Below the pieces are notes generated by a model, which was given only the letters and a program-made list of their open reading frames with translations, was not told the DNA's origin and made no database searches. A DNA stretch of 64,000 nucleotides from Streptomyces sp. JJ66. Lineage in GTDB: Bacteria; Actinomycetota; Actinomycetes; Streptomycetales; Streptomycetaceae. The stretch spans positions 5,416 to 69,415 of the forward strand of contig NZ_JAEVFI010000012.1 of the NCBI RefSeq assembly GCF_019303495.1, given 5' to 3'. This document shows positions 1 to 64,000 of the stretch, piece after piece (position 1 is the stretch's first letter; every line of letters begins with the position of its first letter). A program made the translations under genes and the position numbers.

Positions 1-252
1 CTGGTGCGTGCGATCGCAAGGCGGAGGGAGGAAAGCGCAGCGGGCTGCGCTGACGACCGACAACGCGGCGAGCGTGCGTGCCAGGCGTCCCCAGCCAGAC
101 GGGACTTTCGAAACACGCCCTAGCGCGGGTTCCCGCCGCGTGCGGGGTTCGCTGCCGCGCCAGCTGGGCCGACGCCAACGGGCCGCCGTGGCACCTCGCG
201 GCGGGGCGGGGGTGCCACAGCGGCCCGGGGAGACGGTCAGCGTGCCGTGGGG
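1..252. other. No gene recognised; downstream flank of rsbN
   Basis: I see no convincing coding region here; the reading frames that cross it are arginine/proline-rich and look like antisense shadows. A perfect inverted repeat (AGCGCAGC, GG, GCTGCGCT) lies at 34-51 and could be a remnant terminator for whatever lies to the left. The rsbN stop codon is at the right edge. Confidence 0.5.
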
Positions 253-1533
253 TCAGTCGTCGCCGACGTCGAGGCCGAGGCCGGGGAGGCCGCCGGGGAG
301 CAGGGGCGGAATGGTGATGTCGGGTGCCGGGAGGCCGGGCTCCTCGGAGCGGGGCCCCTCGCCCTCGGTGTCCTTGCGCGGGGGGTCGAGGAGACCGGGG
401 TTGCCGAGGAGGCCGCCACCGCCGTCGTCCGGCTGGCGCCCGTCCTGGCCGGTCTCCGAGGGGGACGGCGCCTCGCGGCCGTCGGGCGTGCCGTCTGCCG
501 GGGGCCGCTCGGCCGTGCCCGGCTCGGTACCGGGGGCGGTGGCCTCCTCGCGCGGGCCCTCGCCGGTGCCGCCGCCCGCACCGTCCGGGTTCTGGGAGTG
601 CGGTGGCGTGGTGCGCGGTTCGGTGGACGGCAGCAGGCCCTCGATCGGTTCGACGTCATCGCTTATGGCGTCGAACACCGACGTGACCTCTTTGCCGACG
701 TCGTGCAGCTGGGCCGGGAGCCGGTCGCGCAGGTGCGCCCACGTCGCGCGGTGGGACTCGGCGAAGGCGGACAGCGAGCGCATCGGCCCGAGGCTGCCCT
801 CCCGCTCGTAGACGCCGCTGAGCAGGCGGTGGCCCTCGGCGGCGTTGACGCCCATCGCGGTGAGCGCGCCGCGCACCTCGGTGAGTGACTCGTGGTCGAG
901 GTCCCCGGCCCGACCGCGTTCCATCAGGCGGCGGGCCTCGTTCAGCCGGGTGGAGGCGTGGTCGAGGTGGAGGACGCCGCGCTCGGCGTCGTCCCCCGCC
1001 ATGTCGAGCTTCAGGTCCTCCATGCCGCGCTTGAGGCCGTACAGGGTGTCGCCGGGCAGCGCGTCCGTGCTGGCCGCCGCGACGCCGCTGAAGGCCCCGG
1101 CGGCGACACCGACCGTCAGCCCGCCGGCCGCGAGCCCCTTGCTGAGGCGGCTGCGCGGCCGGATGCGGCCGAGTGGCGCGGTGGCGCGGTGGGCGCCCTT
1201 GCGGGACCGGGCGCGCTGTTCGGGGACGGGTGCGCCGTGCTCCGCGAACTGGTTCTCCATCGCGGCGATGAGCTGGGCCCGCTGGACCGCCTTCACCTCC
1301 GGGTCCAGCTCCGGGGCGGGCAGGGCGCCCAGGCCCTCGGTGAGGCTGAGCAGGACCCCCTGTTCAGCCTCCTCCGCCGCCTCGCCTGGGCCGGGCGCGC
1401 GGTGCGCACCGTGCGCCGGGGCGGAGTGAGGCGTGGCCTCGTCGGCGGTGTCGCCCGCCGCCGCCCTCGCGCGCTCGTCGAGGGCCTGGGCGAAGGCGTG
1501 GGCCCGCCGGTTCGTCGATACGGAGCCGATCAC
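253..1533 (-). CDS. rsbN: RsbN, anti-sigma factor of BldN (DUF5667 protein)
   Basis: Membrane-bound anti-sigma factor expected to hold the developmental sigma factor BldN inactive. The N-terminal ~100 residues form the cytoplasmic sigma-binding part. A single membrane segment (about residues 130-155, LSKGLAAGGLTVGVAAGAF region) is followed by a DUF5667 extracytoplasmic domain containing GDTLYGLKRGMEDLKL, then a long Pro/Gly/Glu-rich disordered tail. I chose the GTG at 1533 because AAGGAGG sits 8 nt upstream; the GTG at 1542 overlaps that ribosome site. It lies directly downstream of bldN on the same strand, as in other Streptomyces. Identity rests on the N-terminus, the domain order and the bldN neighbour. 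In Streptomyces venezuelae rsbN is itself a BldN target; I cannot confirm the promoter here. Confidence 0.9.
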   Translation of the reverse strand: MIGSVSTNRRAHAFAQALDERARAAAGDTADEATPHSAPAHGAHRAPGPGEAAEEAEQGVLLSLTEGLGALPAPELDPEVKAVQRAQLIAAMENQFAEHGAPVPEQRARSRKGAHRATAPLGRIRPRSRLSKGLAAGGLTVGVAAGAFSGVAAASTDALPGDTLYGLKRGMEDLKLDMAGDDAERGVLHLDHASTRLNEARRLMERGRAGDLDHESLTEVRGALTAMGVNAAEGHRLLSGVYEREGSLGPMRSLSAFAESHRATWAHLRDRLPAQLHDVGKEVTSVFDAISDDVEPIEGLLPSTEPRTTPPHSQNPDGAGGGTGEGPREEATAPGTEPGTAERPPADGTPDGREAPSPSETGQDGRQPDDGGGGLLGNPGLLDPPRKDTEGEGPRSEEPGLPAPDITIPPLLPGGLPGLGLDVGDD

Positions 1534-1786
1534 GGGCGGCACCTCCTTACGTCAGCACGGTTGACTCCGGGCACCGTACGGCAGGTTGCACGGCCCGTGC
1601 CGAACCACTCGAACGAGTGACGCGGGGTGGACTGCGCAGGACCGCGGGGAGTCTGCACAGCCCTCAACGAGCGGCGGCACACCCGGGTTACGGAGGCGTG
1701 GCGATGTGGCGGGAAACATGACGGAGGGGTCATTAGTCGCGGCCCTGAGTGGGTGGGTCGGGGGCGGGGGCGGCCCGGGGGCTGGT
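1534..1786 (-). promoter_or_regulatory. bldN-rsbN intergenic region, probable rsbN promoter
   Basis: About 250 bp separate bldN from rsbN, more than expected for simple co-transcription. By analogy with S. venezuelae, where rsbN has its own BldN-dependent promoter, the promoter should lie here. I could not assign -35/-10 elements with certainty; only the AAGGAGG ribosome site near 1542-1548 is clear. Confidence 0.4.
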
Positions 1787-2590
1787 TCAGCGGACGTCGT
1801 CCGGCAGGAGGCGGGCCAGGGTGCGCACGGCGCGATACTGGAGCGTCTTGATCGCACCCTCGTTCTTGTCCATGATCCGTGCCGTCTCGGCGACGGACAG
1901 GCCCTGCAGGAAGCGCAGCGTCACACACTCCTGCTGCTGCGGGTTCAGCCGCCGGACGGCGGCGAGCAGGGCGTCCTTGGACAGCGTCTCCAGTACCGAG
2001 TCCTCGGGGCTGCGCTCCACCTCGTTGGCGTCCAGCATCTCACCGGTGGTGACCTCCAGGCGGAACCGGCTGGACTTGAAGTGGTCGGCTACCAGGTTCC
2101 GGGCGATCGTCACCAGCCAGGCGCCGAAGTCGCGGCCCTGCCAGGTGAAGGTGCCGATGCGGCGCAGGGCGCGCAGGAAGGTCTCGCTGGTCAGGTCCTC
2201 CGCTGTGGCCCGGCCGCCGACACGGTAGTAGATGTACCGGTAGACGGTGTCGGAGTACTGGTCGTAGAGCTGGCCGAACGCGTCGGTGTCGCCCCCCTGG
2301 GCGCGTTCCACCAGGTCCATCATGCGGCGGCTGTCGCCCTCCGCGGGCCGCCGCGCGGTGGAGGTGCCCGCGGCCCCGGTGCGGCTTCGTCTGCCCAGCG
2401 AGGTGGCGGGCACCGCGCTGACGATGCCGTCGGCGAGGGCGAAGGCGGGTCGTGCGGGGGTGGGGACGGTTCCGGCGAAGGCCGGGACGGCGCTGGCGGC
2501 GGGGACGGGGACGAGTGCGCGCAGCTGGTGGGCGACCGCCGCGCGCAGCCTGGCCAGGCCCGAGGCGTCAACCCCGACGTGTGGGTACAC
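1787..2590 (-). CDS. bldN: BldN, ECF sigma factor for aerial hyphae (pro-sigma form)
   Basis: ECF-type RNA polymerase sigma factor directing chaplin/rodlin and other aerial-growth genes. The characteristic N-terminus (YPHVGVDASGLARL) and a pro-region of roughly 85-90 residues precede sigma region 2 (AEDLTSETFLRALRRIGTF) and region 4 (AVRRLNPQQQECVTLRFLQG, then VAETARIMDKNEGAIKTLQ). In S. coelicolor the N-terminal extension is removed proteolytically; the same extension is present here. The start is the GTG at 2590 with GGGAG just upstream; a longer in-frame opening to 2662 has no ribosome site and is out of line with known BldN. At 267 aa the length is normal. It is followed by its anti-sigma gene. 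Confidence 0.93.
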   Translation of the reverse strand: MYPHVGVDASGLARLRAAVAHQLRALVPVPAASAVPAFAGTVPTPARPAFALADGIVSAVPATSLGRRSRTGAAGTSTARRPAEGDSRRMMDLVERAQGGDTDAFGQLYDQYSDTVYRYIYYRVGGRATAEDLTSETFLRALRRIGTFTWQGRDFGAWLVTIARNLVADHFKSSRFRLEVTTGEMLDANEVERSPEDSVLETLSKDALLAAVRRLNPQQQECVTLRFLQGLSVAETARIMDKNEGAIKTLQYRAVRTLARLLPDDVR

Positions 2591-2892
2591 GGGACTCCCA
2601 GAGGCAGAGCTTCCATCACGTGCAGTGCGGGACCGACCGTCCGATGGAGGGACGTCTGGCACCGGATTGCGTCTGAGGAGAATAACCCTTCGTACTGGCC
2701 GTGCTACCCCTAGTTGTCTAAATCATCGATTCGGTTTGGTCTGTCGCGGTTTGCCGTTCGCTTGTTTATCGAACGTGGGGCACAAATTGATTGTTTGCGG
2801 ATAAGGTGCGGTCGATTTCCGTCCGGTTCCGGCGACGCGGCGACCTTGTGGCGTACCCTCCGCGCGCGGACAGCCCGGCGCGCCCGGCCGGT
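2591..2892 (-). promoter_or_regulatory. bldN upstream leader/promoter region
   Basis: This 300-bp gene-free stretch contains an island of unusually AT-rich sequence (about 2690-2810) in an otherwise GC-rich window, as expected of a promoter and long leader upstream of bldN. BldN promoters in other streptomycetes are BldD targets; I did not find a clean BldD palindrome and do not claim one. Confidence 0.45.
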
Positions 2893-3789
2893 TCAGCGGC
2901 GGCGGCGGATCGCGACGGCCGCGGCCGCGCCGCCCGCGACGGCGCCGACGCCCGCCGCGGCGGGCAGGCCGACGCGGGCGGCCTTGCGTCCCGTGCGGTA
3001 GTCGCGCAGCCGCCACCCGTGGTCGCGGGCGTGGCCACGGAGCCGGCTGTCGGGGTTGATGGCGTAGGGGTAGCCGACGAGCGAGAGCATCGGGATGTCG
3101 TTGGCCGAGTCGCTGTACGCGGCGCAGCGCGCGAGGTCGAGGTGTTCGGCCGCCGCGAGCGCCCGGACCGCCTCCGCCTTGGCGGGGCCGTGCAGGGGTT
3201 CGCCGACCAGCCGGCCGGTGTAGACGCCGTCGATGGACTCGGCGACGGTGCCGAGCGCGCCGGTGAGGCCGAGCCGGGCGGCGATGATCGTCGCCGTCTC
3301 CACCGGTGCGGCGGTCACCAGCCACACCTTCTGGCCCGCGTCCAGGTGGGCCTGGGCGAGGGAGCGGGTGCCGGGCCAGATGCGGCCGGCCATGTACTCG
3401 TCGTAGATCTCCTCGCCGATGGCCATCAGCTCGTCCACGCGGTGGCCCTGGACGATGGACAGCGCGCTGGTGCGCACGTCCGCCATGTGCCCGGCGTGCT
3501 CGGCACCGGCGACGCGGAAGTAGGTCTGCTGCCAGGCGAAGCGGGCCAGCTCGCGGGTGTCGAAGAACTTGCGCTTGTACAGGCCGCGGCCGAAGTGGAA
3601 CAGGGCCGCGCCCTGCATGACGGTGTTGTCGAGGTCGAAGAAGGCCGCCGCCCGGGTGTCACCGACGACCGGGAACTCGGGCTCGGTCAGCTCTGTCTTG
3701 CGGGCGGCTTCGGCCGAAGCCTCGCCCGCCAGGACGCTCGCCTCGGTCGCCGCACGCCTGCGGGAGGTGAGCCATGCCAGTGCGCCCAT
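2893..3789 (-). CDS. HAD-IB family phosphatase
   Basis: SerB/CicA-like haloacid-dehalogenase phosphatase of about 298 aa. Motif I is [11 protein letters not shown] (nucleophile and acid Asp, about residues 50-60), the motif II region is VWLVTAAP and motif III is [10 protein letters not shown], with a helical cap after motif I ([13 protein letters not shown]). A hydrophobic, Gly/Ala-rich C-terminal segment ending in RRRR suggests a membrane tail. The physiological substrate is unknown. It sits between bldN and the glutaredoxin/rex genes, a conserved Streptomyces arrangement. The ATG at 3789 has no strong ribosome site, but the N-terminus resembles what is usual for this family. Confidence 0.85.
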
Positions 3790-3870
3790 GCCGACGAGGA
3801 TAGCCAGTGCGCCGGGTCGTTCCGGTTACGGCGGGGTGGACCGCCCCGGACGCGCGGGACAATGGTCGGC

Positions 3871-4209
3871 ATGCATACCCCCGACGCCCCCGGCCGCCGC
3901 CCCGGCGCGGCCCCCGCCGGTCCTTCCCCCAGCACCCCCGCCGGTACTCCCGCCAGCACCCCCGGCGCGACGGCCAGGACCGTGACGCTGATCGGCAAGC
4001 CCGGCTGCCACCTGTGCGACGACGCCCGCGCCGTGATCGAGCGCGTGTGCGCGCAGACGGGCGCGGCCTGGGAGGAGAAAGACATCAGCCAGGACGCGGA
4101 ACTGCACCGCCGGTACTGGGAGCAGATCCCGGTGGTGCTGATCGACGGCGCGCAGCACGACTTCTGGCGGGTGGACCCGGTGCGGCTGCGCACCGCGCTG
4201 GGCGGCTGA
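3871..4209 (+). CDS. Glutaredoxin-like thioredoxin-fold protein (DUF836 type)
   Basis: Small thiol-redox protein. After a ~35-residue Pro/Ala/Ser-rich N-terminal tail comes a thioredoxin fold beginning RTVTLIGKPGCHLCDDA, with the CxxC active site CHLC, and the cis-Pro region QIPVVLIDG. The partner is unknown; its place immediately upstream of rex fits a redox theme. Two in-frame ATGs (3862 and 3871) are possible; neither has a strong ribosome site, and I report the shorter form (112 aa). Confidence 0.85.
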   Translation: MHTPDAPGRRPGAAPAGPSPSTPAGTPASTPGATARTVTLIGKPGCHLCDDARAVIERVCAQTGAAWEEKDISQDAELHRRYWEQIPVVLIDGAQHDFWRVDPVRLRTALGG

Positions 4210-4380
4210 GGCGGGCGTCGCGGGCGGCCCCGCCGCCGAGAGCGGACGGTTTCGGCCAGCGTCGTCTACCATCGAACGTCGTTTTGCCGCCGGGGGGCGT
4301 ATACGTGAGGAGAGTGCCCGGGTGTCCTCATTGACGCGTGTGGCGCCTGTCACTTCCCAGGGACAAAACGGACATCATCT

Positions 4381-4398
4381 TTGTGCACGCTTTCACAA
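4381..4398. promoter_or_regulatory. Rex operator (ROP) of the rex-hem operon
   Basis: The 18-bp inverted repeat TTGTGCACGCTTTCACAA fits the Streptomyces Rex operator (TGTGAA, CGCN, TTCACA) with a single change in one half-site. It is about 85 bp upstream of the rex start, so Rex should repress its own operon when NADH/NAD+ is low and release it when NADH rises, coupling heme synthesis to respiratory demand. Confidence 0.92.
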
Positions 4399-4483
4399 AG
4401 GCATAGCCTGTCAGGGACGGGGCGGTACCGGCGTGCCCAGAGCACCTGGCCGCTCACCGCTTCGCGCAATGAGCAGGAGCACC

Positions 4484-5332
4484 GTGGCAACTGGCCGAAA
4501 CCACCGACCGGCGACCCGCAGCCGAGGGATTCCCGAGGCTACCGTCGCCCGGCTTCCGCTGTACCTGCGGGCGCTCACCGCGCTGTCGGAGCGCTCGGTG
4601 CCCACGGTCTCCTCGGAAGAGCTGGCCACCGCGGCTGGCGTCAACTCGGCCAAGCTGCGCAAGGACTTCTCCTACCTCGGCTCCTACGGCACGCGTGGCG
4701 TGGGCTACGACGTCGAGTACCTCGTCTACCAGATCTCCCGCGAGCTGGGGCTGACCCAGGACTGGCCGGTCGTCATCGTCGGTATCGGTAACCTCGGCGC
4801 CGCCCTGGCCAACTACGGCGGGTTCGCCTCCCGTGGCTTCCGCGTCGCGTCCCTGATCGACGCCGACCCCGCGATGACGGGCAAGCCCGTCGCGGGCATC
4901 GAGGTGGAGCACGCCGACGAGCTGGAGCGCATCGTCGATGACAACGGGGTGTCCATCGGCGTCATCGCCACCCCGGCCGGTGCCGCCCAGCAGGTGTGCG
5001 ACCGGCTCGTGGCCGCTGGCGTCACCTCGATCCTGAACTTCGCGCCCACCGTGCTGTCCGTGCCCGAGGGCGTGGACGTGCGCAAGGTGGACCTGTCCAT
5101 TGAGCTGCAGATCCTCGCCTTCCACGAGCAGCGCAAGGCCGGGGAGCTGGAGGGCGTGGACACCGAGCCGCCGGGCGCCGACACCGGCACGCCGGTCGCC
5201 CCGCCCGCCGCGTCCGTGACGCGGCGCGCACCGGGAGGCGAGCCCGGAGCCGGTACCCCGGGGGGTGCCGGGAAGAACGGCGGCACCGAGGCAGGGCCTG
5301 ACGGGGACGTCCCCGCCGTGATGCCGGCATGA
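4484..5332 (+). CDS. rex: Rex, NADH/NAD+-sensing redox repressor
   Basis: Transcriptional repressor that binds DNA when NAD+ dominates and is released by NADH. The N-terminal winged helix is RLPLYLRALTALSERSVPTV followed by NSAKLRKDFSYLGSYG. The Rossmann domain begins VVIVGIGNLGAAL (GxGxxG), and a C-terminal domain-swapped helix (VDLSIELQILAFHEQRK) follows. A Pro/Gly-rich tail ends DGDVPAVMPA. The GTG start at 4484 follows AGGAG and gives the VATGRNHRPATRSRG N-terminus typical of Streptomyces Rex. It overlaps hemA by 4 nt (ATGA), so the two are translationally coupled. Confidence 0.97.
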   Translation: MATGRNHRPATRSRGIPEATVARLPLYLRALTALSERSVPTVSSEELATAAGVNSAKLRKDFSYLGSYGTRGVGYDVEYLVYQISRELGLTQDWPVVIVGIGNLGAALANYGGFASRGFRVASLIDADPAMTGKPVAGIEVEHADELERIVDDNGVSIGVIATPAGAAQQVCDRLVAAGVTSILNFAPTVLSVPEGVDVRKVDLSIELQILAFHEQRKAGELEGVDTEPPGADTGTPVAPPAASVTRRAPGGEPGAGTPGGAGKNGGTEAGPDGDVPAVMPA

Positions 5333-6666
5333 GTCTGCTCGTCGTCGGCCTGAGCCACCGCAGCGCCCCGGTCAGCGTGCTGGAGCGGGCCGCGCTCGCC
5401 CCGCAGGCGCGCGGCCCGCTGCTCGCGGACGTCGTCGCGGCGGAGCCCGCTACCGAGGCCGCGGTGCTCTCCACCTGCAACCGCATCGAGCTGTACGCGG
5501 ACGTGGACAAGTTCCACGCCGGGGTCGCCGAGCTGTCCACGCTGCTCGCGCACCACAGCGGCGTCGTCCTGGAGGAGCTGACGCCCTACCTGTACGTGCA
5601 CTACGAGGACCGGGCCGTGCACCACCTGTTCTCGGTGGCCTGCGGCCTGGACTCGATGGTCGTCGGCGAGGGCCAGATCCTCGGCCAGATCAAGGACGCG
5701 CTCGCGGTCGGCCAGGAGCAGCACAGCACCGGGCGGCTGCTGAACGACCTGTTCCAGCAGGCGCTGCGGGTCGGCAAGCGCGCACACAGCGAGACGGGGA
5801 TCGACCAGGCCGGTCAGTCGCTGGTCACCTTCGGTCTTCAGCAGCTCACCGCCGCGCACCCCGGCGAGGCGCTGGACGTCGAACGCTGGGCGAAGAACAA
5901 GCGCGCGCTGGTCATCGGCGCCGGTTCCATGTCCGCGCTGGCCGCCACGACGCTCGCGCGGGCCGGTGTGACCGAACTGGTGATCGCCAACAGGACGCAG
6001 GAGCGTGCCCAGCGCCTGGCCGCCTCGCTCGGCGGCCGCACGGTGCCGATGACGGAGGTGCCCGCCGAGCTGGCCGTGGCCGACGTCGTCGTCTCCTGCA
6101 CCGGCGCCACCGGCCTGGTCCTCTCCCGCGCGATCGTGGAGGCCGCCGCGGAGGAACGGCACGCCCCGCTGGCCCTGCTCGACCTGGCCATGCCGCGCGA
6201 CATCGACGCCGCCGTGCACCGCGTCGAGGGCACCACCCTGGTGGACATCGAGTCCCTGGCCGAGGCCGCCGCCGACGCGCCGATGGCCGCCGACGTGGAC
6301 GCCGTGCGCGGCCTCGTCGCCGAGGAGGTGGCCGCCTTCGGCGCCGCCCAGCGGGCCGCGACGATCACCCCGACCGTCGTCGCGCTGCGCACCATGGCCT
6401 CCGACGTCGTCGCCACCGAGATGGCCCGGCTGGACGGACGCCTGCCCGGCCTGGACGAACGTGAGCGCGCGGAGATCACGCAGACCGTGCGCCGCGTCGT
6501 GGACAAGCTGCTGCACGCGCCGACCGTGCGCGTCAAACAGCTCGCCGGAGAACCCGGCGGCGCGGGCTACGCGGACGCCCTGCGCGAACTCTTCGACCTC
6601 GACCCCCAGACGGTCGCCGCTGTCAGCAAGCCGAACAGGAGCGGCCATGAGCCCCACCCCCACTGA
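5329..6666 (+). CDS. hemA: Glutamyl-tRNA reductase
   Basis: First committed enzyme of the C5 heme pathway: reduces glutamyl-tRNA to glutamate-1-semialdehyde with NADPH. The catalytic Cys lies in STCNRIELYADV (about residue 50). The NADPH domain shows VIGAGSMSALAATTLARAG (about residues 190-210), and the C-terminal dimerisation helices follow. At 445 aa it is slightly longer than the family norm, with the usual extra C-terminal residues of actinobacteria. It starts inside the rex stop and overlaps hemC by 20 nt. Expression should follow the Rex operator upstream of rex. Confidence 0.96.
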   Translation: MSLLVVGLSHRSAPVSVLERAALAPQARGPLLADVVAAEPATEAAVLSTCNRIELYADVDKFHAGVAELSTLLAHHSGVVLEELTPYLYVHYEDRAVHHLFSVACGLDSMVVGEGQILGQIKDALAVGQEQHSTGRLLNDLFQQALRVGKRAHSETGIDQAGQSLVTFGLQQLTAAHPGEALDVERWAKNKRALVIGAGSMSALAATTLARAGVTELVIANRTQERAQRLAASLGGRTVPMTEVPAELAVADVVVSCTGATGLVLSRAIVEAAAEERHAPLALLDLAMPRDIDAAVHRVEGTTLVDIESLAEAAADAPMAADVDAVRGLVAEEVAAFGAAQRAATITPTVVALRTMASDVVATEMARLDGRLPGLDERERAEITQTVRRVVDKLLHAPTVRVKQLAGEPGGAGYADALRELFDLDPQTVAAVSKPNRSGHEPHPH

Positions 6667-7702
6667 CCCCCCTCCGGGCACCCCGCCCGGCCAGGGGCCA
6701 CCAGCTGACCCCGCTGGCCCCGCGCCGCTGCGCCTGGGCACCCGGCGCAGCCAGCTCGCCATGGCGCAGTCCGGGCAGGTCGCCGAACAGGTCACCCGGC
6801 TCACCGGGCGGCCCGTGGAACTGGTGGAGATCACCACCTACGGCGACGTCTCACGCGAGCAGCTGGCGCAGATCGGCGGCACCGGCGTGTTCGTCTCCGC
6901 GCTGCGCGAGGCGCTGCTCGCCGGGGAGATCGACCTGGCCGTGCACTCGCTGAAGGACCTGCCCACCGCGCAGCCCGCCGAGCTGACCATCGCCGCCGTC
7001 CCGCCCCGCGAAGACGTGCGCGACGCGCTGGTGGCCCGGGACGGACTGGGCTTCGAGCAGCTGGCCGCGCGGGGGACGCCCCGTGCGCCCGTCCGCGTCG
7101 GCACCGGCTCGCCGCGCCGCATGGCGCAGCTGCACGCCTGGGCCCGGGCCCTGGGCGCGCACGTGGAGGCCGTGCCCATACGCGGTAACGTCGGCACCCG
7201 GATCGGCTTCGTCCGCTCCGGCGAACTCGACGCCGTCGTCCTCGCCGCCGCCGGACTGTCCCGCCTCGGGCAGCTGGGAGAGGCGAGTGAACTGCTGAAC
7301 CCCGACGCCGTACTGCCCGCACCCGGGCAGGGGGCACTGGCGGTGGAGTGCGCGACGTCCAGCGCGCACCTCGCCACCGCGCTCGGCGGCCTCGACGACC
7401 CGCGCACGCGGGCCGCCGTGACCGCCGAGCGCACCCTGCTCGCCGCCCTGGAGGCCGGTTGCAGCGCACCCGTAGGGGCGCTGGCCGACGTCACGGGCGA
7501 CGGGCGGGACCTCACCGAAATGCGCCTGCGCGGCGTCGTCGGCACGCTCGACGGCACGACGCTGGTGCAGCTGTCCGCCACCGGTCCCGTACCGGCATCC
7601 GCCGCCGAGCAGCTGACCTGGGCCGAGCGCCTGGGCCGTGAGCTCGCCGACGCGATGCTCGCCAAGGGTGCGGCCGGTCTGATGGGGGAGCGAGCACATT
7701 GA
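6647..7702 (+). CDS. hemC: Porphobilinogen deaminase (hydroxymethylbilane synthase)
   Basis: Polymerises four porphobilinogens into hydroxymethylbilane. The core starts at PLRLGTRRSQLAMAQSGQV after a Pro-rich ~25-residue leader. HSLKDLPT and GTGSPRRMAQL are the substrate/cofactor loops, and EAGCSAPVGAL carries the Cys that anchors the dipyrromethane cofactor. The ATG at 6647 (after AGGAGCGGCC) gives 351 aa; the gene begins within the hemA 3' end and ends overlapping the TTG start of hemD, so hemA-C-D are one translationally coupled unit. Confidence 0.95.
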   Translation: MSPTPTDPPPGTPPGQGPPADPAGPAPLRLGTRRSQLAMAQSGQVAEQVTRLTGRPVELVEITTYGDVSREQLAQIGGTGVFVSALREALLAGEIDLAVHSLKDLPTAQPAELTIAAVPPREDVRDALVARDGLGFEQLAARGTPRAPVRVGTGSPRRMAQLHAWARALGAHVEAVPIRGNVGTRIGFVRSGELDAVVLAAAGLSRLGQLGEASELLNPDAVLPAPGQGALAVECATSSAHLATALGGLDDPRTRAAVTAERTLLAALEAGCSAPVGALADVTGDGRDLTEMRLRGVVGTLDGTTLVQLSATGPVPASAAEQLTWAERLGRELADAMLAKGAAGLMGERAH

Positions 7703-9633
7703 GCCCCACCACCGTCCACACCGCCACCGCGACCGACGCGCAGGCTGCTGAGTCCGGGCAGCCGACGTCCCCGGCCCGGTCTGCGGCCAGGAGCGCCAAG
7801 AACGCCGGGAGCGCCGGGAGCGCCAAGAACGCCAAGAACGACGCCGCCGCCCAGGGTGCGCCCGCCGGTCCGGACGCCGTCGCCACCCAGGAGCCGCCCC
7901 CCGCCGGGGCGGTGCCCGAGGCGCCGCCCCGCCAGGCCGCCGCCCACCGTGCGGCGTCCCCGCCCGGCGCGCGCGGCGGCACCGCGCCCGCCACCGCGCC
8001 GACGCGGCACCTGTACGGCGCTGCGGGACACGTCACCTTCCTCGGCGCCGGGCCCGGCGATCCGGGCTTGCTGACGCTCCGCGCCGTCGAAGCCCTCGCC
8101 CAGGCCGACGTCCTCGTCGCCGACCCCCAGGTCCACGACGTGGTCCGGCCCCACGCGCGGGCAGGCGTGGACACACCCTTGCGGGCAGCGGCGGACGACC
8201 CGGCCGAGACTTCCGCCACATCTGCCGTTGCGGCAGATCTTGTCATGGCGGCCGCGCGCTCCGGCAGGCGGGTGGTGCGCGCGGTGCTCGGCGACCCCGG
8301 CCTGGACGCCGACGCCGCCGCCGAGATGCTCGGCTGCGCCGCCGCGGGCATCACCTTCGAGGTGGTCCCCGGCATCGCCACCGCCGTCGGCGTCCCCGCC
8401 TACGCCGGGGTGCCGCTGCGGGACGCGCACGGCATCGACGTGCGCTTCGTGGACGCCCGTACCGCCGACGCGCGCTGCTGGACGGAGGTGGGCGCCTCCG
8501 ACGCGACGGTGGTGCTGTCCACCACGCTGGACGCGGTGACGGCCGCCGCCGCCGAACTCGTGTCGGCCGGACGCAAGCCCGACACCCCGCTCACCGTCAC
8601 CCTCGCGGGCACCACCACCCGGCAGCGCACCTGGAGCGCCACGCTCGGCTCGCTCGCGCAGACGCTCAAGCAGGCCAAGGTGCTGCCCGCGCCGGACGGC
8701 GGCCAGAGCGTGATAGCGGTCGTCGGCGAACGCAGCGCCCCCGCCCAGCGCGACCAGCTGGCCTGGTTCGAGTCCAAGCCGCTGTTCGGCTGGAACGTGC
8801 TGGTACCGCGCACCCGGGAGCAGGCGGCGTCCCTGTCGGACCAGCTGCGCTCCTACGGCGCCGTCCCGGCCGAGGTGCCGACGATCGCCGTCGAACCGCC
8901 GCGCACCCCGCAGCAGATGGAGCGGGCCGTCAAGGGCCTGGTCACCGGGCGCTACGAGTGGATCGCGTTCACCTCCGTCAACGCGGTGAAGGCGGTGCGC
9001 GAGAAGTTCGAGGAGTACGGACTGGACGCGCGCGCTTTCGCGGGCATCAAGGTCGCCGCCGTCGGCGACCAGACGGCCGCCGCGCTGGTGGACTTCGGCG
9101 TCAAGCCCGACCTCGTCCCCTCCGGCGAGCAGTCCGCGGCCGGGTTGCTGGAGGACTGGCCGCCCTACGACCCGGTGTTCGACCCGATCGACCGCGTCTT
9201 CCTGCCGCGCGCCGACATCGCCACCGAGACGCTGGTGGCCGGGCTCATCGAGCTGGGCTGGGAGGTGGACGACGTCACCGCCTACCGCACCGTGCGCGCC
9301 TCGCCGCCCCCGGCCGAGACCCGCGAGATGATCAAGGGCGGCGGGTTCGACGCCGTGCTGTTCACCTCCTCCAGCACCGTGCGCAACCTCGTCGGTATCG
9401 CCGGGAAGCCGCACAACGTCACGGTCATCGCCTGCATCGGCCCGGCCACGGCCAAGACCGCCGAGGAGCACGGCCTGCGGGTGGACGTGCTCGCGCCCGA
9501 GCCGTCGGTGCACAAGCTGGCCGAGGCGCTCTCGGAGTTCGGCGCGCGGCGCCGGGCGGCGGCCGTCGAGGCGGGCGAGCCCGTCAAGCGGCCGAGTGAG
9601 AAGCGGCCGGCGAGAAGGAGAGCACGCTCGTGA
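7699..9633 (+). CDS. hemD: Uroporphyrinogen-III synthase fused to a methyltransferase-like domain
   Basis: The C-terminal half (about residues 365-620, from LFGWNVLVPRTREQAASLSDQL) is uroporphyrinogen-III synthase, closing the tetrapyrrole ring. The N-terminal half (about 110-340) has a SAM-dependent uroporphyrinogen C-methyltransferase fold: HVTFLGAGPGDPGLLTLRA is present. The family motif KGGDPFVFGRGGEE, however, is replaced by RAVLGDPGLDADAAAEML, so methyltransferase activity is doubtful. The first ~100 residues are Ala/Pro-rich and disordered. The start is an unusual TTG (7699) preceded by GGGGGAG and overlapping the hemC stop. This fused arrangement is usual for Streptomyces, where it is annotated as CobA/HemD. 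Confidence 0.92.
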   Translation: MSPTTVHTATATDAQAAESGQPTSPARSAARSAKNAGSAGSAKNAKNDAAAQGAPAGPDAVATQEPPPAGAVPEAPPRQAAAHRAASPPGARGGTAPATAPTRHLYGAAGHVTFLGAGPGDPGLLTLRAVEALAQADVLVADPQVHDVVRPHARAGVDTPLRAAADDPAETSATSAVAADLVMAAARSGRRVVRAVLGDPGLDADAAAEMLGCAAAGITFEVVPGIATAVGVPAYAGVPLRDAHGIDVRFVDARTADARCWTEVGASDATVVLSTTLDAVTAAAAELVSAGRKPDTPLTVTLAGTTTRQRTWSATLGSLAQTLKQAKVLPAPDGGQSVIAVVGERSAPAQRDQLAWFESKPLFGWNVLVPRTREQAASLSDQLRSYGAVPAEVPTIAVEPPRTPQQMERAVKGLVTGRYEWIAFTSVNAVKAVREKFEEYGLDARAFAGIKVAAVGDQTAAALVDFGVKPDLVPSGEQSAAGLLEDWPPYDPVFDPIDRVFLPRADIATETLVAGLIELGWEVDDVTAYRTVRASPPPAETREMIKGGGFDAVLFTSSSTVRNLVGIAGKPHNVTVIACIGPATAKTAEEHGLRVDVLAPEPSVHKLAEALSEFGARRRAAAVEAGEPVKRPSEKRPARRRARS

Positions 9634-10706
9634 CCGGCACCCACGCCACCCCCGCTTCCGGTAGCCCCGGCCACGGGGACCCCGCCTGGGGGCACGCGGC
9701 GCCGGGAGGCTCGCGCTACGGCGCCTTCCCGGCGGCGCGGCCCCGGCGGCTGCGCTCGACGGCGGCCCTGCGGCGCATGGTCACCGAACACCGCACCCAC
9801 CCCTCGGACCTGATCCTCCCGGCGTTCGTCCGCGAGGGCATCACCGAGCCGGTGCCGGTGTCGTCCATGCCCGGCGTCCTCCAGCACACCCGCGACACCC
9901 TGCGCAAGGCCGCCGCCGACGCGGTGGCGGCGGGCGTGGGCGGGATCATGCTGTTCGGCGTGCCCGAGCACAAGGACGCCACCGGCTCCCAGGGCACCGA
10001 CCCCGAGGGCATCCTCCAGCGCGCGCTGCGCGACGTGCGCGCCGAGGTCGGCGACGACCTGGTGGTCATGTCCGACCTGTGCCTGGACGAGTTCACCGAC
10101 CACGGCCACTGCGGCGTCCTGGACGCGCACGGCCGGGTGGACAACGACGCCACGCTGGAGCGGTACGCCGAGATGGCCCTCCGCCAGGCCGAGGCCGGGG
10201 CGCACGTGCTCGGGCCCAGCGGCATGATGGACGGCCAGGTCGGGTACGTACGCCGGGCGCTGGACGCGGCCGGGCACACCGATGTGGCGATGTTCGCCTA
10301 CACCGTGAAGTACGCCTCCGCGTTCTACGGCCCGTTCCGCGAGGCGGTCAACTCCTCGCTGACGGGCGACCGCAAGACCTACCAGCAGGACCCGGCGGGC
10401 GGCCGGGGCGAGGCGCTGCGCGAACTGGCCCTCGACCTCGCCGAGGGCGCCGACATGGTGATGGTCAAACCCGGCCTGCCCTACCTGGACGTGCTGCGCG
10501 ACATCGCCCGCGCGGCGGACGTGCCCGTCGGCGTCTACCAGATCTCCGGCGAGTACGCCATGGTCGAGGCGGCGGCCCAGAAGGGCTGGATCGAGCGCGA
10601 GCGGGCCATCCTGGAAACGCTGACGAGCTTCACCCGCGCGGGCGCCTCGCTGATCCTCACCTACTGGGCGACCGAAGCGGCCCGCTGGCTCCACCCGTCC
10701 CGCTGA
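9630..10706 (+). CDS. hemB: Delta-aminolevulinic acid dehydratase (porphobilinogen synthase)
   Basis: Condenses two 5-aminolevulinates to porphobilinogen. The two active-site lysines are visible in FAYTVKYASAFYGPF and MVMVKPGLPYLD. The metal-site loop reads DLCLDEFTDHGHCG: it keeps two of the Cys positions of zinc enzymes but has Asp at the third, a mixed zinc/magnesium-type site. A ~35-residue N-terminal extension precedes the core (LRSTAALRRMVTEHRTHPSD). The GTG start overlaps the hemD stop (GTGA), making it the last gene of the rex-hem operon, directly followed by a strong terminator. Confidence 0.96.
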   Translation: MTGTHATPASGSPGHGDPAWGHAAPGGSRYGAFPAARPRRLRSTAALRRMVTEHRTHPSDLILPAFVREGITEPVPVSSMPGVLQHTRDTLRKAAADAVAAGVGGIMLFGVPEHKDATGSQGTDPEGILQRALRDVRAEVGDDLVVMSDLCLDEFTDHGHCGVLDAHGRVDNDATLERYAEMALRQAEAGAHVLGPSGMMDGQVGYVRRALDAAGHTDVAMFAYTVKYASAFYGPFREAVNSSLTGDRKTYQQDPAGGRGEALRELALDLAEGADMVMVKPGLPYLDVLRDIARAADVPVGVYQISGEYAMVEAAAQKGWIERERAILETLTSFTRAGASLILTYWATEAARWLHPSR

Positions 10707-10710
10707 CTCC

Positions 10711-10772
10711 GCACCGCCGCCGGGGGGTTACCGCAGCAGCACGCTGAAGCGGAAACCCCCCGGCGGCGGTGC
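10711..10772. terminator. Bidirectional terminator between hemB and argS
   Basis: Perfect 19-bp inverted repeat: GCACCGCCGCCGGGGGGTT at 10711-10729 and its complement at 10754-10772, with a 24-nt loop. It sits between the stops of convergent hemB and argS, so it should end transcripts from both sides. Confidence 0.9.
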
Positions 10773-10780
10773 GCGCGGCG

Positions 10781-12571
10781 CTACAGGCGGGAGGGGGTGC
10801 GGATGCCGAGGAGGGCCATGCCCTGGTGCAGCGTCCGCGCGGTGAGGTCGCACAGGAACAGGCGGTTCTCGGACGTCGCCGGTTCCACGCCCTCCTTCAC
10901 CACCGGGCAGTGCTCGTAGAACGTCGTCAGGTGCGAGGCCAGCCCGTACAGGTAGGCGGCCAGCTTGTGCGGCTCGTAGCTCTCGGCCACGGCCGCCACC
11001 GTCGCGGCGAACTCGTCCAGGTGCAGGCCCAGTGCCCGCTCCGCGCCGGCGAGCGGCAGGTGCGGATGCGCGAGTGGCCGTACGTCACCGGCCGCCGCGC
11101 GGCGCAGGATCGACTGGATGCGCGCGTAGGCGTACTGGAGGTACACGCTGGTGTCGCCGGTGAGCGAGACCATGCGGTCCAGGTCGAAGACGTAGTCGCG
11201 GGACATGGAAGTGGACAGGTCGGCGTACTTCACCGCGCCGATGCCCACCTGCGCCGCGAGCGCGGCGATCTCGTCCTCGCTGAGGTCCTGCGCCTTCTCC
11301 CGGACGACGACGGCGGCGCGCTCCACGGCCGCGTCCAGCAGGTCCACCAGCCGCGCGCTCTCGCCCTCCCGGCTCTTGAACGGCCTGCCGTCCTTGCCCA
11401 GCACGGTGCCGAACGCCAGCTGCCGGGCCTGCGTGCCCTGGGGCAGCCAGCCCGCGCGGCGGGCGGTCTCGAAGACCATCCGGAAGTGCAGCGACTGCCG
11501 GGCGTCCACCACGTAGAGCAGCGTGTCCGCGCTCAGCTTGCCCACCCGGTCGCGGATGGCGGCCAGGTCGGTGGCGGCGTAGCCGAAGCCGCCGTTGGAC
11601 TTCTGCACGATCAGCGGGGTGGGCGTGCCGTCGGGGCCCTTGACGTCGTCGAAGAAGACGCATAGCGCGCCGTCGGAGCGCACGGCCACGCCGGAGGACT
11701 CCAGGTCCTTCACCACGTCCTGGAGCGCGTCGTTGTAGGCGCTCTCGCCCACCACGTCCGCGTCGCGGATCTCGACGTCCAGCTGGTCGTAGGTGGCCTG
11801 GAAGTAGATCTTCGACTCGTCCACGATCTTGTGCCAGAGCGCCAGCGTCTCCTCATCGCCGCTCTGGAGCTTGACCACCCGGTCCCGGGCGCGGGTCTTG
11901 AACTCCTCGTCGGACTCGAAGCGGCTGCGCGAGACCCGGTAGAGCCGGTTCAGCCGCGCGATCGCCGCCTCGCCGCCCTCGGTGCCGCCCTCGGTGTCGG
12001 AGGCGTGGTCCAGCTCGTGCGGGTGCTCGATCAGGTACTGCGTGAGCATGCCGAACTGCGTGCCCCAGTCGCCGATGTGGTGGCGCCGGATCACGTGCTC
12101 GCCCTGGTGCTCCAGGATGCGCGTGATCGCGTCGCCGATGACCGTCGAACGCAGGTGGCCGACGTGCATCTCCTTGGCGACGTTGGGCTGTGAGTAGTCG
12201 ATGACGGTGGTGCCCGGCCGCTCCGCTCGCGGGACGCCCAGGCGCTCGTCGGCGTAGCGGGCGGCGAGCGTGCGCACGATCGCCTCGTCGGTGACGGAGA
12301 TGTTCAGGAAGCCGGGCCCGGAGACCTCGATGCCCGCGATCACCTCGTCATCCTGGTCATCCTGCGGCAGCCGCTCCACGACCTGCCCGGCCAGCTCGCG
12401 CGGGTTGCCCTTCACCCGCTTGGCCAGGGCCAGCATGCCGTTGGCCTGGAAGTCGGCCCGGTCGCTTCGGCGCAGCAGCGGGTCCGCTCCGGCGGCCTCC
12501 GGCAGGGCTGCCGAGAGGGCGTTCGCGACGCGCTGGTGGACCGTTGCGGCGAGTGAGGGGACCGAAGCCAT
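10781..12571 (-). CDS. argS: Arginyl-tRNA synthetase
   Basis: Class I aminoacyl-tRNA synthetase charging tRNA-Arg. The N-terminal Add-1 domain is followed by the HIGH region ([22 protein letters not shown]), the catalytic Rossmann fold, the KMSKS-like loop ([12 protein letters not shown], in the relaxed form common in ArgRS) and the anticodon-binding helical domain ending [16 protein letters not shown]. At 596 aa it is of normal size. The ATG at 12571 gives the standard [15 protein letters not shown] start; the in-frame extension upstream is low-complexity and not credible. It is transcribed away from lysS. Confidence 0.97.
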
Positions 12572-12956
12572 GGATGCTGAACCGTTCCGATCGGCGGGTG
12601 TGTACAGGTACGCGCAGTATTCCACGCGGGCCGCCGCGCACCTACGGCGTTTCGCCCGCCGGACGGGGCGGGCGCGGCCGGTGGGAGGTCGGGGTACCGG
12701 GGCGGCGGCCACCGGGGGTGAGCCGGTCGGACGCCGGTCGCCGGGTCGCCCGGACGCCGGGTCGCCCGGACGCCCGGACGCCGGGAGGCCCGGATGCCCG
12801 GACGCTGGGCGGCAGCTGGCCGCCCGGACGGCAGTGGGGCCGCCGCTGGCCGGGGGAGGCCCGGTCGTCTGGGACAATGGCCGCACGGACGACAGGCCGT
12901 ACCAGCAGCGCGAACGACAGCCGGAACCAGCAGAGCGAAAGAAGGACGTGCCGACC
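12572..12956. promoter_or_regulatory. Divergent argS/lysS intergenic region with short GC repeats
   Basis: This 385-bp gap must carry the promoters of both synthetase genes. Between about 12732 and 12800 it holds imperfect tandem copies of a roughly 12-14-bp unit (CCGGGTCGCCCGGACG and variants). No T-box is apparent and none is expected for actinobacterial lysS/argS. The AAGGA before lysS is at 12942-12946. Confidence 0.5.
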
Positions 12957-14672
12957 GTGGCTCCACGCACCGAGACCGACTGGGTCTCCCGATTCGCGGA
13001 CGAGGTCATCGCCGAGGCGGAGCGCCACGCGCCCGGCAAACCCATCGTCTGCGCCTCGGGCCTCAGCCCCTCGGGGCCGATCCACCTGGGCAACCTGCGC
13101 GAGGTGATGACGCCGCACCTAGTGGCCGACGAGATCCGGCGCCGGGGCCACGAGTGCGTCCACCTCATCTCCTGGGACGACTACGACCGCTTCCGCAAGG
13201 TCCCCGCCGGCATCGACCCGTCCTGGTCCGAGCACATCGGCAAGCCGCTCACCTCCGTGCCCGCGCCGCCCGGCAGCGAGCACCCCAACTGGGCCGAGCA
13301 CTTCAAGGCCGAGCTGATCACCGCGCTCGCCGAGCTGGGCGTGGAGTACCGGGGCGTCAGCCAGACCCAGCAGTACACCTCCGGCGCCTACCGGGAACAG
13401 ATCCTGCTGGCCATGCGGGAGCGCAAGGCGATTGACGCCGTGCTCGACCGCTACCGCACCAAGCAGAAGCCCGCCGCCCCGAAGAAGCAGCAAAAGCCGG
13501 TGGACGCCGAGGAGCTGGCCGCCGCCGAGGGCTCCGGCGCGGCGGCCGAGGACGACGGCAGCGGCACCGGCGGCGCCTACTACCCGTACAAGCCGTACTG
13601 CGGGAGGTGCGAGAAGGACCTCACCACCGTCACCGCCTACGACGACGCCACCACGGAGCTGACCTACACCTGCGCCTGCGGGCACACCGAGACGGTGCTG
13701 CTGCGCGAGTACGACCGGGGCAAGCTGGTGTGGAAGGTTGACTGGCCGATGCGCTGGGCGTACGAGGGCGTCACCTTCGAGCCGTCCGGCGTGGACCACT
13801 CCTCGCCGGGCTCCTCCTTCGTCGTCGGCGGGCAGATCGTGCGCGAGGTGTTCGGCGGGCGGCAGCCGATCGGGCCGATGTACGCGTTCGTCGGCATCAG
13901 CGGCATGGCGAAGATGTCCAGCTCGCGCGGCGGTGTCCCCACCCCGGCCGACGCGCTGGAGATCATGGAGGCGCCGCTGCTGCGCTGGCTGTACACGCGC
14001 CGCAAGCCGAACCAGTCGTTCAAGGTCGCCTTCGACCAGGAGATCCAGCGCACCTACGACGAGTGGGACGCGCTGGAGCGCCGCATCGCCGACGGCACCG
14101 CCCAGCCCGCCGACGTCGCCGCCTACGACCGCTCGGTGCGCACCGCCGCCGGGGAGCTGCCGCGCACCCCGCGCCCGCTGCCCTACCGCACCCTGGCCTC
14201 CGTCGTGGACGTCACCCAGGGCTCGCCCGAGCAGACCCTGCGCATCCTCAGCGAGCTGGACCCCGAGCGCCCGGTCACCGCGCTCGACCAGACCCGCCCG
14301 CGCCTGAACCGCGCCGCCCACTGGGTCTCCACCCAGGTCCCGGCCGACCAGCGCACCCGGGTGCGCACCTCCCCGGACACCGAACTGCTCGCGTCCCTGG
14401 ACGAGGGCGAGCGCGAGGCCCTGCGCCTGCTGCTGGACGGACTGGACACCCACTGGTCGCTGGACGGGCTGACGACGCTGGTCTACGGCGTCCCCAAGGT
14501 GCGGGCCGGGCTGGCGCCGGACGCCAAGCCCACCCCGGAGCTGAAGGCCGCCCAGCGCGCGTTCTTCGCCCTGCTGTACCGCCTCCTGGTCGGCCGCGAC
14601 ACCGGCCCCCGGCTGCCCACCCTGCTGCTGGCCGTCGGCGCCGACCGCGTCCGCAAGCTGCTGTCCGCGTAG
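12957..14672 (+). CDS. lysS: Lysyl-tRNA synthetase, class I
   Basis: Archaeal-type class I LysRS, normal in Streptomyces. The HIGH-type motif is [18 protein letters not shown] (about residues 25-42), a zinc-ribbon pair of CxxC motifs is CGRCEKD and CACGHTE, and the KMSKS-type loop is [12 protein letters not shown]. The C-terminal helical cage ends [17 protein letters not shown]. Length is 571 aa. A first GTG lies at 12948 but only 1 nt after the AAGGA ribosome site, so I prefer the GTG at 12957, 10 nt away; the difference is 3 residues. Confidence 0.95.
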
Positions 14673-14707
14673 GCGGCCAGCAGCCGGGGCGCTGCGCGGC
14701 GTGCGTT

Positions 14708-16233
<1,526 letters not shown>

Positions 16234-16320
16234 TCACCTGTGCTGACACCAGCCCACACACCGCGCAAACCTCCGATTTCGGCAGGTTCTGCCCCGGGCC
16301 GACGATTCTGCACCCTCACC

Positions 16321-16342
16321 GGGCCCTTGCCGCAAGGCCCCC
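16321..16342 (-). promoter_or_regulatory. Rifamycin-associated element (RAE)
   Basis: On the minus strand the sequence reads GGGCCTTGCGGCAAGGGCCC, an imperfect inverted repeat that matches the 19-bp RAE consensus as I remember it (GGGGCTTGCGGCAAGGCCC) at nearly every position. RAEs are known upstream of rifamycin-inactivating genes in actinomycetes and mediate rifamycin-inducible expression. It lies about 120 bp upstream of rox and points toward it. Confidence 0.88.
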
Positions 16343-16363
16343 CATGCGCTATAGGTTGAGAGT

Positions 16364-16400
16364 GGCAAGGAGCGGGTTTCCCTCCTTGCCTTTCTTGTTG
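16364..16400 (+). terminator. Stem-loop with T-rich tail between rox and the glycosyltransferase
   Basis: GGCAAGGAG (16364-16372) pairs perfectly with CTCCTTGCC (16382-16390), with a 9-nt loop, and is followed on the plus strand by TTTCTTGTTG. This is a textbook intrinsic terminator for the plus strand, yet no plus-strand gene precedes it. On the minus strand it could end the glycosyltransferase transcript without a U-tract. Confidence 0.55.
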
Positions 16401-16605
16401 CCCAGCGGGGTCCGCGACGGGGGACGACGCCCGCGACGGGTCAGTTCACCCGCTGAGGCCCCTGGGTGGGGCGTTCCCGGTGTGGCGGTTGAGCCGCCGA
16501 GACGCGCGGACGCCTTTCCGGCAGCGCGCGGCGCCGTGTTCGGCACCTGGTCTGGAGCACACGGTCACGGGTGCGCCAGGCAGGCCCGGGAGCGCCCGAG
16601 CTGGG

Positions 16606-18273
16606 TCAGGGAGCGGGCTCGCCCGGGGAGGGAGGGCGGGGGCCGGGCAGGAGCGTGGTGACGGTGGCGGTGCCCAGGGGGCCGGTAGCGGGGAAGGAGC
16701 GGACGTCGGTGCGGTGGCCGCGGGTGAGGGCGGTCAGCCCGGCGGCGTCCGGCTGGAGCCTGCCGCGTGCGAAGGTGACCAGGTGGACCGTGGTCGCGGG
16801 CGGTGGCGGGTTCATGGCGCGGTACTGGCGGTAGGTGACGGCGTCGCAGCCCGAATACCAGCCCATCTCCGGTTCGTATCCGGTGACCAGCAGGCAGGGG
16901 CGGCCGTCGGCGGCCAGGGCGCGGGCCACCGGGACCGTGGAGGCGGCCTGCCGGGTGGGGCCGGGCATCGCGCCGTGGGCGACGGCTTGCGCGGTGGCCG
17001 GTACGGTGACGAGCGCGAGCCCGGCGAGCGCGCCGAGCAGAGCCGGGCGGTGGCGGCCAGCCCGCTCGGCGAGCGTCCGCACCCCGAGCACGGTGAGCAG
17101 GATGACGGGCAGGTAGACGAACCGGGGTTCCCCGTCGGTGGCGAGCCCCAGCACGACGAACGTGAGCAGCGCCGTGGCCGCCAGGAAGGCCGGGCGCCGG
17201 TCCCTCGCGGTGCCGCCGCGCCGGCGGACGGCCCGGGCGGCAGCCACCGCGCCGGCCAGCCCGGCTGTCATCACCACCGCGCCCAGGTCCCCGGCCAGCC
17301 GGTACGGGAAGATCAGCAGGTAGTAGAGCAGGCCGTCGCCGACGAAGATCCGGTTGGCCTGCTCGGTCGCCGAGAGGATCAGGCCCAGGGGTCGTCCGGT
17401 GAGCTGCACGGCGTAGACGAAGTGTGGCAGCAGGCCCGCGAGGAGCAGGCTCAGCGCCACCGCGAGCGTCCGGGCGTGGGCCAGCCAGACCCGCGGCCCG
17501 TAGACGAGGAGGGCGGCCAGCACGATCGCCAGCAGGTTCCCGGTGACGCCGTAGCGGAGGTAGAAGGCGGCCAGGATGACGCCGGGCAGGGTCAGCAGGG
17601 CGATCCGGGCCGCCCGGTCGTCGCCGTCCCGTTCCTGCACGCGGGTCAGCAGGAATACGACGATCAGGAGGAGTCCGGTGGCGGCGATGTCGTTGAGGAA
17701 TTCCGGCATGCGGCGCAGGAACCCCAGGCCGCTCAGCAGCAGGAGCATGACCACGACAGCCTGCCGAGGGGTCGTCCAGCGGGCGGCGACCAGGTACGTG
17801 ACGGTCAGGGTCAGCAGCGTCAGCAGCAGCGCGACGAGACGCAGCATCCCGGCACTGGGGTGCACGTGCAGCGCTATCCAGCCGAGCGCGGGCAGGCCGG
17901 GCGGCCGGTAGATACCCCAGCCCGCGTCGGGCGTGCCGTCCAGCCAGAAGCGGGCCTTGTTCGCGTAGACGGCCTCCTCGTGCCCGAGGTACGGCTCGTA
18001 GTCCTGAAGCGCCGCCCAGACGACGGCGGTCAGGGCGAGGACCCCGCACAGCAGCACCCACGGAGGAACGCGGAGCAGCCACCGGGGCGGTGCCCACGTG
18101 CGTGCGGGCAGCGGACGTCCGGCCAGCAGCCACAGCGGCACGGCCGCCAGCAGGTACGGCCACGGCTGCCAGCCCGGCAGCCAGCCTCCCCGGCCGACAG
18201 CGATCATCACCTGCTGGGCGACGGCGGCCACGGCCAGCAAGGCCGCGCAGCCGAGCGCGATGCGGCGTACCAC
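16606..18273 (-). CDS. Membrane glycosyltransferase, GT-C/PMT-like (ArnT-like)
   Basis: Polytopic membrane protein with about 11-12 hydrophobic segments. The first extracytoplasmic loop carries GHEEAVYANKARFWLDG and IYRPPGLPALGWIAL, resembling the acidic catalytic loop of polyprenyl-phosphate-sugar-dependent (PMT/ArnT, GT39/83) transferases. The C-terminal ~100 residues form a soluble extracytoplasmic tail. Donor and acceptor are unknown. I chose the GTG at 18273, which follows GGGGAG by 7 nt, over an ATG at 18336 without a ribosome site; this gives 555 aa starting directly with a membrane segment. It stands alone between rox and the lipoprotein pair. Confidence 0.72.
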   Translation of the reverse strand: MVRRIALGCAALLAVAAVAQQVMIAVGRGGWLPGWQPWPYLLAAVPLWLLAGRPLPARTWAPPRWLLRVPPWVLLCGVLALTAVVWAALQDYEPYLGHEEAVYANKARFWLDGTPDAGWGIYRPPGLPALGWIALHVHPSAGMLRLVALLLTLLTLTVTYLVAARWTTPRQAVVVMLLLLSGLGFLRRMPEFLNDIAATGLLLIVVFLLTRVQERDGDDRAARIALLTLPGVILAAFYLRYGVTGNLLAIVLAALLVYGPRVWLAHARTLAVALSLLLAGLLPHFVYAVQLTGRPLGLILSATEQANRIFVGDGLLYYLLIFPYRLAGDLGAVVMTAGLAGAVAAARAVRRRGGTARDRRPAFLAATALLTFVVLGLATDGEPRFVYLPVILLTVLGVRTLAERAGRHRPALLGALAGLALVTVPATAQAVAHGAMPGPTRQAASTVPVARALAADGRPCLLVTGYEPEMGWYSGCDAVTYRQYRAMNPPPPATTVHLVTFARGRLQPDAAGLTALTRGHRTDVRSFPATGPLGTATVTTLLPGPRPPSPGEPAP

Positions 18274-18558
18274 GGCGACGCTCCCCGTTTCTCCCCGCGA
18301 CCTGGTCGGCCCGGGAAGCGTCCCGGCGGTCGCCACGGGTCCCGTTCGGTGGCCCGCGCATCACCAGACCGCCGCACCGGGGAGCGCGGTTGCGCGCTGT
18401 GACCCACCCCACCTCTACCCGCGCCCCAGCGCCCGGCCGGCGGTGGCGCGGGAAGGTGCCCGGGCAGGTGTGCTGCGCACGTCTGTCCGGGGTCGGTGCG
18501 GAGGCGTGCTGGGGAGGGGCGAGGCGCTCGGGTGCTGCTGGCCCCGGTGGGTGGGGCG

Positions 18559-19275
18559 TTACTTCACGGTGGAGACGGCGGACTTGGCGGCTTTTTCGGC
18601 GCCTTCGCGGATGGTGTCGGCGCTCGGGGTCTTGGCGTCCTCGAAGCCGGTGCCGGAGTAGTCGACGGTGATGACGACGTTCGCGGTGCGGGTGACGATC
18701 ACCTGGTTGCGGTACTCGCCTGCGGCGTCGCTGTCCTTGACCTCGGTGTCGAAGCCGATGCTGGTCGCGCTGTCGCCCACGTCCTTCAGTGCGGCCTCCT
18801 TCACCGACTTGTGGCTCTTGTCGCCGGTGGCCTTCGCCACCTGCTCCTCGGCGTACTTCGCGGCGCGCTCGTCGCCGGTGCCGAGGCTGAGGTCGGACTC
18901 GTAGCGGCGCAGGGAGACGGTCAGCGAGCGGTAGTCGTACTCGTCCAGCCCCGTCCACAGGCAGCTGGTGTAGCTGTCGGTGTCCTTGGAGCGCAGGGCC
19001 TTGCCCTTCTCGTCCTTCACCCCGGGCACGACGTCCTTGACCGTGTCCTTGGGCAGCGCCTTGCAGGCGTCCGGCAGTTCGGCGAACTTCACCGGTGCTG
19101 GCTTCGGCGGCGCGCTGGACGCGCTGGGGGACGGCTTGTCCGCCTCGCCCTTGGCGTCGTCCGAGCCGCCGGAGCAGCTGGCGACCAGCAGCACCGGCAC
19201 GGCGGTCAGGGCGAGCGCGCGGCCCAGCCGGGTGGCGCCGGTCCGGCGGGTGGAGGTGGCGGTCTGTCGGAGCAT
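18559..19275 (-). CDS. Lipoprotein, DUF3558-like
   Basis: Secreted lipoprotein of 238 aa. The signal peptide MLRQTATSTRRTGATRLGRA has a basic stretch followed by a hydrophobic core ending in the lipobox VASC (about residue 33). A Ser/Pro-rich linker follows, then a single domain with two Cys (DACKALP and YTSCLWTG) that probably form a disulphide, as in DUF3558 proteins. Function unknown; probably surface-located. The next upstream gene encodes a second, related lipoprotein, so the pair looks like a tandem duplication. Confidence 0.75.
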   Translation of the reverse strand: MLRQTATSTRRTGATRLGRALALTAVPVLLVASCSGGSDDAKGEADKPSPSASSAPPKPAPVKFAELPDACKALPKDTVKDVVPGVKDEKGKALRSKDTDSYTSCLWTGLDEYDYRSLTVSLRRYESDLSLGTGDERAAKYAEEQVAKATGDKSHKSVKEAALKDVGDSATSIGFDTEVKDSDAAGEYRNQVIVTRTANVVITVDYSGTGFEDAKTPSADTIREGAEKAAKSAVSTVK

Positions 19276-19352
19276 GGTGTGTTCGCTTTCCCGGTGTCGG
19301 TGTCCAGTCTCGGTGGCCGGTGTGGGTGGCCTTCTCGGTGCCCGGTCTCCGG

Positions 19353-20366
19353 TCAGCCGTCCAGCCGCTCGGCGAGCTGCTGGGCCAGGCGCCGGGCCTG
19401 CTCCTGCAACTCCTCGCTGTCGGGCAGGCGGCGCTTGTCGGTGGACCACTGGTCGTACTCGACGGTGACGATGACGTTGCCGGTGCGGAAGACCAGCGTG
19501 ATGTCGCGGTGGACCCCGGCGTCTGCGGTGGCCAGCTCGTCGTCGAGGTAGGCGGCTTCGGCGAGACCGTCCAGGGGGCGGGGGGCGAGCGCCGGATCGG
19601 GGGCGGTGGCGCCGGAGGCAGTGGCGGTGGCGCCGGGTGCGGTGCCGTCGGCGGGGGTGCGGGTGGCGCGGGGATCGGCGTCGGTGTCGGCGTCGGTCGC
19701 GTCAGGCGCTTCGGCTTCGGCTTCGGAGCCGGGTTCCGCCTCCGCTTCCGTGGTCGCGTCGGGTTCGGGTGCCGCGTCGGGGGACGCCGGGCCGGGGGAC
19801 GCGTTGGAGCTCTGGGGGTCGGCGGTGGGCTGGCCCGTGGACTCGTCGGCGGACTGATCGGCGGAGGGCTCCGCGTCGGCCGGCGGTTCCGTGGGCGGGG
19901 CCGCGTCCGGGATGTCCGCCTTCTCGGCGCGCTCCTCGTACAGCTCCGCCGCGCGGTCGTTGTCGCTGACGGCGGGGTCGTAGGAGACGACGCGTTCGAG
20001 ATCCACGGTGAGGTGGCGGCTGCCGCGCGCGGTGGTGCTCTGCCAGGAGCAGCCGACGCGCCGGTCGGTGTCGTAGGTGACGGCGGCCGTGCCCTCCAGC
20101 GCGGCCGTCACCGCCTCCGGGCCGGTGGCGTCGGCCTCCTGGCCGGGGTAGAGGGCCGCGCGCAGGGTGTCCTGATTCAGCGCGCCGCAGGGTTCGGGCA
20201 GGGTGCGGTAGCGGCCCGGTGGCACGGTCGGCCTGGCCTTGCCGGCCGCGTCGGAGGTGCCCTCGCGCGTTTGGCCGCCGTTCGCGGAGCCGCTGGTGCA
20301 GCCGGTCACGACCGCGGCCAGCGTCGCGAGCACCGCGACGCCGCCCAGGTACGTCCTGCGCTGCAC
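19353..20366 (-). CDS. Lipoprotein, DUF3558-like, with acidic linker
   Basis: Second lipoprotein of the pair, 337 aa. The GTG at 20366 follows GGGGAGG by 5 nt and starts VQRRTYLGGVAVLATLAAV with lipobox VTGC. A first half with Cys residues (LPEPCGALN, VGCSWQS) is separated from a C-terminal block (RNITLVF-like: HRDITLVFRTGNVIVTVEYDQ) by about 110 residues of Ala/Glu/Asp/Pro-rich low complexity (about 160-270). That C-terminal block resembles the end of its neighbour (NVVITVDYSGTG), indicating common ancestry with an inserted linker. Function unknown. Confidence 0.75.
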   Translation of the reverse strand: MQRRTYLGGVAVLATLAAVVTGCTSGSANGGQTREGTSDAAGKARPTVPPGRYRTLPEPCGALNQDTLRAALYPGQEADATGPEAVTAALEGTAAVTYDTDRRVGCSWQSTTARGSRHLTVDLERVVSYDPAVSDNDRAAELYEERAEKADIPDAAPPTEPPADAEPSADQSADESTGQPTADPQSSNASPGPASPDAAPEPDATTEAEAEPGSEAEAEAPDATDADTDADPRATRTPADGTAPGATATASGATAPDPALAPRPLDGLAEAAYLDDELATADAGVHRDITLVFRTGNVIVTVEYDQWSTDKRRLPDSEELQEQARRLAQQLAERLDG

Positions 20367-20616
20367 GGTGGCCTCCCCGGTGCTCGTACGGTCGAACGTC
20401 ACCCGCCTGCGGCGGTGCGCCGTGTGGGTGACGGCAGAACCCATGTCTACCGCAACCGCCCCACAGGCGTCCGGCGCGCCAGCGTATATGGGGCGCTATG
20501 TCTGGCTTGTGTGGGGGTTGAGAAACGTCACGGTGGGCGGGCGCCGGTTCCCGGGCGCCCGCCCGTACTCTGCCCCGCGACGTCGCGCCGCCGCCCGGGG
20601 CGCGGCGCCCGCCGCC

Positions 20617-21375
20617 TCACCCCTGTGCGCGGTGCACCTTGCGGTTGGACGCCTGGGCGCGGGGGCGGACGACCAGCAGGTCCACGTTGACGTGGGCGGG
20701 GCGGGTGACGGCCCAGGCGATCGTCTCGGCGACGTCGTCGGCGCTCAGCGGATTCGGCACGCCCGCGTAGACGGCGGCGGCCTGGTCCGCGTCGCCCCGG
20801 AAGCGGGTGAGGGCGAACTCCTCGGTGTGCACCATGCCCGGGGCGATCTCGATGACGCGCACCGGCTCGCCGCACAGCTCCAGCCGCAGCGTCTCCGTCA
20901 GCGCGTGGGCGCCGTACTTGGCGGCGGCGTACCCGCCTCCGCCCTCGTAGACGGCGAACCCGGCAGTGGAGGAGACGACGACCACCGTGCCGTCGCCGGA
21001 GGCGGTCAGCGCGGGCAGCAGCGCCTGCGTCATGTGCAGCACGCCGAGGACGTTGACCTCGTACATGCTGCGCCAGTCGGCCGGGTCGCCGGTGGCCACC
21101 GGCTCGGTGCCGAGGGCGCCGCCCGCGTTGTTGACGAGCACCTCGACCGAGCCGAGCCCGGCGGCGAAGGCGTCCACGGCCGCGCGGTCGGTCACGTCCA
21201 GCGGCCGGGCCTCGGCGGCGTGTCCGGCGGCCGTCAGCTCCTTGGCCAGCGCCTCGATGCGCTCCGCGCGGCGGGCGGTGAGCACGACGCGGTACCCGGC
21301 GGCGGCCAGCTGCCGCGCGGTCGCCGCGCCGATCCCGCTGCTGGCTCCGGTGACGACGGCGGTCCGGCTGCTCAT
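20617..21375 (-). CDS. Short-chain dehydrogenase/reductase
   Basis: Classical SDR of 252 aa. The cofactor motif is VVTGASSGIGAATARQL (TGxxxGxG) at the N-terminus, NNAG follows in VEVLVNNAGGALG, the catalytic Ser is in VVVSSTAG and YxxxK is YAAAKYGAH. Arg/Asp patterns after beta-2 (LTARRAERI) suggest NADP(H). It resembles YdfG-type dehydrogenases acting on 3-hydroxy acids or sugars; the substrate is unknown. The start is the ATG at 21375 with GGAGGGCATCGC upstream. Confidence 0.85.
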   Translation of the reverse strand: MSSRTAVVTGASSGIGAATARQLAAAGYRVVLTARRAERIEALAKELTAAGHAAEARPLDVTDRAAVDAFAAGLGSVEVLVNNAGGALGTEPVATGDPADWRSMYEVNVLGVLHMTQALLPALTASGDGTVVVVSSTAGFAVYEGGGGYAAAKYGAHALTETLRLELCGEPVRVIEIAPGMVHTEEFALTRFRGDADQAAAVYAGVPNPLSADDVAETIAWAVTRPAHVNVDLLVVRPRAQASNRKVHRAQG

Positions 21376-21467
21376 GCGATGCCCTCCTGGTGGCGTACGG
21401 CGGTGTGCTGCCGACGACGTCGGCCCGCGCCCGCAGGCTACCGGTGCGGCACTATGGACGAGCAGAC

Positions 21468-21494
21468 GTGATCACGGGGGAGACGTGTGATCAC
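21468..21494. promoter_or_regulatory. Paired GTGATCAC palindromes upstream of the ABC gene
   Basis: Two identical 8-bp palindromes GTGATCAC (21468-21475 and 21487-21494), each followed by a run of Gs, are spaced 19 bp start to start, 27 bp before the ABC ATPase start. They could be a repressor site or a local duplication. Confidence 0.4.
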
Positions 21495-21520
21495 GGGGGG
21501 CTACGGGGGAGGGGACGACT

Positions 21521-22219
21521 ATGGGCGAACCGGAGCGCTCCGCGCGGGCGCTGCTGCGGGTGGCGGATGTGACGCACGCGTACGGGGACCGGGCGGTGTT
21601 GCACGGCGTCTCGCTGGCCGTCGTGCCGGGGGAGTGCGTGGCGCTGGTCGGGCCCAACGGCTGCGGCAAGTCCACGCTGCTGCGCCTGGCCGCCGGGCGC
21701 GAGCAACCCACCACGGGTCGCGTGGAGTTCGGGGGAGCCGTGCTGGACGAGGACGATCCGGCCACCCGCGCCCGTATCGCCACCGTGCTGGACGCGGCGG
21801 TGTTTTACCCTGACCTCACCGTCCGCGAACACCTGCTGTTCGTCGCGCTCGCCCACGGCCTGGGCGCCGGTGCCGACGCCGCCGTGGACCACGTGCTGGA
21901 CCAACACCACCTCACCGAACACGCCGACGCGCTGCCCGGCACCCTGTCCTCCGGCCAGACCCAGGCCCTGCTGCTGGCCAGCGCGTTCGTCCGGCCGCAC
22001 GAGCTGCTTGTGCTCGACGAGCCGGAACAGCGCCTCGACTCCCGGGCCCGCGCCGAGCTAGCCGACCGCCTCCGCGCCCACACCGCACGCGGCGTCGCCG
22101 TCCTCCTGGCCACCCACGACCCCCACCTCGCCCACCACGCCGCTGACCGCACCCTCGCCCTGGAATCGGGCCACCTGGCCCCCACGCCCCCGGAGCGTCT
22201 GGCCCAGCCCCGTGCCTGA
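21521..22219 (+). CDS. ABC transporter ATP-binding protein
   Basis: Single nucleotide-binding domain of 232 aa. Walker A is LVGPNGCGKSTLLRL, the signature is GTLSSGQTQALLLAS (LSSGQ instead of LSGGQ), Walker B is LLVLDEPEQRLD and the H-loop is LLATHDPHLA. The next gene, a large membrane protein overlapping by 8 nt, is the obvious partner. The substrate is unknown. The C-terminal ~20 residues are Pro-rich. The start is an ATG (21521) after GGGGAGGGGACGACT. Confidence 0.88.
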   Translation: MGEPERSARALLRVADVTHAYGDRAVLHGVSLAVVPGECVALVGPNGCGKSTLLRLAAGREQPTTGRVEFGGAVLDEDDPATRARIATVLDAAVFYPDLTVREHLLFVALAHGLGAGADAAVDHVLDQHHLTEHADALPGTLSSGQTQALLLASAFVRPHELLVLDEPEQRLDSRARAELADRLRAHTARGVAVLLATHDPHLAHHAADRTLALESGHLAPTPPERLAQPRA

Positions 22220-24065
22220 CCCGAACCCACCGGAGCCACGCGTGCCGCAGCGGGACGAACGGGGTTGGCATGGAGCGGAGTTGGGTGGGTCGGAGCGGGG
22301 CGTACCGGAGCCCCGCGTGCCGCAGCCGGGCGAACCGGAGCGGCGAGGGCCGGAGTTGAGCGAACCGGAGCCGCCCGCGCCGGAGCCGCCCGCGCCGGAG
22401 TCGGAGGCGTGCTCACCGCTGGCGGGGTCGTGCCCCGGGGTGGGAAGCGCGCGCGGGCGGGACGCCGCTGGACGGGAGGCGCTTGCCTACCTGCGCGCGG
22501 CGGGGCAGGAGGGGCGGCGCGCGCGTCGGCGCGGGGCCGCGACCACGCTGTACGGGCTGCTCGTCGTCACGGTGATGCTGGGCGGCCCCTATCTGCTGAC
22601 CGCCGCCGACGGGTCCTGGTGGGCCGGTGTCGGCGGTCTCACCCGGGTGCGGGACGGGCTCGCCGGCACGCTCCCGGCGCTGTGGGCGGTCGCCGTGCTG
22701 CTCGCCGCGCGGCACGCGGCCTGGCACGGCCCGGTCGGCGTCAGCCTGCCCGGTGCCGGGTGGGCGCTGCCGCAACCCCTGTCGCGGCGCCGCCTGTTAC
22801 TGCCCCGGCTGGCGGCGGTCACCGGAGGTGGCGTGGCCGTCGGTGCGGTGGCCGGTGCGGTGGCCGGGTTCGTTCTCGGCACGCTGCCCGGCGGCTCGGC
22901 CAGCGGTGGCGCGGGAGCGGGGGCGTGGGCGGGCGCGACGCTGGCGGGAGCGTGCGTGGCCGTCGGCGTGCTGGTCGAGCGGTACGACCGTGCCGTGCTC
23001 CGGCTCGGACCCCGCCTGTTCGCGCCCGGGTGGGCGGTCGTTGGCGTTCTGCTGACGCTGGCGGTGTGGGCGCAGGCCGGGGGCGTGCCGCACGGGGTGG
23101 GGCGGGTGCTGCTGTGGTCGGGCCCCTGGGGGTGGGCGGTGCAACCCCTGCTGGCGGCGGCGGGTGGGCAGGCGCCGGTGTGGCCGGTGGCGAGCGGCGC
23201 CCTCCTCGCTCTGCTTGCCGCCGTCGCGGTGTGGTGCTCGCACGCGGCCCCCCGGGTTCCGGGAGACGCCCTGCGCCGCCGCGCGCGCACCCTCGGTGAG
23301 GTGACGGCGTCGCTGTACTCGCTTCAGTTCCGCCAGGCCAGGCGCACCGTGCTGGCTCCGCACCGGCGCGCCGGACGCGCCCGGCTGCGGCTGCCCGTAC
23401 CCCGGCACCCCTGGCTGCTCGTCCCCTGGCGCGATGCCACCGGGCTGCTGCGGGCCCCGGCCCGGCTGGCGTGGGCCGCCACCGCGCTGGCCGTCGCCCT
23501 CACCGCTTCGGCCGCCGCAGCGGGCGGGGCGCCGCCGCACCGGGTGCTGCTGTCCCTCCTGGCGCTCGCGGCCCTGTACGCCGCCGCCGCGCAGCTGGCC
23601 GAGCCCGCCCGGGTGGACGGCGACGACCCCCGGCGCGCCGGGACGCTCCCGTACGCCCGCGGCACCCTCGCCCTGTGGCACGCCGTCATACCGGCCGCCG
23701 CCCTGCTGTCGGCCCTCGCGCTCGCCCTGGGCGCCGCCGCCCTCACCGGCGCGGGGCACCCCGGCTGGCCGGTGCTGTTCCTGGCCGCGCCGACCATGGT
23801 GGGTGCGGCCCTGGTCAGCGCCTACCGGGGCAGCATGCCCGCGCACGTCGCCCTCGGCGTGGAGACCCCGTTCGGCAACACGGCCCCGTTCCAGATGGCC
23901 GTCTGGTACCTTCGCGGCCCCCTCGCCGCCCTGCTCCTCACCGCCCCACCCCTCCTCGTCGCCGCCCCCACCGGCCTCCTCGCCATGCCGTGGACCCCGG
24001 GGCTCCTGGGCGCCGCCGTCCTCCACCTCCTCTGGGCGCACCACACCGCGCGTCGCGGCGACTGA
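22212..24065 (+). CDS. Large membrane protein, DUF6297-like, partner of the ABC ATPase
   Basis: Membrane protein of 617 aa. The first ~95 residues are a hydrophilic Pro/Glu/Arg repeat region (GVPEPRVPQPGEPERRGPEL and related units), then about 12 hydrophobic segments in two blocks separated by a cytoplasmic loop (about residues 350-400, RRRARTLGEVTASLYSLQFR). It resembles the actinobacterial DUF6297 family found next to single ABC ATPases, so I read it as the permease. The GTG start overlaps the ATPase stop. Its 3' end is duplicated, in degraded form, at about 35590-35655. Confidence 0.7.
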   Translation: MPDPNPPEPRVPQRDERGWHGAELGGSERGVPEPRVPQPGEPERRGPELSEPEPPAPEPPAPESEACSPLAGSCPGVGSARGRDAAGREALAYLRAAGQEGRRARRRGAATTLYGLLVVTVMLGGPYLLTAADGSWWAGVGGLTRVRDGLAGTLPALWAVAVLLAARHAAWHGPVGVSLPGAGWALPQPLSRRRLLLPRLAAVTGGGVAVGAVAGAVAGFVLGTLPGGSASGGAGAGAWAGATLAGACVAVGVLVERYDRAVLRLGPRLFAPGWAVVGVLLTLAVWAQAGGVPHGVGRVLLWSGPWGWAVQPLLAAAGGQAPVWPVASGALLALLAAVAVWCSHAAPRVPGDALRRRARTLGEVTASLYSLQFRQARRTVLAPHRRAGRARLRLPVPRHPWLLVPWRDATGLLRAPARLAWAATALAVALTASAAAAGGAPPHRVLLSLLALAALYAAAAQLAEPARVDGDDPRRAGTLPYARGTLALWHAVIPAAALLSALALALGAAALTGAGHPGWPVLFLAAPTMVGAALVSAYRGSMPAHVALGVETPFGNTAPFQMAVWYLRGPLAALLLTAPPLLVAAPTGLLAMPWTPGLLGAAVLHLLWAHHTARRGD

Positions 24066-24210
24066 GGCCACGCATCCTCACCCCGCCACGCGCGTGACCC
24101 CTTCCGCGCCTCCCGAAACCGCGTCACCGCGCGCTCCCGGGAGGCGCGGCGTAGGGCCGGGACCCTGCCGGGTGGGCCGGAGGACGTGTGTTCCACGTCG
24201 GGCGTCCGCG
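24001..24210. repeat. Left copy of the ~200-bp degraded direct repeat flanking the 24-35.6 kb segment
   Basis: Positions 24023-24066 (the end and stop of the DUF6297-like gene) match 35614-35656 with one indel and one substitution. The similarity continues, more diverged, through 24145-24208, which aligns with the upstream region and first ~17 codons of the gene at 35724. In this left copy the start codon is lost (CTG for ATG) and two indels break the frame. The left flank therefore carries a dead 5' fragment of the right-hand gene. Confidence 0.85.
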
Positions 24211-24319
24211 TTGGTGACGGCAGCGGCAGGGCCGTTACCGGCCCGGTTCCGGATTCTTCGGCACCGCGGGAACTGACCGCCTCTCCTGCCCGACTGCTGT
24301 GAGGAGCCGGGGAGGTGGC

Positions 24320-24961
24320 ATGGAAGGGTTGGAAGTCCGGATGTCCGGCGTCGTGTGCCGGCATGGCCGGGTCGAGGCCGTGCGCGAGGTGGAGCTCGAC
24401 ATCGGGCGCGGCCAGCGTGTTGCGCTGACCGGTACCAACGGGTCGGGCAAGACCACGCTGCTGCGCGCCGTGCTGGGGCTGCACCGGCAGGTCGCTGGCC
24501 GGATTCTGGTGGGCGGCCGGGACACCCGGGGCGCGGCCGAGTGGGCGTGGCGGAGACGCGCGTGCGCGTGGATTCCGCAGAAGCCGGCGGCTGGCCGGTT
24601 TCCGCTGCTGGGGGGCGAGTTGCTGGCGAGCGCGGGCGCGGGCGCGGCCACGGAGGCGGTGGCAGCGGCGGACAAGCTAGGGGTCGGGCAGCTGGCCGAC
24701 CGCCCGTTGCACACGTTGTCCGGTGGACAGCTCCAGCGCATGTACCTGGCGCGGGCGGTCGGCTGTGTCGCGGCCGGGGCGGGCGTCCTCCTCGCCGACG
24801 AGCCCACGGCCGCTCTCGACTTCTCCGGTCAGGAGGAGGCGGCCGACGTGCTGCTCTCCCTGCCGGTGACCGTCGTGGTCGTCACCCATGACCGGGCGCT
24901 GGCCGAGCGCTGCGACCGGGTGCTGGAGATGGCCGCGGGGCGGCTGCGGGAGGTCCGGTGA
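24320..24961 (+). CDS. Metal ABC transporter ATP-binding protein (ZnuC/MntB-like)
   Basis: ATPase of a cluster 9-type metal importer, 213 aa. Walker A is LTGTNGSGKTTLLRAV, the Q-loop is CAWIPQKP, the signature is HTLSGGQLQRMYLARA, Walker B is VLLADEPTAALD and the H-loop is VVVTHDRALA. It is translationally coupled to the permease (GTG at 24958 overlapping the TGA). GGGGAGG precedes the ATG at 24320. It is the first gene inside the bracketed segment. No Zur box was recognised in the 110 bp upstream. Confidence 0.87.
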   Translation: MEGLEVRMSGVVCRHGRVEAVREVELDIGRGQRVALTGTNGSGKTTLLRAVLGLHRQVAGRILVGGRDTRGAAEWAWRRRACAWIPQKPAAGRFPLLGGELLASAGAGAATEAVAAADKLGVGQLADRPLHTLSGGQLQRMYLARAVGCVAAGAGVLLADEPTAALDFSGQEEAADVLLSLPVTVVVVTHDRALAERCDRVLEMAAGRLREVR

Positions 24962-25827
24962 GTGCTCTGGTCGCGGCTGACGTCGGTCAGCTCCTCCAGC
25001 TCGTGCCCGTCCAGCGGGCCGGTATCGCCCTGCTGGTGGCGGCGGTCGGACTGCCGGTGATCGGTGTCGTCATCGTGGGTCTCGACATCATGCCGGTGCG
25101 GTTCGCGATGATGCACGTCGCGCTCCTGGGCATCGCTGTCGGGCTGCTGACCGGGCTCGATCCCATGCTGTGCGCGCTGGTGGCCTGTGCCCTCGCCGGT
25201 GCCGGAGTCGCTCCGCTGGCCCGGACTCCGGACGGCCTGTCGGGCGCCATGGGCCTGCTGATGAGCCTGGCGATCGCCGCCGCCCTGCTCGTGCTGGCCG
25301 TCTCCGGCGTCAACGCGGCGGGTGCTTTCGCCCTGCTCTGGGGTTCCATACTCTCGGTCGGTACCGCCGACCTGTGGCTGCTCGTGGCGCTGGCCGTCGT
25401 CGTACCGGCCCTGTTCTGGTGGCGTCGCGCAGACATCGCGCTCCTGCTCCATGACCGCGAACTCGCCCTCTCCTCGGGCGTGCGGGTGGAGCGGCTCACC
25501 CTCGTGCTGCTGGTCCTGGTGGCGGTGTCCGTCGCCGGAGCCATCAAGCTCACCGGCGCCCTTCTCGTTGACGCGTTGACGCTCCTTCCGGCTCTCGCCG
25601 CCCGGCGGCTGGGGAGTTCCCTGCTGTCCGTCACCGCCTGGGCCGTGGGCATCGGCGTCGTCGTCAACCTGACCGGGTTTCTGGTCGCGCTCCGTTTCGA
25701 CTGGCCGCCCGGCCCCGTCCTGGTCCTCACCGCTGGCGTGGTTGTCCTCGCCGTCCACCTCCTACCCGAACGGAGAATCAGCTCATGGCGCGCACCCGCC
25801 TCCGCATCACTCCCCTCCTCGCACTGA
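24958..25827 (+). CDS. Metal ABC transporter permease (ZnuB family)
   Basis: Integral membrane permease of 289 aa with 8-9 hydrophobic segments. The conserved region VGLDIMPVRFAMMHVALLGIAVG corresponds to the S/G-rich start of TM2-TM3 in ABC-3 permeases, and GALLVDALTLLPALAARRLG is the coupling-helix region. It overlaps the ATPase gene by 4 nt and the binding-protein gene by 43 nt, so the three form one operon. Metal specificity (Zn or Mn) cannot be told from the sequence. Confidence 0.87.
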   Translation: MSALVAADVGQLLQLVPVQRAGIALLVAAVGLPVIGVVIVGLDIMPVRFAMMHVALLGIAVGLLTGLDPMLCALVACALAGAGVAPLARTPDGLSGAMGLLMSLAIAAALLVLAVSGVNAAGAFALLWGSILSVGTADLWLLVALAVVVPALFWWRRADIALLLHDRELALSSGVRVERLTLVLLVLVAVSVAGAIKLTGALLVDALTLLPALAARRLGSSLLSVTAWAVGIGVVVNLTGFLVALRFDWPPGPVLVLTAGVVVLAVHLLPERRISSWRAPASASLPSSH

Positions 25828-26624
25828 GCTTCAGCGCGGTCTTCCTGACGGCGGCCACCGGCTGTGGTGGGGGAGGCGACACCTCTTCGCCCGCGTCCGG
25901 CGCGTCCGGCGCGTCCAGTGCGGACGCTGCGGGGAAGGACACCGGCCCGGTCGTGGTCGCCACGACCAGTTGGGAAGGAGCGTTCGCCAAAGCCGCGGGC
26001 GCCGAGGACCTCACGGTCATCGTGCCGGAGGCGGTGCAGCACGCTCCCGACTACGATCCGAAGCCCTCCGACCTCGCGGCCGTGGCGGACGCTGACTTCG
26101 TGCTGTACGCGCCCTTCGAGCCGTACGCCGAGAAGTTCAAGGAGGCCGCCGGAGGCGAGGCCGAACTGGTCGAGGTCAACCTCGACAACGACGCGGACCA
26201 GGCCAAGGCCGAGGTGACGCGGCTGGGCAAGATGTTCGGCACCGAGGCGGCCGCCGCCACGTGGATCACCTCGTTCGACACCGAGTACGCCACGCTGCGG
26301 GAGGACCTCAAGCGTGCCTGGCCGGACGGCGAGGCCCCCACCGCCGTCGCCCAGGTGTTCTCCGCCTGGTCGGCGAAGCTGGCCGGAGCCGAGGTGGTCG
26401 GTACGTACGGCCCGGAGGCGGTGACGGCCCAGCAGCTGTCCGACCTGTCCGGGAAGAAGCCGCAACTGGTGCTCGACAACGCGCACATGTCCACCGGCAC
26501 CGTGCTGCCCGATTCGGGTGCGCGCCAGGTAGCGATCGTCAACTACCCGGGCAAGGACCTGGACCTGTTGACCGTCTACCAGAACGCGGCGACGACGCTG
26601 GAGAAGGCGTTGAACGCCTCCTGA
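25785..26624 (+). CDS. Metal ABC transporter substrate-binding lipoprotein (ZnuA/TroA-like)
   Basis: Lipid-anchored solute-binding protein, 279 aa. The signal peptide MARTRLRITPLLALSFSAVF ends in lipobox AATGC. The mature protein has the TroA fold with candidate metal ligands His in VQHAPDYDPKPSDL, Glu/Asp residues in the second lobe and His in VLDNAHMSTG. There is no His-rich loop of the ZnuA type, which argues against a classical high-affinity zinc protein. Its start lies inside the permease gene. A strong hairpin terminator follows the stop directly. Confidence 0.83.
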   Translation: MARTRLRITPLLALSFSAVFLTAATGCGGGGDTSSPASGASGASSADAAGKDTGPVVVATTSWEGAFAKAAGAEDLTVIVPEAVQHAPDYDPKPSDLAAVADADFVLYAPFEPYAEKFKEAAGGEAELVEVNLDNDADQAKAEVTRLGKMFGTEAAAATWITSFDTEYATLREDLKRAWPDGEAPTAVAQVFSAWSAKLAGAEVVGTYGPEAVTAQQLSDLSGKKPQLVLDNAHMSTGTVLPDSGARQVAIVNYPGKDLDLLTVYQNAATTLEKALNAS

Positions 26625-26666
26625 GGTACGCCGCCGTGCGGGCTGCGGGCCGCACGGCGGCGTACC
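26625..26666 (+). terminator. Terminator of the metal ABC operon
   Basis: Perfect 17-bp stem: GGTACGCCGCCGTGCGG (26625-26641) and its complement (26650-26666), with an 8-nt loop, one nucleotide after the substrate-binding protein stop codon. It may also act on the convergent acyl-CoA ligase transcript. Confidence 0.88.
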
Positions 26667-26689
26667 GGCGGGTCCGCGCGTCGATCGGG

Positions 26690-26746
26690 AAGTCGGGCAC
26701 CGAGGTCGGGCACCGAGGTCGGGCACGGAAGTCGAGCACGGAAGGG
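26690..26746. repeat. 14-bp tandem repeat
   Basis: About four copies of GTCGGGCACCGAGG, the last two diverged, occupy the gap between the convergent binding-protein and acyl-CoA ligase genes. Confidence 0.75.
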
Positions 26747-26785
26747 GCCGCTCGGAAGACCGGGCGGCCCTCGTCGTCCGGCGGA

Positions 26786-28468
26786 TCACCCGGCCGAGGC
26801 CAGGGGCCGCTGCCGCTCCGCCTCGGGCGCACACCGCTCCCGCAGGTCCGCCCGGTCCGGCTTGCCGGCCGGAGTCAGGGGCAGTTCACGCAACACCAAC
26901 AGGCGCTCGGGATGCTTGCGCCGCTCCAGACCTCGCGTGTCCAGATGGGCGCACAGCTCTTCCAGCGTGGGCGCCGCCGCCTCCCTGGGCACGACGCAGG
27001 CCGCGAGCCGCTCGCCCATCAGCGGGTCGGGCACGCCGACGCAGACCACGTCCCGGACCGAGGGGTGCCCGGCCAGTTCGACCTCGACCTCGGCCGGGCT
27101 GATGTTCGCCCCGCCACGGATCACGACGTCCTTCAGCCGTCCGACGACCCGGAGTGTGCCGTCTTCGTCAATGAGGCCGAGGTCTCCGGTGCGCACCCAG
27201 CCGTCCTCGGTGCGGTAGCGGGTGTTGAGGCCGGGAGCGGCGACGTAGCACAGGGGGGTCATCGGACCCCGGGCGACGATCTCCCCCACCGTGCCCGCGC
27301 TGACCTCCCGCACCTCACGGGTGCCGGGGACGGCGATCCGGATGTCGGCGACCCGGGGGTCTGGTTGTCCGGCGGCGATGCCGGGGCGCCCGTCGCGGCC
27401 GGGGGAGCCGTGCCCCAGCCCGGTGTGACAGTTGACGCCGTCGGCGGAGCCGTAGAGGTTGACGACCGGGCAGCCGAAGACCGAGCGGGCCTCGGCCGCG
27501 GTGGCCTCGTCCAGGGGCGAGCCGCCGACGACCACGGCCGTGGGCGGAGTGAACGTCCGGTGCGCACCCTCGGTGAGCCGGTCCAGCATCATGCGGAACA
27601 TGGTCGGCACACCCAGCACATGGGTGGGTTCGTGTTCCGCCAGCGCCTGAAGCGCGGCGTCCGGGGTGAAGTGGTCGAGCAGGACCAGGGTTCCGCCGTG
27701 CCGGGCGAGGGTGACCGGGGTGCCGTTGCTGCCGAACGCGGACGCCAGCGGGACCAGGAAGAGGCAGCGCGGCGGGCGCCCGTCCGGGATGAGGGAGCCG
27801 AGGAAGTTGCCCCGGCCTCCGGCCAGGGCGTTGTGCGAGTAGGCCACCATCTTCGGCTCGGACTCCGACCCGGAGGACACGAGGATGCGGGCGGCGGAGT
27901 CGGGGTCGGGGCGGGCCGGCAGGAACGTCTTCGGGTCCGTGCGCATCAGGGTCGGCATCGGGATGGCTCCCTGCGGTGCGGTGCCCGCTGGCCCCACGGC
28001 GACGACCGTGCGCAGGGCGGGCAGCTCATCCGTCAGTTCCATCAGGTCGGCCGCGTGGCGGCTGCCCCGGTGCTCGGCCGCCGCGATCACCGCGACCGCC
28101 TCCGATCTGCGCAGCAGCGAGGCCGCCTCGCGTCCGCCCCGGCCGACCGGGAAGGGCAGGGCCACCGCGCCCAGAGCGGCGAGAGCGAGGTCCGCGATGA
28201 CGGCGTCGCGGCCGTTGGGTAGCTGGACGCCGACGATGTCACCGGCTCGTATGCCAAGGCCGAAGAGCCCGGCGGCCAGGCAGCGGGCTTTACGGTCCAG
28301 CGCGGTGTAACAGAGTTTCCCCTTGGCGTCGAGGACGGCCGTCCGGTGCGGGTCGGCGCTCTGGCGGGCGCGGTAGAGGCTGTAGAGGTCCAGGTCGGGG
28401 CAGGTGCCTTCCACGGCCCAGGTACGGCGCAGCGTGGCGGGCAGCAGGTCGGGCAGGGCGACGGTCAT
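26786..28468 (-). CDS. AMP-dependent acyl-CoA synthetase/ligase
   Basis: Adenylate-forming enzyme of 560 aa, expected to activate a carboxylic acid to an acyl-CoA. The P-loop (A3) is atypical: VSSGSESEPKMVAYSHNA instead of TSGTTGxPKG. A5 is VVNLYGSADG, A7 is VRTGDLG, the hinge A8 is GRLKDVVIRGGANISPAEVE and the A10 lysine is in LTPAGKPDRADLR. The substrate is unknown. Its start overlaps the stop of the CoA-transferase gene (ATGA), so the two are co-translated; a divergent acyl-CoA dehydrogenase completes an acyl-CoA module. Confidence 0.83.
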   Translation of the reverse strand: MTVALPDLLPATLRRTWAVEGTCPDLDLYSLYRARQSADPHRTAVLDAKGKLCYTALDRKARCLAAGLFGLGIRAGDIVGVQLPNGRDAVIADLALAALGAVALPFPVGRGGREAASLLRRSEAVAVIAAAEHRGSRHAADLMELTDELPALRTVVAVGPAGTAPQGAIPMPTLMRTDPKTFLPARPDPDSAARILVSSGSESEPKMVAYSHNALAGGRGNFLGSLIPDGRPPRCLFLVPLASAFGSNGTPVTLARHGGTLVLLDHFTPDAALQALAEHEPTHVLGVPTMFRMMLDRLTEGAHRTFTPPTAVVVGGSPLDEATAAEARSVFGCPVVNLYGSADGVNCHTGLGHGSPGRDGRPGIAAGQPDPRVADIRIAVPGTREVREVSAGTVGEIVARGPMTPLCYVAAPGLNTRYRTEDGWVRTGDLGLIDEDGTLRVVGRLKDVVIRGGANISPAEVEVELAGHPSVRDVVCVGVPDPLMGERLAACVVPREAAAPTLEELCAHLDTRGLERRKHPERLLVLRELPLTPAGKPDRADLRERCAPEAERQRPLASAG

Positions 28469-30207
28469 GCGAACCTCCAGGGGGCGGGCACGGCGGGCGA
28501 GCCATGGGCGTCGCGGCTGATCGGGCCGCAGGAGAGCAGAGCGGCGAGGTCGGTGACGACCGGGACGGCGGCCGTGCCGCGCGCGTGCAGCCGCTCCAGC
28601 GCCTGGGCTGTGGGGAGGCGGCGCACGTCGTGGGGGACAGCGGCGTGGTCGGGAAGGGCGATCCAGCCGTCGGCCGTGGGCACGGGGCGGCGGAACCCGG
28701 CCGGGCGGCGCGGGTCGAGGCCCTGGACGGCGCGGCTTCGCGCCGGCGCGGTCAGCACGTCGGCCGCTCCGAGCAGGGACGAGTCCACCCGCACGCCCGC
28801 TCCCGTGCGCTGGCGCAGCAGCAGACCCGCGAGGACGGCCTCGGCCCCGAGGAGTCCTCCGAGCACGTCGAGCAGCGTCATCAGGGACGGCACGGGCTGC
28901 TCGTCCACGGGCCGCACCGCTTCCCCCACGGCGGTGCGGGCCTGCACCATGAAGTCGGTTCCCATCGGCGCCCCGGTCAGCCGGTCCGCCCAGCCGCTGG
29001 TGTACGCGTAGACGAGAGCGGGGTGGGCGGCAGCCAGGTCCTCGTGGTCCAGCCCGAGCGCGGCGGCCTTGCCGGGCGCCCAGTTGTGCAGGAACACGTC
29101 GGCGTCCGCCGCCATCGCGCGCAGCCGCTCGCGGTCGGCGGCGGACTTGATGTCCACCTCGACGGCCTTCTTTCCCCGGTTGAGCGCGAGCCAGCGGGCC
29201 GAGACGCCCGAGCAGGCCGGTGGCATGCCGCGCAGCGGATCACCGCCCGGCGGCTCGACGCGCACCACGTCGGCGCCGAGCAGGCCCAGCAGATGCGCGG
29301 TGAGCGGCGCCTGGATGCGGCGGCCCGCCTCCAGCACGGTCAGCCCGGCCAGCGGGGCGTCCACGGGCGGTGGTGGGCCGGACCCGTCGTACGACGCGGC
29401 GTGGGCCGTCAGTTTCCAGGGTGGGGCACCGTCGTACTCGCTGGCCCGCTCGGTGAGGGTGCGCAGGGCGCACACCTCGGTTCCGGAGGACCGGGCCGCT
29501 TCCCGTACGCGCTCCCAGCGGTGGTCGCGGGCCGAGTCGTGCAGCGCCTGCGGAAGGGGCGCGCAGGCGGTGGCGTACCGGAACTGGAAGGGGTGCCAGC
29601 CGCGTCGTACCGCGTCCGGCGGGGCGCCGAGGGTGCGCCAGAAGGCGGCCCACGCACCCGCGTCGAGTGTTTCCAGCTCGAACACGATCCCGTCAGAGGT
29701 GGTGAACGGCGGACCACCCGGTGCGATCTCGGCGGCCTCGGCCTCCTCGGCACCGGCGGCGGCGAGATACTGCGAGACGGCGAGCAGACCGGCCCGTTCG
29801 ACGCTGACCTCGGCGCTCTCCACCCGGGTGCCGCGCGCCTGGGCGAGGAGCCCGGCCAGCAGCCCCTGCACGGCCAGCACGCCCGCGGCGGTGGCGGCGT
29901 AGTCGGCGGCGAGCCCCCGGGGTGATCCGTCCCGGCGGCCGTGCACGGCCATGATGCCGGTCGCCGCCTGCGCGGTCGCCTCGTCGAGGGCTTGCTCGCC
30001 CCAGGTCACGTGGGCGGTGAGCTGGCCGTGTCCGGGGCCGGTGAGGGAGATGTGCTCGCCGGACGGTCCGGTCCCCTCCGCGCCGAGCAGCCGCAGGTGT
30101 TCCGCGATGAGCGCGTGCGCCGGTCCCGGGTGGCCCGGGGCGTGCAGGCGCAGTCCGTCGAGGGGCCGGGACGTCTGCGCGATGGCGGGTGTGGCTGGTG
30201 GTGTCAT
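28465..30207 (-). CDS. CaiB/BaiF-type CoA-transferase, duplicated (two-half) form
   Basis: Class III CoA-transferase homologue of 580 aa. The clear CaiB domain begins around residue 290 (LAGLTVLEAGRRIQAPLTAHLLGLLGADVVRVEPPGGD) and includes LALNRGKKAVEVDIKS and a DVFLHNWAPGKAAALGLD region. The expected nucleophilic Asp may be the one in GTDFMVQARTAVG. The first ~280 residues look like a second, decayed CaiB half (GLRLHAPGHPGPAHALIAEHL; ADYAATAAGVLAVQGLLAGLL), so this is an internal fusion. It is coupled to the acyl-CoA ligase. The substrate is unknown. Confidence 0.75.
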   Translation of the reverse strand: MTPPATPAIAQTSRPLDGLRLHAPGHPGPAHALIAEHLRLLGAEGTGPSGEHISLTGPGHGQLTAHVTWGEQALDEATAQAATGIMAVHGRRDGSPRGLAADYAATAAGVLAVQGLLAGLLAQARGTRVESAEVSVERAGLLAVSQYLAAAGAEEAEAAEIAPGGPPFTTSDGIVFELETLDAGAWAAFWRTLGAPPDAVRRGWHPFQFRYATACAPLPQALHDSARDHRWERVREAARSSGTEVCALRTLTERASEYDGAPPWKLTAHAASYDGSGPPPPVDAPLAGLTVLEAGRRIQAPLTAHLLGLLGADVVRVEPPGGDPLRGMPPACSGVSARWLALNRGKKAVEVDIKSAADRERLRAMAADADVFLHNWAPGKAAALGLDHEDLAAAHPALVYAYTSGWADRLTGAPMGTDFMVQARTAVGEAVRPVDEQPVPSLMTLLDVLGGLLGAEAVLAGLLLRQRTGAGVRVDSSLLGAADVLTAPARSRAVQGLDPRRPAGFRRPVPTADGWIALPDHAAVPHDVRRLPTAQALERLHARGTAAVPVVTDLAALLSCGPISRDAHGSPAVPAPWRFA

Positions 30208-30316
30208 GCCTCTCCTTCCTGCCGCGCGGGAACCCGGAGGCGATCACCCCCGACTGGTTCCACGGACAGACAGTCGGGCCGGTGGGAGCCCAAGTTCCCT
30301 GAAAGGTGGGGGAGAC

Positions 30317-31495
30317 GTGCTGGACGAGATGCTCGGTGACCCGCAGTGTCCGCCTGAGGTGCGGGAGTTGAGGGATCGGGTGACGGACTTCGTCGGCTCC
30401 CGCGTCGTGCCCTGCGAACGCGTCCTGGACGGCGGTGGCCCCGAAGCGGCCCGGACGCTGCGCCGACTGCGCCAGGAGGCGGAAGAGCGGGGCCTGTGGG
30501 CGCTGCCCCTGCCCGCCGAACTGGGTGGCCAGGGGCTCGGGCTGCGGGCGTACGCCCATGTCGCGGAGGCGGAGGGCGCCAGCGATCACGGACCGGCGGC
30601 CCTGGGATCGGCATCCCTGCTGGACGCGCTCATGCTGGGGCGGCACGGCAGCCCACGGGTGCGCGAGCGCTACCTCGCACCGCTGGTCGCCGGGGAGCTG
30701 CGGGCCGCCTACGCGATGACCGAGCCGGACGTGCCCGGTACCGACCCGTTCCTCACCGCCACCCGCGCCGTGGACACCGGGGGCGGCTGGCGGCTGACGG
30801 GGGGCAAGTGGTTCGTCAGTGGGGGCGAGACCGCCGACGTCGTCACGGTGCTGGCGCGCACGGACAAGCGGCCCGCGGACCGGGACGGACTGTCCCTGGT
30901 GCTGGTGCCGACCGCCGCCCGAGGTTTCCGGGTGGTGCGCGAGCTGCCCGTGTTCGGTGCTTCGGGGCAGGCGGAGATCGCTCTCGACGGCGTCGCGGTG
31001 GACGCCGACCACCTGATCGGCGCACGCGGCCAGGCACTCGCCGTCGCCGCCGAACGGCTCCAGCTCGGCCGTACCCTGCGCTGCCTGCGCTGGCTCGGCC
31101 AGGCCCGCCGTGCCTTCGACCTCATGCGGGAGCGCGCCGTCACCCGCTCGCGTTCGCGTGGACCGCTCGGTGACCTGCAACTCGTCCAGCGCCACGTCTT
31201 CGAGTCACTGCTGTCCCTGCGCACGACCCGGCCCCTGATCCACGAGGCCGTCTCCCGCATCGACGCGGGCGTCGATGCCCACGTGGAGGTGGGACTGGCC
31301 AAGGTCGCGGCGGCCCGCACCCTCCACCTGGTGGCCGACGCCGCGATCCAGGTCCACGGCGCGGCGGGGCTCGGCCCGGACACCGCGCTCCCCGCCCTGT
31401 TCCGCACGGGCCGCGCGGCCCGCATCCTCGACGGCCCCGACGAACTGCACATCACCTCTGTGGCACGGCGCGTGCTGCGGGCGGAGCAGGGCTAA
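30317..31495 (+). CDS. Acyl-CoA dehydrogenase
   Basis: FAD-dependent acyl-CoA dehydrogenase family, 392 aa. The N-terminal helical domain has LPLPAELGGQGLGLRAYA, the middle beta domain has AYAMTEPDVPGTDP and WRLTGGKWFVSGGETADV, and the C-terminal helical domain has QLGRTLRCLRWLGQARRAFD and IQVHGAAGLGPDTALPALFR ending in IVDGPDE-like ILDGPDELH. The start is uncertain: the GTG at 30317 lies only 2-3 nt after GGGGGAG, and the ATG at 30329 is 14 nt away. It is transcribed divergently from the ligase/CoA-transferase pair and probably acts in the same pathway. Confidence 0.83.
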   Translation: MLDEMLGDPQCPPEVRELRDRVTDFVGSRVVPCERVLDGGGPEAARTLRRLRQEAEERGLWALPLPAELGGQGLGLRAYAHVAEAEGASDHGPAALGSASLLDALMLGRHGSPRVRERYLAPLVAGELRAAYAMTEPDVPGTDPFLTATRAVDTGGGWRLTGGKWFVSGGETADVVTVLARTDKRPADRDGLSLVLVPTAARGFRVVRELPVFGASGQAEIALDGVAVDADHLIGARGQALAVAAERLQLGRTLRCLRWLGQARRAFDLMRERAVTRSRSRGPLGDLQLVQRHVFESLLSLRTTRPLIHEAVSRIDAGVDAHVEVGLAKVAAARTLHLVADAAIQVHGAAGLGPDTALPALFRTGRAARILDGPDELHITSVARRVLRAEQG

Positions 31496-31534
31496 GGGCT
31501 GGCAGGGAAACGGCACGTGATTCCCCGCCAGCCC
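31496..31534. terminator. Bidirectional terminator between acyl-CoA dehydrogenase and GH88-like gene
   Basis: GGGCTGGCAGGGAA (31496-31509) pairs with TTCCCCGCCAGCCC (31521-31534) with one mismatch and an 11-nt loop, exactly filling the gap between the two convergent stops. Confidence 0.82.
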
Positions 31535-32593
31535 CTAACCGGTGCCCCCGGGTGCCCGGCCGGTGAGTTCGGCGAGGGCGTAGGCCAGGAAGAAGTCGCC
31601 CCAGATCAGCTCGTGACGGACGGCTGTGGTGGCCGTGCGGTCGTAACAGCCGTCCAGCAGACGGCCGTCGGTGGTCAGGTGCCGGTGGACCAGCACGTCA
31701 AGGATCTCGACGGCCCGGTCCCGGCGCCCCAGCCGCAGCAGTGCCAGCGCGGTGATGGCGGCGGCGGAGGTGTCGAGGGGGCCGTGGGGGTGAGCGGTGT
31801 CGGCGAGCGGGACGCCAGAGGCTGGCGTCACGGTGTCGGCGAGGGCGGCGAACGAGTCGCCGCCGGGCAGGCACGCGCCTTCGGCCAGGGCGAGCAGCAG
31901 CCACGCCGGACCACGGCTCCAGCCCGGTGGCGGGTCGGCACCGGCGGTCCAGCCGGCCTCTTCGGTGTGCAGCCAGGACCAGGAGAACGGCCGGGTCCTC
32001 GTGAACAGGTCCAGATGCCGGCGCAGATGCGAGGTGGCGGCCTCCGCGTCCACCGTGGCCAGCAGCGGCACCATGCCGGGTACGCCGTCCACCCGGGCCA
32101 TGCGCCGTGGCCCTCCGAACGCCGACCCCCACGGCACCAGGCCCAGTTCCGTGTCGAAGGCGTCCCGGCAGGCCCGCGCGCCCTGGCTGCGGACGCGGTC
32201 CTCGGTATCGTCATCGTCATCGGCGAAGAGCGTGCCGTACCAGAAGATCAGGCCACGGGTGGAGGTGTCCGCCCCGGCCCAGTCGGCCAGGCGGGACGTA
32301 CCCGCCCGTGCGGCCTCCCGGTCCGGGGGGAGGCCGGTGTGGCGGGCCAGCAGCCACAGCAGCCCGGCCCAGAAACCACCGGTCCAGGAGCCCCGGGCGG
32401 TGGTCTTCCACCTGCCGGAGTCCGGGTCCGCGTAGAGCGGGAACCGTGCGCCGACCTCGGCGCGGGTGACGGTGACGCGGGCGAGTACGGCGTCGAGCGC
32501 CGAGTCCGCCCAGCCGGGTGCGCCGGCTGGTTTCCCGCGCCCCGCTGGCCGATCCTGGTCGGGGGGAGCGGCCCGGCCCGCGCGGACGCTCAT
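31535..32593 (-). CDS. Glycoside hydrolase family 88-like (unsaturated glucuronyl hydrolase-like)
   Basis: Predicted (alpha/alpha)6-barrel hydrolase of 352 aa. The diagnostic barrel repeats are RGSWTGGFWAGLLWLLARHTG (about 75-95), GWSRGPAWLLLALAEG, DTSAAAITALALLRLG and RHELIWGDFFLAYALAEL. Members cleave unsaturated uronic acids from polysaccharide-lyase products. There is no signal peptide, so it should be cytoplasmic and work on imported oligosaccharides. The ATG at 32593 overlaps the MFS stop (ATGA); the MFS protein is thus the likely importer of the substrate. Confidence 0.72.
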   Translation of the reverse strand: MSVRAGRAAPPDQDRPAGRGKPAGAPGWADSALDAVLARVTVTRAEVGARFPLYADPDSGRWKTTARGSWTGGFWAGLLWLLARHTGLPPDREAARAGTSRLADWAGADTSTRGLIFWYGTLFADDDDDTEDRVRSQGARACRDAFDTELGLVPWGSAFGGPRRMARVDGVPGMVPLLATVDAEAATSHLRRHLDLFTRTRPFSWSWLHTEEAGWTAGADPPPGWSRGPAWLLLALAEGACLPGGDSFAALADTVTPASGVPLADTAHPHGPLDTSAAAITALALLRLGRRDRAVEILDVLVHRHLTTDGRLLDGCYDRTATTAVRHELIWGDFFLAYALAELTGRAPGGTG

Positions 32594-33843
32594 GACCGCA
32601 CCGCCGACCGGCGTTCCCGCGTGGACCACAGCAGTGCCACCACCGCCGCCCCCGCGAACTCCCCGGCCACCAGGAGCCACCCGCCGTGGTACCGGCCCGC
32701 CTCGGCCAGCACCCCGAACAGCGGGGGTCCCACCGCGAACCCGGCGAAGAAGCCCGCCGAGACCAGCGCGGAGTCCTGTCCGGCCCGGCCCGCTGCCGCG
32801 CGCTGCATGACGAGGACCATCGACACCGCGTTGGCCGCCACGGCGAACACCCCGATGGCGAGGGCGCCCACCCACACCAGGGGCATGGCCGACGTCGAGC
32901 CCGCCAGCAGCAGGGCCGCCACCACCGCTCCCCCCGCCAGCGAACCCGGCAGCCAGACCGCCCGGTCAGGCCGCCCCGCCAGCTTCGACCAGCCCAGGCG
33001 GCCCACGATCCCGGAGACGCCGAGGACGGCCACCAGCGCACCCGCCGCAGTGGCACCGAGTCCCAGCCGCTCGGTGCCGTACAGCGCCACATAGGTGTTG
33101 ACCGAAGCGATGCCGCAGCCGAGCAGCAGCGAGAAGACCATCAGCCACGCGACCATCCCGCGCGGTACCCAGACCGCCGGGGTGGACTTCGGCGGCGGGT
33201 CGGCGGGCAGGGCGCGGGCCGCCCAGACGGCGGCCACCACGGCGGCGCCCGCAGCGGTCCACACGGCGCCCCGCCACCCGGTGAGACCGGCCAGCGCCGC
33301 GAGCGGCAGCCCGGCCGCGAACGCCCCCAACTGCACCCCCGACTGCTTCATTCCGGTCACCGAGCCGCGCCGGGCGGGCGGTACGGCGGCGAGGATCGCC
33401 TTGTTCGTGGCCGGGTTGGCCAGCGCCTGGGGCAGTCCGCCGAGCGCGACGGCGGCCAGCAGGAAACCGGAGCCGGGAGCCAGGCCGATCAGCGCCAGCG
33501 CGACCGCCGCCACGGCGAGCAGCGCCACCAGGCAGCGCCGTGGCCCCACCCGGTCCACGACCCGCCCGCCGAGCGGGGAGAGTACGGCCGCCGTGGCGAA
33601 CCCGACCGTGGTGGTCAGTCCGAGCACCGCCGGTGACACACCCAAGTCCGCCACGAGCCGTGGCCCGAGCGCCCCGAGCAGGAACAGCTGCATCATCGAG
33701 AAGGCCATGGCACAGGTCAGCAGCGTGGTCAGACTCCTCGCCGCGCCCCTCCCGGCCGCCGGGCTCACCCCGCCCGGCCCGGGCTGGTCCGTCTGCCCCG
33801 CCTGGTTTGTCTGCCCGGCCTGGTCTGCCTGTCCGGTCGTCAC
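32590..33843 (-). CDS. MFS transporter (CynX/NimT-like)
   Basis: Twelve-TM major facilitator of 417 aa. The TM2-3 loop motif is SPLGGRVVDRVGPRRC and the TM8-9 equivalent is GRLGWSKLAGRPDRAVW. The first ~30 residues are Gln/Thr/Gly-rich (TGQADQAGQTNQAGQTDQ), encoded by a short DNA repeat. The GTG at 33843 follows AAGGAGG by 6 nt, a strong site that decides the start. It is first in a two-gene operon with the GH88-like hydrolase, and a near-perfect palindrome lies 50 bp upstream of the start. Confidence 0.82.
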   Translation of the reverse strand: MTTGQADQAGQTNQAGQTDQPGPGGVSPAAGRGAARSLTTLLTCAMAFSMMQLFLLGALGPRLVADLGVSPAVLGLTTTVGFATAAVLSPLGGRVVDRVGPRRCLVALLAVAAVALALIGLAPGSGFLLAAVALGGLPQALANPATNKAILAAVPPARRGSVTGMKQSGVQLGAFAAGLPLAALAGLTGWRGAVWTAAGAAVVAAVWAARALPADPPPKSTPAVWVPRGMVAWLMVFSLLLGCGIASVNTYVALYGTERLGLGATAAGALVAVLGVSGIVGRLGWSKLAGRPDRAVWLPGSLAGGAVVAALLLAGSTSAMPLVWVGALAIGVFAVAANAVSMVLVMQRAAAGRAGQDSALVSAGFFAGFAVGPPLFGVLAEAGRYHGGWLLVAGEFAGAAVVALLWSTRERRSAVRS

Positions 33844-33892
33844 GACGCACCTCCTTGGGGGTAGTCGGTTGGGACGCTCCCGAAGTTCCGGC

Positions 33893-33920
33893 GCATGAGG
33901 TGACATGGATCACCTCATGC
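33893..33920. promoter_or_regulatory. 28-bp perfect palindromic operator
   Basis: Perfect 11-bp arms, GCATGAGGTGA (33893-33903) and TCACCTCATGC (33910-33920), flank the 6-bp spacer CATGGA. It is 50 bp upstream of the MFS/GH88 operon on one side and 75 bp upstream of the membrane-protein gene on the other. The symmetry and size are typical of TetR or GntR dimers. No such regulator is encoded next to it, so the cognate factor is unknown. Confidence 0.8.
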
Positions 33921-33994
33921 GGGTTGAGTCACTGGCCGGGGAACTCCGCGTACTCCCTCCTGACGGGGCGCCGAGACTGCGAGGATGAGTCGCC

Positions 33995-34765
33995 ATGAGT
34001 GCTGGGAGGGGTATCCGCACGACCCGGGCCGTGGTGTTCGCGGCCGTCTGCGTGGTACTCGCCGCTCTCGGGCACGTGTTGATGTCGGGGGAGGAGCTGC
34101 CCTGGTGGGTGCTCCTCTCCGGCGTCTCGGCCGTCGGGGCCGTCGGCTGGGCCTTCGGGGCTCGCGAACGGTGCCGCCGGGCGGTGGCCGGTCTGACCGT
34201 CGCCGTGCAGACCTGCCTGCACCTCGCCTTCACGCTCGCGCAGTCCGGCGGCAGGGTGGCTGCGGCACCGGGCGGTACGGGGTCCCTGGGGCAGTGGGCC
34301 GACCGGTTTCTCTGCGGTCCGGCCCCGGCCCCCGCGCAGGCTGCCCGCGCCTATGACGTGGCGACGGCCGCGGGGTTGCACCATCGTGAGCACCCCAGCA
34401 CCCACGAGGCCGACAGCATGGCGCCGATGGGTCACGGCATGGATTCCCTGGCCGGTACGGGCGGCCTGCATGACATGACGCATCTGGCCGGTATGTCTTC
34501 CTGGGGCATGCTGGCCGCCCACGTGCTGGCCGCCGCGCTGTGCGGGCTCTGGCTGGCCCAGGGCGAGAGGGCGCTCTTCGCGACGGTCCGCGCCAGCGCG
34601 GACCGCGCGTTCGTGCCGTTGCGGCTGGTTCTGGCCGTGCTCTGCCCGCCTCCCGCGCCGCCCTCTCTCCGGCCCGCTCCCCGTCCGGGCCGGCGGCTGC
34701 GGCGGCTCCTGCTCGTCCATGTCCGCGCCACCCGGGGTCCACCCGGGGAGACCGCTGTCGCCTGA
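33995..34765 (+). CDS. Membrane protein with Met/His-rich loop
   Basis: Hypothetical integral membrane protein of 256 aa with four to five hydrophobic segments (TTRAVVFAAVCVVLAALGHV, ELPWWVLLSGVSAVGAVGWA, the AVAGLTVAVQTCLHLAFTL region, GMLAAHVLAAALCGLWLA). Between TM3 and TM4 lies a His/Met-rich stretch, HHREHPSTHEADSMAPMGHG followed by MDSLAGTGGLHDMTHLAGM, which looks like a copper- or other soft-metal-binding loop. The C-terminus is basic and Pro-rich. It precedes an ECF sigma factor gene by 150 bp. I infer a metal-related role; no specific family function is known to me. Confidence 0.6.
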   Translation: MSAGRGIRTTRAVVFAAVCVVLAALGHVLMSGEELPWWVLLSGVSAVGAVGWAFGARERCRRAVAGLTVAVQTCLHLAFTLAQSGGRVAAAPGGTGSLGQWADRFLCGPAPAPAQAARAYDVATAAGLHHREHPSTHEADSMAPMGHGMDSLAGTGGLHDMTHLAGMSSWGMLAAHVLAAALCGLWLAQGERALFATVRASADRAFVPLRLVLAVLCPPPAPPSLRPAPRPGRRLRRLLLVHVRATRGPPGETAVA

Positions 34766-34915
34766 CAGCCGGATCACCGCCACCGCCCTCCGCGCGGCGG
34801 CGGTCTCCCGTCCGCGTCACCGCGTGACGGGATCTCCCTCACCCGTGCCTCCGCCAACGAGCACCGTGCCGTGCCCGGTCGGGGTGCGCGGGACTCCGGA
34901 AGGACCAACGGGACC

Positions 34916-35512
34916 ATGACCCCTGCCCTGACCACCGTGACCGACGAGACGGTCACCGCCTGGGCGCTCGCCGCCGCCGCAGGCGACCCCGAGGCGGTCG
35001 AACGCTTCGTCCGGGCGCTGCAACGCGACGTGCGCCGCTACGTGGCGTACCTCGCCGACGACGTGCAGGCGGCGGACGACCTGACCCAGGAAACGTTTCT
35101 GCGCGCCCTCACGGCGCTGCCCCGGTTCGAGGGGCGTTCCTCGGCGCGCGTCTGGCTGCTGTCCATCGCCCGCCGAGCCGTCATCGACAGCCTGCGCCGC
35201 GCCGCGTGCCGACCCCGGACGGCCCGCACCGACGACTGGGAGGCCGCTGCCGAACGCGCCCAGCCGACGGGACTTCCCGGCTTCGACGAGGGCGTCGCCC
35301 TGTGGGAGCTGGTGGACTCCCTGCCCGAGGAGCGCCGGGAGGCATTCGTCCTGACCCAGCTCCTGGGGCTGCCGTACGCCGAGGCCGCCGAAATGAGCCG
35401 GTGTCCGGTGGGCACGGTGCGCTCCCGGGTGTCCCGTGCCCGGTCCGCCCTGGCCGAGTGGGCCGGGGGCGAGCCCGTCGCCCGGAATCCTCTGGAGCAT
35501 GCCGTGGCCTGA
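34916..35512 (+). CDS. ECF RNA polymerase sigma factor
   Basis: Extracytoplasmic-function sigma factor of 198 aa. Region 2 is DDLTQETFLRALTALPRFEG with the following WLLSIARRAVIDSLRR (2.4), and region 4 is LPEERREAFVLTQLLGLPYA with CPVGTVRSRVSRARSALAEW (4.2 helix-turn-helix). There is no C-terminal extension and no recognisable anti-sigma gene adjacent; the upstream Met/His-rich membrane protein is not of the zinc anti-sigma type. Start: ATG at 34916. It is the last intact gene before the right-hand repeat of the bracketed segment. Confidence 0.85.
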   Translation: MTPALTTVTDETVTAWALAAAAGDPEAVERFVRALQRDVRRYVAYLADDVQAADDLTQETFLRALTALPRFEGRSSARVWLLSIARRAVIDSLRRAACRPRTARTDDWEAAAERAQPTGLPGFDEGVALWELVDSLPEERREAFVLTQLLGLPYAEAAEMSRCPVGTVRSRVSRARSALAEWAGGEPVARNPLEHAVA

Positions 35513-35589
35513 CGGTCCGCCCAGGCACACTCCGGCCGGTGCCCGCCGTGCGCGCGACGGGTACCGGCCGGAACTCCCGGCCGGTGACC

Positions 35590-35770
35590 GGCTGTGGCTC
35601 CGGGGCGCCGCCCCCACCTCCTCTGGCGCACCACACCGCGCGTCGCGGCCACTGAGCGCCCTCACCCACCCGCCGGGGACGCCTCGCCGCGCGGCTCCGG
35701 CGGGCGCGGCGTACGGTCGATCCATGACGGATGTGCCTGAGGACGTGTTCCACGTCGGCGTCCACGTCAG
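35590..35770. repeat. Right copy of the ~200-bp degraded direct repeat
   Basis: The stretch before 35656 is a decayed 3' end of the DUF6297-like gene: read in one frame it ends LAHHTARRGH then stop, against LWAHHTARRGD then stop in the intact gene. It continues into the intact upstream region and start of the gene at 35724. The alignment partner is 24001-24210. Together the copies suggest that the DUF6297-like gene and the 35724 gene were once adjacent. Confidence 0.85.
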
Positions 35771-36101
35771 CGGCTGTAGCCGGGAGGCGGCGGGCACGGT
35801 GTTCGGTGCCCTGGAGAGCGCCTTCCCCACCGGGCTGCTGCCCGCGGGCCGACAGGTGATGACCGAGGGCGCGGACGGCGGCGGACACATGGTGTGGTCG
35901 GTGGAGGTCGATACCCGGCGCGGCGGCTCCGGCACGGTGAGCGCTCCGGCGGCGCTGCCCGAGCCCGTGGTGGTGGATCTCGACGGCCCCGCGCACCCGG
36001 TGGGGCTGGTCAAGAAGGTGCTGACGGCCGCGTTCGACACCGAGGACCACGGCACCGCGCCCGGCGAGCACGAGATCGAGGTCCGGCTCCGGCTGCTGTA
36101 G
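35724..36101 (+). CDS. Small conserved hypothetical protein
   Basis: Protein of 125 aa (MTDVPEDVFHVGVHVSGCSR at the start) with an alternating beta-strand pattern (VWSVEVDTRR, PVVVDLDGPAHPV, HEIEVRLRLL) and no membrane segment. I do not recognise a family. It is intact, in contrast to the broken 5' copy at about 24165-24210, which shows that this gene was part of the ancestral locus before insertion of the neighbouring segment. Confidence 0.6.
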   Translation: MTDVPEDVFHVGVHVSGCSREAAGTVFGALESAFPTGLLPAGRQVMTEGADGGGHMVWSVEVDTRRGGSGTVSAPAALPEPVVVDLDGPAHPVGLVKKVLTAAFDTEDHGTAPGEHEIEVRLRLL

Positions 36102-36110
36102 CCACCCGGG

Positions 36111-36452
36111 CTACGGGGTAACCGGGATCTCCGTGACGCGGACCCACTCGCCTTCCAGGCACGCGTACACCGAGCCGGAGGGCAGCCGCACGGAGTGGCC
36201 CTCGGGGGTCGGGCACGGGTCGTTCAGGTCGAGCCCGGTCGGGGCGGGCACGGGGTCGAAGCTGTGCGCGGTCAAGGTCACCGTCGGCGCACCTTCCCCG
36301 GCGGACTCCCCGTGCTCCGGCGCCTCGGGCGGGATCACCGGCTGACGTGTCGGCTCCGGTGCCGCCGTCTCCAGCGGGATCGTCGCGCAGCCCGTGGCTG
36401 TCAGCGCGGTCACCGTCAGCAGGGCGGCGGCGGCCCGCCGGTGGCCGGTCAC
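36111..36452 (-). CDS. Small putative lipoprotein
   Basis: About 113 aa. The start VTGHRRAAAALLTVTALTAT has a basic N-region and hydrophobic core followed by lipobox ATGC (about residue 22), then a Pro/Glu linker and a small domain ending VYACLEGEWVRVTEIPVTP. GTG codons at 36452 and 36458 are both possible; neither has a strong ribosome site. It follows the gene at 36484 by 31 bp on the same strand. Function unknown. Confidence 0.6.
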   Translation of the reverse strand: MTGHRRAAAALLTVTALTATGCATIPLETAAPEPTRQPVIPPEAPEHGESAGEGAPTVTLTAHSFDPVPAPTGLDLNDPCPTPEGHSVRLPSGSVYACLEGEWVRVTEIPVTP

Positions 36453-36483
36453 GCGCACCGCGTCCACGGCTGCCCCGGACCGG

Positions 36484-36918
36484 TCAAGGCCACACCAGGC
36501 AGTACGCCTCGTGGCCTGCCTCGTGCAGGCGGTGGGAGAAGTCCTGCCACTCGTGCAGCAGGCGGTAGACGGCGAAGGCGTCGCGGGGGCCACTGCGGTC
36601 GGGGACGGTGGACCAGATGAAGGCGGCGGCGCCGACGGATTCCTCACCGACACCGCGCAGCGGGTCAACGACCGTCATCGGCAGCTTGACCACCGCGTAG
36701 TCCGGGTGCAGGACGACCAGTTCGAGCGGGGGGACGCGGTGCAGGGGTATGCCCTCGATGCCGGTGAGGACCATCGCGGCCATCGTCTCCGGCTTGATCC
36801 GCGTGAACATGCCGTGGCCCAGTTCGTCGCCGCCCAGCTCCTCGGGCCGCATCGACAGGGGTACCCGGGCCGCCGTGGCGCCGTCCGGCGCGCCGAAGTA
36901 CTTGTACGTCACCTCCAT
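36484..36918 (-). CDS. Conserved hypothetical protein
   Basis: Soluble protein of 144 aa beginning [20 protein letters not shown], with a central [20 protein letters not shown] strand pair and a C-terminal [20 protein letters not shown] helix. I do not recognise the family, and no catalytic motif is evident. The ATG at 36918 is chosen because the 38-residue upstream extension is Gly/Arg-rich low complexity. It lies divergent from hemL. Confidence 0.6.
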
Positions 36919-37150
36919 GCGGCCGCCACCCCTGCTGCCCTCGCTCTCCGCCGCCTCGCCGCGGTGCCGGCCGCGGGGAACGCGTTCCGGTTCGAGGTCC
37001 CCAGCGTCGCCAGGTCCGCCTCCGCGCTGCATGTCACCACCCGACTGTGCGCGGCCCCTCGCCGCGCTGACCCGATCATCGTCTCAGAGACCTCCCCCAC
37101 GTGCCGCCGGTGAAACGCCCGGCCGCACACGCGAGCGAAGCTCTGTCACC

Positions 37151-38470
37151 ATGGCTTGCGTGAGCTATCCGTACGAAGCCCCAGTATCGCAGTCCCTCTT
37201 CGACCGTGCGGCGGTTGTGACACCGGGGGGAGTGAACTCCCCGGTGCGCGCCTTCGGCGCCGTGGGGGGGACGCCCCGGTTCATGGCCTCCGGTTCCGGT
37301 CCGTACCTGACGGACGTGGACGGCCGCGAGTACGTCGATCTCGTCTGCTCCTGGGGCCCGATGATCCTCGGGCACCGGCACCCGGCGGTCATGGACGCCG
37401 TGCGGGAGGCCGCCGAGCGCGGCACGTCGTTCGGCACGCCGGGCGAGGGCGAGGTGGAGCTGGCGGAGGAGATCGTCGCCCGCGTCGCGCCGGTGGAGCA
37501 GGTGCGACTGGTGTCCTCGGGCACCGAGGCCACGATGTCCGCGATCCGGCTCGCCCGTGGCTTCACCGGCCGGGCGAAGGTGATCAAGTTCGCTGGCTGT
37601 TACCACGGTCACGTGGACGCGCTGCTGGCCGCCGCGGGTTCCGGCGTCGCCACCTTCGCGCTGCCCGACACCCCGGGCGTCACCGGCGCGCAGACCGGGG
37701 ACACGCTGGTGCTGCCGTACAACGACCTGGAGGCGGTGCGGGCCGCGTTCGCCGCGCACCCGGACCAGATCGCCTGCGTCATCACCGAGGCGTCCCCGGG
37801 CAACATGGGTGTCGTCCCGCCGGGTGAGGGCTTCAACGCGGGGCTGGCGCGGCTGTGCCGGGACCACGGCGCGCTCTACCTCTCCGACGAGGTGATGACC
37901 GGCTTCCGCGTCACCCGCTCCGGCTGGTTCGGCGTGGACGGCGTCACCCCGGACCTGATGACGTTCGGCAAGGTCATGGGCGGCGGCTTCCCGGCGGCGG
38001 CGTTCGGCGGCCGGGCGGACGTGATGGCCGCGCTCGCCCCGGCCGGGCCCGTCTACCAGGCGGGCACGCTGTCCGGAAACCCGGTGGCCACCGCAGCGGG
38101 CGTCGCGCAGCTGCGGCAGCTGGACGACGCCGCCTACGCGCGGCTGGACGAGACGGCCGCCACCCTGCGCGGGCTGGTCACCGAGGCGCTGGCCACGGAG
38201 GGTGTCGCCCACCAGGTGCAGCGCGCGGGGAACATGTTCTCGGTGTTCTTCACCGACGAGCTGGTCACCGACTACGACCGGGCCCGCACCCAGGACACCT
38301 TCCGCTACACCGCGTTCTTCCACGCGATGCTCGCCGCCGGGGTCTATCTGCCGCCGTCGGCGTTCGAGTCCTGGTTCGTCTCCACCGCGCACGACGAACA
38401 GGCCATCGCGCGCGTCGCCGACGCGCTGCCCGCCGCCGCCCGCGCCGCCGCCCAGGCGGTCGCGTCATGA
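37151..38470 (+). CDS. hemL: Glutamate-1-semialdehyde 2,1-aminomutase
   Basis: PLP enzyme making 5-aminolevulinate, the step after HemA. The signature is [20 protein letters not shown], the PLP phosphate region [19 protein letters not shown], the Asp in [12 protein letters not shown] and the Schiff-base Lys in [18 protein letters not shown]. At 439 aa it is normal. Starts at ATG 37151 or GTG 37160 are both possible, three residues apart. It overlaps the phosphatase gene by 4 nt. Heme genes thus occur at both ends of the first 38 kb of this window. Confidence 0.95.
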
Positions 38471-39150
38471 GCCAGGCGAACCGGGACAAGACGGTCACCA
38501 TCGTCCACCTGATGCGGCACGGCGAGGTGGAGAACCCCGAGGGCATCCTCTACGGCCGCCTGCCCGGCTACCACCTGTCCGAGCTGGGGCGGCAGATGGC
38601 CGACCGGGTCGCGGACACGCTCGCCGGGCACGACATCGCGCACGTCGCCGCCTCCCCGCTGGAGCGCGCGCAGGAGACGGCGCAGCCGGTCGCCAAGGGG
38701 CACAGCCTGGACGTCGTCACCGACGAGCGGCTGATCGAGGCGGGCAACTCCTTCCAGGGCAAGACGTTCGGCGTCGGCGACGGCGCCCTGCGCCGCCCGG
38801 GGAACTGGCGCCACCTGCGCAACCCGTTCAAGCCGTCGTGGGGCGAGCCGTACATCGAGCAGGTGGTGCGGATGTCCGCCGCGCTGGACGCCGCGAAGGA
38901 CGCGGCGCGCGGCCGGGAGGCCGTCTGCGTCAGCCACCAGCTGCCGATCTGGTCGGTGCGCAGCTTCGTCGAGCGGCGCCGCCTGTGGCACGACCCGCGC
39001 CAGCGCGAGTGCACGCTCGCCTCGCTGACCAGCTTCACCTACGTCGGCGACAGCATCGTCTCCGTCTCCTACAGCGAGCCCGCGCTGGACCTGGTGCCGC
39101 CGCACCTGCGGGCCGGGGCCGCCCGGCGGCGCCCGCCGCGCAAGGGGTGA
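38467..39150 (+). CDS. Histidine phosphatase family protein
   Basis: Phosphoglycerate-mutase-like phosphatase of 227 aa. The catalytic RHG is in [14 protein letters not shown], the second catalytic region is [15 protein letters not shown] with Arg in the phosphate pocket, and the late His is in [15 protein letters not shown]. It is translationally coupled to hemL (ATGA) and precedes the cytochrome c maturation operon, an arrangement usual in Streptomyces. The substrate is unknown. Confidence 0.88.
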
Positions 39151-39178
39151 GGGAGAGCCGGTACGGGGGCGCCCTCGC

Positions 39179-39250
39179 GCGGGGTCCGGGTGCCCTCGGG
39201 GCGTCCGCGTGCGGGGTCCGGGTGTCCTCGGGGGCGTCCGCGTGCGGGGT
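39179..39250. repeat. 33-bp tandem repeat
   Basis: Two copies of a ~33-bp unit (GCGGGGTCCGGGTGYCCTCG followed by GGGCGTCCGCGT) plus a partial third, in the 257-bp gap between the histidine phosphatase and resA. Confidence 0.75.
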
Positions 39251-39391
39251 GCCCGAGCCGGTACGGGTGCCCGGGCCGGTGCTGGCGCCCGTGCCCCGGC
39301 GGGGCGCAAGCTGTGGCGAACCGGGGGAAGACCGGCCTGAACAGGGCGGACGTTCGGGACAAGGGGGGCGCGAAAGATCCCTCGGACGCGC

Positions 39392-39409
39392 ATGCGAAAC
39401 TTTTCACAT
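39392..39409. promoter_or_regulatory. Rex-operator-like inverted repeat at the resA start
   Basis: ATGCGAAACTTTTCACAT is an 18-bp inverted repeat with one mismatch between arms. Against the Rex consensus TGTGAA, 4 nt, TTCACA it has 5/6 and 6/6 half-site matches with correct spacing. It ends inside the resA start codon, so occupancy would block a promoter or leaderless start. This suggests control of cytochrome c maturation by Rex together with the rex-hem operon. Confidence 0.6.
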
Positions 39410-40022
39410 GAGCATCCGCCGCGCCCCCCGGCGTCGCCCCTCCCGCCGCTCTGCCGCCCTGGTGGCCGCTGCCGCGACCGGGGCGCTCATGCTGACCGCC
39501 TGCGGCTCCGGCACGGACGTCGCCTCCGGCAACAACACCCAGTTCGTCCAGGGCACCGGGCAGATCACCACCGTCCCGGAGAAGGAGCGGCCGCAGGCCC
39601 CCGACCTGGTGGGTGAGGACCTGGAGGGGGAGGAACTGCGGCTGTCGGACTTCCGTGGCGAGGCCGTCGTGCTGAACGTGTGGGGCTCGTGGTGCGCCCC
39701 CTGCCGCGCCGAGGCCCCGCACTTCGCCGAGGTGTCCGAGGAGACCGCCGGGAAGGGCGTGACGTTCCTCGGCATCAACACCCGCGACCTCGACGTGGCC
39801 AATGCCCAGTCGTTCGACCGCAACTTCGACATCACCTACCCGAGCTTCTACGACCCCAGCGGCAAGCTCATCGCCCAGTTCCCCAAGGGCCAGCTCAACC
39901 CCAAGGGCATCCCCTCCACCCTGGTGATCGACGCCGAGGGCCGGATCGCCGTCCGCGCGCTGAAACCGCTGTCGGAGGACGAGCTGCGGGAGATCGTCGA
40001 GCCCTTCCTCACGGAGAAGTGA
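39408..40022 (+). CDS. resA: ResA-like thiol-disulfide oxidoreductase (lipoprotein)
   Basis: Extracytoplasmic thioredoxin-fold protein that reduces apocytochrome c haem-binding cysteines. The signal MSIRRAPRRRPSRRSAALVA ends in lipobox LTAC (about residue 31). The active-site CxxC is in VLNVWGSWCAPCRAEAPHF, and the cis-Pro region is PKGIPSTLVID. Length is 204 aa. The ATG lacks a ribosome site, so a leaderless mRNA is possible; the Rex-like repeat overlaps this start. It heads resA-ccdA-resB-ccsB. Confidence 0.92.
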   Translation: MSIRRAPRRRPSRRSAALVAAAATGALMLTACGSGTDVASGNNTQFVQGTGQITTVPEKERPQAPDLVGEDLEGEELRLSDFRGEAVVLNVWGSWCAPCRAEAPHFAEVSEETAGKGVTFLGINTRDLDVANAQSFDRNFDITYPSFYDPSGKLIAQFPKGQLNPKGIPSTLVIDAEGRIAVRALKPLSEDELREIVEPFLTEK

Positions 40023-40035
40023 CGGCCGCCACGCC

Positions 40036-40836
40036 ATGTCCCCCACCCCGTCCCAGCTCCTCGCCGCCCCGCAGGCCCAACTCCTCGCCGCGCCCGACGT
40101 GACCAGCACCGTCGTCTCCGGAGCGCTGCTGCTCGCGGTGCCGATCGCGCTCTTCGCCGGACTGGTCTCCTTCTTCTCCCCGTGCGTGCTGCCGCTCGTC
40201 CCCGGCTACCTGTCCTACGTCACCGGCATCGGCGGCTCGGACCTGGCCGAGGCGCGGCGCGGGCGCATGCTCGGCGGCGCGCTGCTGTTCGTGCTCGGCT
40301 TCACCGCCGTCTTCGTCTCCACCGGCGCGCTGTTCGGCTACTTCGGCGCCACCCTCACCGAGTACCAGGAACCGATCACCCGGGTGCTGGGTGCCCTCGT
40401 CATCGTGCTGGGGCTGTCCTTCATGGGCGCGCTGCCCTGGCTGCCGCAGCGCGAGTTCCGCATCCACCGCAAGCCGACCGTCGGCCTGGTGGGCGCACCG
40501 GTGCTCGGCGTGCTGTTCGGTCTCGGCTGGACGCCGTGCTTCGGGCCGACGCTCGGGGCCGTCAACTCCCTGGCGTACAACGAGGCCAGCGCGGGGCGCG
40601 GCGCGCTGCTCATGCTGGTGTTCTGCCTGGGCCTGGGCCTGCCGTTCATCGCCGCCGCGCTCGCCTTCCGCAAGGCGCTGGGCGCCTTCGACCGGGTCAA
40701 GCGGCACTACGTGTGGGTGATGCGGGTCGGCGGCGGCATGCTGGTGGCCGTCGGCGTGCTGCTGGTCACGGGGATCTGGAACGAGATCGTTTACGAGCTA
40801 CAGGTGTGGTCGTCCGGCTTCACCGTGGGGATCTGA
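40036..40836 (+). CDS. ccdA: CcdA, cytochrome c biogenesis / thiol-reductant membrane transporter
   Basis: Six-TM protein of 266 aa carrying reductant across the membrane to ResA. The conserved cysteines are in FFSPCVLPLVPGYLSYVTG (TM1) and LGWTPCFGPTLGAVNS (TM4), the paired motif of the DsbD/CcdA family. The N-terminal ~30 residues before TM1 are longer than in Bacillus CcdA. It follows resA by 13 bp and precedes resB by 3 bp. Confidence 0.93.
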   Translation: MSPTPSQLLAAPQAQLLAAPDVTSTVVSGALLLAVPIALFAGLVSFFSPCVLPLVPGYLSYVTGIGGSDLAEARRGRMLGGALLFVLGFTAVFVSTGALFGYFGATLTEYQEPITRVLGALVIVLGLSFMGALPWLPQREFRIHRKPTVGLVGAPVLGVLFGLGWTPCFGPTLGAVNSLAYNEASAGRGALLMLVFCLGLGLPFIAAALAFRKALGAFDRVKRHYVWVMRVGGGMLVAVGVLLVTGIWNEIVYELQVWSSGFTVGI

Positions 40837-40839
40837 GGC

Positions 40840-42765
40840 ATGGGTCACGTGGACAGCACCGGCGTTGACGCGACGGGCACGACGGACGCGGGCGCGGCGG
40901 ACGCGGGCGCGGGTACGGCGGACGTGGTTTCGGCGGGTGCCGACGCGCGGGCCGACGCCGATGAGCGGGCGGCGGACGCCGACGAGCGGGCGGCCGGGGC
41001 GCAGCTGACGACCGCGCCCGCCGAGGAGCGCCCGGACGCCGGGAGCGGCGACGGCCCCGTGGGCATCGGCGTCCTCGGCTGGGCCCGCTGGTTCTGGCGC
41101 CAGCTGACCTCCATGCGCATCGCGCTGATCCTGCTCCTGCTGCTGTCCCTGGGCGCCGTGCCCGGATCGCTCATCCCGCAGAACAGCGTGGACGAGTTCA
41201 AGGTCGCCCGGTTCAAGGCCGACTACCCCACCCTCTCCGACGTCTACGACGCGCTCCAGCTGTTCGACGTCTACAGCTCGGTGTGGTTCTCGGCGATCTA
41301 CCTGCTGCTGTTCGTCTCGCTCATCGGCTGCATCGTCCCGCGCAGCTGGCAGTTCGTGGGCCAGCTGCGCGCCCGCCCACCGCGTGCGCCGCGCCGTCTG
41401 GACCGGATGCCCGCCTACGCCACCTGGCACACTGACGCCGCGCCCGAGCAGGTGCTGGGTGCCGCGCGCACGCTGCTGCGCGGCAAGCGGTTCCGCGTCG
41501 CGGGCGCGGGTGTCGCGGGCGCGGGCGGCCCGGGCGGTCCCGGGGCCGAGGGGCGGGCCGCCGCCGGGGACTTTGTCGCGGCGGAGAAGGGGTACCTGCG
41601 CGAGGTGGGCAACCTCGCCTTCCACCTGGCGCTCATCGTCATGCTGGTGGCCTTCGCCGTCGGCCAGCTGCGGTACGTCGAGGGCGGCAAGCTGGTCGTC
41701 AAGGGCGACTCGTTCGCCAACACGCTCACCCAGTACGACGACATCCGCTCCGGCGCCTTCTACGACTACGCCGACCTCGGCGACTTCGGCTTCACCCTGG
41801 AGGAGTTCCACGCCTCCTGGGAGCCGTCCGGGCCGCAGAAGGGCACCCCGCGCGAGTTCCGGGCCGACGTGAGCTACTGGGAGCAGCCCGGCGGCCCCGA
41901 GCGACAGGCGTCGATCGAGGTCAACGAGCCGCTGGAGCTGGACGGCTCCAAGGTCTACCTGCTCAACTACGGCTACGCCCCCTCCGTCACCGTGCGCGAC
42001 GGCCAGGGGAACATCGCCTACCGGGGCCCCGTGCCGTTCCTGCCGCAGGACGACAACCGCACCTCGCAGGGCGTCGTGAAGGTCACCGACTACCGCGACG
42101 CCGGGGGCGAGCGGGACCAGCTCGGCTTCGTCGGCCTGTTCACGCCCACGTTCGCCATCGACGACCAGCGCGGACCGCACTCCACGTTCCCCGCCCTGCT
42201 GGACCCCATGCTCTCGCTGTCCGCCTACCACGGCGACCTCGGCGTGGACTCCGGCATCCCGCAGAGCGTCTACCAGCTCGACGACACCAACATGGAGCCG
42301 TTCACCGGGGAGAACGGCGACATCTTCCGCAAGGCGCTCAAGCCCGGCGAGTCGCTGGAGCTGCCGGACGACGCGGGCACGCTGACCTTCGACAGCGTCG
42401 AGGTGTGGGCGTCCTTCCAGGTCTCCCAGAAACCCGCGAGCGGCTGGGCGCTGGCCGGGGCCCTCATGGCCATCGCCGGACTGGCCGGGTCGCTGTTCAT
42501 CCAGCGCCGCCGCGTGTGGGTCCGCGCCCGCGCCGGGGCCGACGGCCGTACCGTGGTGGAGCTGGCGGGGCTCGGCCGCAGCGAGTCCGCCCGCGTCCCG
42601 GAGGAACTGGCCACCCTCGCCGACCACCTGGCCACCCACGCGGCCCCGCTGACCCCCGCCACGGACGGCGGCCCGGACGCCGCCGCCCCGCCCCGGGACG
42701 GCACCGGCACCCCGGCCGACGACCCCGCCCAGCCCGCCGAAGAGCGCCCTAGGAGCGAACCGTGA
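40840..42765 (+). CDS. resB: ResB, system II cytochrome c synthase subunit
   Basis: Membrane protein of 641 aa. After an ~80-residue Ala/Asp-rich tail it shows the RFWRQLTSMRIALILLLLLS-type start (WFWRQLTSMRIALILLLLLS), GSLIPQ, a second and third membrane helix (FSAIYLLLFVSLIGCIVPRS and AFHLALIVMLVAFAVGQL), a large extracytoplasmic domain and a final helix (WALAGALMAIAGLAGSLF). With CcsB it forms the system II haem lyase. The long Gly/Ala insertion before TM3 (AGVAGAGGPGGPGAEG) is unusual. It overlaps ccsB by 4 nt. Confidence 0.93.
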   Translation: MGHVDSTGVDATGTTDAGAADAGAGTADVVSAGADARADADERAADADERAAGAQLTTAPAEERPDAGSGDGPVGIGVLGWARWFWRQLTSMRIALILLLLLSLGAVPGSLIPQNSVDEFKVARFKADYPTLSDVYDALQLFDVYSSVWFSAIYLLLFVSLIGCIVPRSWQFVGQLRARPPRAPRRLDRMPAYATWHTDAAPEQVLGAARTLLRGKRFRVAGAGVAGAGGPGGPGAEGRAAAGDFVAAEKGYLREVGNLAFHLALIVMLVAFAVGQLRYVEGGKLVVKGDSFANTLTQYDDIRSGAFYDYADLGDFGFTLEEFHASWEPSGPQKGTPREFRADVSYWEQPGGPERQASIEVNEPLELDGSKVYLLNYGYAPSVTVRDGQGNIAYRGPVPFLPQDDNRTSQGVVKVTDYRDAGGERDQLGFVGLFTPTFAIDDQRGPHSTFPALLDPMLSLSAYHGDLGVDSGIPQSVYQLDDTNMEPFTGENGDIFRKALKPGESLELPDDAGTLTFDSVEVWASFQVSQKPASGWALAGALMAIAGLAGSLFIQRRRVWVRARAGADGRTVVELAGLGRSESARVPEELATLADHLATHAAPLTPATDGGPDAAAPPRDGTGTPADDPAQPAEERPRSEP

Positions 42766-43865
42766 ACCTCGCCGCGGCGAACAACCAGGCCCTGGCCGAC
42801 TTCAGCACCGTGCTGATCTACTCGGCCATGGCGGTCTACGTCCTCGCCTTCCTCGCTCACATCGCCGAGTGGGTCTTCGGCTCCCGCAGCAAGGTGGCCC
42901 AGACGGCGTCCGCGCTCAGCCCCGGCCGCCGCAGCGTCGTCGCGCCCGAGGTGCAGGCGGCCCGCGCGGCTGCGGCGGCCAAGGAGGAGGGGGGCGGCAC
43001 CGCCGTGCTGGAGCGGCCCCGGGTCATCACCCGCTCCGGCAGCGCCCGTACCGCCCTCCCCGACGGCCCCGGCGCGGCGGCCGGGGACGCCCAGGGCGAC
43101 CTCTACGGCACCGTCGCCTTCGCCCTCACCGTGCTGGCGTTCGTCATCCACGCCGCCGGTGTCGTCACCCGTGGCCTGTCGGTGCAGCGCGTGCCGTGGG
43201 CGAACATGTACGAGTTCTCCACCACGTTCTCCATGGCTGCCGTCGGTGCCTACCTGGGCTTCGTCGTGGCGAAGAAGAACGTGCGCTGGATCGGCCTGCC
43301 GCTGGTCACCACCGTCCTGCTGGACCTGGGCCTGGCGACGACCGTCCTGTACACCGAGAGCGACCAGCTGCCGCCCGCGCTGGACTCCGCCTGGCTCGTC
43401 ATCCACGTCGCCCTGGCCATCACCTGCGGCGCGCTGTTCTACCTCGGCGCCGTCGCCACCGTGCTCTACCTCTTCCGCGACCACTACGAGGTGAAGCTGG
43501 AGCGCGGCGGCCAGCCGGGCACGTTCGCCACCTCGGTGCTCGAACGCCTGCCGTCGGCGGCCTCGCTGGACAAGTTCGCCTACCGCGTCAACGCCGCCGT
43601 CTTCCCGTTCTGGACGTTCACCATCGTCGCCGGCGCGATCTGGGCCGAGGCGGCGTGGGGCCGGTACTGGGGCTGGGACCCCAAGGAGGTGTGGTCCTTC
43701 ATCACCTGGGCCGCCTACGCCTGCTACCTCCACGCCCGCGCCACCGTCGGCTGGAAGGGCCGCAAGGCCGCCTACCTCGCCCTCGCCGCCTTCGCCTGCT
43801 GGCTGTTCAACTACTACGGCGTCAACCTCTTCGTCACCGGCCTCCACAGCTACTCGGGCGTTTGA
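42762..43865 (+). CDS. ccsB: CcsB (CcsA-type) cytochrome c synthase subunit
   Basis: Eight-TM haem-handling subunit of the system II synthase, 367 aa. The WWD-type haem motif is AAWGRYWGWDPKEVWSFITW, with conserved His residues on flanking helices (VIHAAGVVTRG, VIHVALAITCGA, GLHSYSGV). A cytoplasmic loop of about 90 residues between TM1 and TM2 is Ala/Gly-rich. The GTG start overlaps the resB stop. It is the last gene of the operon; a convergent toxin-antitoxin pair follows 10 bp later. Confidence 0.94.
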   Translation: MNLAAANNQALADFSTVLIYSAMAVYVLAFLAHIAEWVFGSRSKVAQTASALSPGRRSVVAPEVQAARAAAAAKEEGGGTAVLERPRVITRSGSARTALPDGPGAAAGDAQGDLYGTVAFALTVLAFVIHAAGVVTRGLSVQRVPWANMYEFSTTFSMAAVGAYLGFVVAKKNVRWIGLPLVTTVLLDLGLATTVLYTESDQLPPALDSAWLVIHVALAITCGALFYLGAVATVLYLFRDHYEVKLERGGQPGTFATSVLERLPSAASLDKFAYRVNAAVFPFWTFTIVAGAIWAEAAWGRYWGWDPKEVWSFITWAAYACYLHARATVGWKGRKAAYLALAAFACWLFNYYGVNLFVTGLHSYSGV

Positions 43866-43875
43866 CGGTTCGGCC

Positions 43876-44199
43876 TCAGGCAGCGTGCGGGGTGAAGGTG
43901 ACGCGCGAGTCGCCCTCGTCGATCGCCAGGTTCAGGGTGCCGTCCAGGGCTTTGGCCAGCCGTCGCAGCAGCGGAAGGGTCGGCACGGTGTCACCCCCCT
44001 CCATCCGGGACACCTGAGGCTGCGTCATCCCGGCCCGTTCGGCCAGTTCAGCCTGGGACAGGCCGAGCTCGACGCGCCGGTCGTAGACCGCCTGCCCGAG
44101 GTCACCGGCCAGCCGCGCGTCCACGTATTCCTGGTCGTACTCCACCGTCTCACCCGCCAGCTGCCGGGCCCGGCGCGTCCTCCACGTGCTGTGGTTCAT
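43876..44199 (-). CDS. HigA-like XRE-family antitoxin
   Basis: DNA-binding antitoxin of 107 aa. The helix-turn-helix is LGLSQAELAERAGMTQPQVS followed by RMEGGDTVPTLPLLRRLAKAL, with a ~35-residue N-terminal extension. The toxin gene precedes it and the two touch at 44199, the reversed toxin-first order typical of HigBA. It should neutralise the toxin and repress the operon. Confidence 0.85.
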   Translation of the reverse strand: MNHSTWRTRRARQLAGETVEYDQEYVDARLAGDLGQAVYDRRVELGLSQAELAERAGMTQPQVSRMEGGDTVPTLPLLRRLAKALDGTLNLAIDEGDSRVTFTPHAA

Positions 44200-44567
44200 C
44201 AGCTCTCCTTGCGCCGCTCGTAGGTGTGCCGGGCGTGACCGTGCTCCGCCTCGCAGACCTTCTGGGCCTGGTGCGCACGCTCGACTTCGGCTGTTTCACG
44301 CATCCTTGTCTTGCGGAAGACCGTCAGCAGAACGATTCGCTGCCCGGGAGCGAGCCAGTACGAGATGCGCACGGCTTCGCCGTCCAGCACGAAGCGCAGC
44401 TCACGAAGCTTGCCGCCCAAGTGCCGCGAGTACGGCTCACCGAGCGACGTCGGCTCCTCCAGCAGACGGTCCGTCTTGTCCTCGACCCGGCGGTAGAGGC
44501 GGAACGGAAGCAGCTCCAGCCAATCCCGTACCTCGGGTTCGATCTCGATCTCCCACCACACCGCCAT
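44199..44567 (-). CDS. HigB/Gp49-like (RelE superfamily) toxin
   Basis: Putative mRNA interferase of 122 aa: WWEIEIEPEVRDWLELLPFR at the N-terminus, a helix pair, then LGGKLRELRFVLDGEAVRIS and RIVLLTVFRKTRMRET, the strand pattern of the phage-derived Gp49-like family with a conserved FRKTR basic motif. It is co-transcribed with the downstream XRE antitoxin gene. The upstream region is strikingly AT-rich for this genome, consistent with horizontal acquisition. Confidence 0.83.
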   Translation of the reverse strand: MAVWWEIEIEPEVRDWLELLPFRLYRRVEDKTDRLLEEPTSLGEPYSRHLGGKLRELRFVLDGEAVRISYWLAPGQRIVLLTVFRKTRMRETAEVERAHQAQKVCEAEHGHARHTYERRKES

Positions 44568-44612
44568 GCAATCAACGGTATATGCATCTGATGGTATAAC
44601 GCAAGCTTGGCG
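44568..44612 (-). promoter_or_regulatory. Promoter/operator of the toxin-antitoxin pair
   Basis: AT-rich stretch with two copies of GGTATA (in AACGGTATATG and GATGGTATAACG on the plus strand). On the minus strand, TTGCGT followed about 16 bp later by TATACC is a plausible promoter. The repeats would be natural HigA binding sites. Confidence 0.5.
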
Positions 44613-44619
44613 GACTATG

Positions 44620-44737
44620 CCTCCCCTTGGCCACAGTCTGGAACCGCGACACGAAGTGCGGACCGTAGCGGTTGGGCTGCTGGCCGGAGCGGAGTCGGGT
44701 CAGCACGGGCTCGGGCTGGGCGCCCAGCCCGTATCAA
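44620..44737 (-). pseudogene. Degraded copy of the deacetylase 3' end
   Basis: On the minus strand this reads LGAQPEPVLTRLRSGQQPNR, clearly related to LDAQPEPVLTKLRALGVGQQ near the C-terminus of the polysaccharide deacetylase at 45014-46240. About 60 bp align (44672-44737 with 45052-45116), with a 12-bp deletion. No upstream part of the gene remains. The segment between the two copies (coiled-coil gene and hairpins) may have arrived by the event that duplicated this end. Confidence 0.7.
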
Positions 44738-44740
44738 CGG

Positions 44741-44776
44741 GTACCGGCCCCCCGCGTGAAGGTGCGGGGCCGGTAC
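44741..44776. terminator. Bulged hairpin
   Basis: GTACCGGCCCC and GCGGGGCCGGTAC arms with a two-base bulge and short loop, next to the stronger hairpin at 44781-44823. It is possibly a second terminator for the coiled-coil gene. Confidence 0.55.
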
Positions 44777-44780
44777 GGTG

Positions 44781-44823
44781 GCGGTGAGGTCCGGGGCACC
44801 TGTTTTGCCCCGGACCTCACCGC
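44781..44823 (-). terminator. Terminator at the end of the deacetylase/coiled-coil operon
   Basis: Perfect 17-bp stem (GCGGTGAGGTCCGGGGC at 44781-44797 with its complement at 44807-44823) and a 9-nt loop. It overlaps the stop codon of the coiled-coil gene. Confidence 0.88.
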
Positions 44824-45017
44824 TCGCGGTGTTGCAGGAGAGCCTTGATCTCCGCGATCCCGGACTCCAGCCCGGCAACAGTGGTCTTCAGCTCCCTGAC
44901 GTCGCTCTTCAGCCCGCCAACGTCCTCGGAGAGCTTTTCCAGGATGCGAGTATGGCTGGCCAGAACCGCGCCGTGCGCGTGCTGCACCGCGACGATCTCA
45001 TCCAGTTTCGTGTTCAT
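44817..45017 (-). CDS. Small coiled-coil protein
   Basis: Protein of 66 aa, almost entirely a predicted coiled coil: heptads run through ILEKLSEDVGGLKSDVRELK and TTVAGLESGIAEIKALLQH, preceded by MNTKLDEIVAVQHAHGAVLA. It starts within the stop codon of the deacetylase gene (ATGA), so translation is coupled. No family function is known to me; similar short proteins exist in actinobacterial genomes. The stop is embedded in a strong terminator. Confidence 0.65.
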   Translation of the reverse strand: MNTKLDEIVAVQHAHGAVLASHTRILEKLSEDVGGLKSDVRELKTTVAGLESGIAEIKALLQHRER

Positions 45018-46240
45018 GCTAGGTAATTCTTCCACCCACCCGTGGGCTGCTGGCCTACGCCGAGGGCGCGGAGTTTGGTCAGCACGGGCTCGGGCTGGGC
45101 GTCCAGCCAGTCGCACAGCTGGCGGAAGGAGACCATGCGCACGTCGCGGTGTCCCGCCTCGGCGATGTGCTGGATGGTCTGCTCGACGGCGTCCATGTAG
45201 ATGCCGCCGTTCCACTCCTCGAAGTGGTTGCCGATGAACAGCGGGGCCCGGTTCGTCTCGTACGCCCGCTGGAAGCCCTGGGTGAACGCCCCCACCGCTT
45301 CCTCCCGCCACCCGGGGCGGTCCGCGACGGGGCCCCGGGTGGTGTTCCCGGACTGGTTGGCGAGGAGGTTGTAGTCCATCGACAACACCTCGAACGAGCG
45401 GCCGGGGAACGGTATGGACTGCAACGGCAGATCCCACACCCCCTGTTTCTTCGCGGGCCACACCTGAAGGCCCCCCGGCGAGCTGGCGTCGTACCGCCAG
45501 CCCAGCTCGGCGGCGGCTGGCAGCAGGTTTTCCTGTCCCAGCAGGCAGGGCGTGCGGGCGCCTATGAGCTCCGTGCCGTAGTCGAACGGCAGCGGCTCGA
45601 CGTCGGTGAAGCCGGTGTTCGTCCGCCACCGCGTCACGAACGCCGACGCCTGCTCGATCTCCGAGCGCCACTGCCGGGGCGTCCAGTGCGCCACGGAGCC
45701 GCTGCCACCGCAGAAGTGGCCGTTGAAGTGCGTGCCGATCTCGTGGCCCTCCAGCCACGCCGCGCGCAGGTTCTCCAGCGTCAGCCGTATGTTGGCGTCC
45801 TTGAGGTACCCGATGTCCGACGCCCCGCGCGGGTTGCCCGGCGGCCGGTACAGGTTCCGCTTGCTCTCCGGCAGCAGATACAGCCCGGACAGGAAGAACG
45901 TCATCGCCGCCCCGTGCTCGCGCGCGACCTTCCGGAACCGTGGGAACAGGCCGTTGCCGACTTCCCCGGCGCCGTCCCACGAGAACACGACGAACTGCGG
46001 TGGCCGCTCCCCGGGCTCCAGCGGGCGCGGGGCGGGCGGCTGGTTCGGCTGCGGCCCGGTGTCGGCGGTGGACCCGTCCCCGAGCGGCGTCACGGCCGGG
46101 CTGGGACTCGGCTCCGGGGGCGTCGCCCCGTTCTTGCCGGGCGGCCCTTCGCCGTCTGCCTGCCGTGTGCAGCCGGTGGCCCCGAGTGCCGTCGCGGCGG
46201 CACCCCATGCGAGCAGCTTCCGGCGGCTGACCCCGTCCAT
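45014..46240 (-). CDS. Polysaccharide deacetylase-like lipoprotein with Tat signal
   Basis: Secreted protein of 408 aa. The signal SRRKLLAWGAAATALGATGC joins a twin-arginine motif to a lipobox, so it is probably a Tat-exported lipoprotein. A Pro-rich linker (about 30-65) precedes a NodB-like deacetylase fold: catalytic Asp in VVFSWDGAGEVGNG, zinc His pair in HEIGTHFNGHFCGG, and a late RMVSFRQLCDWLDAQ region. The ATG at 46240 follows AAGGGG. The substrate is unknown (cell-wall or exopolysaccharide N-acetyl groups are family targets). A decayed copy of its 3' end lies downstream. Confidence 0.83.
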   Translation of the reverse strand: MDGVSRRKLLAWGAAATALGATGCTRQADGEGPPGKNGATPPEPSPSPAVTPLGDGSTADTGPQPNQPPAPRPLEPGERPPQFVVFSWDGAGEVGNGLFPRFRKVAREHGAAMTFFLSGLYLLPESKRNLYRPPGNPRGASDIGYLKDANIRLTLENLRAAWLEGHEIGTHFNGHFCGGSGSVAHWTPRQWRSEIEQASAFVTRWRTNTGFTDVEPLPFDYGTELIGARTPCLLGQENLLPAAAELGWRYDASSPGGLQVWPAKKQGVWDLPLQSIPFPGRSFEVLSMDYNLLANQSGNTTRGPVADRPGWREEAVGAFTQGFQRAYETNRAPLFIGNHFEEWNGGIYMDAVEQTIQHIAEAGHRDVRMVSFRQLCDWLDAQPEPVLTKLRALGVGQQPTGGWKNYLA

Positions 46241-46401
46241 GCGTTCCCCTTCGGCCGCGTGTCCGTGCACTGCGGAAGAGGTCTATCCCGGGGGACCCGG
46301 TTCCGGAAGCCCTTCGGGGAAAAGTGTCCCTTCGTGCTGACGGCCGGGGTATGACGCGTTCCCGGCAGGCTGCGCGGAGCAACGGGGCGCGGGCCGCCGC
46401 G

Positions 46402-47322
46402 TCAGCCGGGTTCGGACGGGGTGGCGTCCGGGGGCGGTGCGATGGTGTCGGGCACCAGCGTCCGCAGGAAGGCGGCAGCCGCCGGGGAGAGCCGATCAGG
46501 GCTCCACACCAGGCGTTCTTCGCGGACCGGGGCGTCCCGCAGCGCCAGAACCCGGACGCCGGCCAGCCGGGGGACGAACGCGGCGGGCAGGGTGGCGACG
46601 CCCAGGCCGTTGCGGACGAGCGCGGCCAGCGTGTCCACCGAGGTCACCTCGCAGGCCACCTCCCGGCGCAGCCCCGCCCGGGTGAACGCCCCGTCGCTCT
46701 GGTCGCGGGCGGCGGTGCCGGTGGGAAAGTCAACGAACACCTCCTGCGCCAGCCGCCGCAGCCCCACGGGCGTGCCCGCCTCGACCCCGGCCAGTGGATG
46801 GTCCGGCGCGACGACGGCGACGTGCTCATCTCGCAGCAGCGTGCGACTGGCCACGCCCCTGGCCACGAACTCCGGTGGCACCCCGAGGAACGCCAGGTCC
46901 AGCGCGCCTTCGCGTACCTCTGTGGCCAGCACCTCGCTGCCCCAGGTCACCAGGCTCACCCGCACCTGCGGGTGCTCGGTGCGGTACACGCCCAGCAGGC
47001 TCGGAAGGTCCACGACGGTGACCGTGCTGATGGTGCCGATCGACAGGCGGCCCCGGATCTGCCCGAGGGCCGCCGCGACCTCGGCGCGCGCCCGCTCCGC
47101 GGCCTCCAGCGCCTGCCGGGCGGCGGGCAACACCGCCTCCCCGGCCGCCGTCAGCCGCACGCGCCGACTGGTGCGCTCGAACAGTCGCGCTCCCAACTCC
47201 CGTTCCAGCTTGGCGATCTGGTGGCTCAGCGCGGACTGGACCACGTGACAGCGCTCGGCCGCCCGGGTGAACCCACCCGTCTCCGCGACCGCGACCACGT
47301 AGCGCAGCTGTTGCAACTCCAT
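46402..47322 (-). CDS. LysR-family transcriptional regulator
   Basis: LysR regulator of 306 aa. The winged HTH is MELQQLRYVVAVAETGGFTR with AAERCHVVQSALSHQIAKLE, followed by the effector domain (GRLSIGTISTVTVVDLPSLL). Divergently transcribed from an MFS gene across a short intergenic region that holds a T-N11-A palindrome, so it probably controls itself and the exporter. The inducer is unknown. Confidence 0.9.
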   Translation of the reverse strand: MELQQLRYVVAVAETGGFTRAAERCHVVQSALSHQIAKLERELGARLFERTSRRVRLTAAGEAVLPAARQALEAAERARAEVAAALGQIRGRLSIGTISTVTVVDLPSLLGVYRTEHPQVRVSLVTWGSEVLATEVREGALDLAFLGVPPEFVARGVASRTLLRDEHVAVVAPDHPLAGVEAGTPVGLRRLAQEVFVDFPTGTAARDQSDGAFTRAGLRREVACEVTSVDTLAALVRNGLGVATLPAAFVPRLAGVRVLALRDAPVREERLVWSPDRLSPAAAAFLRTLVPDTIAPPPDATPSEPG

Positions 47323-47328
47323 CCAGCG

Positions 47329-47343
47329 ATCGTGAATCACGAT
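47329..47343. promoter_or_regulatory. LysR-type operator between regulator and MFS genes
   Basis: ATCGTGAATCACGAT is a perfect 15-bp palindrome containing the T-N11-A pattern of LysR sites, located 6 bp from the LysR start and 29 bp before the MFS ATG. A further TTGCGATGA half-like element follows. Confidence 0.75.
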
Positions 47344-47372
47344 CATTGCGATGACAAGCATGTGTTGGACTC

Positions 47373-48788
47373 ATGGATACGGGCGGCCTCAGCCTGGGAG
47401 GCATGACCGACCCCGCGCTGCGCGACGAACCCCCGGCCCCTGCCCTCGCCCCTGCCCCCGCGGCCCTCGCCCCTGCCCCGCTGCCCGAGGACACGCCTGC
47501 CGGGCACGCGCCTGCCGACGTCGCCCCTGCCAGGCACACGTCCGCCGACGTCGCCCCCGCTGGCGACCGGCCGAGCGACGTCCCGCCCGTCGGGCCGGAC
47601 ACCGCCCCGCTCGGGCGGGGACTGCTGCTGCTCATGGCCGTGGCCACCGGACTCTCCTGCGCGGGCAACTACTTCGCCCAACCCCTGCTCGACCTGATCC
47701 GCAGCGAACTGAACGTGAGCACGGCCGTCGCCGGACTCGTCGTGACCGCCGGACAGGCCGGGTACGCGCTCGGGCTGCTCGCCCTCATCCCGCTCGGCGA
47801 CGTGCTGGACCGCCGCCGCCTGGCGGTGACCCTGTTCAGCGCCACCGCTGGTTTCCTCGCGCTGACGGCGCTGGCCACCTCCGGCGCCCTGCTGCTGGCG
47901 GGCACCGTGCTCACCGCCCTCACCTCCGTCGGCGCGCAAGTGGTCGTCGCGCACGCGGCCGCGCTCGCCACCCCCGCCGACCGGGGCCGGGTCGTCGCCA
48001 CCGTCATGTCCGGCCTCCTCCTGGGCGGCCTCCTCGCGCGCACCGCCGCCGGGGGCCTGGCCGAACTCGGCGGCTGGCAGACGGTGTACTGGGTCAACGC
48101 CGTCCTCATGGCGGGCATGGCGGCCCTGCTGCACCGCCACCTGCCCCGGCTGCGCCCCACGGCCGCGCTCGGCTACCCCGCCCTGCTGCGCTCGACGTTC
48201 ACCCTGCTGCGCCAAGAGCGGCTGCTGCGCTGGCGGACGGCGGTGGGCGCCTGCTCCATGGCCTCCTACAGCGTGCAGCTGACCGCCGTGACGTTCGTCC
48301 TCGCCGGCCCCGGCTACGCGTGGTCCGAGGCCACGATCGGACTGTTCGGCCTCGTCGGAGTGGTGGGCGTCCTCACCATGAAACTCGCGGGCCGCCTGGG
48401 GGACACCGGCTCCGTACACCAGGTCACGGGCGTGGCCCTCGTCCTTCTCGTCGCCGCCTGGCTCACGCTGCTGCCCGGCGCGGGCTCACTGGGGTGGCTG
48501 GTGGTGGGCATCGTCGCCCTGAACGTGGCGCAACAGGCGGTACTCAACAGCAGCCAGACCATCCTCTACGCGCTGCGCCCCGAGGCCCGCAACCGCATCA
48601 ACTCGGCCTTCATGACGGGCTACTTCGTCGGAGGCGCGGCGGGCTCGGCCCTCGCGTCGGTGGTGTGGGTCCACGCCGGATGGCGCGGCGCGTGCACCCT
48701 GGGCGCGACGCTGGCCGCCGCGTCCACCCTGCTATGGCTAGCCGAACGCCTCGGCCCCCGCGCCCCGAAGCTCCCCTCCGGTGCTTAG
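47373..48788 (+). CDS. MFS transporter (probable drug exporter)
   Basis: Twelve-TM major facilitator, up to 471 aa. An Ala/Pro-rich N-terminal tail of about 80 residues with repeats (APADVAPA, SADVAPA) precedes TM1 (GRGLLLLMAVATGLSCAGNY). The loop motif is GDVLDRRRLAVTLFS, and the overall pattern resembles DHA1 exporters (YajR/YnfM-like). An internal ATG at 47403 lies just after GGGAGG, too close to be ideal, so the start is uncertain. Probably controlled by the divergent LysR gene. Confidence 0.82.
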   Translation: MDTGGLSLGGMTDPALRDEPPAPALAPAPAALAPAPLPEDTPAGHAPADVAPARHTSADVAPAGDRPSDVPPVGPDTAPLGRGLLLLMAVATGLSCAGNYFAQPLLDLIRSELNVSTAVAGLVVTAGQAGYALGLLALIPLGDVLDRRRLAVTLFSATAGFLALTALATSGALLLAGTVLTALTSVGAQVVVAHAAALATPADRGRVVATVMSGLLLGGLLARTAAGGLAELGGWQTVYWVNAVLMAGMAALLHRHLPRLRPTAALGYPALLRSTFTLLRQERLLRWRTAVGACSMASYSVQLTAVTFVLAGPGYAWSEATIGLFGLVGVVGVLTMKLAGRLGDTGSVHQVTGVALVLLVAAWLTLLPGAGSLGWLVVGIVALNVAQQAVLNSSQTILYALRPEARNRINSAFMTGYFVGGAAGSALASVVWVHAGWRGACTLGATLAAASTLLWLAERLGPRAPKLPSGA

Positions 48789-48994
48789 CCGTGGTGGGCC
48801 GTGGCGTAGCCGACGAACGCGTGCCAGGCGTCGTTCCCGACGACGAGCGTGGGACCGCCGGGGTTCTTGCTGTCCCGGACGGGCACGACGCCGATGTAGC
48901 CGTCGGCTACCTCGACGCAGGCGCTGTCATTGTTTGGGCTGTAGCTGGACTTGCGCCAAGGTGCCTGGCTCAGGTCGAAGTGCGATGTGTCCAT
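48785..48994 (-). CDS. DUF397 protein
   Basis: Protein of 69 aa with the DUF397 core: WRKSSYSPNNDSACVEVADG and VPVRDSKNPGGPTLVVGNDA, ending WHAFVGYATAHHG. Such proteins pair with Scr1-type XRE regulators in Streptomyces. Here its 5' end overlaps the 3' end of the XRE gene by 68 nt in another frame, an unusually long overlap. Role unknown; proposed regulator partner. Confidence 0.88.
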   Translation of the reverse strand: MDTSHFDLSQAPWRKSSYSPNNDSACVEVADGYIGVVPVRDSKNPGGPTLVVGNDAWHAFVGYATAHHG

Positions 48995-49829
48995 AGCTCC
49001 TGTACTCCTTGGCCACTGTCTCCATCAGGTGCAGGGACCGTCCGAGCGACAGTGCGGCACCTCGCGTTTGATCGTACATAGCCCGGTGCTGCTCCACCAT
49101 TTCGGAATCGCACATGAGGTGGCCGGTGTTGACGGCCTCCGCGTATGCAACGGGCGGTCCGTCGTCGAAGTACATGAGACTCACCAGACTGCCCATCACT
49201 CCGTGTGCACCTTCGGAGAACGGCACAACCTGCACCTTGACGCGCTCTTGCTTCACCAAACCGATCGCGTGGTCGATCTGATCGGCCATGACGGTGGGGC
49301 CGCCCACCCAGTAGCGCAGGACCGCCTCAGCCACGATGAACGACACGGTCACGCGGGATTCAGTGAGGATGCGTGCCCTGCGCAACCTGTTGACAACGCG
49401 GCGGTCAAGTTCCTCCGGCGTCTGGTATTCGTGGTTCGTCCGGAACAGCGCACGGGCGTACGCCTCGGTTTGCAGAAGGCCCGGCATGTACACCGGGGTG
49501 TACTCCTCGATGCGGATCGCCTTGCGTTCGGCGTGGGCGGCGCGGTCGAAGTGGCCTGCGTACGGGTCGCGTTCCAGGAAGCGTTCGAAAACACCGCCGG
49601 TGTTGAGCACTTGATCGAGTAGCCTCGCGTCCTCAAGGGTCGGCTTGCGGCGGCCTGACTCCCAGTGGCTGATCAGTGAAGGGCTGCGACACACCAGCTT
49701 CGCCAGTTCCTCTTGCGTCAGGTTGGCTCTCTCCCGCCGCAGCCGCAGCTCGACCTGATAGGGCTCGGGTGGGAATTCGTCCGCCGGATCGTCGTAACTG
49801 CCGTAGAAGCTAATCACTTTTGCCGCCAC
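48927..49829 (-). CDS. XRE/Scr1-family regulator (HTH plus DUF5753)
   Basis: DNA-binding protein of 300 aa. The HTH is NLTQEELAKLVCRSPSLISH followed by WESGRRKPTLEDARLL, and the DUF5753 effector domain begins about residue 95 (IRIEEYTPVYMPGLLQTEAYARAL) and includes VQVVPFSEGAHGVMGSLVSL. These pair with DUF397 proteins; the DUF397 gene follows directly. The target is unknown. Codon usage is softer than in the flanking conserved genes. Confidence 0.88.
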   Translation of the reverse strand: MAAKVISFYGSYDDPADEFPPEPYQVELRLRRERANLTQEELAKLVCRSPSLISHWESGRRKPTLEDARLLDQVLNTGGVFERFLERDPYAGHFDRAAHAERKAIRIEEYTPVYMPGLLQTEAYARALFRTNHEYQTPEELDRRVVNRLRRARILTESRVTVSFIVAEAVLRYWVGGPTVMADQIDHAIGLVKQERVKVQVVPFSEGAHGVMGSLVSLMYFDDGPPVAYAEAVNTGHLMCDSEMVEQHRAMYDQTRGAALSLGRSLHLMETVAKEYRSYGHIALRPEPGTLAQVQLQPKQ

Positions 49830-49954
49830 GTGGCGCTCCTCGTACAGATCGTTTGTAGAGCTGTGACGGCTACCACGTTACGCCTCACTCCCCCACGCTG
49901 TAACCAGTTCGCCACAGAGCGCGAGCCAGGGGAAAGCGAAGGGAAGCGCACGTC

Positions 49955-50179
49955 ATGACCGAGCAGGCAGAAGTACCCGCCGTGGGGGACACGGTGTTCG
50001 ACACGCGGCAGGAGCGGGTTGGGGTCTACCAGGCCAACGTGGACGGCGAGTTGTGGTTGCGGCCGATCGGCGGGGGACGCGAGTGGACGGCCGACCCCGG
50101 GCACGTCCGCAGGCCCACCGACCGTGAGCTGATCAGCGAGCGCGTGCGCATCGCCAACCGCGAGAGCCGCACGCGGTGA
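49955..50179 (+). CDS. Small conserved hypothetical protein
   Basis: Protein of 74 aa: VPAVGDTVFDTRQERVGVYQ, LWLRPIGGGREWTADPGHVR, then a basic tail. It looks like a small beta-barrel or SH3-like domain common next to XRE/DUF397 genes in Streptomyces. It ends overlapping the next GTG by 4 nt, so it is coupled to the downstream gene. Confidence 0.7.
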   Translation: MTEQAEVPAVGDTVFDTRQERVGVYQANVDGELWLRPIGGGREWTADPGHVRRPTDRELISERVRIANRESRTR

Positions 50180-50784
50180 CCGTCGGCAGCGTCGGCCCCG
50201 GCGGCGTCGGCCCGCCCAACGGCGTCGTGGTCAGCGGTTACCGGTGTGAGGCGACCGCCGTTGCCGCCGACCGGAGTGCCGCGTGGCCGCTCGGCGAGGT
50301 GCGCGAGCGTGACCCGCGCCTCGCGGTGCGGTGGATGCGCGGCCGGGCGCTGCTCATCGCGAACGCACTCGACCCGCTGCCCGGAGCCTGTGGCCCACTT
50401 CCCGCCGCATGCCTGCGCGAAGTCGTCGGCGACGGCCCGAACCCGGGCGCGCTGCTGCGCCGTTGGGCCGACGACGCGTCCGCCCAGGCCGCCGCCCTCA
50501 CCCGGCTCCGCACGGGCACCCCCATATCCGTCCACGCGGCCGACGACGCGACCCAGTACGTCATCTCCGCCTACCCCCTCACCAAGGGGGTACCGGACGG
50601 CCCGTCCCGTCGGTTGGGCACTGCGACCCCAGGGAGACGGACAGCATCGCTACCCTCGCCACAGCGGCCGCATCCGCTGAGACCACCAGGAGCGCCCATG
50701 AACCGCGCAGCAGCACGTGATCGCGTGGGCGGCTCACCTCAAGGCCGCGTCCCATCACCTGACCGCGCAGGCCACCCCGAGTGA
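50176..50784 (+). CDS. Hypothetical protein, coupled to the preceding gene
   Basis: Up to 202 aa. The middle part (GYRCEATAVAADRSAAWPLG, then ALDPLPGACGPLPAACLREV and ALLRRWADDASAQAAALTRL) has strong third-position GC and looks genuinely coded. The last ~60 residues are Pro/Arg-rich and may not be real. A TGA at 50782-50784 ends the frame, but the same frame stays open beyond it to the methyltransferase start, encoding a plausible YQNRLAELRAQATPVRLKTG tail. I do not recognise a family. Confidence 0.5.
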   Translation: MTVGSVGPGGVGPPNGVVVSGYRCEATAVAADRSAAWPLGEVRERDPRLAVRWMRGRALLIANALDPLPGACGPLPAACLREVVGDGPNPGALLRRWADDASAQAAALTRLRTGTPISVHAADDATQYVISAYPLTKGVPDGPSRRLGTATPGRRTASLPSPQRPHPLRPPGAPMNRAAARDRVGGSPQGRVPSPDRAGHPE

Positions 50785-50894
50785 GGCCAGGGGTGCGCCG
50801 CGGTCGGCCCGCTGTACCAAAACCGTCTCGCTGAGCTACGCGCACAGGCGACCCCGGTGCGCCTGAAGACCGGGGCAACCTCGAAGGAAACAAG

Positions 50895-52037
50895 GTGAAC
50901 AAGGCGACTCAGCTCCGCGCCGCACTCGCGGCCAGCCTCACGGAGGACGGCACCCTCACGAAACCCGAGTGGAGCAGCGCGGCCAGGGCGGTGCCCCGCG
51001 AGTTGTTCACGGGGTCCTACTTCCGGGCCGTGGCGGGCAGCGTTCCGACTACCTACCGCCCCGTCCGTGAGGGCGAGCCCGGATGGCTGGAGGGGGTCTA
51101 CTCCGACGAAACGCTGATCACACAACTCGACGGCCGGACCAGGCCCGACGATGTGGCCGGGGGAGCCGTGCCCGGCTCCCCCTCGTCCTCGTCCACCCTG
51201 CCGTCGCTGGTGTTGCGTATGTGGCAGCAGCTCGGGGCCAAAACCGGACACCGGGTGCTGGAGATCGGCACGGGCACGGGCTACTCGACCGCCCTCGGCG
51301 CGCATCGTCTCGGGGACGCCAACCTCACCAGCATCGAGTACGACCCGGTGGTGGGCGGTGCTGCGGCCGCCGCGCTCAAGATGGCCGGTTTCGCGCCCCG
51401 GCTGATCATCGGTGACGGCCTGCGCGGCGACCCGGACGGTGGACCGTATGACCGACTCATCGCCACCTGTTCGGTCCGGTACCTCCCGCTCCCGTGGCTG
51501 CACCAGGTCAGGCCGGGCGGAAAGATTCTGGTCACCCTGTCCGGATGGGGCTACGCCAGCGCCCTCGCGCTGCTCGATGTCACCGGCCCCGGGCAGGCCA
51601 TGGGCCGGTTCCTGCCCGGGTACACCAGCTTCATGATCGCCCGACCACACGACCGCCCGCCCCGCCCGTCCCTGGCCCTGCTGCCCGGCGAGGAGCGCCC
51701 GAGCCAGATCGATCCCGCCAAGCTCGACGACTGGACCGGTGGCTGGGTCGCACAGCTCGCGGCACCCTCGGCCGAGCGCATGGGGGCAGGAGCGGAGCAG
51801 ATCCTCTGGGACGTGTCCACCGGTTCGCAGGCCCGGACGGCGCCAGACGCGGGCGGGGGGTGGAACGTCGTGCAGCGCGGGCCTGTGCGCCTATGGGATC
51901 GGGTCGAGCGGGCGGTGCGGCGTTGGCAGGCCGCTGGCGAACCCCACCAGGAGGAATTCGGCATCACGGTCTCGGCCGCCGGTCAGCGGGTGTGGCTCGG
52001 TACCGAGGACGGTCCCGGCTGGGACCTGCCGATCTGA
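50895..52037 (+). CDS. PCMT-like (L-isoaspartate O-methyltransferase family) methyltransferase
   Basis: SAM-dependent methyltransferase of 380 aa. Motif I is VLEIGTGTGYSTALGAHRLG, post-I LTSIEYDPVV and motif II YDRLIATCSVRYLPLPWLHQ, as in protein-L-isoaspartate methyltransferases. A family-specific C-terminal ~170 residues (from RPPRPSLALLPGEERPSQID) follows. Such long PCMT homologues are frequent in actinobacterial RiPP (graspetide, lanthipeptide) loci, but I find no ATP-grasp ligase, lanthionine synthetase or convincing precursor beside it. The GTG start follows AAGGAAACAAG and overlaps an upstream TGA. Confidence 0.78.
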   Translation: MNKATQLRAALAASLTEDGTLTKPEWSSAARAVPRELFTGSYFRAVAGSVPTTYRPVREGEPGWLEGVYSDETLITQLDGRTRPDDVAGGAVPGSPSSSSTLPSLVLRMWQQLGAKTGHRVLEIGTGTGYSTALGAHRLGDANLTSIEYDPVVGGAAAAALKMAGFAPRLIIGDGLRGDPDGGPYDRLIATCSVRYLPLPWLHQVRPGGKILVTLSGWGYASALALLDVTGPGQAMGRFLPGYTSFMIARPHDRPPRPSLALLPGEERPSQIDPAKLDDWTGGWVAQLAAPSAERMGAGAEQILWDVSTGSQARTAPDAGGGWNVVQRGPVRLWDRVERAVRRWQAAGEPHQEEFGITVSAAGQRVWLGTEDGPGWDLPI

Positions 52038-52094
52038 CCCCCAGCAGCCCCGGCCAAGGGGCGCGGGCGTGGGGCGGCCGACGGCCCGGGGCCG

Positions 52095-52466
52095 TCAGCG
52101 GCTCTTCGGCGGGTCGTCTGGACCCGTGTCGCGGGGGTCGCGGTCACCGGAGGCGGGCGGGGGCTCGTCGGCGTCGGCGGGGCGCTGGTCCTGGCCGCCG
52201 AGGGACTTCAGGAAGTTCGGGTTGTCGTCCGGGGCGACCCAGCGGCGCTCGTCGGCGCGGACGGCGCCGTAGGGCGCGTTGCGGCGCGGGCGTCCGGCGA
52301 TGAACCAGGCGATCGGCCCCACCAGCACCTGGCCGAACAGCAGGACGATGAAGACCCACGCCAGTTTCGGCAGCTTGCGCACCTCGTCCTCGCGGGTGTT
52401 CAGCACGTCGATGAAGGCGTAGAGCCACACGGCCAGGATCAGCAGGAACGGCAGATACCTCAGCAT
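52095..52466 (-). CDS. PLDc_N-domain membrane protein
   Basis: Small membrane protein of 123 aa. Two helices (MLRYLPFLLILAVWLYAFID and LAWVFIVLLFGQVLVGPIAW) enclose the DVLNTREDEVRKLPK loop typical of the phospholipase-D N-terminal domain; the catalytic part of the phospholipase is absent, as in the stand-alone members usual in Streptomyces. The C-terminal half is a charged, Pro/Asp-rich tail. It lies divergent from the menaquinone genes. Confidence 0.82.
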   Translation of the reverse strand: MLRYLPFLLILAVWLYAFIDVLNTREDEVRKLPKLAWVFIVLLFGQVLVGPIAWFIAGRPRRNAPYGAVRADERRWVAPDDNPNFLKSLGGQDQRPADADEPPPASGDRDPRDTGPDDPPKSR

Positions 52467-52603
52467 GCGGTCAGCCCCCAGGTGCGTGCGAGAACGGGAT
52501 GGCGGTACCGCCAGCGTAAACCCCGGCCGCAGCGGCGCCCCGGGCCGCGCCCGAAGCGGAGCCCCGCCGAAGCCGGAAGCGGGCGTACCGGATACTGGCA
52601 CGT

Positions 52604-54049
52604 ATGGCATACGACGATCTCCGCTCGCTGCTGCGGGCGCTGGAGCGCGACGGCGACCTGAAGCGGATCACGGCCGAGGTGGACCCCTACCTGGAGGTCG
52701 GTGAGATCACCGACCGGGTCAACAAGGCCGGGGGCCCGGCGCTGCTGTTCGAGAACGTCAAGGGGTCGGCGATGCCGCTGGCCATGAACGTCTACGGCAC
52801 CGACCGGCGCTTGCTGAAGTCGCTGGGGCTGCGCGATTACGACGAGATCAGCCAGCGTATCGGCGGCCTGCTGAAGCCGGAGCTGCCGCAGGGGTTCGTC
52901 GGTTTCCGGGAGGCGTTCGGCAAGCTCGCGGGCATGACGCACGTCCCGCCGAAGAAGGTGAAGGACGCGCCCGTGCAGGACGTCGTGCTCACCGGCGACG
53001 AGGTGGACCTGGACGCGCTGCCTGCCCTGTTCACCTGGCCCCAGGACGGCGGCAGCTTCTTCAACCTGGGCCTCACCCACACGAAGGACCCGGAGACCGG
53101 CGTCCGCAACCTCGGCCTGTACCGGCTCCAGCGGCACGACCGGCGCACGATCGGCATGCACTGGCAGATCCACAAGGACAGCCGCAACCACTACCAGGTC
53201 GCCGCGCGGCGCGGGGAGCGGCTGCCGGTCGCGATCGCCTTCGGCTGTCCGCCCGCCGTCACCTACGCCTCCACCGCGCCGCTGCCCGGCGACATCGACG
53301 AGTACCTGTTCGCCGGGTTCCTCCAGGGCAAGCGGGTGGAGATGGTGGACTGCAAGACGGTGCCGCTCCAGGTGCCCGCGCAGGCCGAGGTCGTCATCGA
53401 GGGCTGGCTGGAGCCGGGGAAGATGCTGCCGGAGGGCCCCTTCGGCGACCACACCGGCTTCTACACGCCGCAGGAGGACTTCCCCGCGCTGACGATCGAC
53501 TGCGTGACGATGCGCAGGCGTCCGCTGCTGCAGTCCATCGTCGTCGGACGGCCGCCGACCGAGGACGGGCCGCTGGGCCGCGCTACCGAGCGGTTCTTCC
53601 TGCCCCTGCTGAAGATCATCATCCCGGACATCGTGGACTACCACCTGCCCGAGGCGGGCGGCTTCCACAACTGCGCGATCCTGTCGATCGACAAGAAGTA
53701 CCCCAAGCACGCGCAGAAGGTGATGCACGCGGTGTGGGGCGCGCACATGATGTCGCTGACGAAGCTGATCGTGGTGGTGGACTCCGACTGCGACGTGCAC
53801 GACCTGCACGAGGTCGCCTGGCGCGCGCTGGGCAACACCGACTACGCCCGCGACCTGTCCGTCGTCGAAGGCCCCGTCGATCACCTCGACCACGCCTCCT
53901 ACCAGCAGTTCTGGGGCGGCAAGGCGGGCATCGACGCGACCCGGAAGGGGCCGGAGGAGGGCTACACGCGCGGCTGGCCGGAGATGGTCGTCTCCGACCC
54001 GGACACCGCCGTCATGGTGGACCGGCGCTGGCGGGAGTACGGGCTGTGA
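52604..54049 (+). CDS. UbiD-family decarboxylase of menaquinone (futalosine) biosynthesis
   Basis: Prenylated-FMN-dependent decarboxylase of 481 aa (MqnL-type). The N-terminus is MAYDDLRSLLRALERDGDLK. Family signatures are GVRNLGLYRLQRHDRRTIGM-like substrate/cofactor residues, the catalytic Glu region ITIDC near EGPFGDHTGFYTPQEDFPAL and the Arg/Glu/Glu network (IEGWLEPGKMLPEGPFGDHT). It removes the carboxylate of the prenylated naphthoate. It overlaps mqnP by 4 nt. Confidence 0.9.
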   Translation: MAYDDLRSLLRALERDGDLKRITAEVDPYLEVGEITDRVNKAGGPALLFENVKGSAMPLAMNVYGTDRRLLKSLGLRDYDEISQRIGGLLKPELPQGFVGFREAFGKLAGMTHVPPKKVKDAPVQDVVLTGDEVDLDALPALFTWPQDGGSFFNLGLTHTKDPETGVRNLGLYRLQRHDRRTIGMHWQIHKDSRNHYQVAARRGERLPVAIAFGCPPAVTYASTAPLPGDIDEYLFAGFLQGKRVEMVDCKTVPLQVPAQAEVVIEGWLEPGKMLPEGPFGDHTGFYTPQEDFPALTIDCVTMRRRPLLQSIVVGRPPTEDGPLGRATERFFLPLLKIIIPDIVDYHLPEAGGFHNCAILSIDKKYPKHAQKVMHAVWGAHMMSLTKLIVVVDSDCDVHDLHEVAWRALGNTDYARDLSVVEGPVDHLDHASYQQFWGGKAGIDATRKGPEEGYTRGWPEMVVSDPDTAVMVDRRWREYGL

Positions 54050-54966
54050 GCACCGAGGCCGAGGTCACGCCGTCCCCGGGCAGCCCGCAGCCCCCCGGCA
54101 GGGTGCGGGCCTTTCTGCGCCTGGTGCTGATCGAGCACTCCGTCTTCGCGCTGCCCTTCGCCTACATCGCCACGCTGACGGCGATGTTCCTGCACGGCGG
54201 CTCGGTGCGGTGGTGGACGCTGGTGCTGGTCACCGTGGCGATGGTGTCGCTGCGCACGTTCGCGATGGCGGCCAACCGGATCATCGACCGCGAGATCGAC
54301 GCCCGCAACCCGCGCACCGCCCAGCGCGAGCTGGTCACCGGCGCGGTGTCGGTGCGCACGGCGTGGACGGGCGCGGCCGTCGCCCTGGCCGTCTTCCTCG
54401 CCTCGGCCGCGCTGCTCAACCCGCTGTGCCTGGTGCTGGCGCCGCTGGCGGTCGTGCCGATGGTGGTCTACCCGTACGGCAAACGCTTCACGAACGTCCC
54501 GCACGCCATCCTCGGGCTGGCGCAGGCGATCGGGCCGGTGGGTGCCTGGCTGGCCGTCACCGGGGCCTGGTCCTGGGACGCGGTGATCCTGGGCCTGGCC
54601 GTCGGCGTCTGGATCGGCGGCTTCGACCTGATCTTCGCCTGCCAGGACGTGGCCGCCGACCGGGCGCACGGCGTGAAATCGGTGCCCGCCCGCTTCGGCG
54701 TCGCCGCCGCCCTGTACGCCGCGCGCGCCAGCCACGCCGTCACCCTCGGCCTGCTGGCCTGGTACGCGCTGGCCACGGACGCGGGCGGGTTCTTCTGGGC
54801 GGGCCTGGCGATCGTCGCCGCCGCCTTCGTCTACGAGCACAGCCTCGTTGGGCCGGACGACCTCTCCCGCCTGAACCGCGCGTTCTTCACCGTCAACGGC
54901 TTCATCGGCATCGCCCTGTTCACCTGCGCCCTGGCCGACCTGGCGGTACGCGGCCTGAGGGGGTGA
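54046..54966 (+). CDS. mqnP: MqnP, 1,4-dihydroxy-6-naphthoate prenyltransferase (UbiA family)
   Basis: Membrane prenyltransferase of 306 aa. The two Asp-rich motifs are MAANRIIDREIDARNPRTAQ and CQDVAADRAHGVKSVPARFG, with 8-9 helices. It attaches the isoprenoid tail in the futalosine pathway. The GTG start overlaps the UbiD-type gene stop. In other Streptomyces a UbiX homologue and further mqn genes follow; here a MarR gene and a secondary-metabolism-like cluster follow instead. Confidence 0.92.
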   Translation: MSTEAEVTPSPGSPQPPGRVRAFLRLVLIEHSVFALPFAYIATLTAMFLHGGSVRWWTLVLVTVAMVSLRTFAMAANRIIDREIDARNPRTAQRELVTGAVSVRTAWTGAAVALAVFLASAALLNPLCLVLAPLAVVPMVVYPYGKRFTNVPHAILGLAQAIGPVGAWLAVTGAWSWDAVILGLAVGVWIGGFDLIFACQDVAADRAHGVKSVPARFGVAAALYAARASHAVTLGLLAWYALATDAGGFFWAGLAIVAAAFVYEHSLVGPDDLSRLNRAFFTVNGFIGIALFTCALADLAVRGLRG

Positions 54967-55092
54967 GGCGGGTCCCGCCGCGACGTACGCCGGGCTGGTC
55001 CTCCGCCGCACCCGCCACGGAGCCCGTGGCCGAGCCGCACCCATCCGGCAGGCTCGCGGTAGGCACCGGTGGTGGGTGACGCCTCCCCCCGA

Positions 55093-55581
55093 CTACGGCG
55101 TGTCACCCAGCGACAGCAGCAGCGTGCGCAGGAGGTGGTCGAGCTCGCGATGGCTCTCCTGGTCGAGCCCGGACAACAGCTTGCGCTGGTTCTGCACGTG
55201 GCCTTCGATCACCGCGTCAACCTGGTCGCGGCCGGCCTCGGTGAGGACGATGTGCAGGCTGCGACGGTTGCCGGGTACGGCCTCGCGTCTCACGAACTCG
55301 CGGGCGACGAGGCGGTCCACGCGGTTCGTCAGGGCCGCGGAGCCGATCATGACGCTGGCCGCCAGCTCCTTAGCAGTCAACGGTCGGTCGGTGCGCCGCA
55401 GGGTCGCGAGGACATCGAATTCCCAGGTCTCCATGCCGTGTTCGGCGAAGTAGTCCTTGAGGCCGGAGCCGACGAACCGGGAGAGACGCATGAGGCGCCC
55501 GACGGTGCCCATGGCGTCGAGGTCCAGATCAGTGCGCAGGGCGGCCCACTGACCGAGGAACTCGTCCACGGAGTCGCGCAT
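55093..55581 (-). CDS. MarR-family transcriptional regulator
   Basis: Winged-helix regulator of 162 aa: MRLSRFVGSGLKDYFAEHGM, recognition part RPLTAKELAASVMIGSAALT with NRVDRLVAREFVRREA and wing GNRRSLHIVLTEAGR. The ATG at 55581 follows GAGGTGAC. It is divergent from the nitroreductase gene across a 70-85 bp gap with a strong promoter and repeats, the usual layout for a MarR that controls its neighbour in response to a small molecule. Confidence 0.9.
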   Translation of the reverse strand: MRDSVDEFLGQWAALRTDLDLDAMGTVGRLMRLSRFVGSGLKDYFAEHGMETWEFDVLATLRRTDRPLTAKELAASVMIGSAALTNRVDRLVAREFVRREAVPGNRRSLHIVLTEAGRDQVDAVIEGHVQNQRKLLSGLDQESHRELDHLLRTLLLSLGDTP

Positions 55582-55617
55582 GCCGTCACCTCGCTTTCGT
55601 TGTTCCACGGCAGAACG

Positions 55618-55647
55618 TTGACAGGCTTCCACGGTATCCCTTATCTT
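55618..55647 (+). promoter_or_regulatory. Consensus promoter of the nitroreductase gene
   Basis: TTGACA (55618-55623) and TATCTT (55642-55647) are separated by 18 bp, close to the housekeeping sigma consensus and unusual in this GC-rich window. The start point should be near 55654, downstream of the first ATG (55652). Just after it, TCGATGTCAGAAGGT and TCGATGTCGAAAGGT form a 15-bp direct repeat, a candidate MarR site. Confidence 0.75.
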
Positions 55648-55666
55648 CTCGATGTCAGAAGGTTCG

Positions 55667-56338
55667 ATGTCGAAAGGTTCGAGAGTGGCTCCGGAAGTAG
55701 ATCATTCCACGGTGGCACGGGTCATTCGTGCACGTCGGAGTGTCCGTCACTACCGGCCCGACCCGGTCCCGGCACCGCTGCTGCGCGAACTGACCGACCT
55801 GGCTCTGGAGGCTCCGTCCAGCTTCAACCTCCAGGCCCGAGCCGTCGTGGTCGTGACCGAGCAGGAGGGGCGCGAGGCCCTTGCCCGGGCCACCGGCGGG
55901 CAGCCTCATCCGCAGGAAGCACCGGTCATGCTGGTCTTCGTCGCTGAGTCCGGTGCCTGGCGCGAGGACCGGGGTGATATCTGGTCAGCAGCCCGTGATC
56001 AGGGCGCATGGTCCTCAGCGTTCGCCGAAGCCACGCCCGCGATGATCCGGCAGTTTCACGAAGCTCCGGCCAGACGCGGCCTGGAGCGGGAGTACGCCGT
56101 CAAGGACGCGATGATCGCGGCTTCGTTCCTGATGATCGCCGCCCAGGCGGCGGGTCTGGCCACCAGCCCTATGAACGGCTGGGACGAAGATGAGGTCAAG
56201 AAGGCCATCGGCGTCGACGAACGCGATGACGTGCACGTCGCCCTGCTGATGCCCTTGGGCTATCCCGCCGAAACCCGGCTCCACCCGGGCCGTCGGGACC
56301 GTGCACTAACCTGCTTCAGCGAGACTTACGGAGGCTGA
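55667..56338 (+). CDS. Nitroreductase-family flavoprotein
   Basis: FMN-dependent oxidoreductase of about 223 aa. FMN-binding Arg residues are in VIRARRSVRHYRPDPVPAPL and SSFNLQ gives the second phosphate/isoalloxazine contact; AASFLMIAAQAAGLATSPMNG and the C-terminal GRRDRALTCFSETYGG complete the fold. The start is uncertain: ATG 55652 lies upstream of the predicted transcription start, while ATG 55667 (after AGAAGG) and GTG 55685 (after AAAGG) are both feasible. It may be a MarR-controlled redox gene or the first gene of the nucleoside-like cluster. Confidence 0.83.
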   Translation: MSKGSRVAPEVDHSTVARVIRARRSVRHYRPDPVPAPLLRELTDLALEAPSSFNLQARAVVVVTEQEGREALARATGGQPHPQEAPVMLVFVAESGAWREDRGDIWSAARDQGAWSSAFAEATPAMIRQFHEAPARRGLEREYAVKDAMIAASFLMIAAQAAGLATSPMNGWDEDEVKKAIGVDERDDVHVALLMPLGYPAETRLHPGRRDRALTCFSETYGG

Positions 56339-56485
56339 GGCAGTCGGAGCAGATCCGACGGCGGTCCGGGGGGACCGAGGGGTGGATTCCACCACCTGCT
56401 GCAACAAGCTCGTCGTTCAATCAAACCGAGAACCGGCCGGCGTAAGCCCGGTTGTCGGCTTTCATAAGAGGGGGAAGGTCATCAC

Positions 56486-57169
56486 ATGACCGCTGTGCAT
56501 CATCTCGTGCAGGTCGCCGGCATCATCGACGGTGACGAGGCTGACATGGTCATCGGCGAGGGTGCCGACTGGCTCGGGTTCGCTCTGCGTCTGCCATCTG
56601 GCAAGGACGACATCGCCGAGCAGGACGCCGCCACGATCATCAAGGGTCTAGAGCCCCCGCATGCGGGCGTCCTCATCAGTTACCTGACCGACGCGCAGGA
56701 AATCAGTGACTTCTGCAGCGAGCTCGGTGTCGCTGCCGTTCAATTGCACGGTGACGTCGCCACCGAACAGCTCCGCCGACTCCAGGAGATCCGTTCCGAC
56801 CTGTTCGTCCTGAAGTCGCTTGTGGTCAAGCAGGGAAACGCCGGGGAACTGCTGAAGCTCGTCGACGAGACTCATCCGTATGTCGATATGTACATCACCG
56901 ACACGTTCGACCCGAAGACAGGGGCCAAGGGCGCGACAGGCCTGACCCACGACTGGGACGTCTCCGCCGAGTTGGTCCGGCGTTCCCCCAAGCCTCTCAT
57001 GATGGCGGGTGGCCTGAACCCGAACAACGTTGGTGACGCCATCCGTGCCGTACGGCCCGCTGCCGTGGACGCTCACACCGGCCTGGAAGGCCCGGGCGGA
57101 CGTAAGGACCGCGACAAGGTAGCGAAGTTCATCGCTGAAGCCCGCCGGGCCTTCGAAGAGATCGGCTGA
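56486..57169 (+). CDS. TrpF-like (phosphoribosylanthranilate isomerase fold) protein lacking the catalytic Cys
   Basis: A (beta/alpha)8-barrel protein of 227 aa clearly related to phosphoribosylanthranilate isomerase: GADWLGFAL, AAVQLHGD, GATGLTHDW, MAGGLNPNNV and VDAHTGLEGPGGRKD match the family in order. The general base Cys of the KICG motif is Ala (HLVQVAGI, Ala11) and the conserved Arg of the SPR loop is missing (LPSGKDD), while the general acid Asp (Asp139, YITD) is kept. It therefore probably does not make tryptophan and may act on another phosphoribosyl compound. GAGGGGGAAGG precedes the ATG. It sits at the head of the nucleoside-like cluster. Confidence 0.8.
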   Translation: MTAVHHLVQVAGIIDGDEADMVIGEGADWLGFALRLPSGKDDIAEQDAATIIKGLEPPHAGVLISYLTDAQEISDFCSELGVAAVQLHGDVATEQLRRLQEIRSDLFVLKSLVVKQGNAGELLKLVDETHPYVDMYITDTFDPKTGAKGATGLTHDWDVSAELVRRSPKPLMMAGGLNPNNVGDAIRAVRPAAVDAHTGLEGPGGRKDRDKVAKFIAEARRAFEEIG

Positions 57170-57297
57170 TCAGCCGGACGAGGCGGTCGGTGCCCGCACC
57201 TGCCCGGCCGCCCGCTCCTTATACGCCCCTGTCGGGGCGGAACTCCCATGCCAGGAACGGCCTACCGCAGCAATCGCGGTACCGAGGAGACCACGCT

Positions 57298-57963
57298 GTG
57301 ACCATCGGCCATAACGTCCAGTTGCTTCCCCAGACCGATCAACTCCGCGCCATGCATACCGTCGTCCGCGACCGCGACTGCACCCGCGAAGACTTCACCT
57401 TCTACTCCCGTCGCATCATCCGCCTTCTGCTGGAGGCCGCAAGTGGCCTGCTGCCCTTCACCGAGAAGGAGGTCACCACCCCGGTCGGCGTCACCTATCA
57501 GGGGTTGGAGTGCGCCGTCCAGCCGTGCGCTGTCTCCGTGATCCGCGCCGGCGAGGCGATCGAGGGCGAGTTGCGCGATGTCCTGCCCGGCGTCCGCATC
57601 GGAAAGATTCTCATTCAGCGGGACAAGCACACCAAGTTGCCCCGCCTCTACTACCAGCACTTGCCTGCCGACATCGCCGACCGGCACGTCTTGCTTCTGG
57701 AACCAATGCTCGCTACGGCCGGGTCCGCGCTCGCCGCAATCGATGTGCTCCTGAGCGCCGGCGTGGGCGAAGACCACATCGTCATGGTCAATGTTCTGTC
57801 GTCACCTGAAGGGCTGCGCCGTCTGGCCACCGAGCGGCCGGCCGTACGAGTTGTCACGAGCGCTGTCGAAGAACGGCTCAACGAACACGCTTTCATGATT
57901 CCCGGCATCGGGGACTTCGGTGATCGTTTCTTCGGCACGGTGGACAGCGGAGTCGTCAAGTGA
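57298..57963 (+). CDS. Uracil phosphoribosyltransferase-like enzyme
   Basis: Type I PRTase of 221 aa: VQPCAVSVIRAGEAIEGELR (nucleobase/PRPP loop), LLLEPMLATAGSALAAIDVL (PRPP loop; usual DPMLATGGS, so two changes) and MIPGIGDFGDRFFGT (uracil-binding C-terminus). The reaction expected is nucleobase + PRPP to nucleotide. GAGGAG lies 8 nt before the GTG at 57298; the EamA gene starts at its stop (GTGA). In this cluster it may recycle pyrimidine, detoxify a uracil-like product or supply a phosphoribosylated intermediate. Confidence 0.85.
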   Translation: MTIGHNVQLLPQTDQLRAMHTVVRDRDCTREDFTFYSRRIIRLLLEAASGLLPFTEKEVTTPVGVTYQGLECAVQPCAVSVIRAGEAIEGELRDVLPGVRIGKILIQRDKHTKLPRLYYQHLPADIADRHVLLLEPMLATAGSALAAIDVLLSAGVGEDHIVMVNVLSSPEGLRRLATERPAVRVVTSAVEERLNEHAFMIPGIGDFGDRFFGTVDSGVVK

Positions 57964-58862
57964 GCACCCACCGGATCGCCTCCACCTCCGCGATGACCGC
58001 GTTGGCGCCCGCCGTATGGGGCTCCACATACCTCGTCACCACTGAGTTCCTTCCGCCAGACCGGCCCCTTCTGGCCTCTACTCTCCGGGCGCTGCCCGCT
58101 GGGTTGCTCCTGCTGCTGTTCACCCGCGTATTGCCTCGCGGCGTGTGGTGGTGGCGTGCTGTGGTTCTGGGCGTGCTGAACATCGGAGCCTTCTTCTACT
58201 TCCTGTTTCTGGCCGCCTACCACCTTCCCGGAGGAGTCGCCGCGCTGGTCATGTCCGTCCAACCCATGATCGTGCTGCTGCTGGGCGCACCGCTGCTGGG
58301 TGACCGGGTTCAGCCTGTGCACATCGTCTCCTGCCTGGTCGGCGCGACCGGCGTTGGCCTGCTCGTGCTGCAACCAGGTGCCGGATTGGACGGCATCGGT
58401 GTTGTGGCCGGCCTGCTCGGTGCGCTGTGCATGGCCAGTGGGATCGTGCTGACCAAGCGCTGGGGGCGTCCTGAGGGCGTCAGCTTGCTGACGTTTACCG
58501 GTTGGCAGCTCACCGTCGGCGGGCTGTTTCTGCTGCCGATCACCCTCGTCGGTGAATCGCTGCCGGAGCGCCTCACGTGGGGTAACATCGGCGGCTTCGC
58601 CTATCTCTGCTTCATCGGCGCCCTTGTCGCTTACGTCGTGTGGTTCCACGGCCTTGCCCGCCTACCCGCACTCGCGGCCTCCTTCCTGTCGTTCGCCTCG
58701 CCGCTGTGTGCCACGGTTCTCGGGTACCTCTTCCTGGGACAGAGACTGGGCACGCTGCAGCTCCTCGGCGCCGCAGCTGTCGTCGGTGCCGTCGTGCTGG
58801 CCCAGCCCCGCGTCAAGAAGCCTGCTCCGGAGCCTGCCGAGCGCGCGGTGAGCCGCGTCTGA
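57960..58862 (+). CDS. EamA/DMT-family transporter
   Basis: Ten-TM drug/metabolite transporter of 300 aa with the typical two EamA halves: APAVWGSTYLVTTEFLPPDR in TM1-2 and LPGGVAALVMSVQPMIVLLL in the first half, GNIGGFAYLCFIGALVAYVV and LSFASPLCATVLGYLFLGQR in the second. It is coupled to the PRTase gene and lies just before the synthetase, so the likely role is export of the product. A transmembrane protein plays the self-resistance role in the minimycin system. Confidence 0.86.
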   Translation: MSTHRIASTSAMTALAPAVWGSTYLVTTEFLPPDRPLLASTLRALPAGLLLLLFTRVLPRGVWWWRAVVLGVLNIGAFFYFLFLAAYHLPGGVAALVMSVQPMIVLLLGAPLLGDRVQPVHIVSCLVGATGVGLLVLQPGAGLDGIGVVAGLLGALCMASGIVLTKRWGRPEGVSLLTFTGWQLTVGGLFLLPITLVGESLPERLTWGNIGGFAYLCFIGALVAYVVWFHGLARLPALAASFLSFASPLCATVLGYLFLGQRLGTLQLLGAAAVVGAVVLAQPRVKKPAPEPAERAVSRV

Positions 58863-59125
58863 CCCAGACCCTTGCACGGGCTGTCGGGCCTGTGCTCCGA
58901 GCGGTGTGCGGCCGGCACACAACGAGAGGGTCGTGCCACGGCCGCCCACCCTTAATCCGAATGCACTCCGTACCGATGAGCTCCTGCGATGTCGTCTCGG
59001 AGTCACAGGTTCGCCACAGCCCAAGGGGACGGCAGCGAGATCGTGAGATCTCAGCAACGGCATTGCCGTCGCTATTAGTTAATCAACGCGTTGCTCGCAA
59101 CGTACTTTCAACCGGGGGAATGACT
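58863..59125 (+). promoter_or_regulatory. Upstream region of the synthetase with three palindromes
   Basis: No gene in these 263 bp. Perfect palindromes occur at 59044-59053 (TGAGATCTCA), 59057-59069 (ACGGCATTGCCGT) and, overlapping, 59084-59093 (CAACGCGTTG) with 59089-59102 (CGTTGCTCGCAACG). The stretch around 59073-59085 is AT-rich (TATTAGTTAATCAA). GGGGGA at 59114-59119 is the ribosome site for the ATG at 59126. Confidence 0.6.
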
Positions 59126-62100
59126 ATGAGCACTCGTGCGCCAAATTCCGGTGTGTTCCACAAGGGTGTCTCCTTGACCGATCTGCTTGCCCGACAGGCA
59201 CGCCTCCGTCCGGACGAGGTCGCTGTCACGGTGCCCGGGTCAGAAGGCGAGAAAAGCCGTCAGTTGACTTTCCGCAGTCTCCATACCGAGGCCCGACGCA
59301 TTGGCGCCTACCTGGTTCGGCTAGGTGTCGAGCCGGACACCTGCGTCGGCCTGTTCGCGGAACCTTCCGCCGAGCTGATGACAGGCGTGTGGGGCATTCT
59401 GGCGTCCGGGGCAGCCTATCTGCCGCTCTCGCCGGAGTACCCGGAGGAACGGCTCAGGTTCATAATCGAAGACTCGGCCGCCCCGGTCATCGTCGTACAG
59501 GAGCACTTGCGCGACCGGGCGCGGGAACTGGCTCCGGAGGGCGTCCGCGTCGTCACAACCGCGGACATCACTGATCAACCAGCGGTGTCGTTGCCGGAGA
59601 CGCGTGGCGATCACCTCGCGTACGTGATCTATACCTCGGGGAGCACCGGCCGGCCCAAGGGAGTCATGATCGAACAGCGCGGCATCGTCTCCCAGATGCA
59701 GTGGCTGGCCAGTTTCGGGCATCTGGGCACCGAGGTGTCGATCCTGCAGAAGACCCCCATGAGCTTTGACGCTGCCCAGTGGGAGATCCTTGCCCCGGTA
59801 ACCGGTGCCCGGACGGTCATGGGCCTCCCCGGGATTTTTCGGGAACCCGAGGCCATCATCACCATGATCCGCGAGCACCGGGTGACTGCCTTGCAAGGGG
59901 TGCCCACCCTTTTGCAGGCCCTACTGGATACCGAGCAGTTCGACGCCTGCCGCTCACTCACCCGGATCTTCTCCGGCGGCGAGACGCTGACCCGCACGCT
60001 GGCCGCGGACCTGTTCGCGGCCCTGCCCGGGGTGTCGGTCGTCAATCTGTACGGGCCGACCGAAACGACGATCAACGCCACATCACACTGGATCGACCCT
60101 GCCGCTCTTGCCGACATTCCAGTCGGCTCCTCAGGGACGGCGACTGTGCCGATCGGCACTCCTGCCGACAACGTCACGTGCTATATCCTCGACGAGAATC
60201 GGCAGCCGGTCGACTTCAGCGAGAGCGGCGAACTGTTTATCGGTGGGAAGCAGGTCGCGCGCGGATACATCGGGCTGCCAGAACAGACCGCGCAGCGGTT
60301 CGTGGATTCCCCGTTCCATCCCACCGAGCGGCTCTACCGCACGGGAGACCTGTGCCAATGGAACCCCGACGGCACTCTTCATTTTCTGGGCCGCACCGAC
60401 AATCAGGTCAAACTTCGGGGTTATCGGGTGGAATTGGAGGAGGTGGCGTCCCGCATCGAGGAGCACCCCTGGGTCCGCCGTGCCGCGGCCATCATCACGG
60501 ATGATCCACGTACCGGCTCCAAGGCACTCGTCGCCGCGGTCGAGCTGAACGAGCGTAACGCCGCCGTCATGGACCAAGGGCGGGATGACGCCGCTCACCA
60601 CCAGTCAAAGGCCTCCAAGGTGCAGGTGAAGGCACAACTGTCCAGCCCCGGCCTGCGCACACCCGGGGAGTTGGCGGGACGCCGGGTCGTGGAATTGCCC
60701 GGCAAAAAGGCCACCGTACGCCAGCGGCGGGAGGCGTTCGCCCGCAAGACTTACCGCTTCTACGACGGGGGCCCGGTGTCTGAGGCCGATGTTCTCCGTC
60801 TGCTCGCACCGCGACCCGGTCCGTCGTCATCGCGCCCACTGGAGGACCTGACATGGGACGCACTCGGTGAGATTTTCCGCTGGTTCGGGCCGTTCCGCAG
60901 TGAGGAACGGCTGCTGCCGAAGTATGCCTACGCCTCTCCTGGGGCCTTGTACGCCGCACAAATGTACTTGGAGGTCAGTGGCCTAACCGGCGTGGCTCCC
61001 GGGCTGTACTACCATCATCCGATAGACCACGCCTTGGTTCGCATCGGCGACGTAGCCCATGACTTTCCCGCACAGGGTTTCAGAATTCACTTCCTAGGCA
61101 AGGTTCGGGCTATCGAGCCTGTCTATAAGAACAACATCGCCGAGGTGTTGGAGTTCGAGGCTGGCCACATGGTCGGTGTTTTCGAAGAGATCCTTCCCGG
61201 TCACGGTCTCACCATCACACCCCACGGCTTCGATCCGCGAGTCAAGAACCGGCTCGATGTCCCAGAAGAGGACCTTTACCTGGGGACCTTCGATATCTCC
61301 GAAAACCACAGCAGGCCGTTGCGGGCACCGGTCGATCTCTATGTGCAAGCACATGAAGATCGGGTGGCCGGTTTGGTGGCGGGCTTGTATCGCTACCGGG
61401 GCGGCCGCCTGGAACGCACGAGCTCCGAGGTCGTGGAGCGGCGTCACGTCATCGCGATCAACCAGGGTGTGTACGAGCGAGCCGCGTTCGGTATCAGTGC
61501 TGTTTCCCGGACTGATGCCGACTGGTTGCGCTATCTCGTGCTCGGAACAGCGCTGCACCACCTCCAGCGCGTCCCTGGCATGGGCCTGATGTCCTCCGGC
61601 TACTCCTCGAAGTCCGGCCACCCGCTGCCTGCCTCCCGCCGCCTTGATGACGTGCTCGCAGCCGCGGGAGAACCGGCCGCTGCCGCCTCCTACTTTTTCG
61701 TCGGCGGCCGCATCAGCGCCCAGCAGGCTATGCACGACGGCATGAACGAAGACGCGGTTCACACCAAGGGGCCTGCGGAAATGATTCGTGACGATCTCGG
61801 GCGGTTTCTGCCGGATTACATGATGCCCGCGCGGGTGGCAGTACTGAACGAGTTGCCCCTGACGGCCAACGGTAAGATCGATTGCAATGCCACCGCGCGG
61901 CTGCCGCAAGTCGCCCAAACTCGTACCTCCGCTGAATATGTCGCGCCCGCGACCGCGACGGAGCGCTGGCTGGCTGCGGAGTGGGGCCGGACGTTGAAGT
62001 ACGAGGACGTTTCCTCGCAGGATGAGTTCTTCGCCTCCGGCGGCAACTCGCTGCACGCAGTGGCCCTAATGAACCGGATCAACGGAGAGTTCGGTGTCAA

Positions 62101-62989
62101 TCTGCCGTTGCAGGTGATCTTCGAGTCGCCGCGGTTGTCCCATCTCGCCAGCCGCATCGACGAGGGCACACCGCACCGCCTCTCCCGCCTCGTCCCGTTG
62201 CATGACGGCCCTGCGGACCGGCCGGTGTTCTGCTGGCCGGGGCTCGGCGGCTACCCCATGAACCTGAGGTTGCTGGCCCGTGAGGCGGCTGGGAGCCGAG
62301 CCTTCTACGGAGTTCAGGCTCACGGCATCAACCCTGGTGAGGTGCCGCACAGCACCATTCGCGAGATGGCGATGGCTGACGTATCGGAGATCCGTCGCGT
62401 TCAGCCGTCGGGGCCGTACACGTTGTGGGGTTACTCCTTCGGAGCACGGGTGGCTTTCGAGACGGCCTGGCAACTGGAGCAGTTCGGCGAAAAGGTCGAT
62501 CAACTGCTGCTGATTTGTCCCGGTAATCCCCGGGTGCGTACCGCGGCCAGCGGCCGTCCGGCTCGCTCGGCGTCCTACACTGACCCGGTCTACCTCACCA
62601 TCTTGTTTTCCGTCTTCACGGGAACAATTCAGGGGCAGCAACTGGAGGAATGTCTGCGTCGGGTAACCGACGAACAGTCCTTCCTCTCTTACATGAGCGG
62701 AATACTGCCCCAACTCGACCGGGAAACCATACGTCGCATCACCCGGATCGTAGGAGAGACGTACGCGTTCGAATACAGCTTCCGGGAACTGCGTGAGCGC
62801 CACATCAACGCACCCGTGACAATCTTCAAGGCTCGAGGTGACGACTACTCGTTTGTGGAGAGCAGCGCCAGTTACTCGGCTGAGCCGCCGACGGTCGTCG
62901 ATTTGGTCGGGGGCCACTACAGCGTGCTGAAGGAACACGGGGTCGCCGAACTCGCCACCGCTATCGCGACAAAGGCTCACCGCCCGTAG
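59126..62989 (+). CDS. Single-module NRPS A-Ox-T-TE, indigoidine synthetase type (IndC/BpsA/MinA-like)
   Basis: Predicted synthetase of 1287 aa, close to the ~1280 aa of BpsA/IndC. The adenylation domain has A3 YTSGSTGRPKG (from residue 169), A5 NLYGPTE (307), A7 YRTGDL and A8 GRTDNQVKLRGYRVELEEV (422). An FMN oxidase domain is inserted after A8 (about 500-860; KTYRFYDGG at 541), then A10 ELPLTANGKID (909). The carrier domain has FFASGGNSLHAV (Ser975), and the thioesterase GYSFG (Ser1104) with late His in VGGHYSVL. The family activates, oxidises and cyclises L-glutamine. The start at 59126 has GGGGGA 6 nt away; ATG 59120 is too close. Neighbouring PsuG points to a C-nucleoside use, with indigoidine as an alternative product. 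Confidence 0.93.
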   Translation: MSTRAPNSGVFHKGVSLTDLLARQARLRPDEVAVTVPGSEGEKSRQLTFRSLHTEARRIGAYLVRLGVEPDTCVGLFAEPSAELMTGVWGILASGAAYLPLSPEYPEERLRFIIEDSAAPVIVVQEHLRDRARELAPEGVRVVTTADITDQPAVSLPETRGDHLAYVIYTSGSTGRPKGVMIEQRGIVSQMQWLASFGHLGTEVSILQKTPMSFDAAQWEILAPVTGARTVMGLPGIFREPEAIITMIREHRVTALQGVPTLLQALLDTEQFDACRSLTRIFSGGETLTRTLAADLFAALPGVSVVNLYGPTETTINATSHWIDPAALADIPVGSSGTATVPIGTPADNVTCYILDENRQPVDFSESGELFIGGKQVARGYIGLPEQTAQRFVDSPFHPTERLYRTGDLCQWNPDGTLHFLGRTDNQVKLRGYRVELEEVASRIEEHPWVRRAAAIITDDPRTGSKALVAAVELNERNAAVMDQGRDDAAHHQSKASKVQVKAQLSSPGLRTPGELAGRRVVELPGKKATVRQRREAFARKTYRFYDGGPVSEADVLRLLAPRPGPSSSRPLEDLTWDALGEIFRWFGPFRSEERLLPKYAYASPGALYAAQMYLEVSGLTGVAPGLYYHHPIDHALVRIGDVAHDFPAQGFRIHFLGKVRAIEPVYKNNIAEVLEFEAGHMVGVFEEILPGHGLTITPHGFDPRVKNRLDVPEEDLYLGTFDISENHSRPLRAPVDLYVQAHEDRVAGLVAGLYRYRGGRLERTSSEVVERRHVIAINQGVYERAAFGISAVSRTDADWLRYLVLGTALHHLQRVPGMGLMSSGYSSKSGHPLPASRRLDDVLAAAGEPAAAASYFFVGGRISAQQAMHDGMNEDAVHTKGPAEMIRDDLGRFLPDYMMPARVAVLNELPLTANGKIDCNATARLPQVAQTRTSAEYVAPATATERWLAAEWGRTLKYEDVSSQDEFFASGGNSLHAVALMNRINGEFGVNLPLQVIFESPRLSHLASRIDEGTPHRLSRLVPLHDGPADRPVFCWPGLGGYPMNLRLLAREAAGSRAFYGVQAHGINPGEVPHSTIREMAMADVSEIRRVQPSGPYTLWGYSFGARVAFETAWQLEQFGEKVDQLLLICPGNPRVRTAASGRPARSASYTDPVYLTILFSVFTGTIQGQQLEECLRRVTDEQSFLSYMSGILPQLDRETIRRITRIVGETYAFEYSFRELRERHINAPVTIFKARGDDYSFVESSASYSAEPPTVVDLVGGHYSVLKEHGVAELATAIATKAHRP

Positions 62990-63016
62990 CAATGGGCGGA
63001 AAGTGCCACATGAGTC

Positions 63017-63050
63017 CCTCGCCCCCTGAATCCCTTCGCTGGGGGCGAGG
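63017..63050 (+). terminator. Hairpin between the synthetase and tautomerase genes
   Basis: CCTCGCCCCC (63017-63026) and GGGGGCGAGG (63041-63050) form a perfect 10-bp stem with a 14-nt loop, followed by a mildly T-containing tail (CACCTTCCTC). It would terminate or attenuate transcription after the synthetase, lowering expression of the tautomerase and glycosidase genes or protecting the mRNA end. Confidence 0.7.
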
Positions 63051-63079
63051 CACCTTCCTCATCTGAAAGGAGCTCTACG

Positions 63080-63346
63080 GTGCCTCACGTCAGCATCAAA
63101 CACTGGCCTCGCCCGTTTACCGCCGCTGCCCAGGCCGAGTTGGTTGGGTCCCTGACCGAGACGATCACGCGGACCTTCGGCTGCGAGCCGGATTCTGTTT
63201 CGATCGCGGTGGAGAGCGTCGAGCCGTCCCGCTGGCGGGACGAGGTTCAGCTACCCGAACTGGAGCAGCGCGCTCACCTGCTGTGGAAGCAGCCAAAGCA
63301 CACCCAGCCCCTCTCGGCCGCCCGGACCGCGGAAGGGACCCGATGA
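63080..63346 (+). CDS. 4-oxalocrotonate tautomerase-like protein
   Basis: Tautomerase-superfamily protein of 88 aa. After removal of the initiator, Pro1 ([17 protein letters not shown]) would be the catalytic base; a central [20 protein letters not shown] matches the beta-alpha-beta unit. The C-terminus is ~20 residues longer than 62-aa 4-OT. The GTG start follows AAAGGAG. It overlaps the PsuG-like gene by 4 nt (ATGA), so the two are coupled; a role in tautomerising the cyclised glutamine product or its ribosylated form is inference. Confidence 0.82.
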
Positions 63347-64000
63347 ACCCGCTCATCCCGCTCGTCTACACCGAAGAAATCCGCGAGGCTGTACACGAGG
63401 GCCGCCCGGTCGTCGCGTTGGAGTCCAATGTCATCACGCACGGCCTGAAGTACCCGCACAACGCCGAGACAGCCCATCAGGTAGAGGAGGCCGTTCGTAA
63501 GGGAGGCTCGGTCCCGGCGACCATCTGTGTCGAGGACGGAGCCCTCAAGATTGGCATGACCGAGCGCGACATCGAACGGTTCGCCGGCGAACCGGGCATC
63601 CCCAAGGTGTCCAGTCGCGATCTGCCCGTCGTCCTGGCCCGTGGCGGGCGCGGTGCTACCACCGTGGCCTCATCGCTCGTGGCAGCGGAACTCGCCGGGA
63701 TTCCGTTCTTCTCCTCCGCGGGGCTTGGCGGCGTGCATCGCGGAGCCCAGACCACCATGGACGTCTCCTCGGACCTGATCCAGCTCACCCGCTCCAAGGT
63801 TGCTGTGGTGTGTGCCGGCGCTAAGATGATTCTCGATCTGAAGCTGACCATGGAGTACCTGGAGACGCAGTGTGTCCCGGTGATCGCGCACGGCTCCGAC
63901 GACTTCCCGGCCTTCTACTGTTCCTCCAGCGGAGTGAGATCCCCGCACCGAATCGATGACGAAGATCTGATCGCCAGGACCGTGGCCCTGCACTGGGCCG
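63343..64000 (+). CDS. Pseudouridine-5'-phosphate glycosidase homologue (PsuG/IndA/MinB-like), truncated by window end
   Basis: The first 219 codons of a gene expected to be about 300-310 codons; it runs off the window. The catalytic residues of E. coli PsuG are conserved: Glu27 (VVALESN), Lys88 ([10 protein letters not shown]), His132 in [10 protein letters not shown], Asp140 and Lys161 ([10 protein letters not shown]). The usual ALEST is ALESN (Asn29). PsuG reversibly links ribose 5-phosphate to uracil by a C-C bond; in minimycin and showdomycin clusters homologues act as C-glycoside synthases. The start overlaps the tautomerase stop, tying it to the synthetase operon. Confidence 0.92.

Follow-up and report, generated by a model that had tools for sequence, protein, structure and literature searches.

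TrpF*, a TrpF-fold paralogue lacking the catalytic cysteine, is a recurrent component of IndC/PsuG C-nucleoside gene clusters

A paralogue of phosphoribosylanthranilate isomerase (PRAI, or TrpF) encoded in Streptomyces sp. JJ66, here called TrpF*, is a recurrent component of IndC/PsuG C-nucleoside clusters, where it stands in the place usually taken by a phosphatase. TrpF is a textbook case of barrel-fold enzyme evolution, and in this paralogue the base and the carboxylate clamp have been lost, with the acid and the phosphate site retained. Its alternation with HAD phosphatases suggests a class of C-nucleoside clusters that has so far been overlooked, in which TrpF* is now annotated ‘phosphoribosylanthranilate isomerase’—as a genetic marker TrpF* can be used to find such clusters, and it gives a direct assay. 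Throughout, the window denotes the whole stretch of 64,000 nucleotides that was analysed.

Family, fold and active site of TrpF*

TrpF* is encoded at 56486..57169 on the + strand and, from its ATG start, is 227 amino acids long; Gln9, Ala11 and Asp41 are its altered residues, and Asp139 and His88 are kept. The protein belongs to the Pfam PRAI family (PF00697, 78 bits against a cut-off of 22.7), and every one of the 13 NCBIfam models that match it describes phosphoribosylanthranilate isomerase or a fusion thereof. It nevertheless scores under all 13 NCBIfam cut-offs by a wide margin (at best 115.4 bits against 215), which places it outside the isomerase equivalogs. A sequence comparison with solved proteins puts PRAI structures closest (best E 1.5e-21), and the AlphaFold2 model is that of a confidently predicted TrpF-fold barrel, with a mean pLDDT of 91.8 and a pTM of 0.89. 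PRAI itself or a fusion containing it accounts for its top 11 solved structural matches (Z 26.5-20.0) and for the top 12 from Foldseek; compared with TrpF of T. maritima (1nsj/1lbm) and P. furiosus (4aaj), the same fold extends over residues 5-222, with Z about 24-26.5 and ~30% identity. The phosphoribosyl-isomerase barrel is also shared with PriA and HisA (Z about 18.5), although these form a separate family, PF00977. The initial annotation had called the protein a TrpF paralogue and suggested overlaying a predicted structure on TrpF; the PF00697 match, the predicted PRAI-type fold with its Z of up to 26.5, and the sub-cut-off equivalog scores all agree with that call. The weakest region of the model is the beta6-alpha6 loop (block 141-150, pLDDT 58), and this loop bears new invariant residues. 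TrpF* evolves under purifying selection: pairwise dN/dS is 0.09-0.13 against eight close Streptomyces relatives and 0.20-0.33 against five more distant ones, with no value for L016 and L017, whose synonymous sites are saturated.

Aligned to T. maritima PRAI, Cys7, Arg36 and Asp126 correspond to Ala11, Asp41 and Asp139 of TrpF*; we take these residues to be, respectively, the base, the partner of the anthranilate carboxylate, and the acid of TrpF. Positions 9/11/39/41 are Gln/Ala/Gly/Asp in the window protein and Lys/Cys/Ser/Arg in all 31 compared TrpF. For this comparison T. maritima PRAI was aligned with the 30 PRAI loci that scored highest in 119 sampled Actinomycetota genomes, of which 63 had a match; weaker matches lay outside the alignment. 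Asp139 and His88 are each found in 30 of these 31. The replacements extend to the relatives of TrpF*—when the window protein is aligned with 24 relatives that are 52-88% identical, all 25 rows have Ala at position 11 and an acidic residue, Asp or Glu, at position 41, so that the general-base Cys and the S-x-R Arg are both gone. Gln9 is likewise invariant where TrpF has Lys, a loss that the initial annotation had not listed, whereas the change of Ser to Gly is recorded in the window protein.

The general acid and the phosphate loops are retained as Asp139 and the GGLxPxN and VD motifs; the LNPNNV and GLEGPGGRKD motifs are present, and Asp139 and His88, the latter in the QLHG motif shared with TrpF, are invariant across the 25 rows. 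The earlier reading, in which the Cys of the base had become Ala11 and the SPR-loop Arg was missing while Asp139 and the barrel and phosphate motifs persisted, is thus correct on each point. Unlike TrpF, the family has acquired the invariant residues Thr138, Lys148, His155 and His197, which lie on the catalytic face. The 75 invariant columns are concentrated there as well (50/95 on the catalytic face against 25/125 elsewhere, Fisher p 4e-7), which makes TrpF* look unlike a dead scaffold. The initial annotation had suggested ring opening or an Amadori-like step on another phosphoribosyl intermediate as its possible reaction. The missing base Cys speaks against TrpF* carrying out a complete Amadori rearrangement in the manner of TrpF; the residue pattern would fit a protein that has kept furanose opening, has lost C2' proton abstraction, and acts on a substrate without a carboxylate. 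Judged from the kept residues, ring opening or closing is the chemistry that would be left.

The alanine sets TrpF* apart from 20 other homologues of PRAI whose start could be read (L014, L034-L048, L050-L053; L050 repeats L038), where Cys is found in 19, Tyr in one, and Ala in none. The homologue with Tyr (L053, motif VQIYGI) has HTPG at the S-x-R site and comes from a genome of 2.1 Mb in the same phylum (G467). Within this set there is also a second odd Streptomyces PRAI family (L034-L048, L050), with an LKVCGAT...GLWHGV-like motif, the Cys kept, and no conserved S-x-R Arg; it scores 47-63 bits to the TrpF* profile and occurs in 15 of 392 Streptomyces genomes.

The cluster and the relatives of TrpF*

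The gene order around TrpF* is a divergent MarR regulator, a nitroreductase, TrpF*, uracil phosphoribosyltransferase (UPRT), EamA, NRPS, tautomerase, PsuG/IndA, OYE, and PRPP synthetase. The MarR-family regulator (55093..55632, - strand; PF12802/PF01047) and the nitroreductase-family protein immediately upstream (55652..56338, +; PF00881) are kept in part of the relatives. Downstream, all on the + strand, are UPRT (57298..57963; PF14681, 238 bits), whose start is taken from relatives, the listed reading frame opening at 57190; an EamA/DMT-family transporter (57960..58862; PF00892); and an IndC/MinA-type single-module NRPS (59126..62989) with AMP-binding, oxidase (about residues 506-854), PP-binding and thioesterase parts, for which we infer a start inside a listed frame that begins upstream at 58640. 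A small PptA-like, tautomerase-like protein follows (63080..63346; NF002324 at 60 bits against a cut-off of 83, no Pfam match), and then the 5' part of a PsuG/IndA-type C-glycosynthase (63343..64000, past the window end; PF04227 Indigoidine_A, 356.9 bits). The complete PsuG/IndA gene is at L002:2759-3691, with OYE beyond the window at L002:3741-4811 and PRPP synthetase at L002:4838-5758, the identity of the last being shown on a 74% identical relative (L015). By coordinates, the frames of UPRT and EamA and those of the tautomerase and PsuG overlap by 4 bases. The domain matches to an IndC-type NRPS and a PsuG-type gene support the earlier description of the region as a putative C-nucleoside cluster. 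A second UPRT copy is found elsewhere in the genome, on C30. Further upstream in the window are a UbiD-family menaquinone biosynthesis decarboxylase (52604-54049; TIGR03701, 647.4 bits against 495.9) and a methyltransferase of an ATP-grasp peptide maturase system (50895-52037; TIGR04188, 443.9 bits against 380), given which a peptide (RiPP) cluster may lie nearby.

Relatives of TrpF* occur on chromosomes and plasmids. Of the 12 loci returned by a scan of genome contigs, one is 35% identical and has the Cys; the other 11, from Streptomyces, Actinophytocola, Nocardiopsis and Dactylosporangium, are 62-86% identical. Nine plasmid records at 53-71%, six of which were examined in detail, come from Streptomyces, from Agrobacterium vitis and from two species of Corynebacterium. 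In a wider sample of 396 genomes of the phylum, TrpF* was found in its own genome only, and the three other matches at E 1e-30 (108-147 bits) have Cys (two) or Tyr (one). The presence of TrpF* on actinobacterial chromosomes and plasmids and on Agrobacterium plasmids suggests horizontal spread. One Agrobacterium vitis plasmid (CG957, L020) carries a cassette in decay, with NRPS, PsuG and OYE fragmentary and the TrpF* and UPRT matches full length.

Besides the window there are 29 TrpF* loci, 12 of them from the Streptomyces sample described below, at 25 distinct places (L056, L055, L058 and L059 repeat L004, L005, L008 and L018). In all 29, as in the window, UPRT follows TrpF* in the same orientation. 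The matched stretches of the two genes are 26-561 bases apart in 25 loci and 1.2-1.4 kb apart, with reading frames in between, in the other four (L004, L006, L056, L057); in L011 and L061 the frames as called overlap by 4 bases. The distances among TrpF* proteins correlate most closely with those of UPRT (r 0.91), followed by the oxidase segment (0.85) and PsuG (0.83).

Alternation of TrpF* with HAD proteins

A profile search of 392 Streptomyces genomes (E 1e-10) matched 29: 13 of them score 394-443 bits, and the matches in the other 16, at 45-63 bits, are other PRAI proteins. The IndC oxidase segment is present in 62 of the 392 genomes, among them all 13 with TrpF*, and each of the 13 has IndC and PsuG alongside TrpF*, in line with the co-occurrence that the initial annotation had proposed to look for. 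In one genome (G265) PsuG and TrpF* are on separate contigs, and the link is drawn by way of a close relative (L006), which leads us to take L114 as the second contig of that cluster. There are 54 further IndC stretches: L114, six with PsuG, UPRT and a HAD protein and no TrpF* (five also with DUF4243), and 47 without PsuG. TrpF* is thus in 13 of 19 PsuG-bearing IndC loci and in 0 of 47 without PsuG (Fisher p 1.3e-9, relatedness ignored), the flanks searched in the latter being ~7-9 kb; five of the 47 are shortened by contig ends (L104, L117, L122, L134, L145), one is part of an NRPS only (L149), and one holds a partial UPRT match (L099). Its absence from these 47 rules out a part for TrpF* in indigoidine formation itself. 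In one of these PsuG-less IndC loci (L112) there is a DUF4243 match and no PsuG, UPRT or HAD within the stretch.

The 19 PsuG-bearing loci divide into 13 with TrpF* and no HAD and six with a HAD protein of the MinC/IndB type and no TrpF*; none has both (13 vs 6, p 3.7e-5, relatedness ignored). Of 12 testable TrpF*-type loci, 10 carry PRPP synthetase and nine carry OYE; neither gene is found in any of the six HAD-type loci. A general pairing of TrpF* with OYE is ruled out, since L061, L062 and L065 lack OYE.

The two types have been exchanged repeatedly. In a cluster tree of 27 rows and 881 columns, based on UPRT, PsuG and the oxidase segment, two switches between TrpF* and HAD types are required, and a single origin of the six HAD-type rows is rejected (p-AU 3.5e-14); one HAD row, L121, groups with the TrpF* rows L015/L060, and the other five adjoin the group L011/L013/L061/L062/L065. 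The rows L016 and L017 form long branches and have an unusual composition, which limits what the tree says about the type that came first. L121 has HAD in place of TrpF*, with UPRT, EamA, NRPS, PsuG and a weakly matching tautomerase frame (33 bits) retained as in the TrpF* rows related to it. After these repeated swaps the two types seem to be interchangeable components within a single kind of cluster.

A rule of TrpF* or HAD without exception is ruled out by L193, on a plasmid of Streptomyces sp. NBC_00158, where UPRT, EamA, tautomerase, PsuG, PRPP synthetase and NRPS occur and neither TrpF* nor HAD was found in the stretch; a search of the whole plasmid record, run without a positive control on such records, gave no TrpF* match. 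Either TrpF* is dispensable there or the cluster has decayed. Among the 37 plasmid records with IndC, nine were examined by way of the IndC search and five by way of the TrpF* search. On a Streptomyces plasmid (L192) the set is represented by EamA, tautomerase and NRPS alone, with no TrpF*, UPRT or PsuG, and seven IndC regions on Rhizobium, Leisingera and Bradyrhizobium plasmids list no PsuG or TrpF* in their incomplete gene tables.

Known systems and possible roles of TrpF*

The window cluster shares with the minimycin cluster (minA/B/C/D/T) an IndC-type NRPS (MinA), a PsuG-type C-glycosynthase (MinB), and UPRT (MinD); both also have a transporter, the EamA protein of the window being a candidate counterpart of MinT. 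It differs in having TrpF*, OYE, PRPP synthetase and nitroreductase, and in the last 10 kb of the window and L002 there was no match at E 1e-6 to MinC (HAD phosphatase and DUF4243; references from L109); the distinction is drawn from a secondary description of the minimycin cluster. With the indigoidine cluster indA-indB-indC it shares the IndA and IndC types, whereas IndB (HAD) is missing, with no HAD match. A published counterpart is the pigment region of the Corynebacterium aurimucosum plasmid pET44827 (orf17-orf20), which has TrpF* (53% identical), UPRT, NRPS, tautomerase, PsuG, EamA and MarR; unlike the window cluster, that stretch has no OYE or PRPP synthetase match and has an NAD(P)-binding protein instead. 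The 2010 account of this region already lists the NRPS, an IndA homologue, a phosphoribosyltransferase and a PRAI homologue together (PMC2830990). Its authors proposed that orf19/orf20 activate the NRPS, and the lost residues go unmentioned in its passages on these genes (PMC2830990); we set this role aside, as in our judgement the PRAI fold and UPRT suggest no phosphopantetheine transfer. The initial annotation had held that the reaction of TrpF* is not assigned in known pathways. This agrees with our literature search, whose scope did not take in the primary minimycin paper and which returned no paper linking PRAI with C-nucleosides or minimycin in a pathway, a tomato microbiome survey containing both the isomerase name and the word minimycin; the association of the genes, on the other hand, has been in print since 2010.

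Our preferred reading, offered tentatively, is that TrpF* is a neofunctionalised PRAI-fold enzyme that may act on the 5'-phosphorylated C-nucleotide made by PsuG and open or close its ribose ring. IndC would convert glutamine to an aminopyridine-dione, the tautomerase would adjust it, and PsuG would couple it with open-chain ribose 5-phosphate to give a C-nucleotide 5'-phosphate. The kept phosphate loops of TrpF* would hold this C-nucleotide while Asp139, with His88, would protonate the ring oxygen, opening the furanose to an open-chain alkylidene—or catalysing the reverse closure. Lacking the base Cys, TrpF* would stop before the C2' proton transfer of the Amadori reaction, and the flavin ene-reductase (OYE family), in clusters that have it, may trap the open form. 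A HAD protein would strip the 5'-phosphate and so destroy the substrate of TrpF*; the removal of a phosphate that TrpF* needs would explain why the two alternate. Where HAD is missing, a UMP-like C-nucleotide would accumulate, and UPRT and PRPP synthetase would keep UMP high against this phosphorylated mimic, by analogy with MinD. Self-protection in minimycin producers is assigned to the phosphatase MinCN and the UPRT MinD (PMC8724604).

A chemical precedent comes from YeiN, a PsuG homologue, for which the proposed last steps after Mannich-like coupling are lysine elimination and an oxa-Michael-like ring closure (PMC7722734). Between these two steps we would place an open-chain alkylidene, which is our own reading of them. 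An acid acting on the ring oxygen of the C-nucleotide would drive the closure step either way, and TrpF* keeps such an acid. In a more specific and more doubtful form of our proposal, TrpF* could be a C-nucleotide furanose openase/anomerase, performing the first half of the TrpF reaction on a C-glycoside instead of an N-glycoside. If true, there would be a separate class of IndC/PsuG products with opened or re-closed ribose, and a second C-nucleoside branch that alternates with phosphatase-dependent pathways of the minimycin type.

The tight linkage to UPRT, which could point just as well to an N-nucleotide substrate, raises an alternative that we consider rather improbable, in which the N-glycoside chemistry of TrpF is retained: UPRT would put the phosphoribose of PRPP on an IndC-derived amine or ring nitrogen, much as TrpD does on anthranilate, and TrpF* would open this N-nucleotide to a Schiff base, for hydrolytic editing or for passing on. 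The invariable downstream UPRT, the overlapping frames of L011 and L061, the PRPP synthetase that mostly accompanies TrpF*, and the close tracking of UPRT distances all fit such a route. However, UPRT is also in all six HAD-type loci without TrpF*, its PRPP and uracil motifs are ordinary by eye, MinD of the minimycin cluster is described as a plain UPRT (PMC8724604), and the alternation with HAD would be left unexplained.

In a reading to which we give slightly less credence, TrpF* is a non- or weakly catalytic binder that would hold back a toxic UMP mimic or pass it on, and so take over from the HAD phosphatase that detoxifies it. The loss of the base Cys, the Arg and the Lys, the retained phosphate motifs, and the occurrence of TrpF* where HAD is missing are consistent with a binder; yet the invariance of Asp139 and His88, together with the new invariant Thr138, Lys148, His155 and His197, suggests a site that is changed rather than dead. 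A literal replacement of HAD, in which TrpF* (or a host phosphatase alone) yields a free nucleoside and a product like that of the HAD-type clusters, strikes us as unlikely. It would draw on the swaps, two or more, in which the rest of the gene set stays much alike, and on L121, with the gene set of TrpF* relatives and HAD. Against it, the types that were swapped also differ in OYE, PRPP synthetase and DUF4243, which makes different products probable, and we know of no phosphatase activity in the PRAI fold.

There remains the tryptophan pathway. TrpF* is the sole PF00697 match in its genome, and a search for a normal trpF or priA, which the initial annotation had recommended, found PriA elsewhere (TIGR01919 hisA-trpF, 382.6 bits against a cut-off of 306.45); the tryptophan step of the genome is covered by it, and PriA together with the lost residues rules out TrpF* as the tryptophan enzyme of this genome. 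That TrpF* is still a phosphoribosylanthranilate isomerase for tryptophan synthesis, as its PF00697 score and the annotation carried by public plasmid records might suggest, is most improbable, given the Cys and Arg gone in 25 of 25 rows, the scores far under every isomerase equivalog cut-off, the resident PriA, and a Streptomyces sample in which TrpF* occurs only where IndC and PsuG do. As for tryptophan operons, none of six annotated plasmid loci lists a neighbouring tryptophan biosynthesis gene, the ‘isomerase’ label of TrpF* itself being disregarded and the other loci being annotated solely by similarity to the cluster's own proteins. At E 1e-5 the number of plasmid records matching TrpF* rises to 1836 (Escherichia 693, Klebsiella 574), 70 of them over 80% of its length; many are presumably a piece of trpF travelling beside a beta-lactamase or bleomycin gene.
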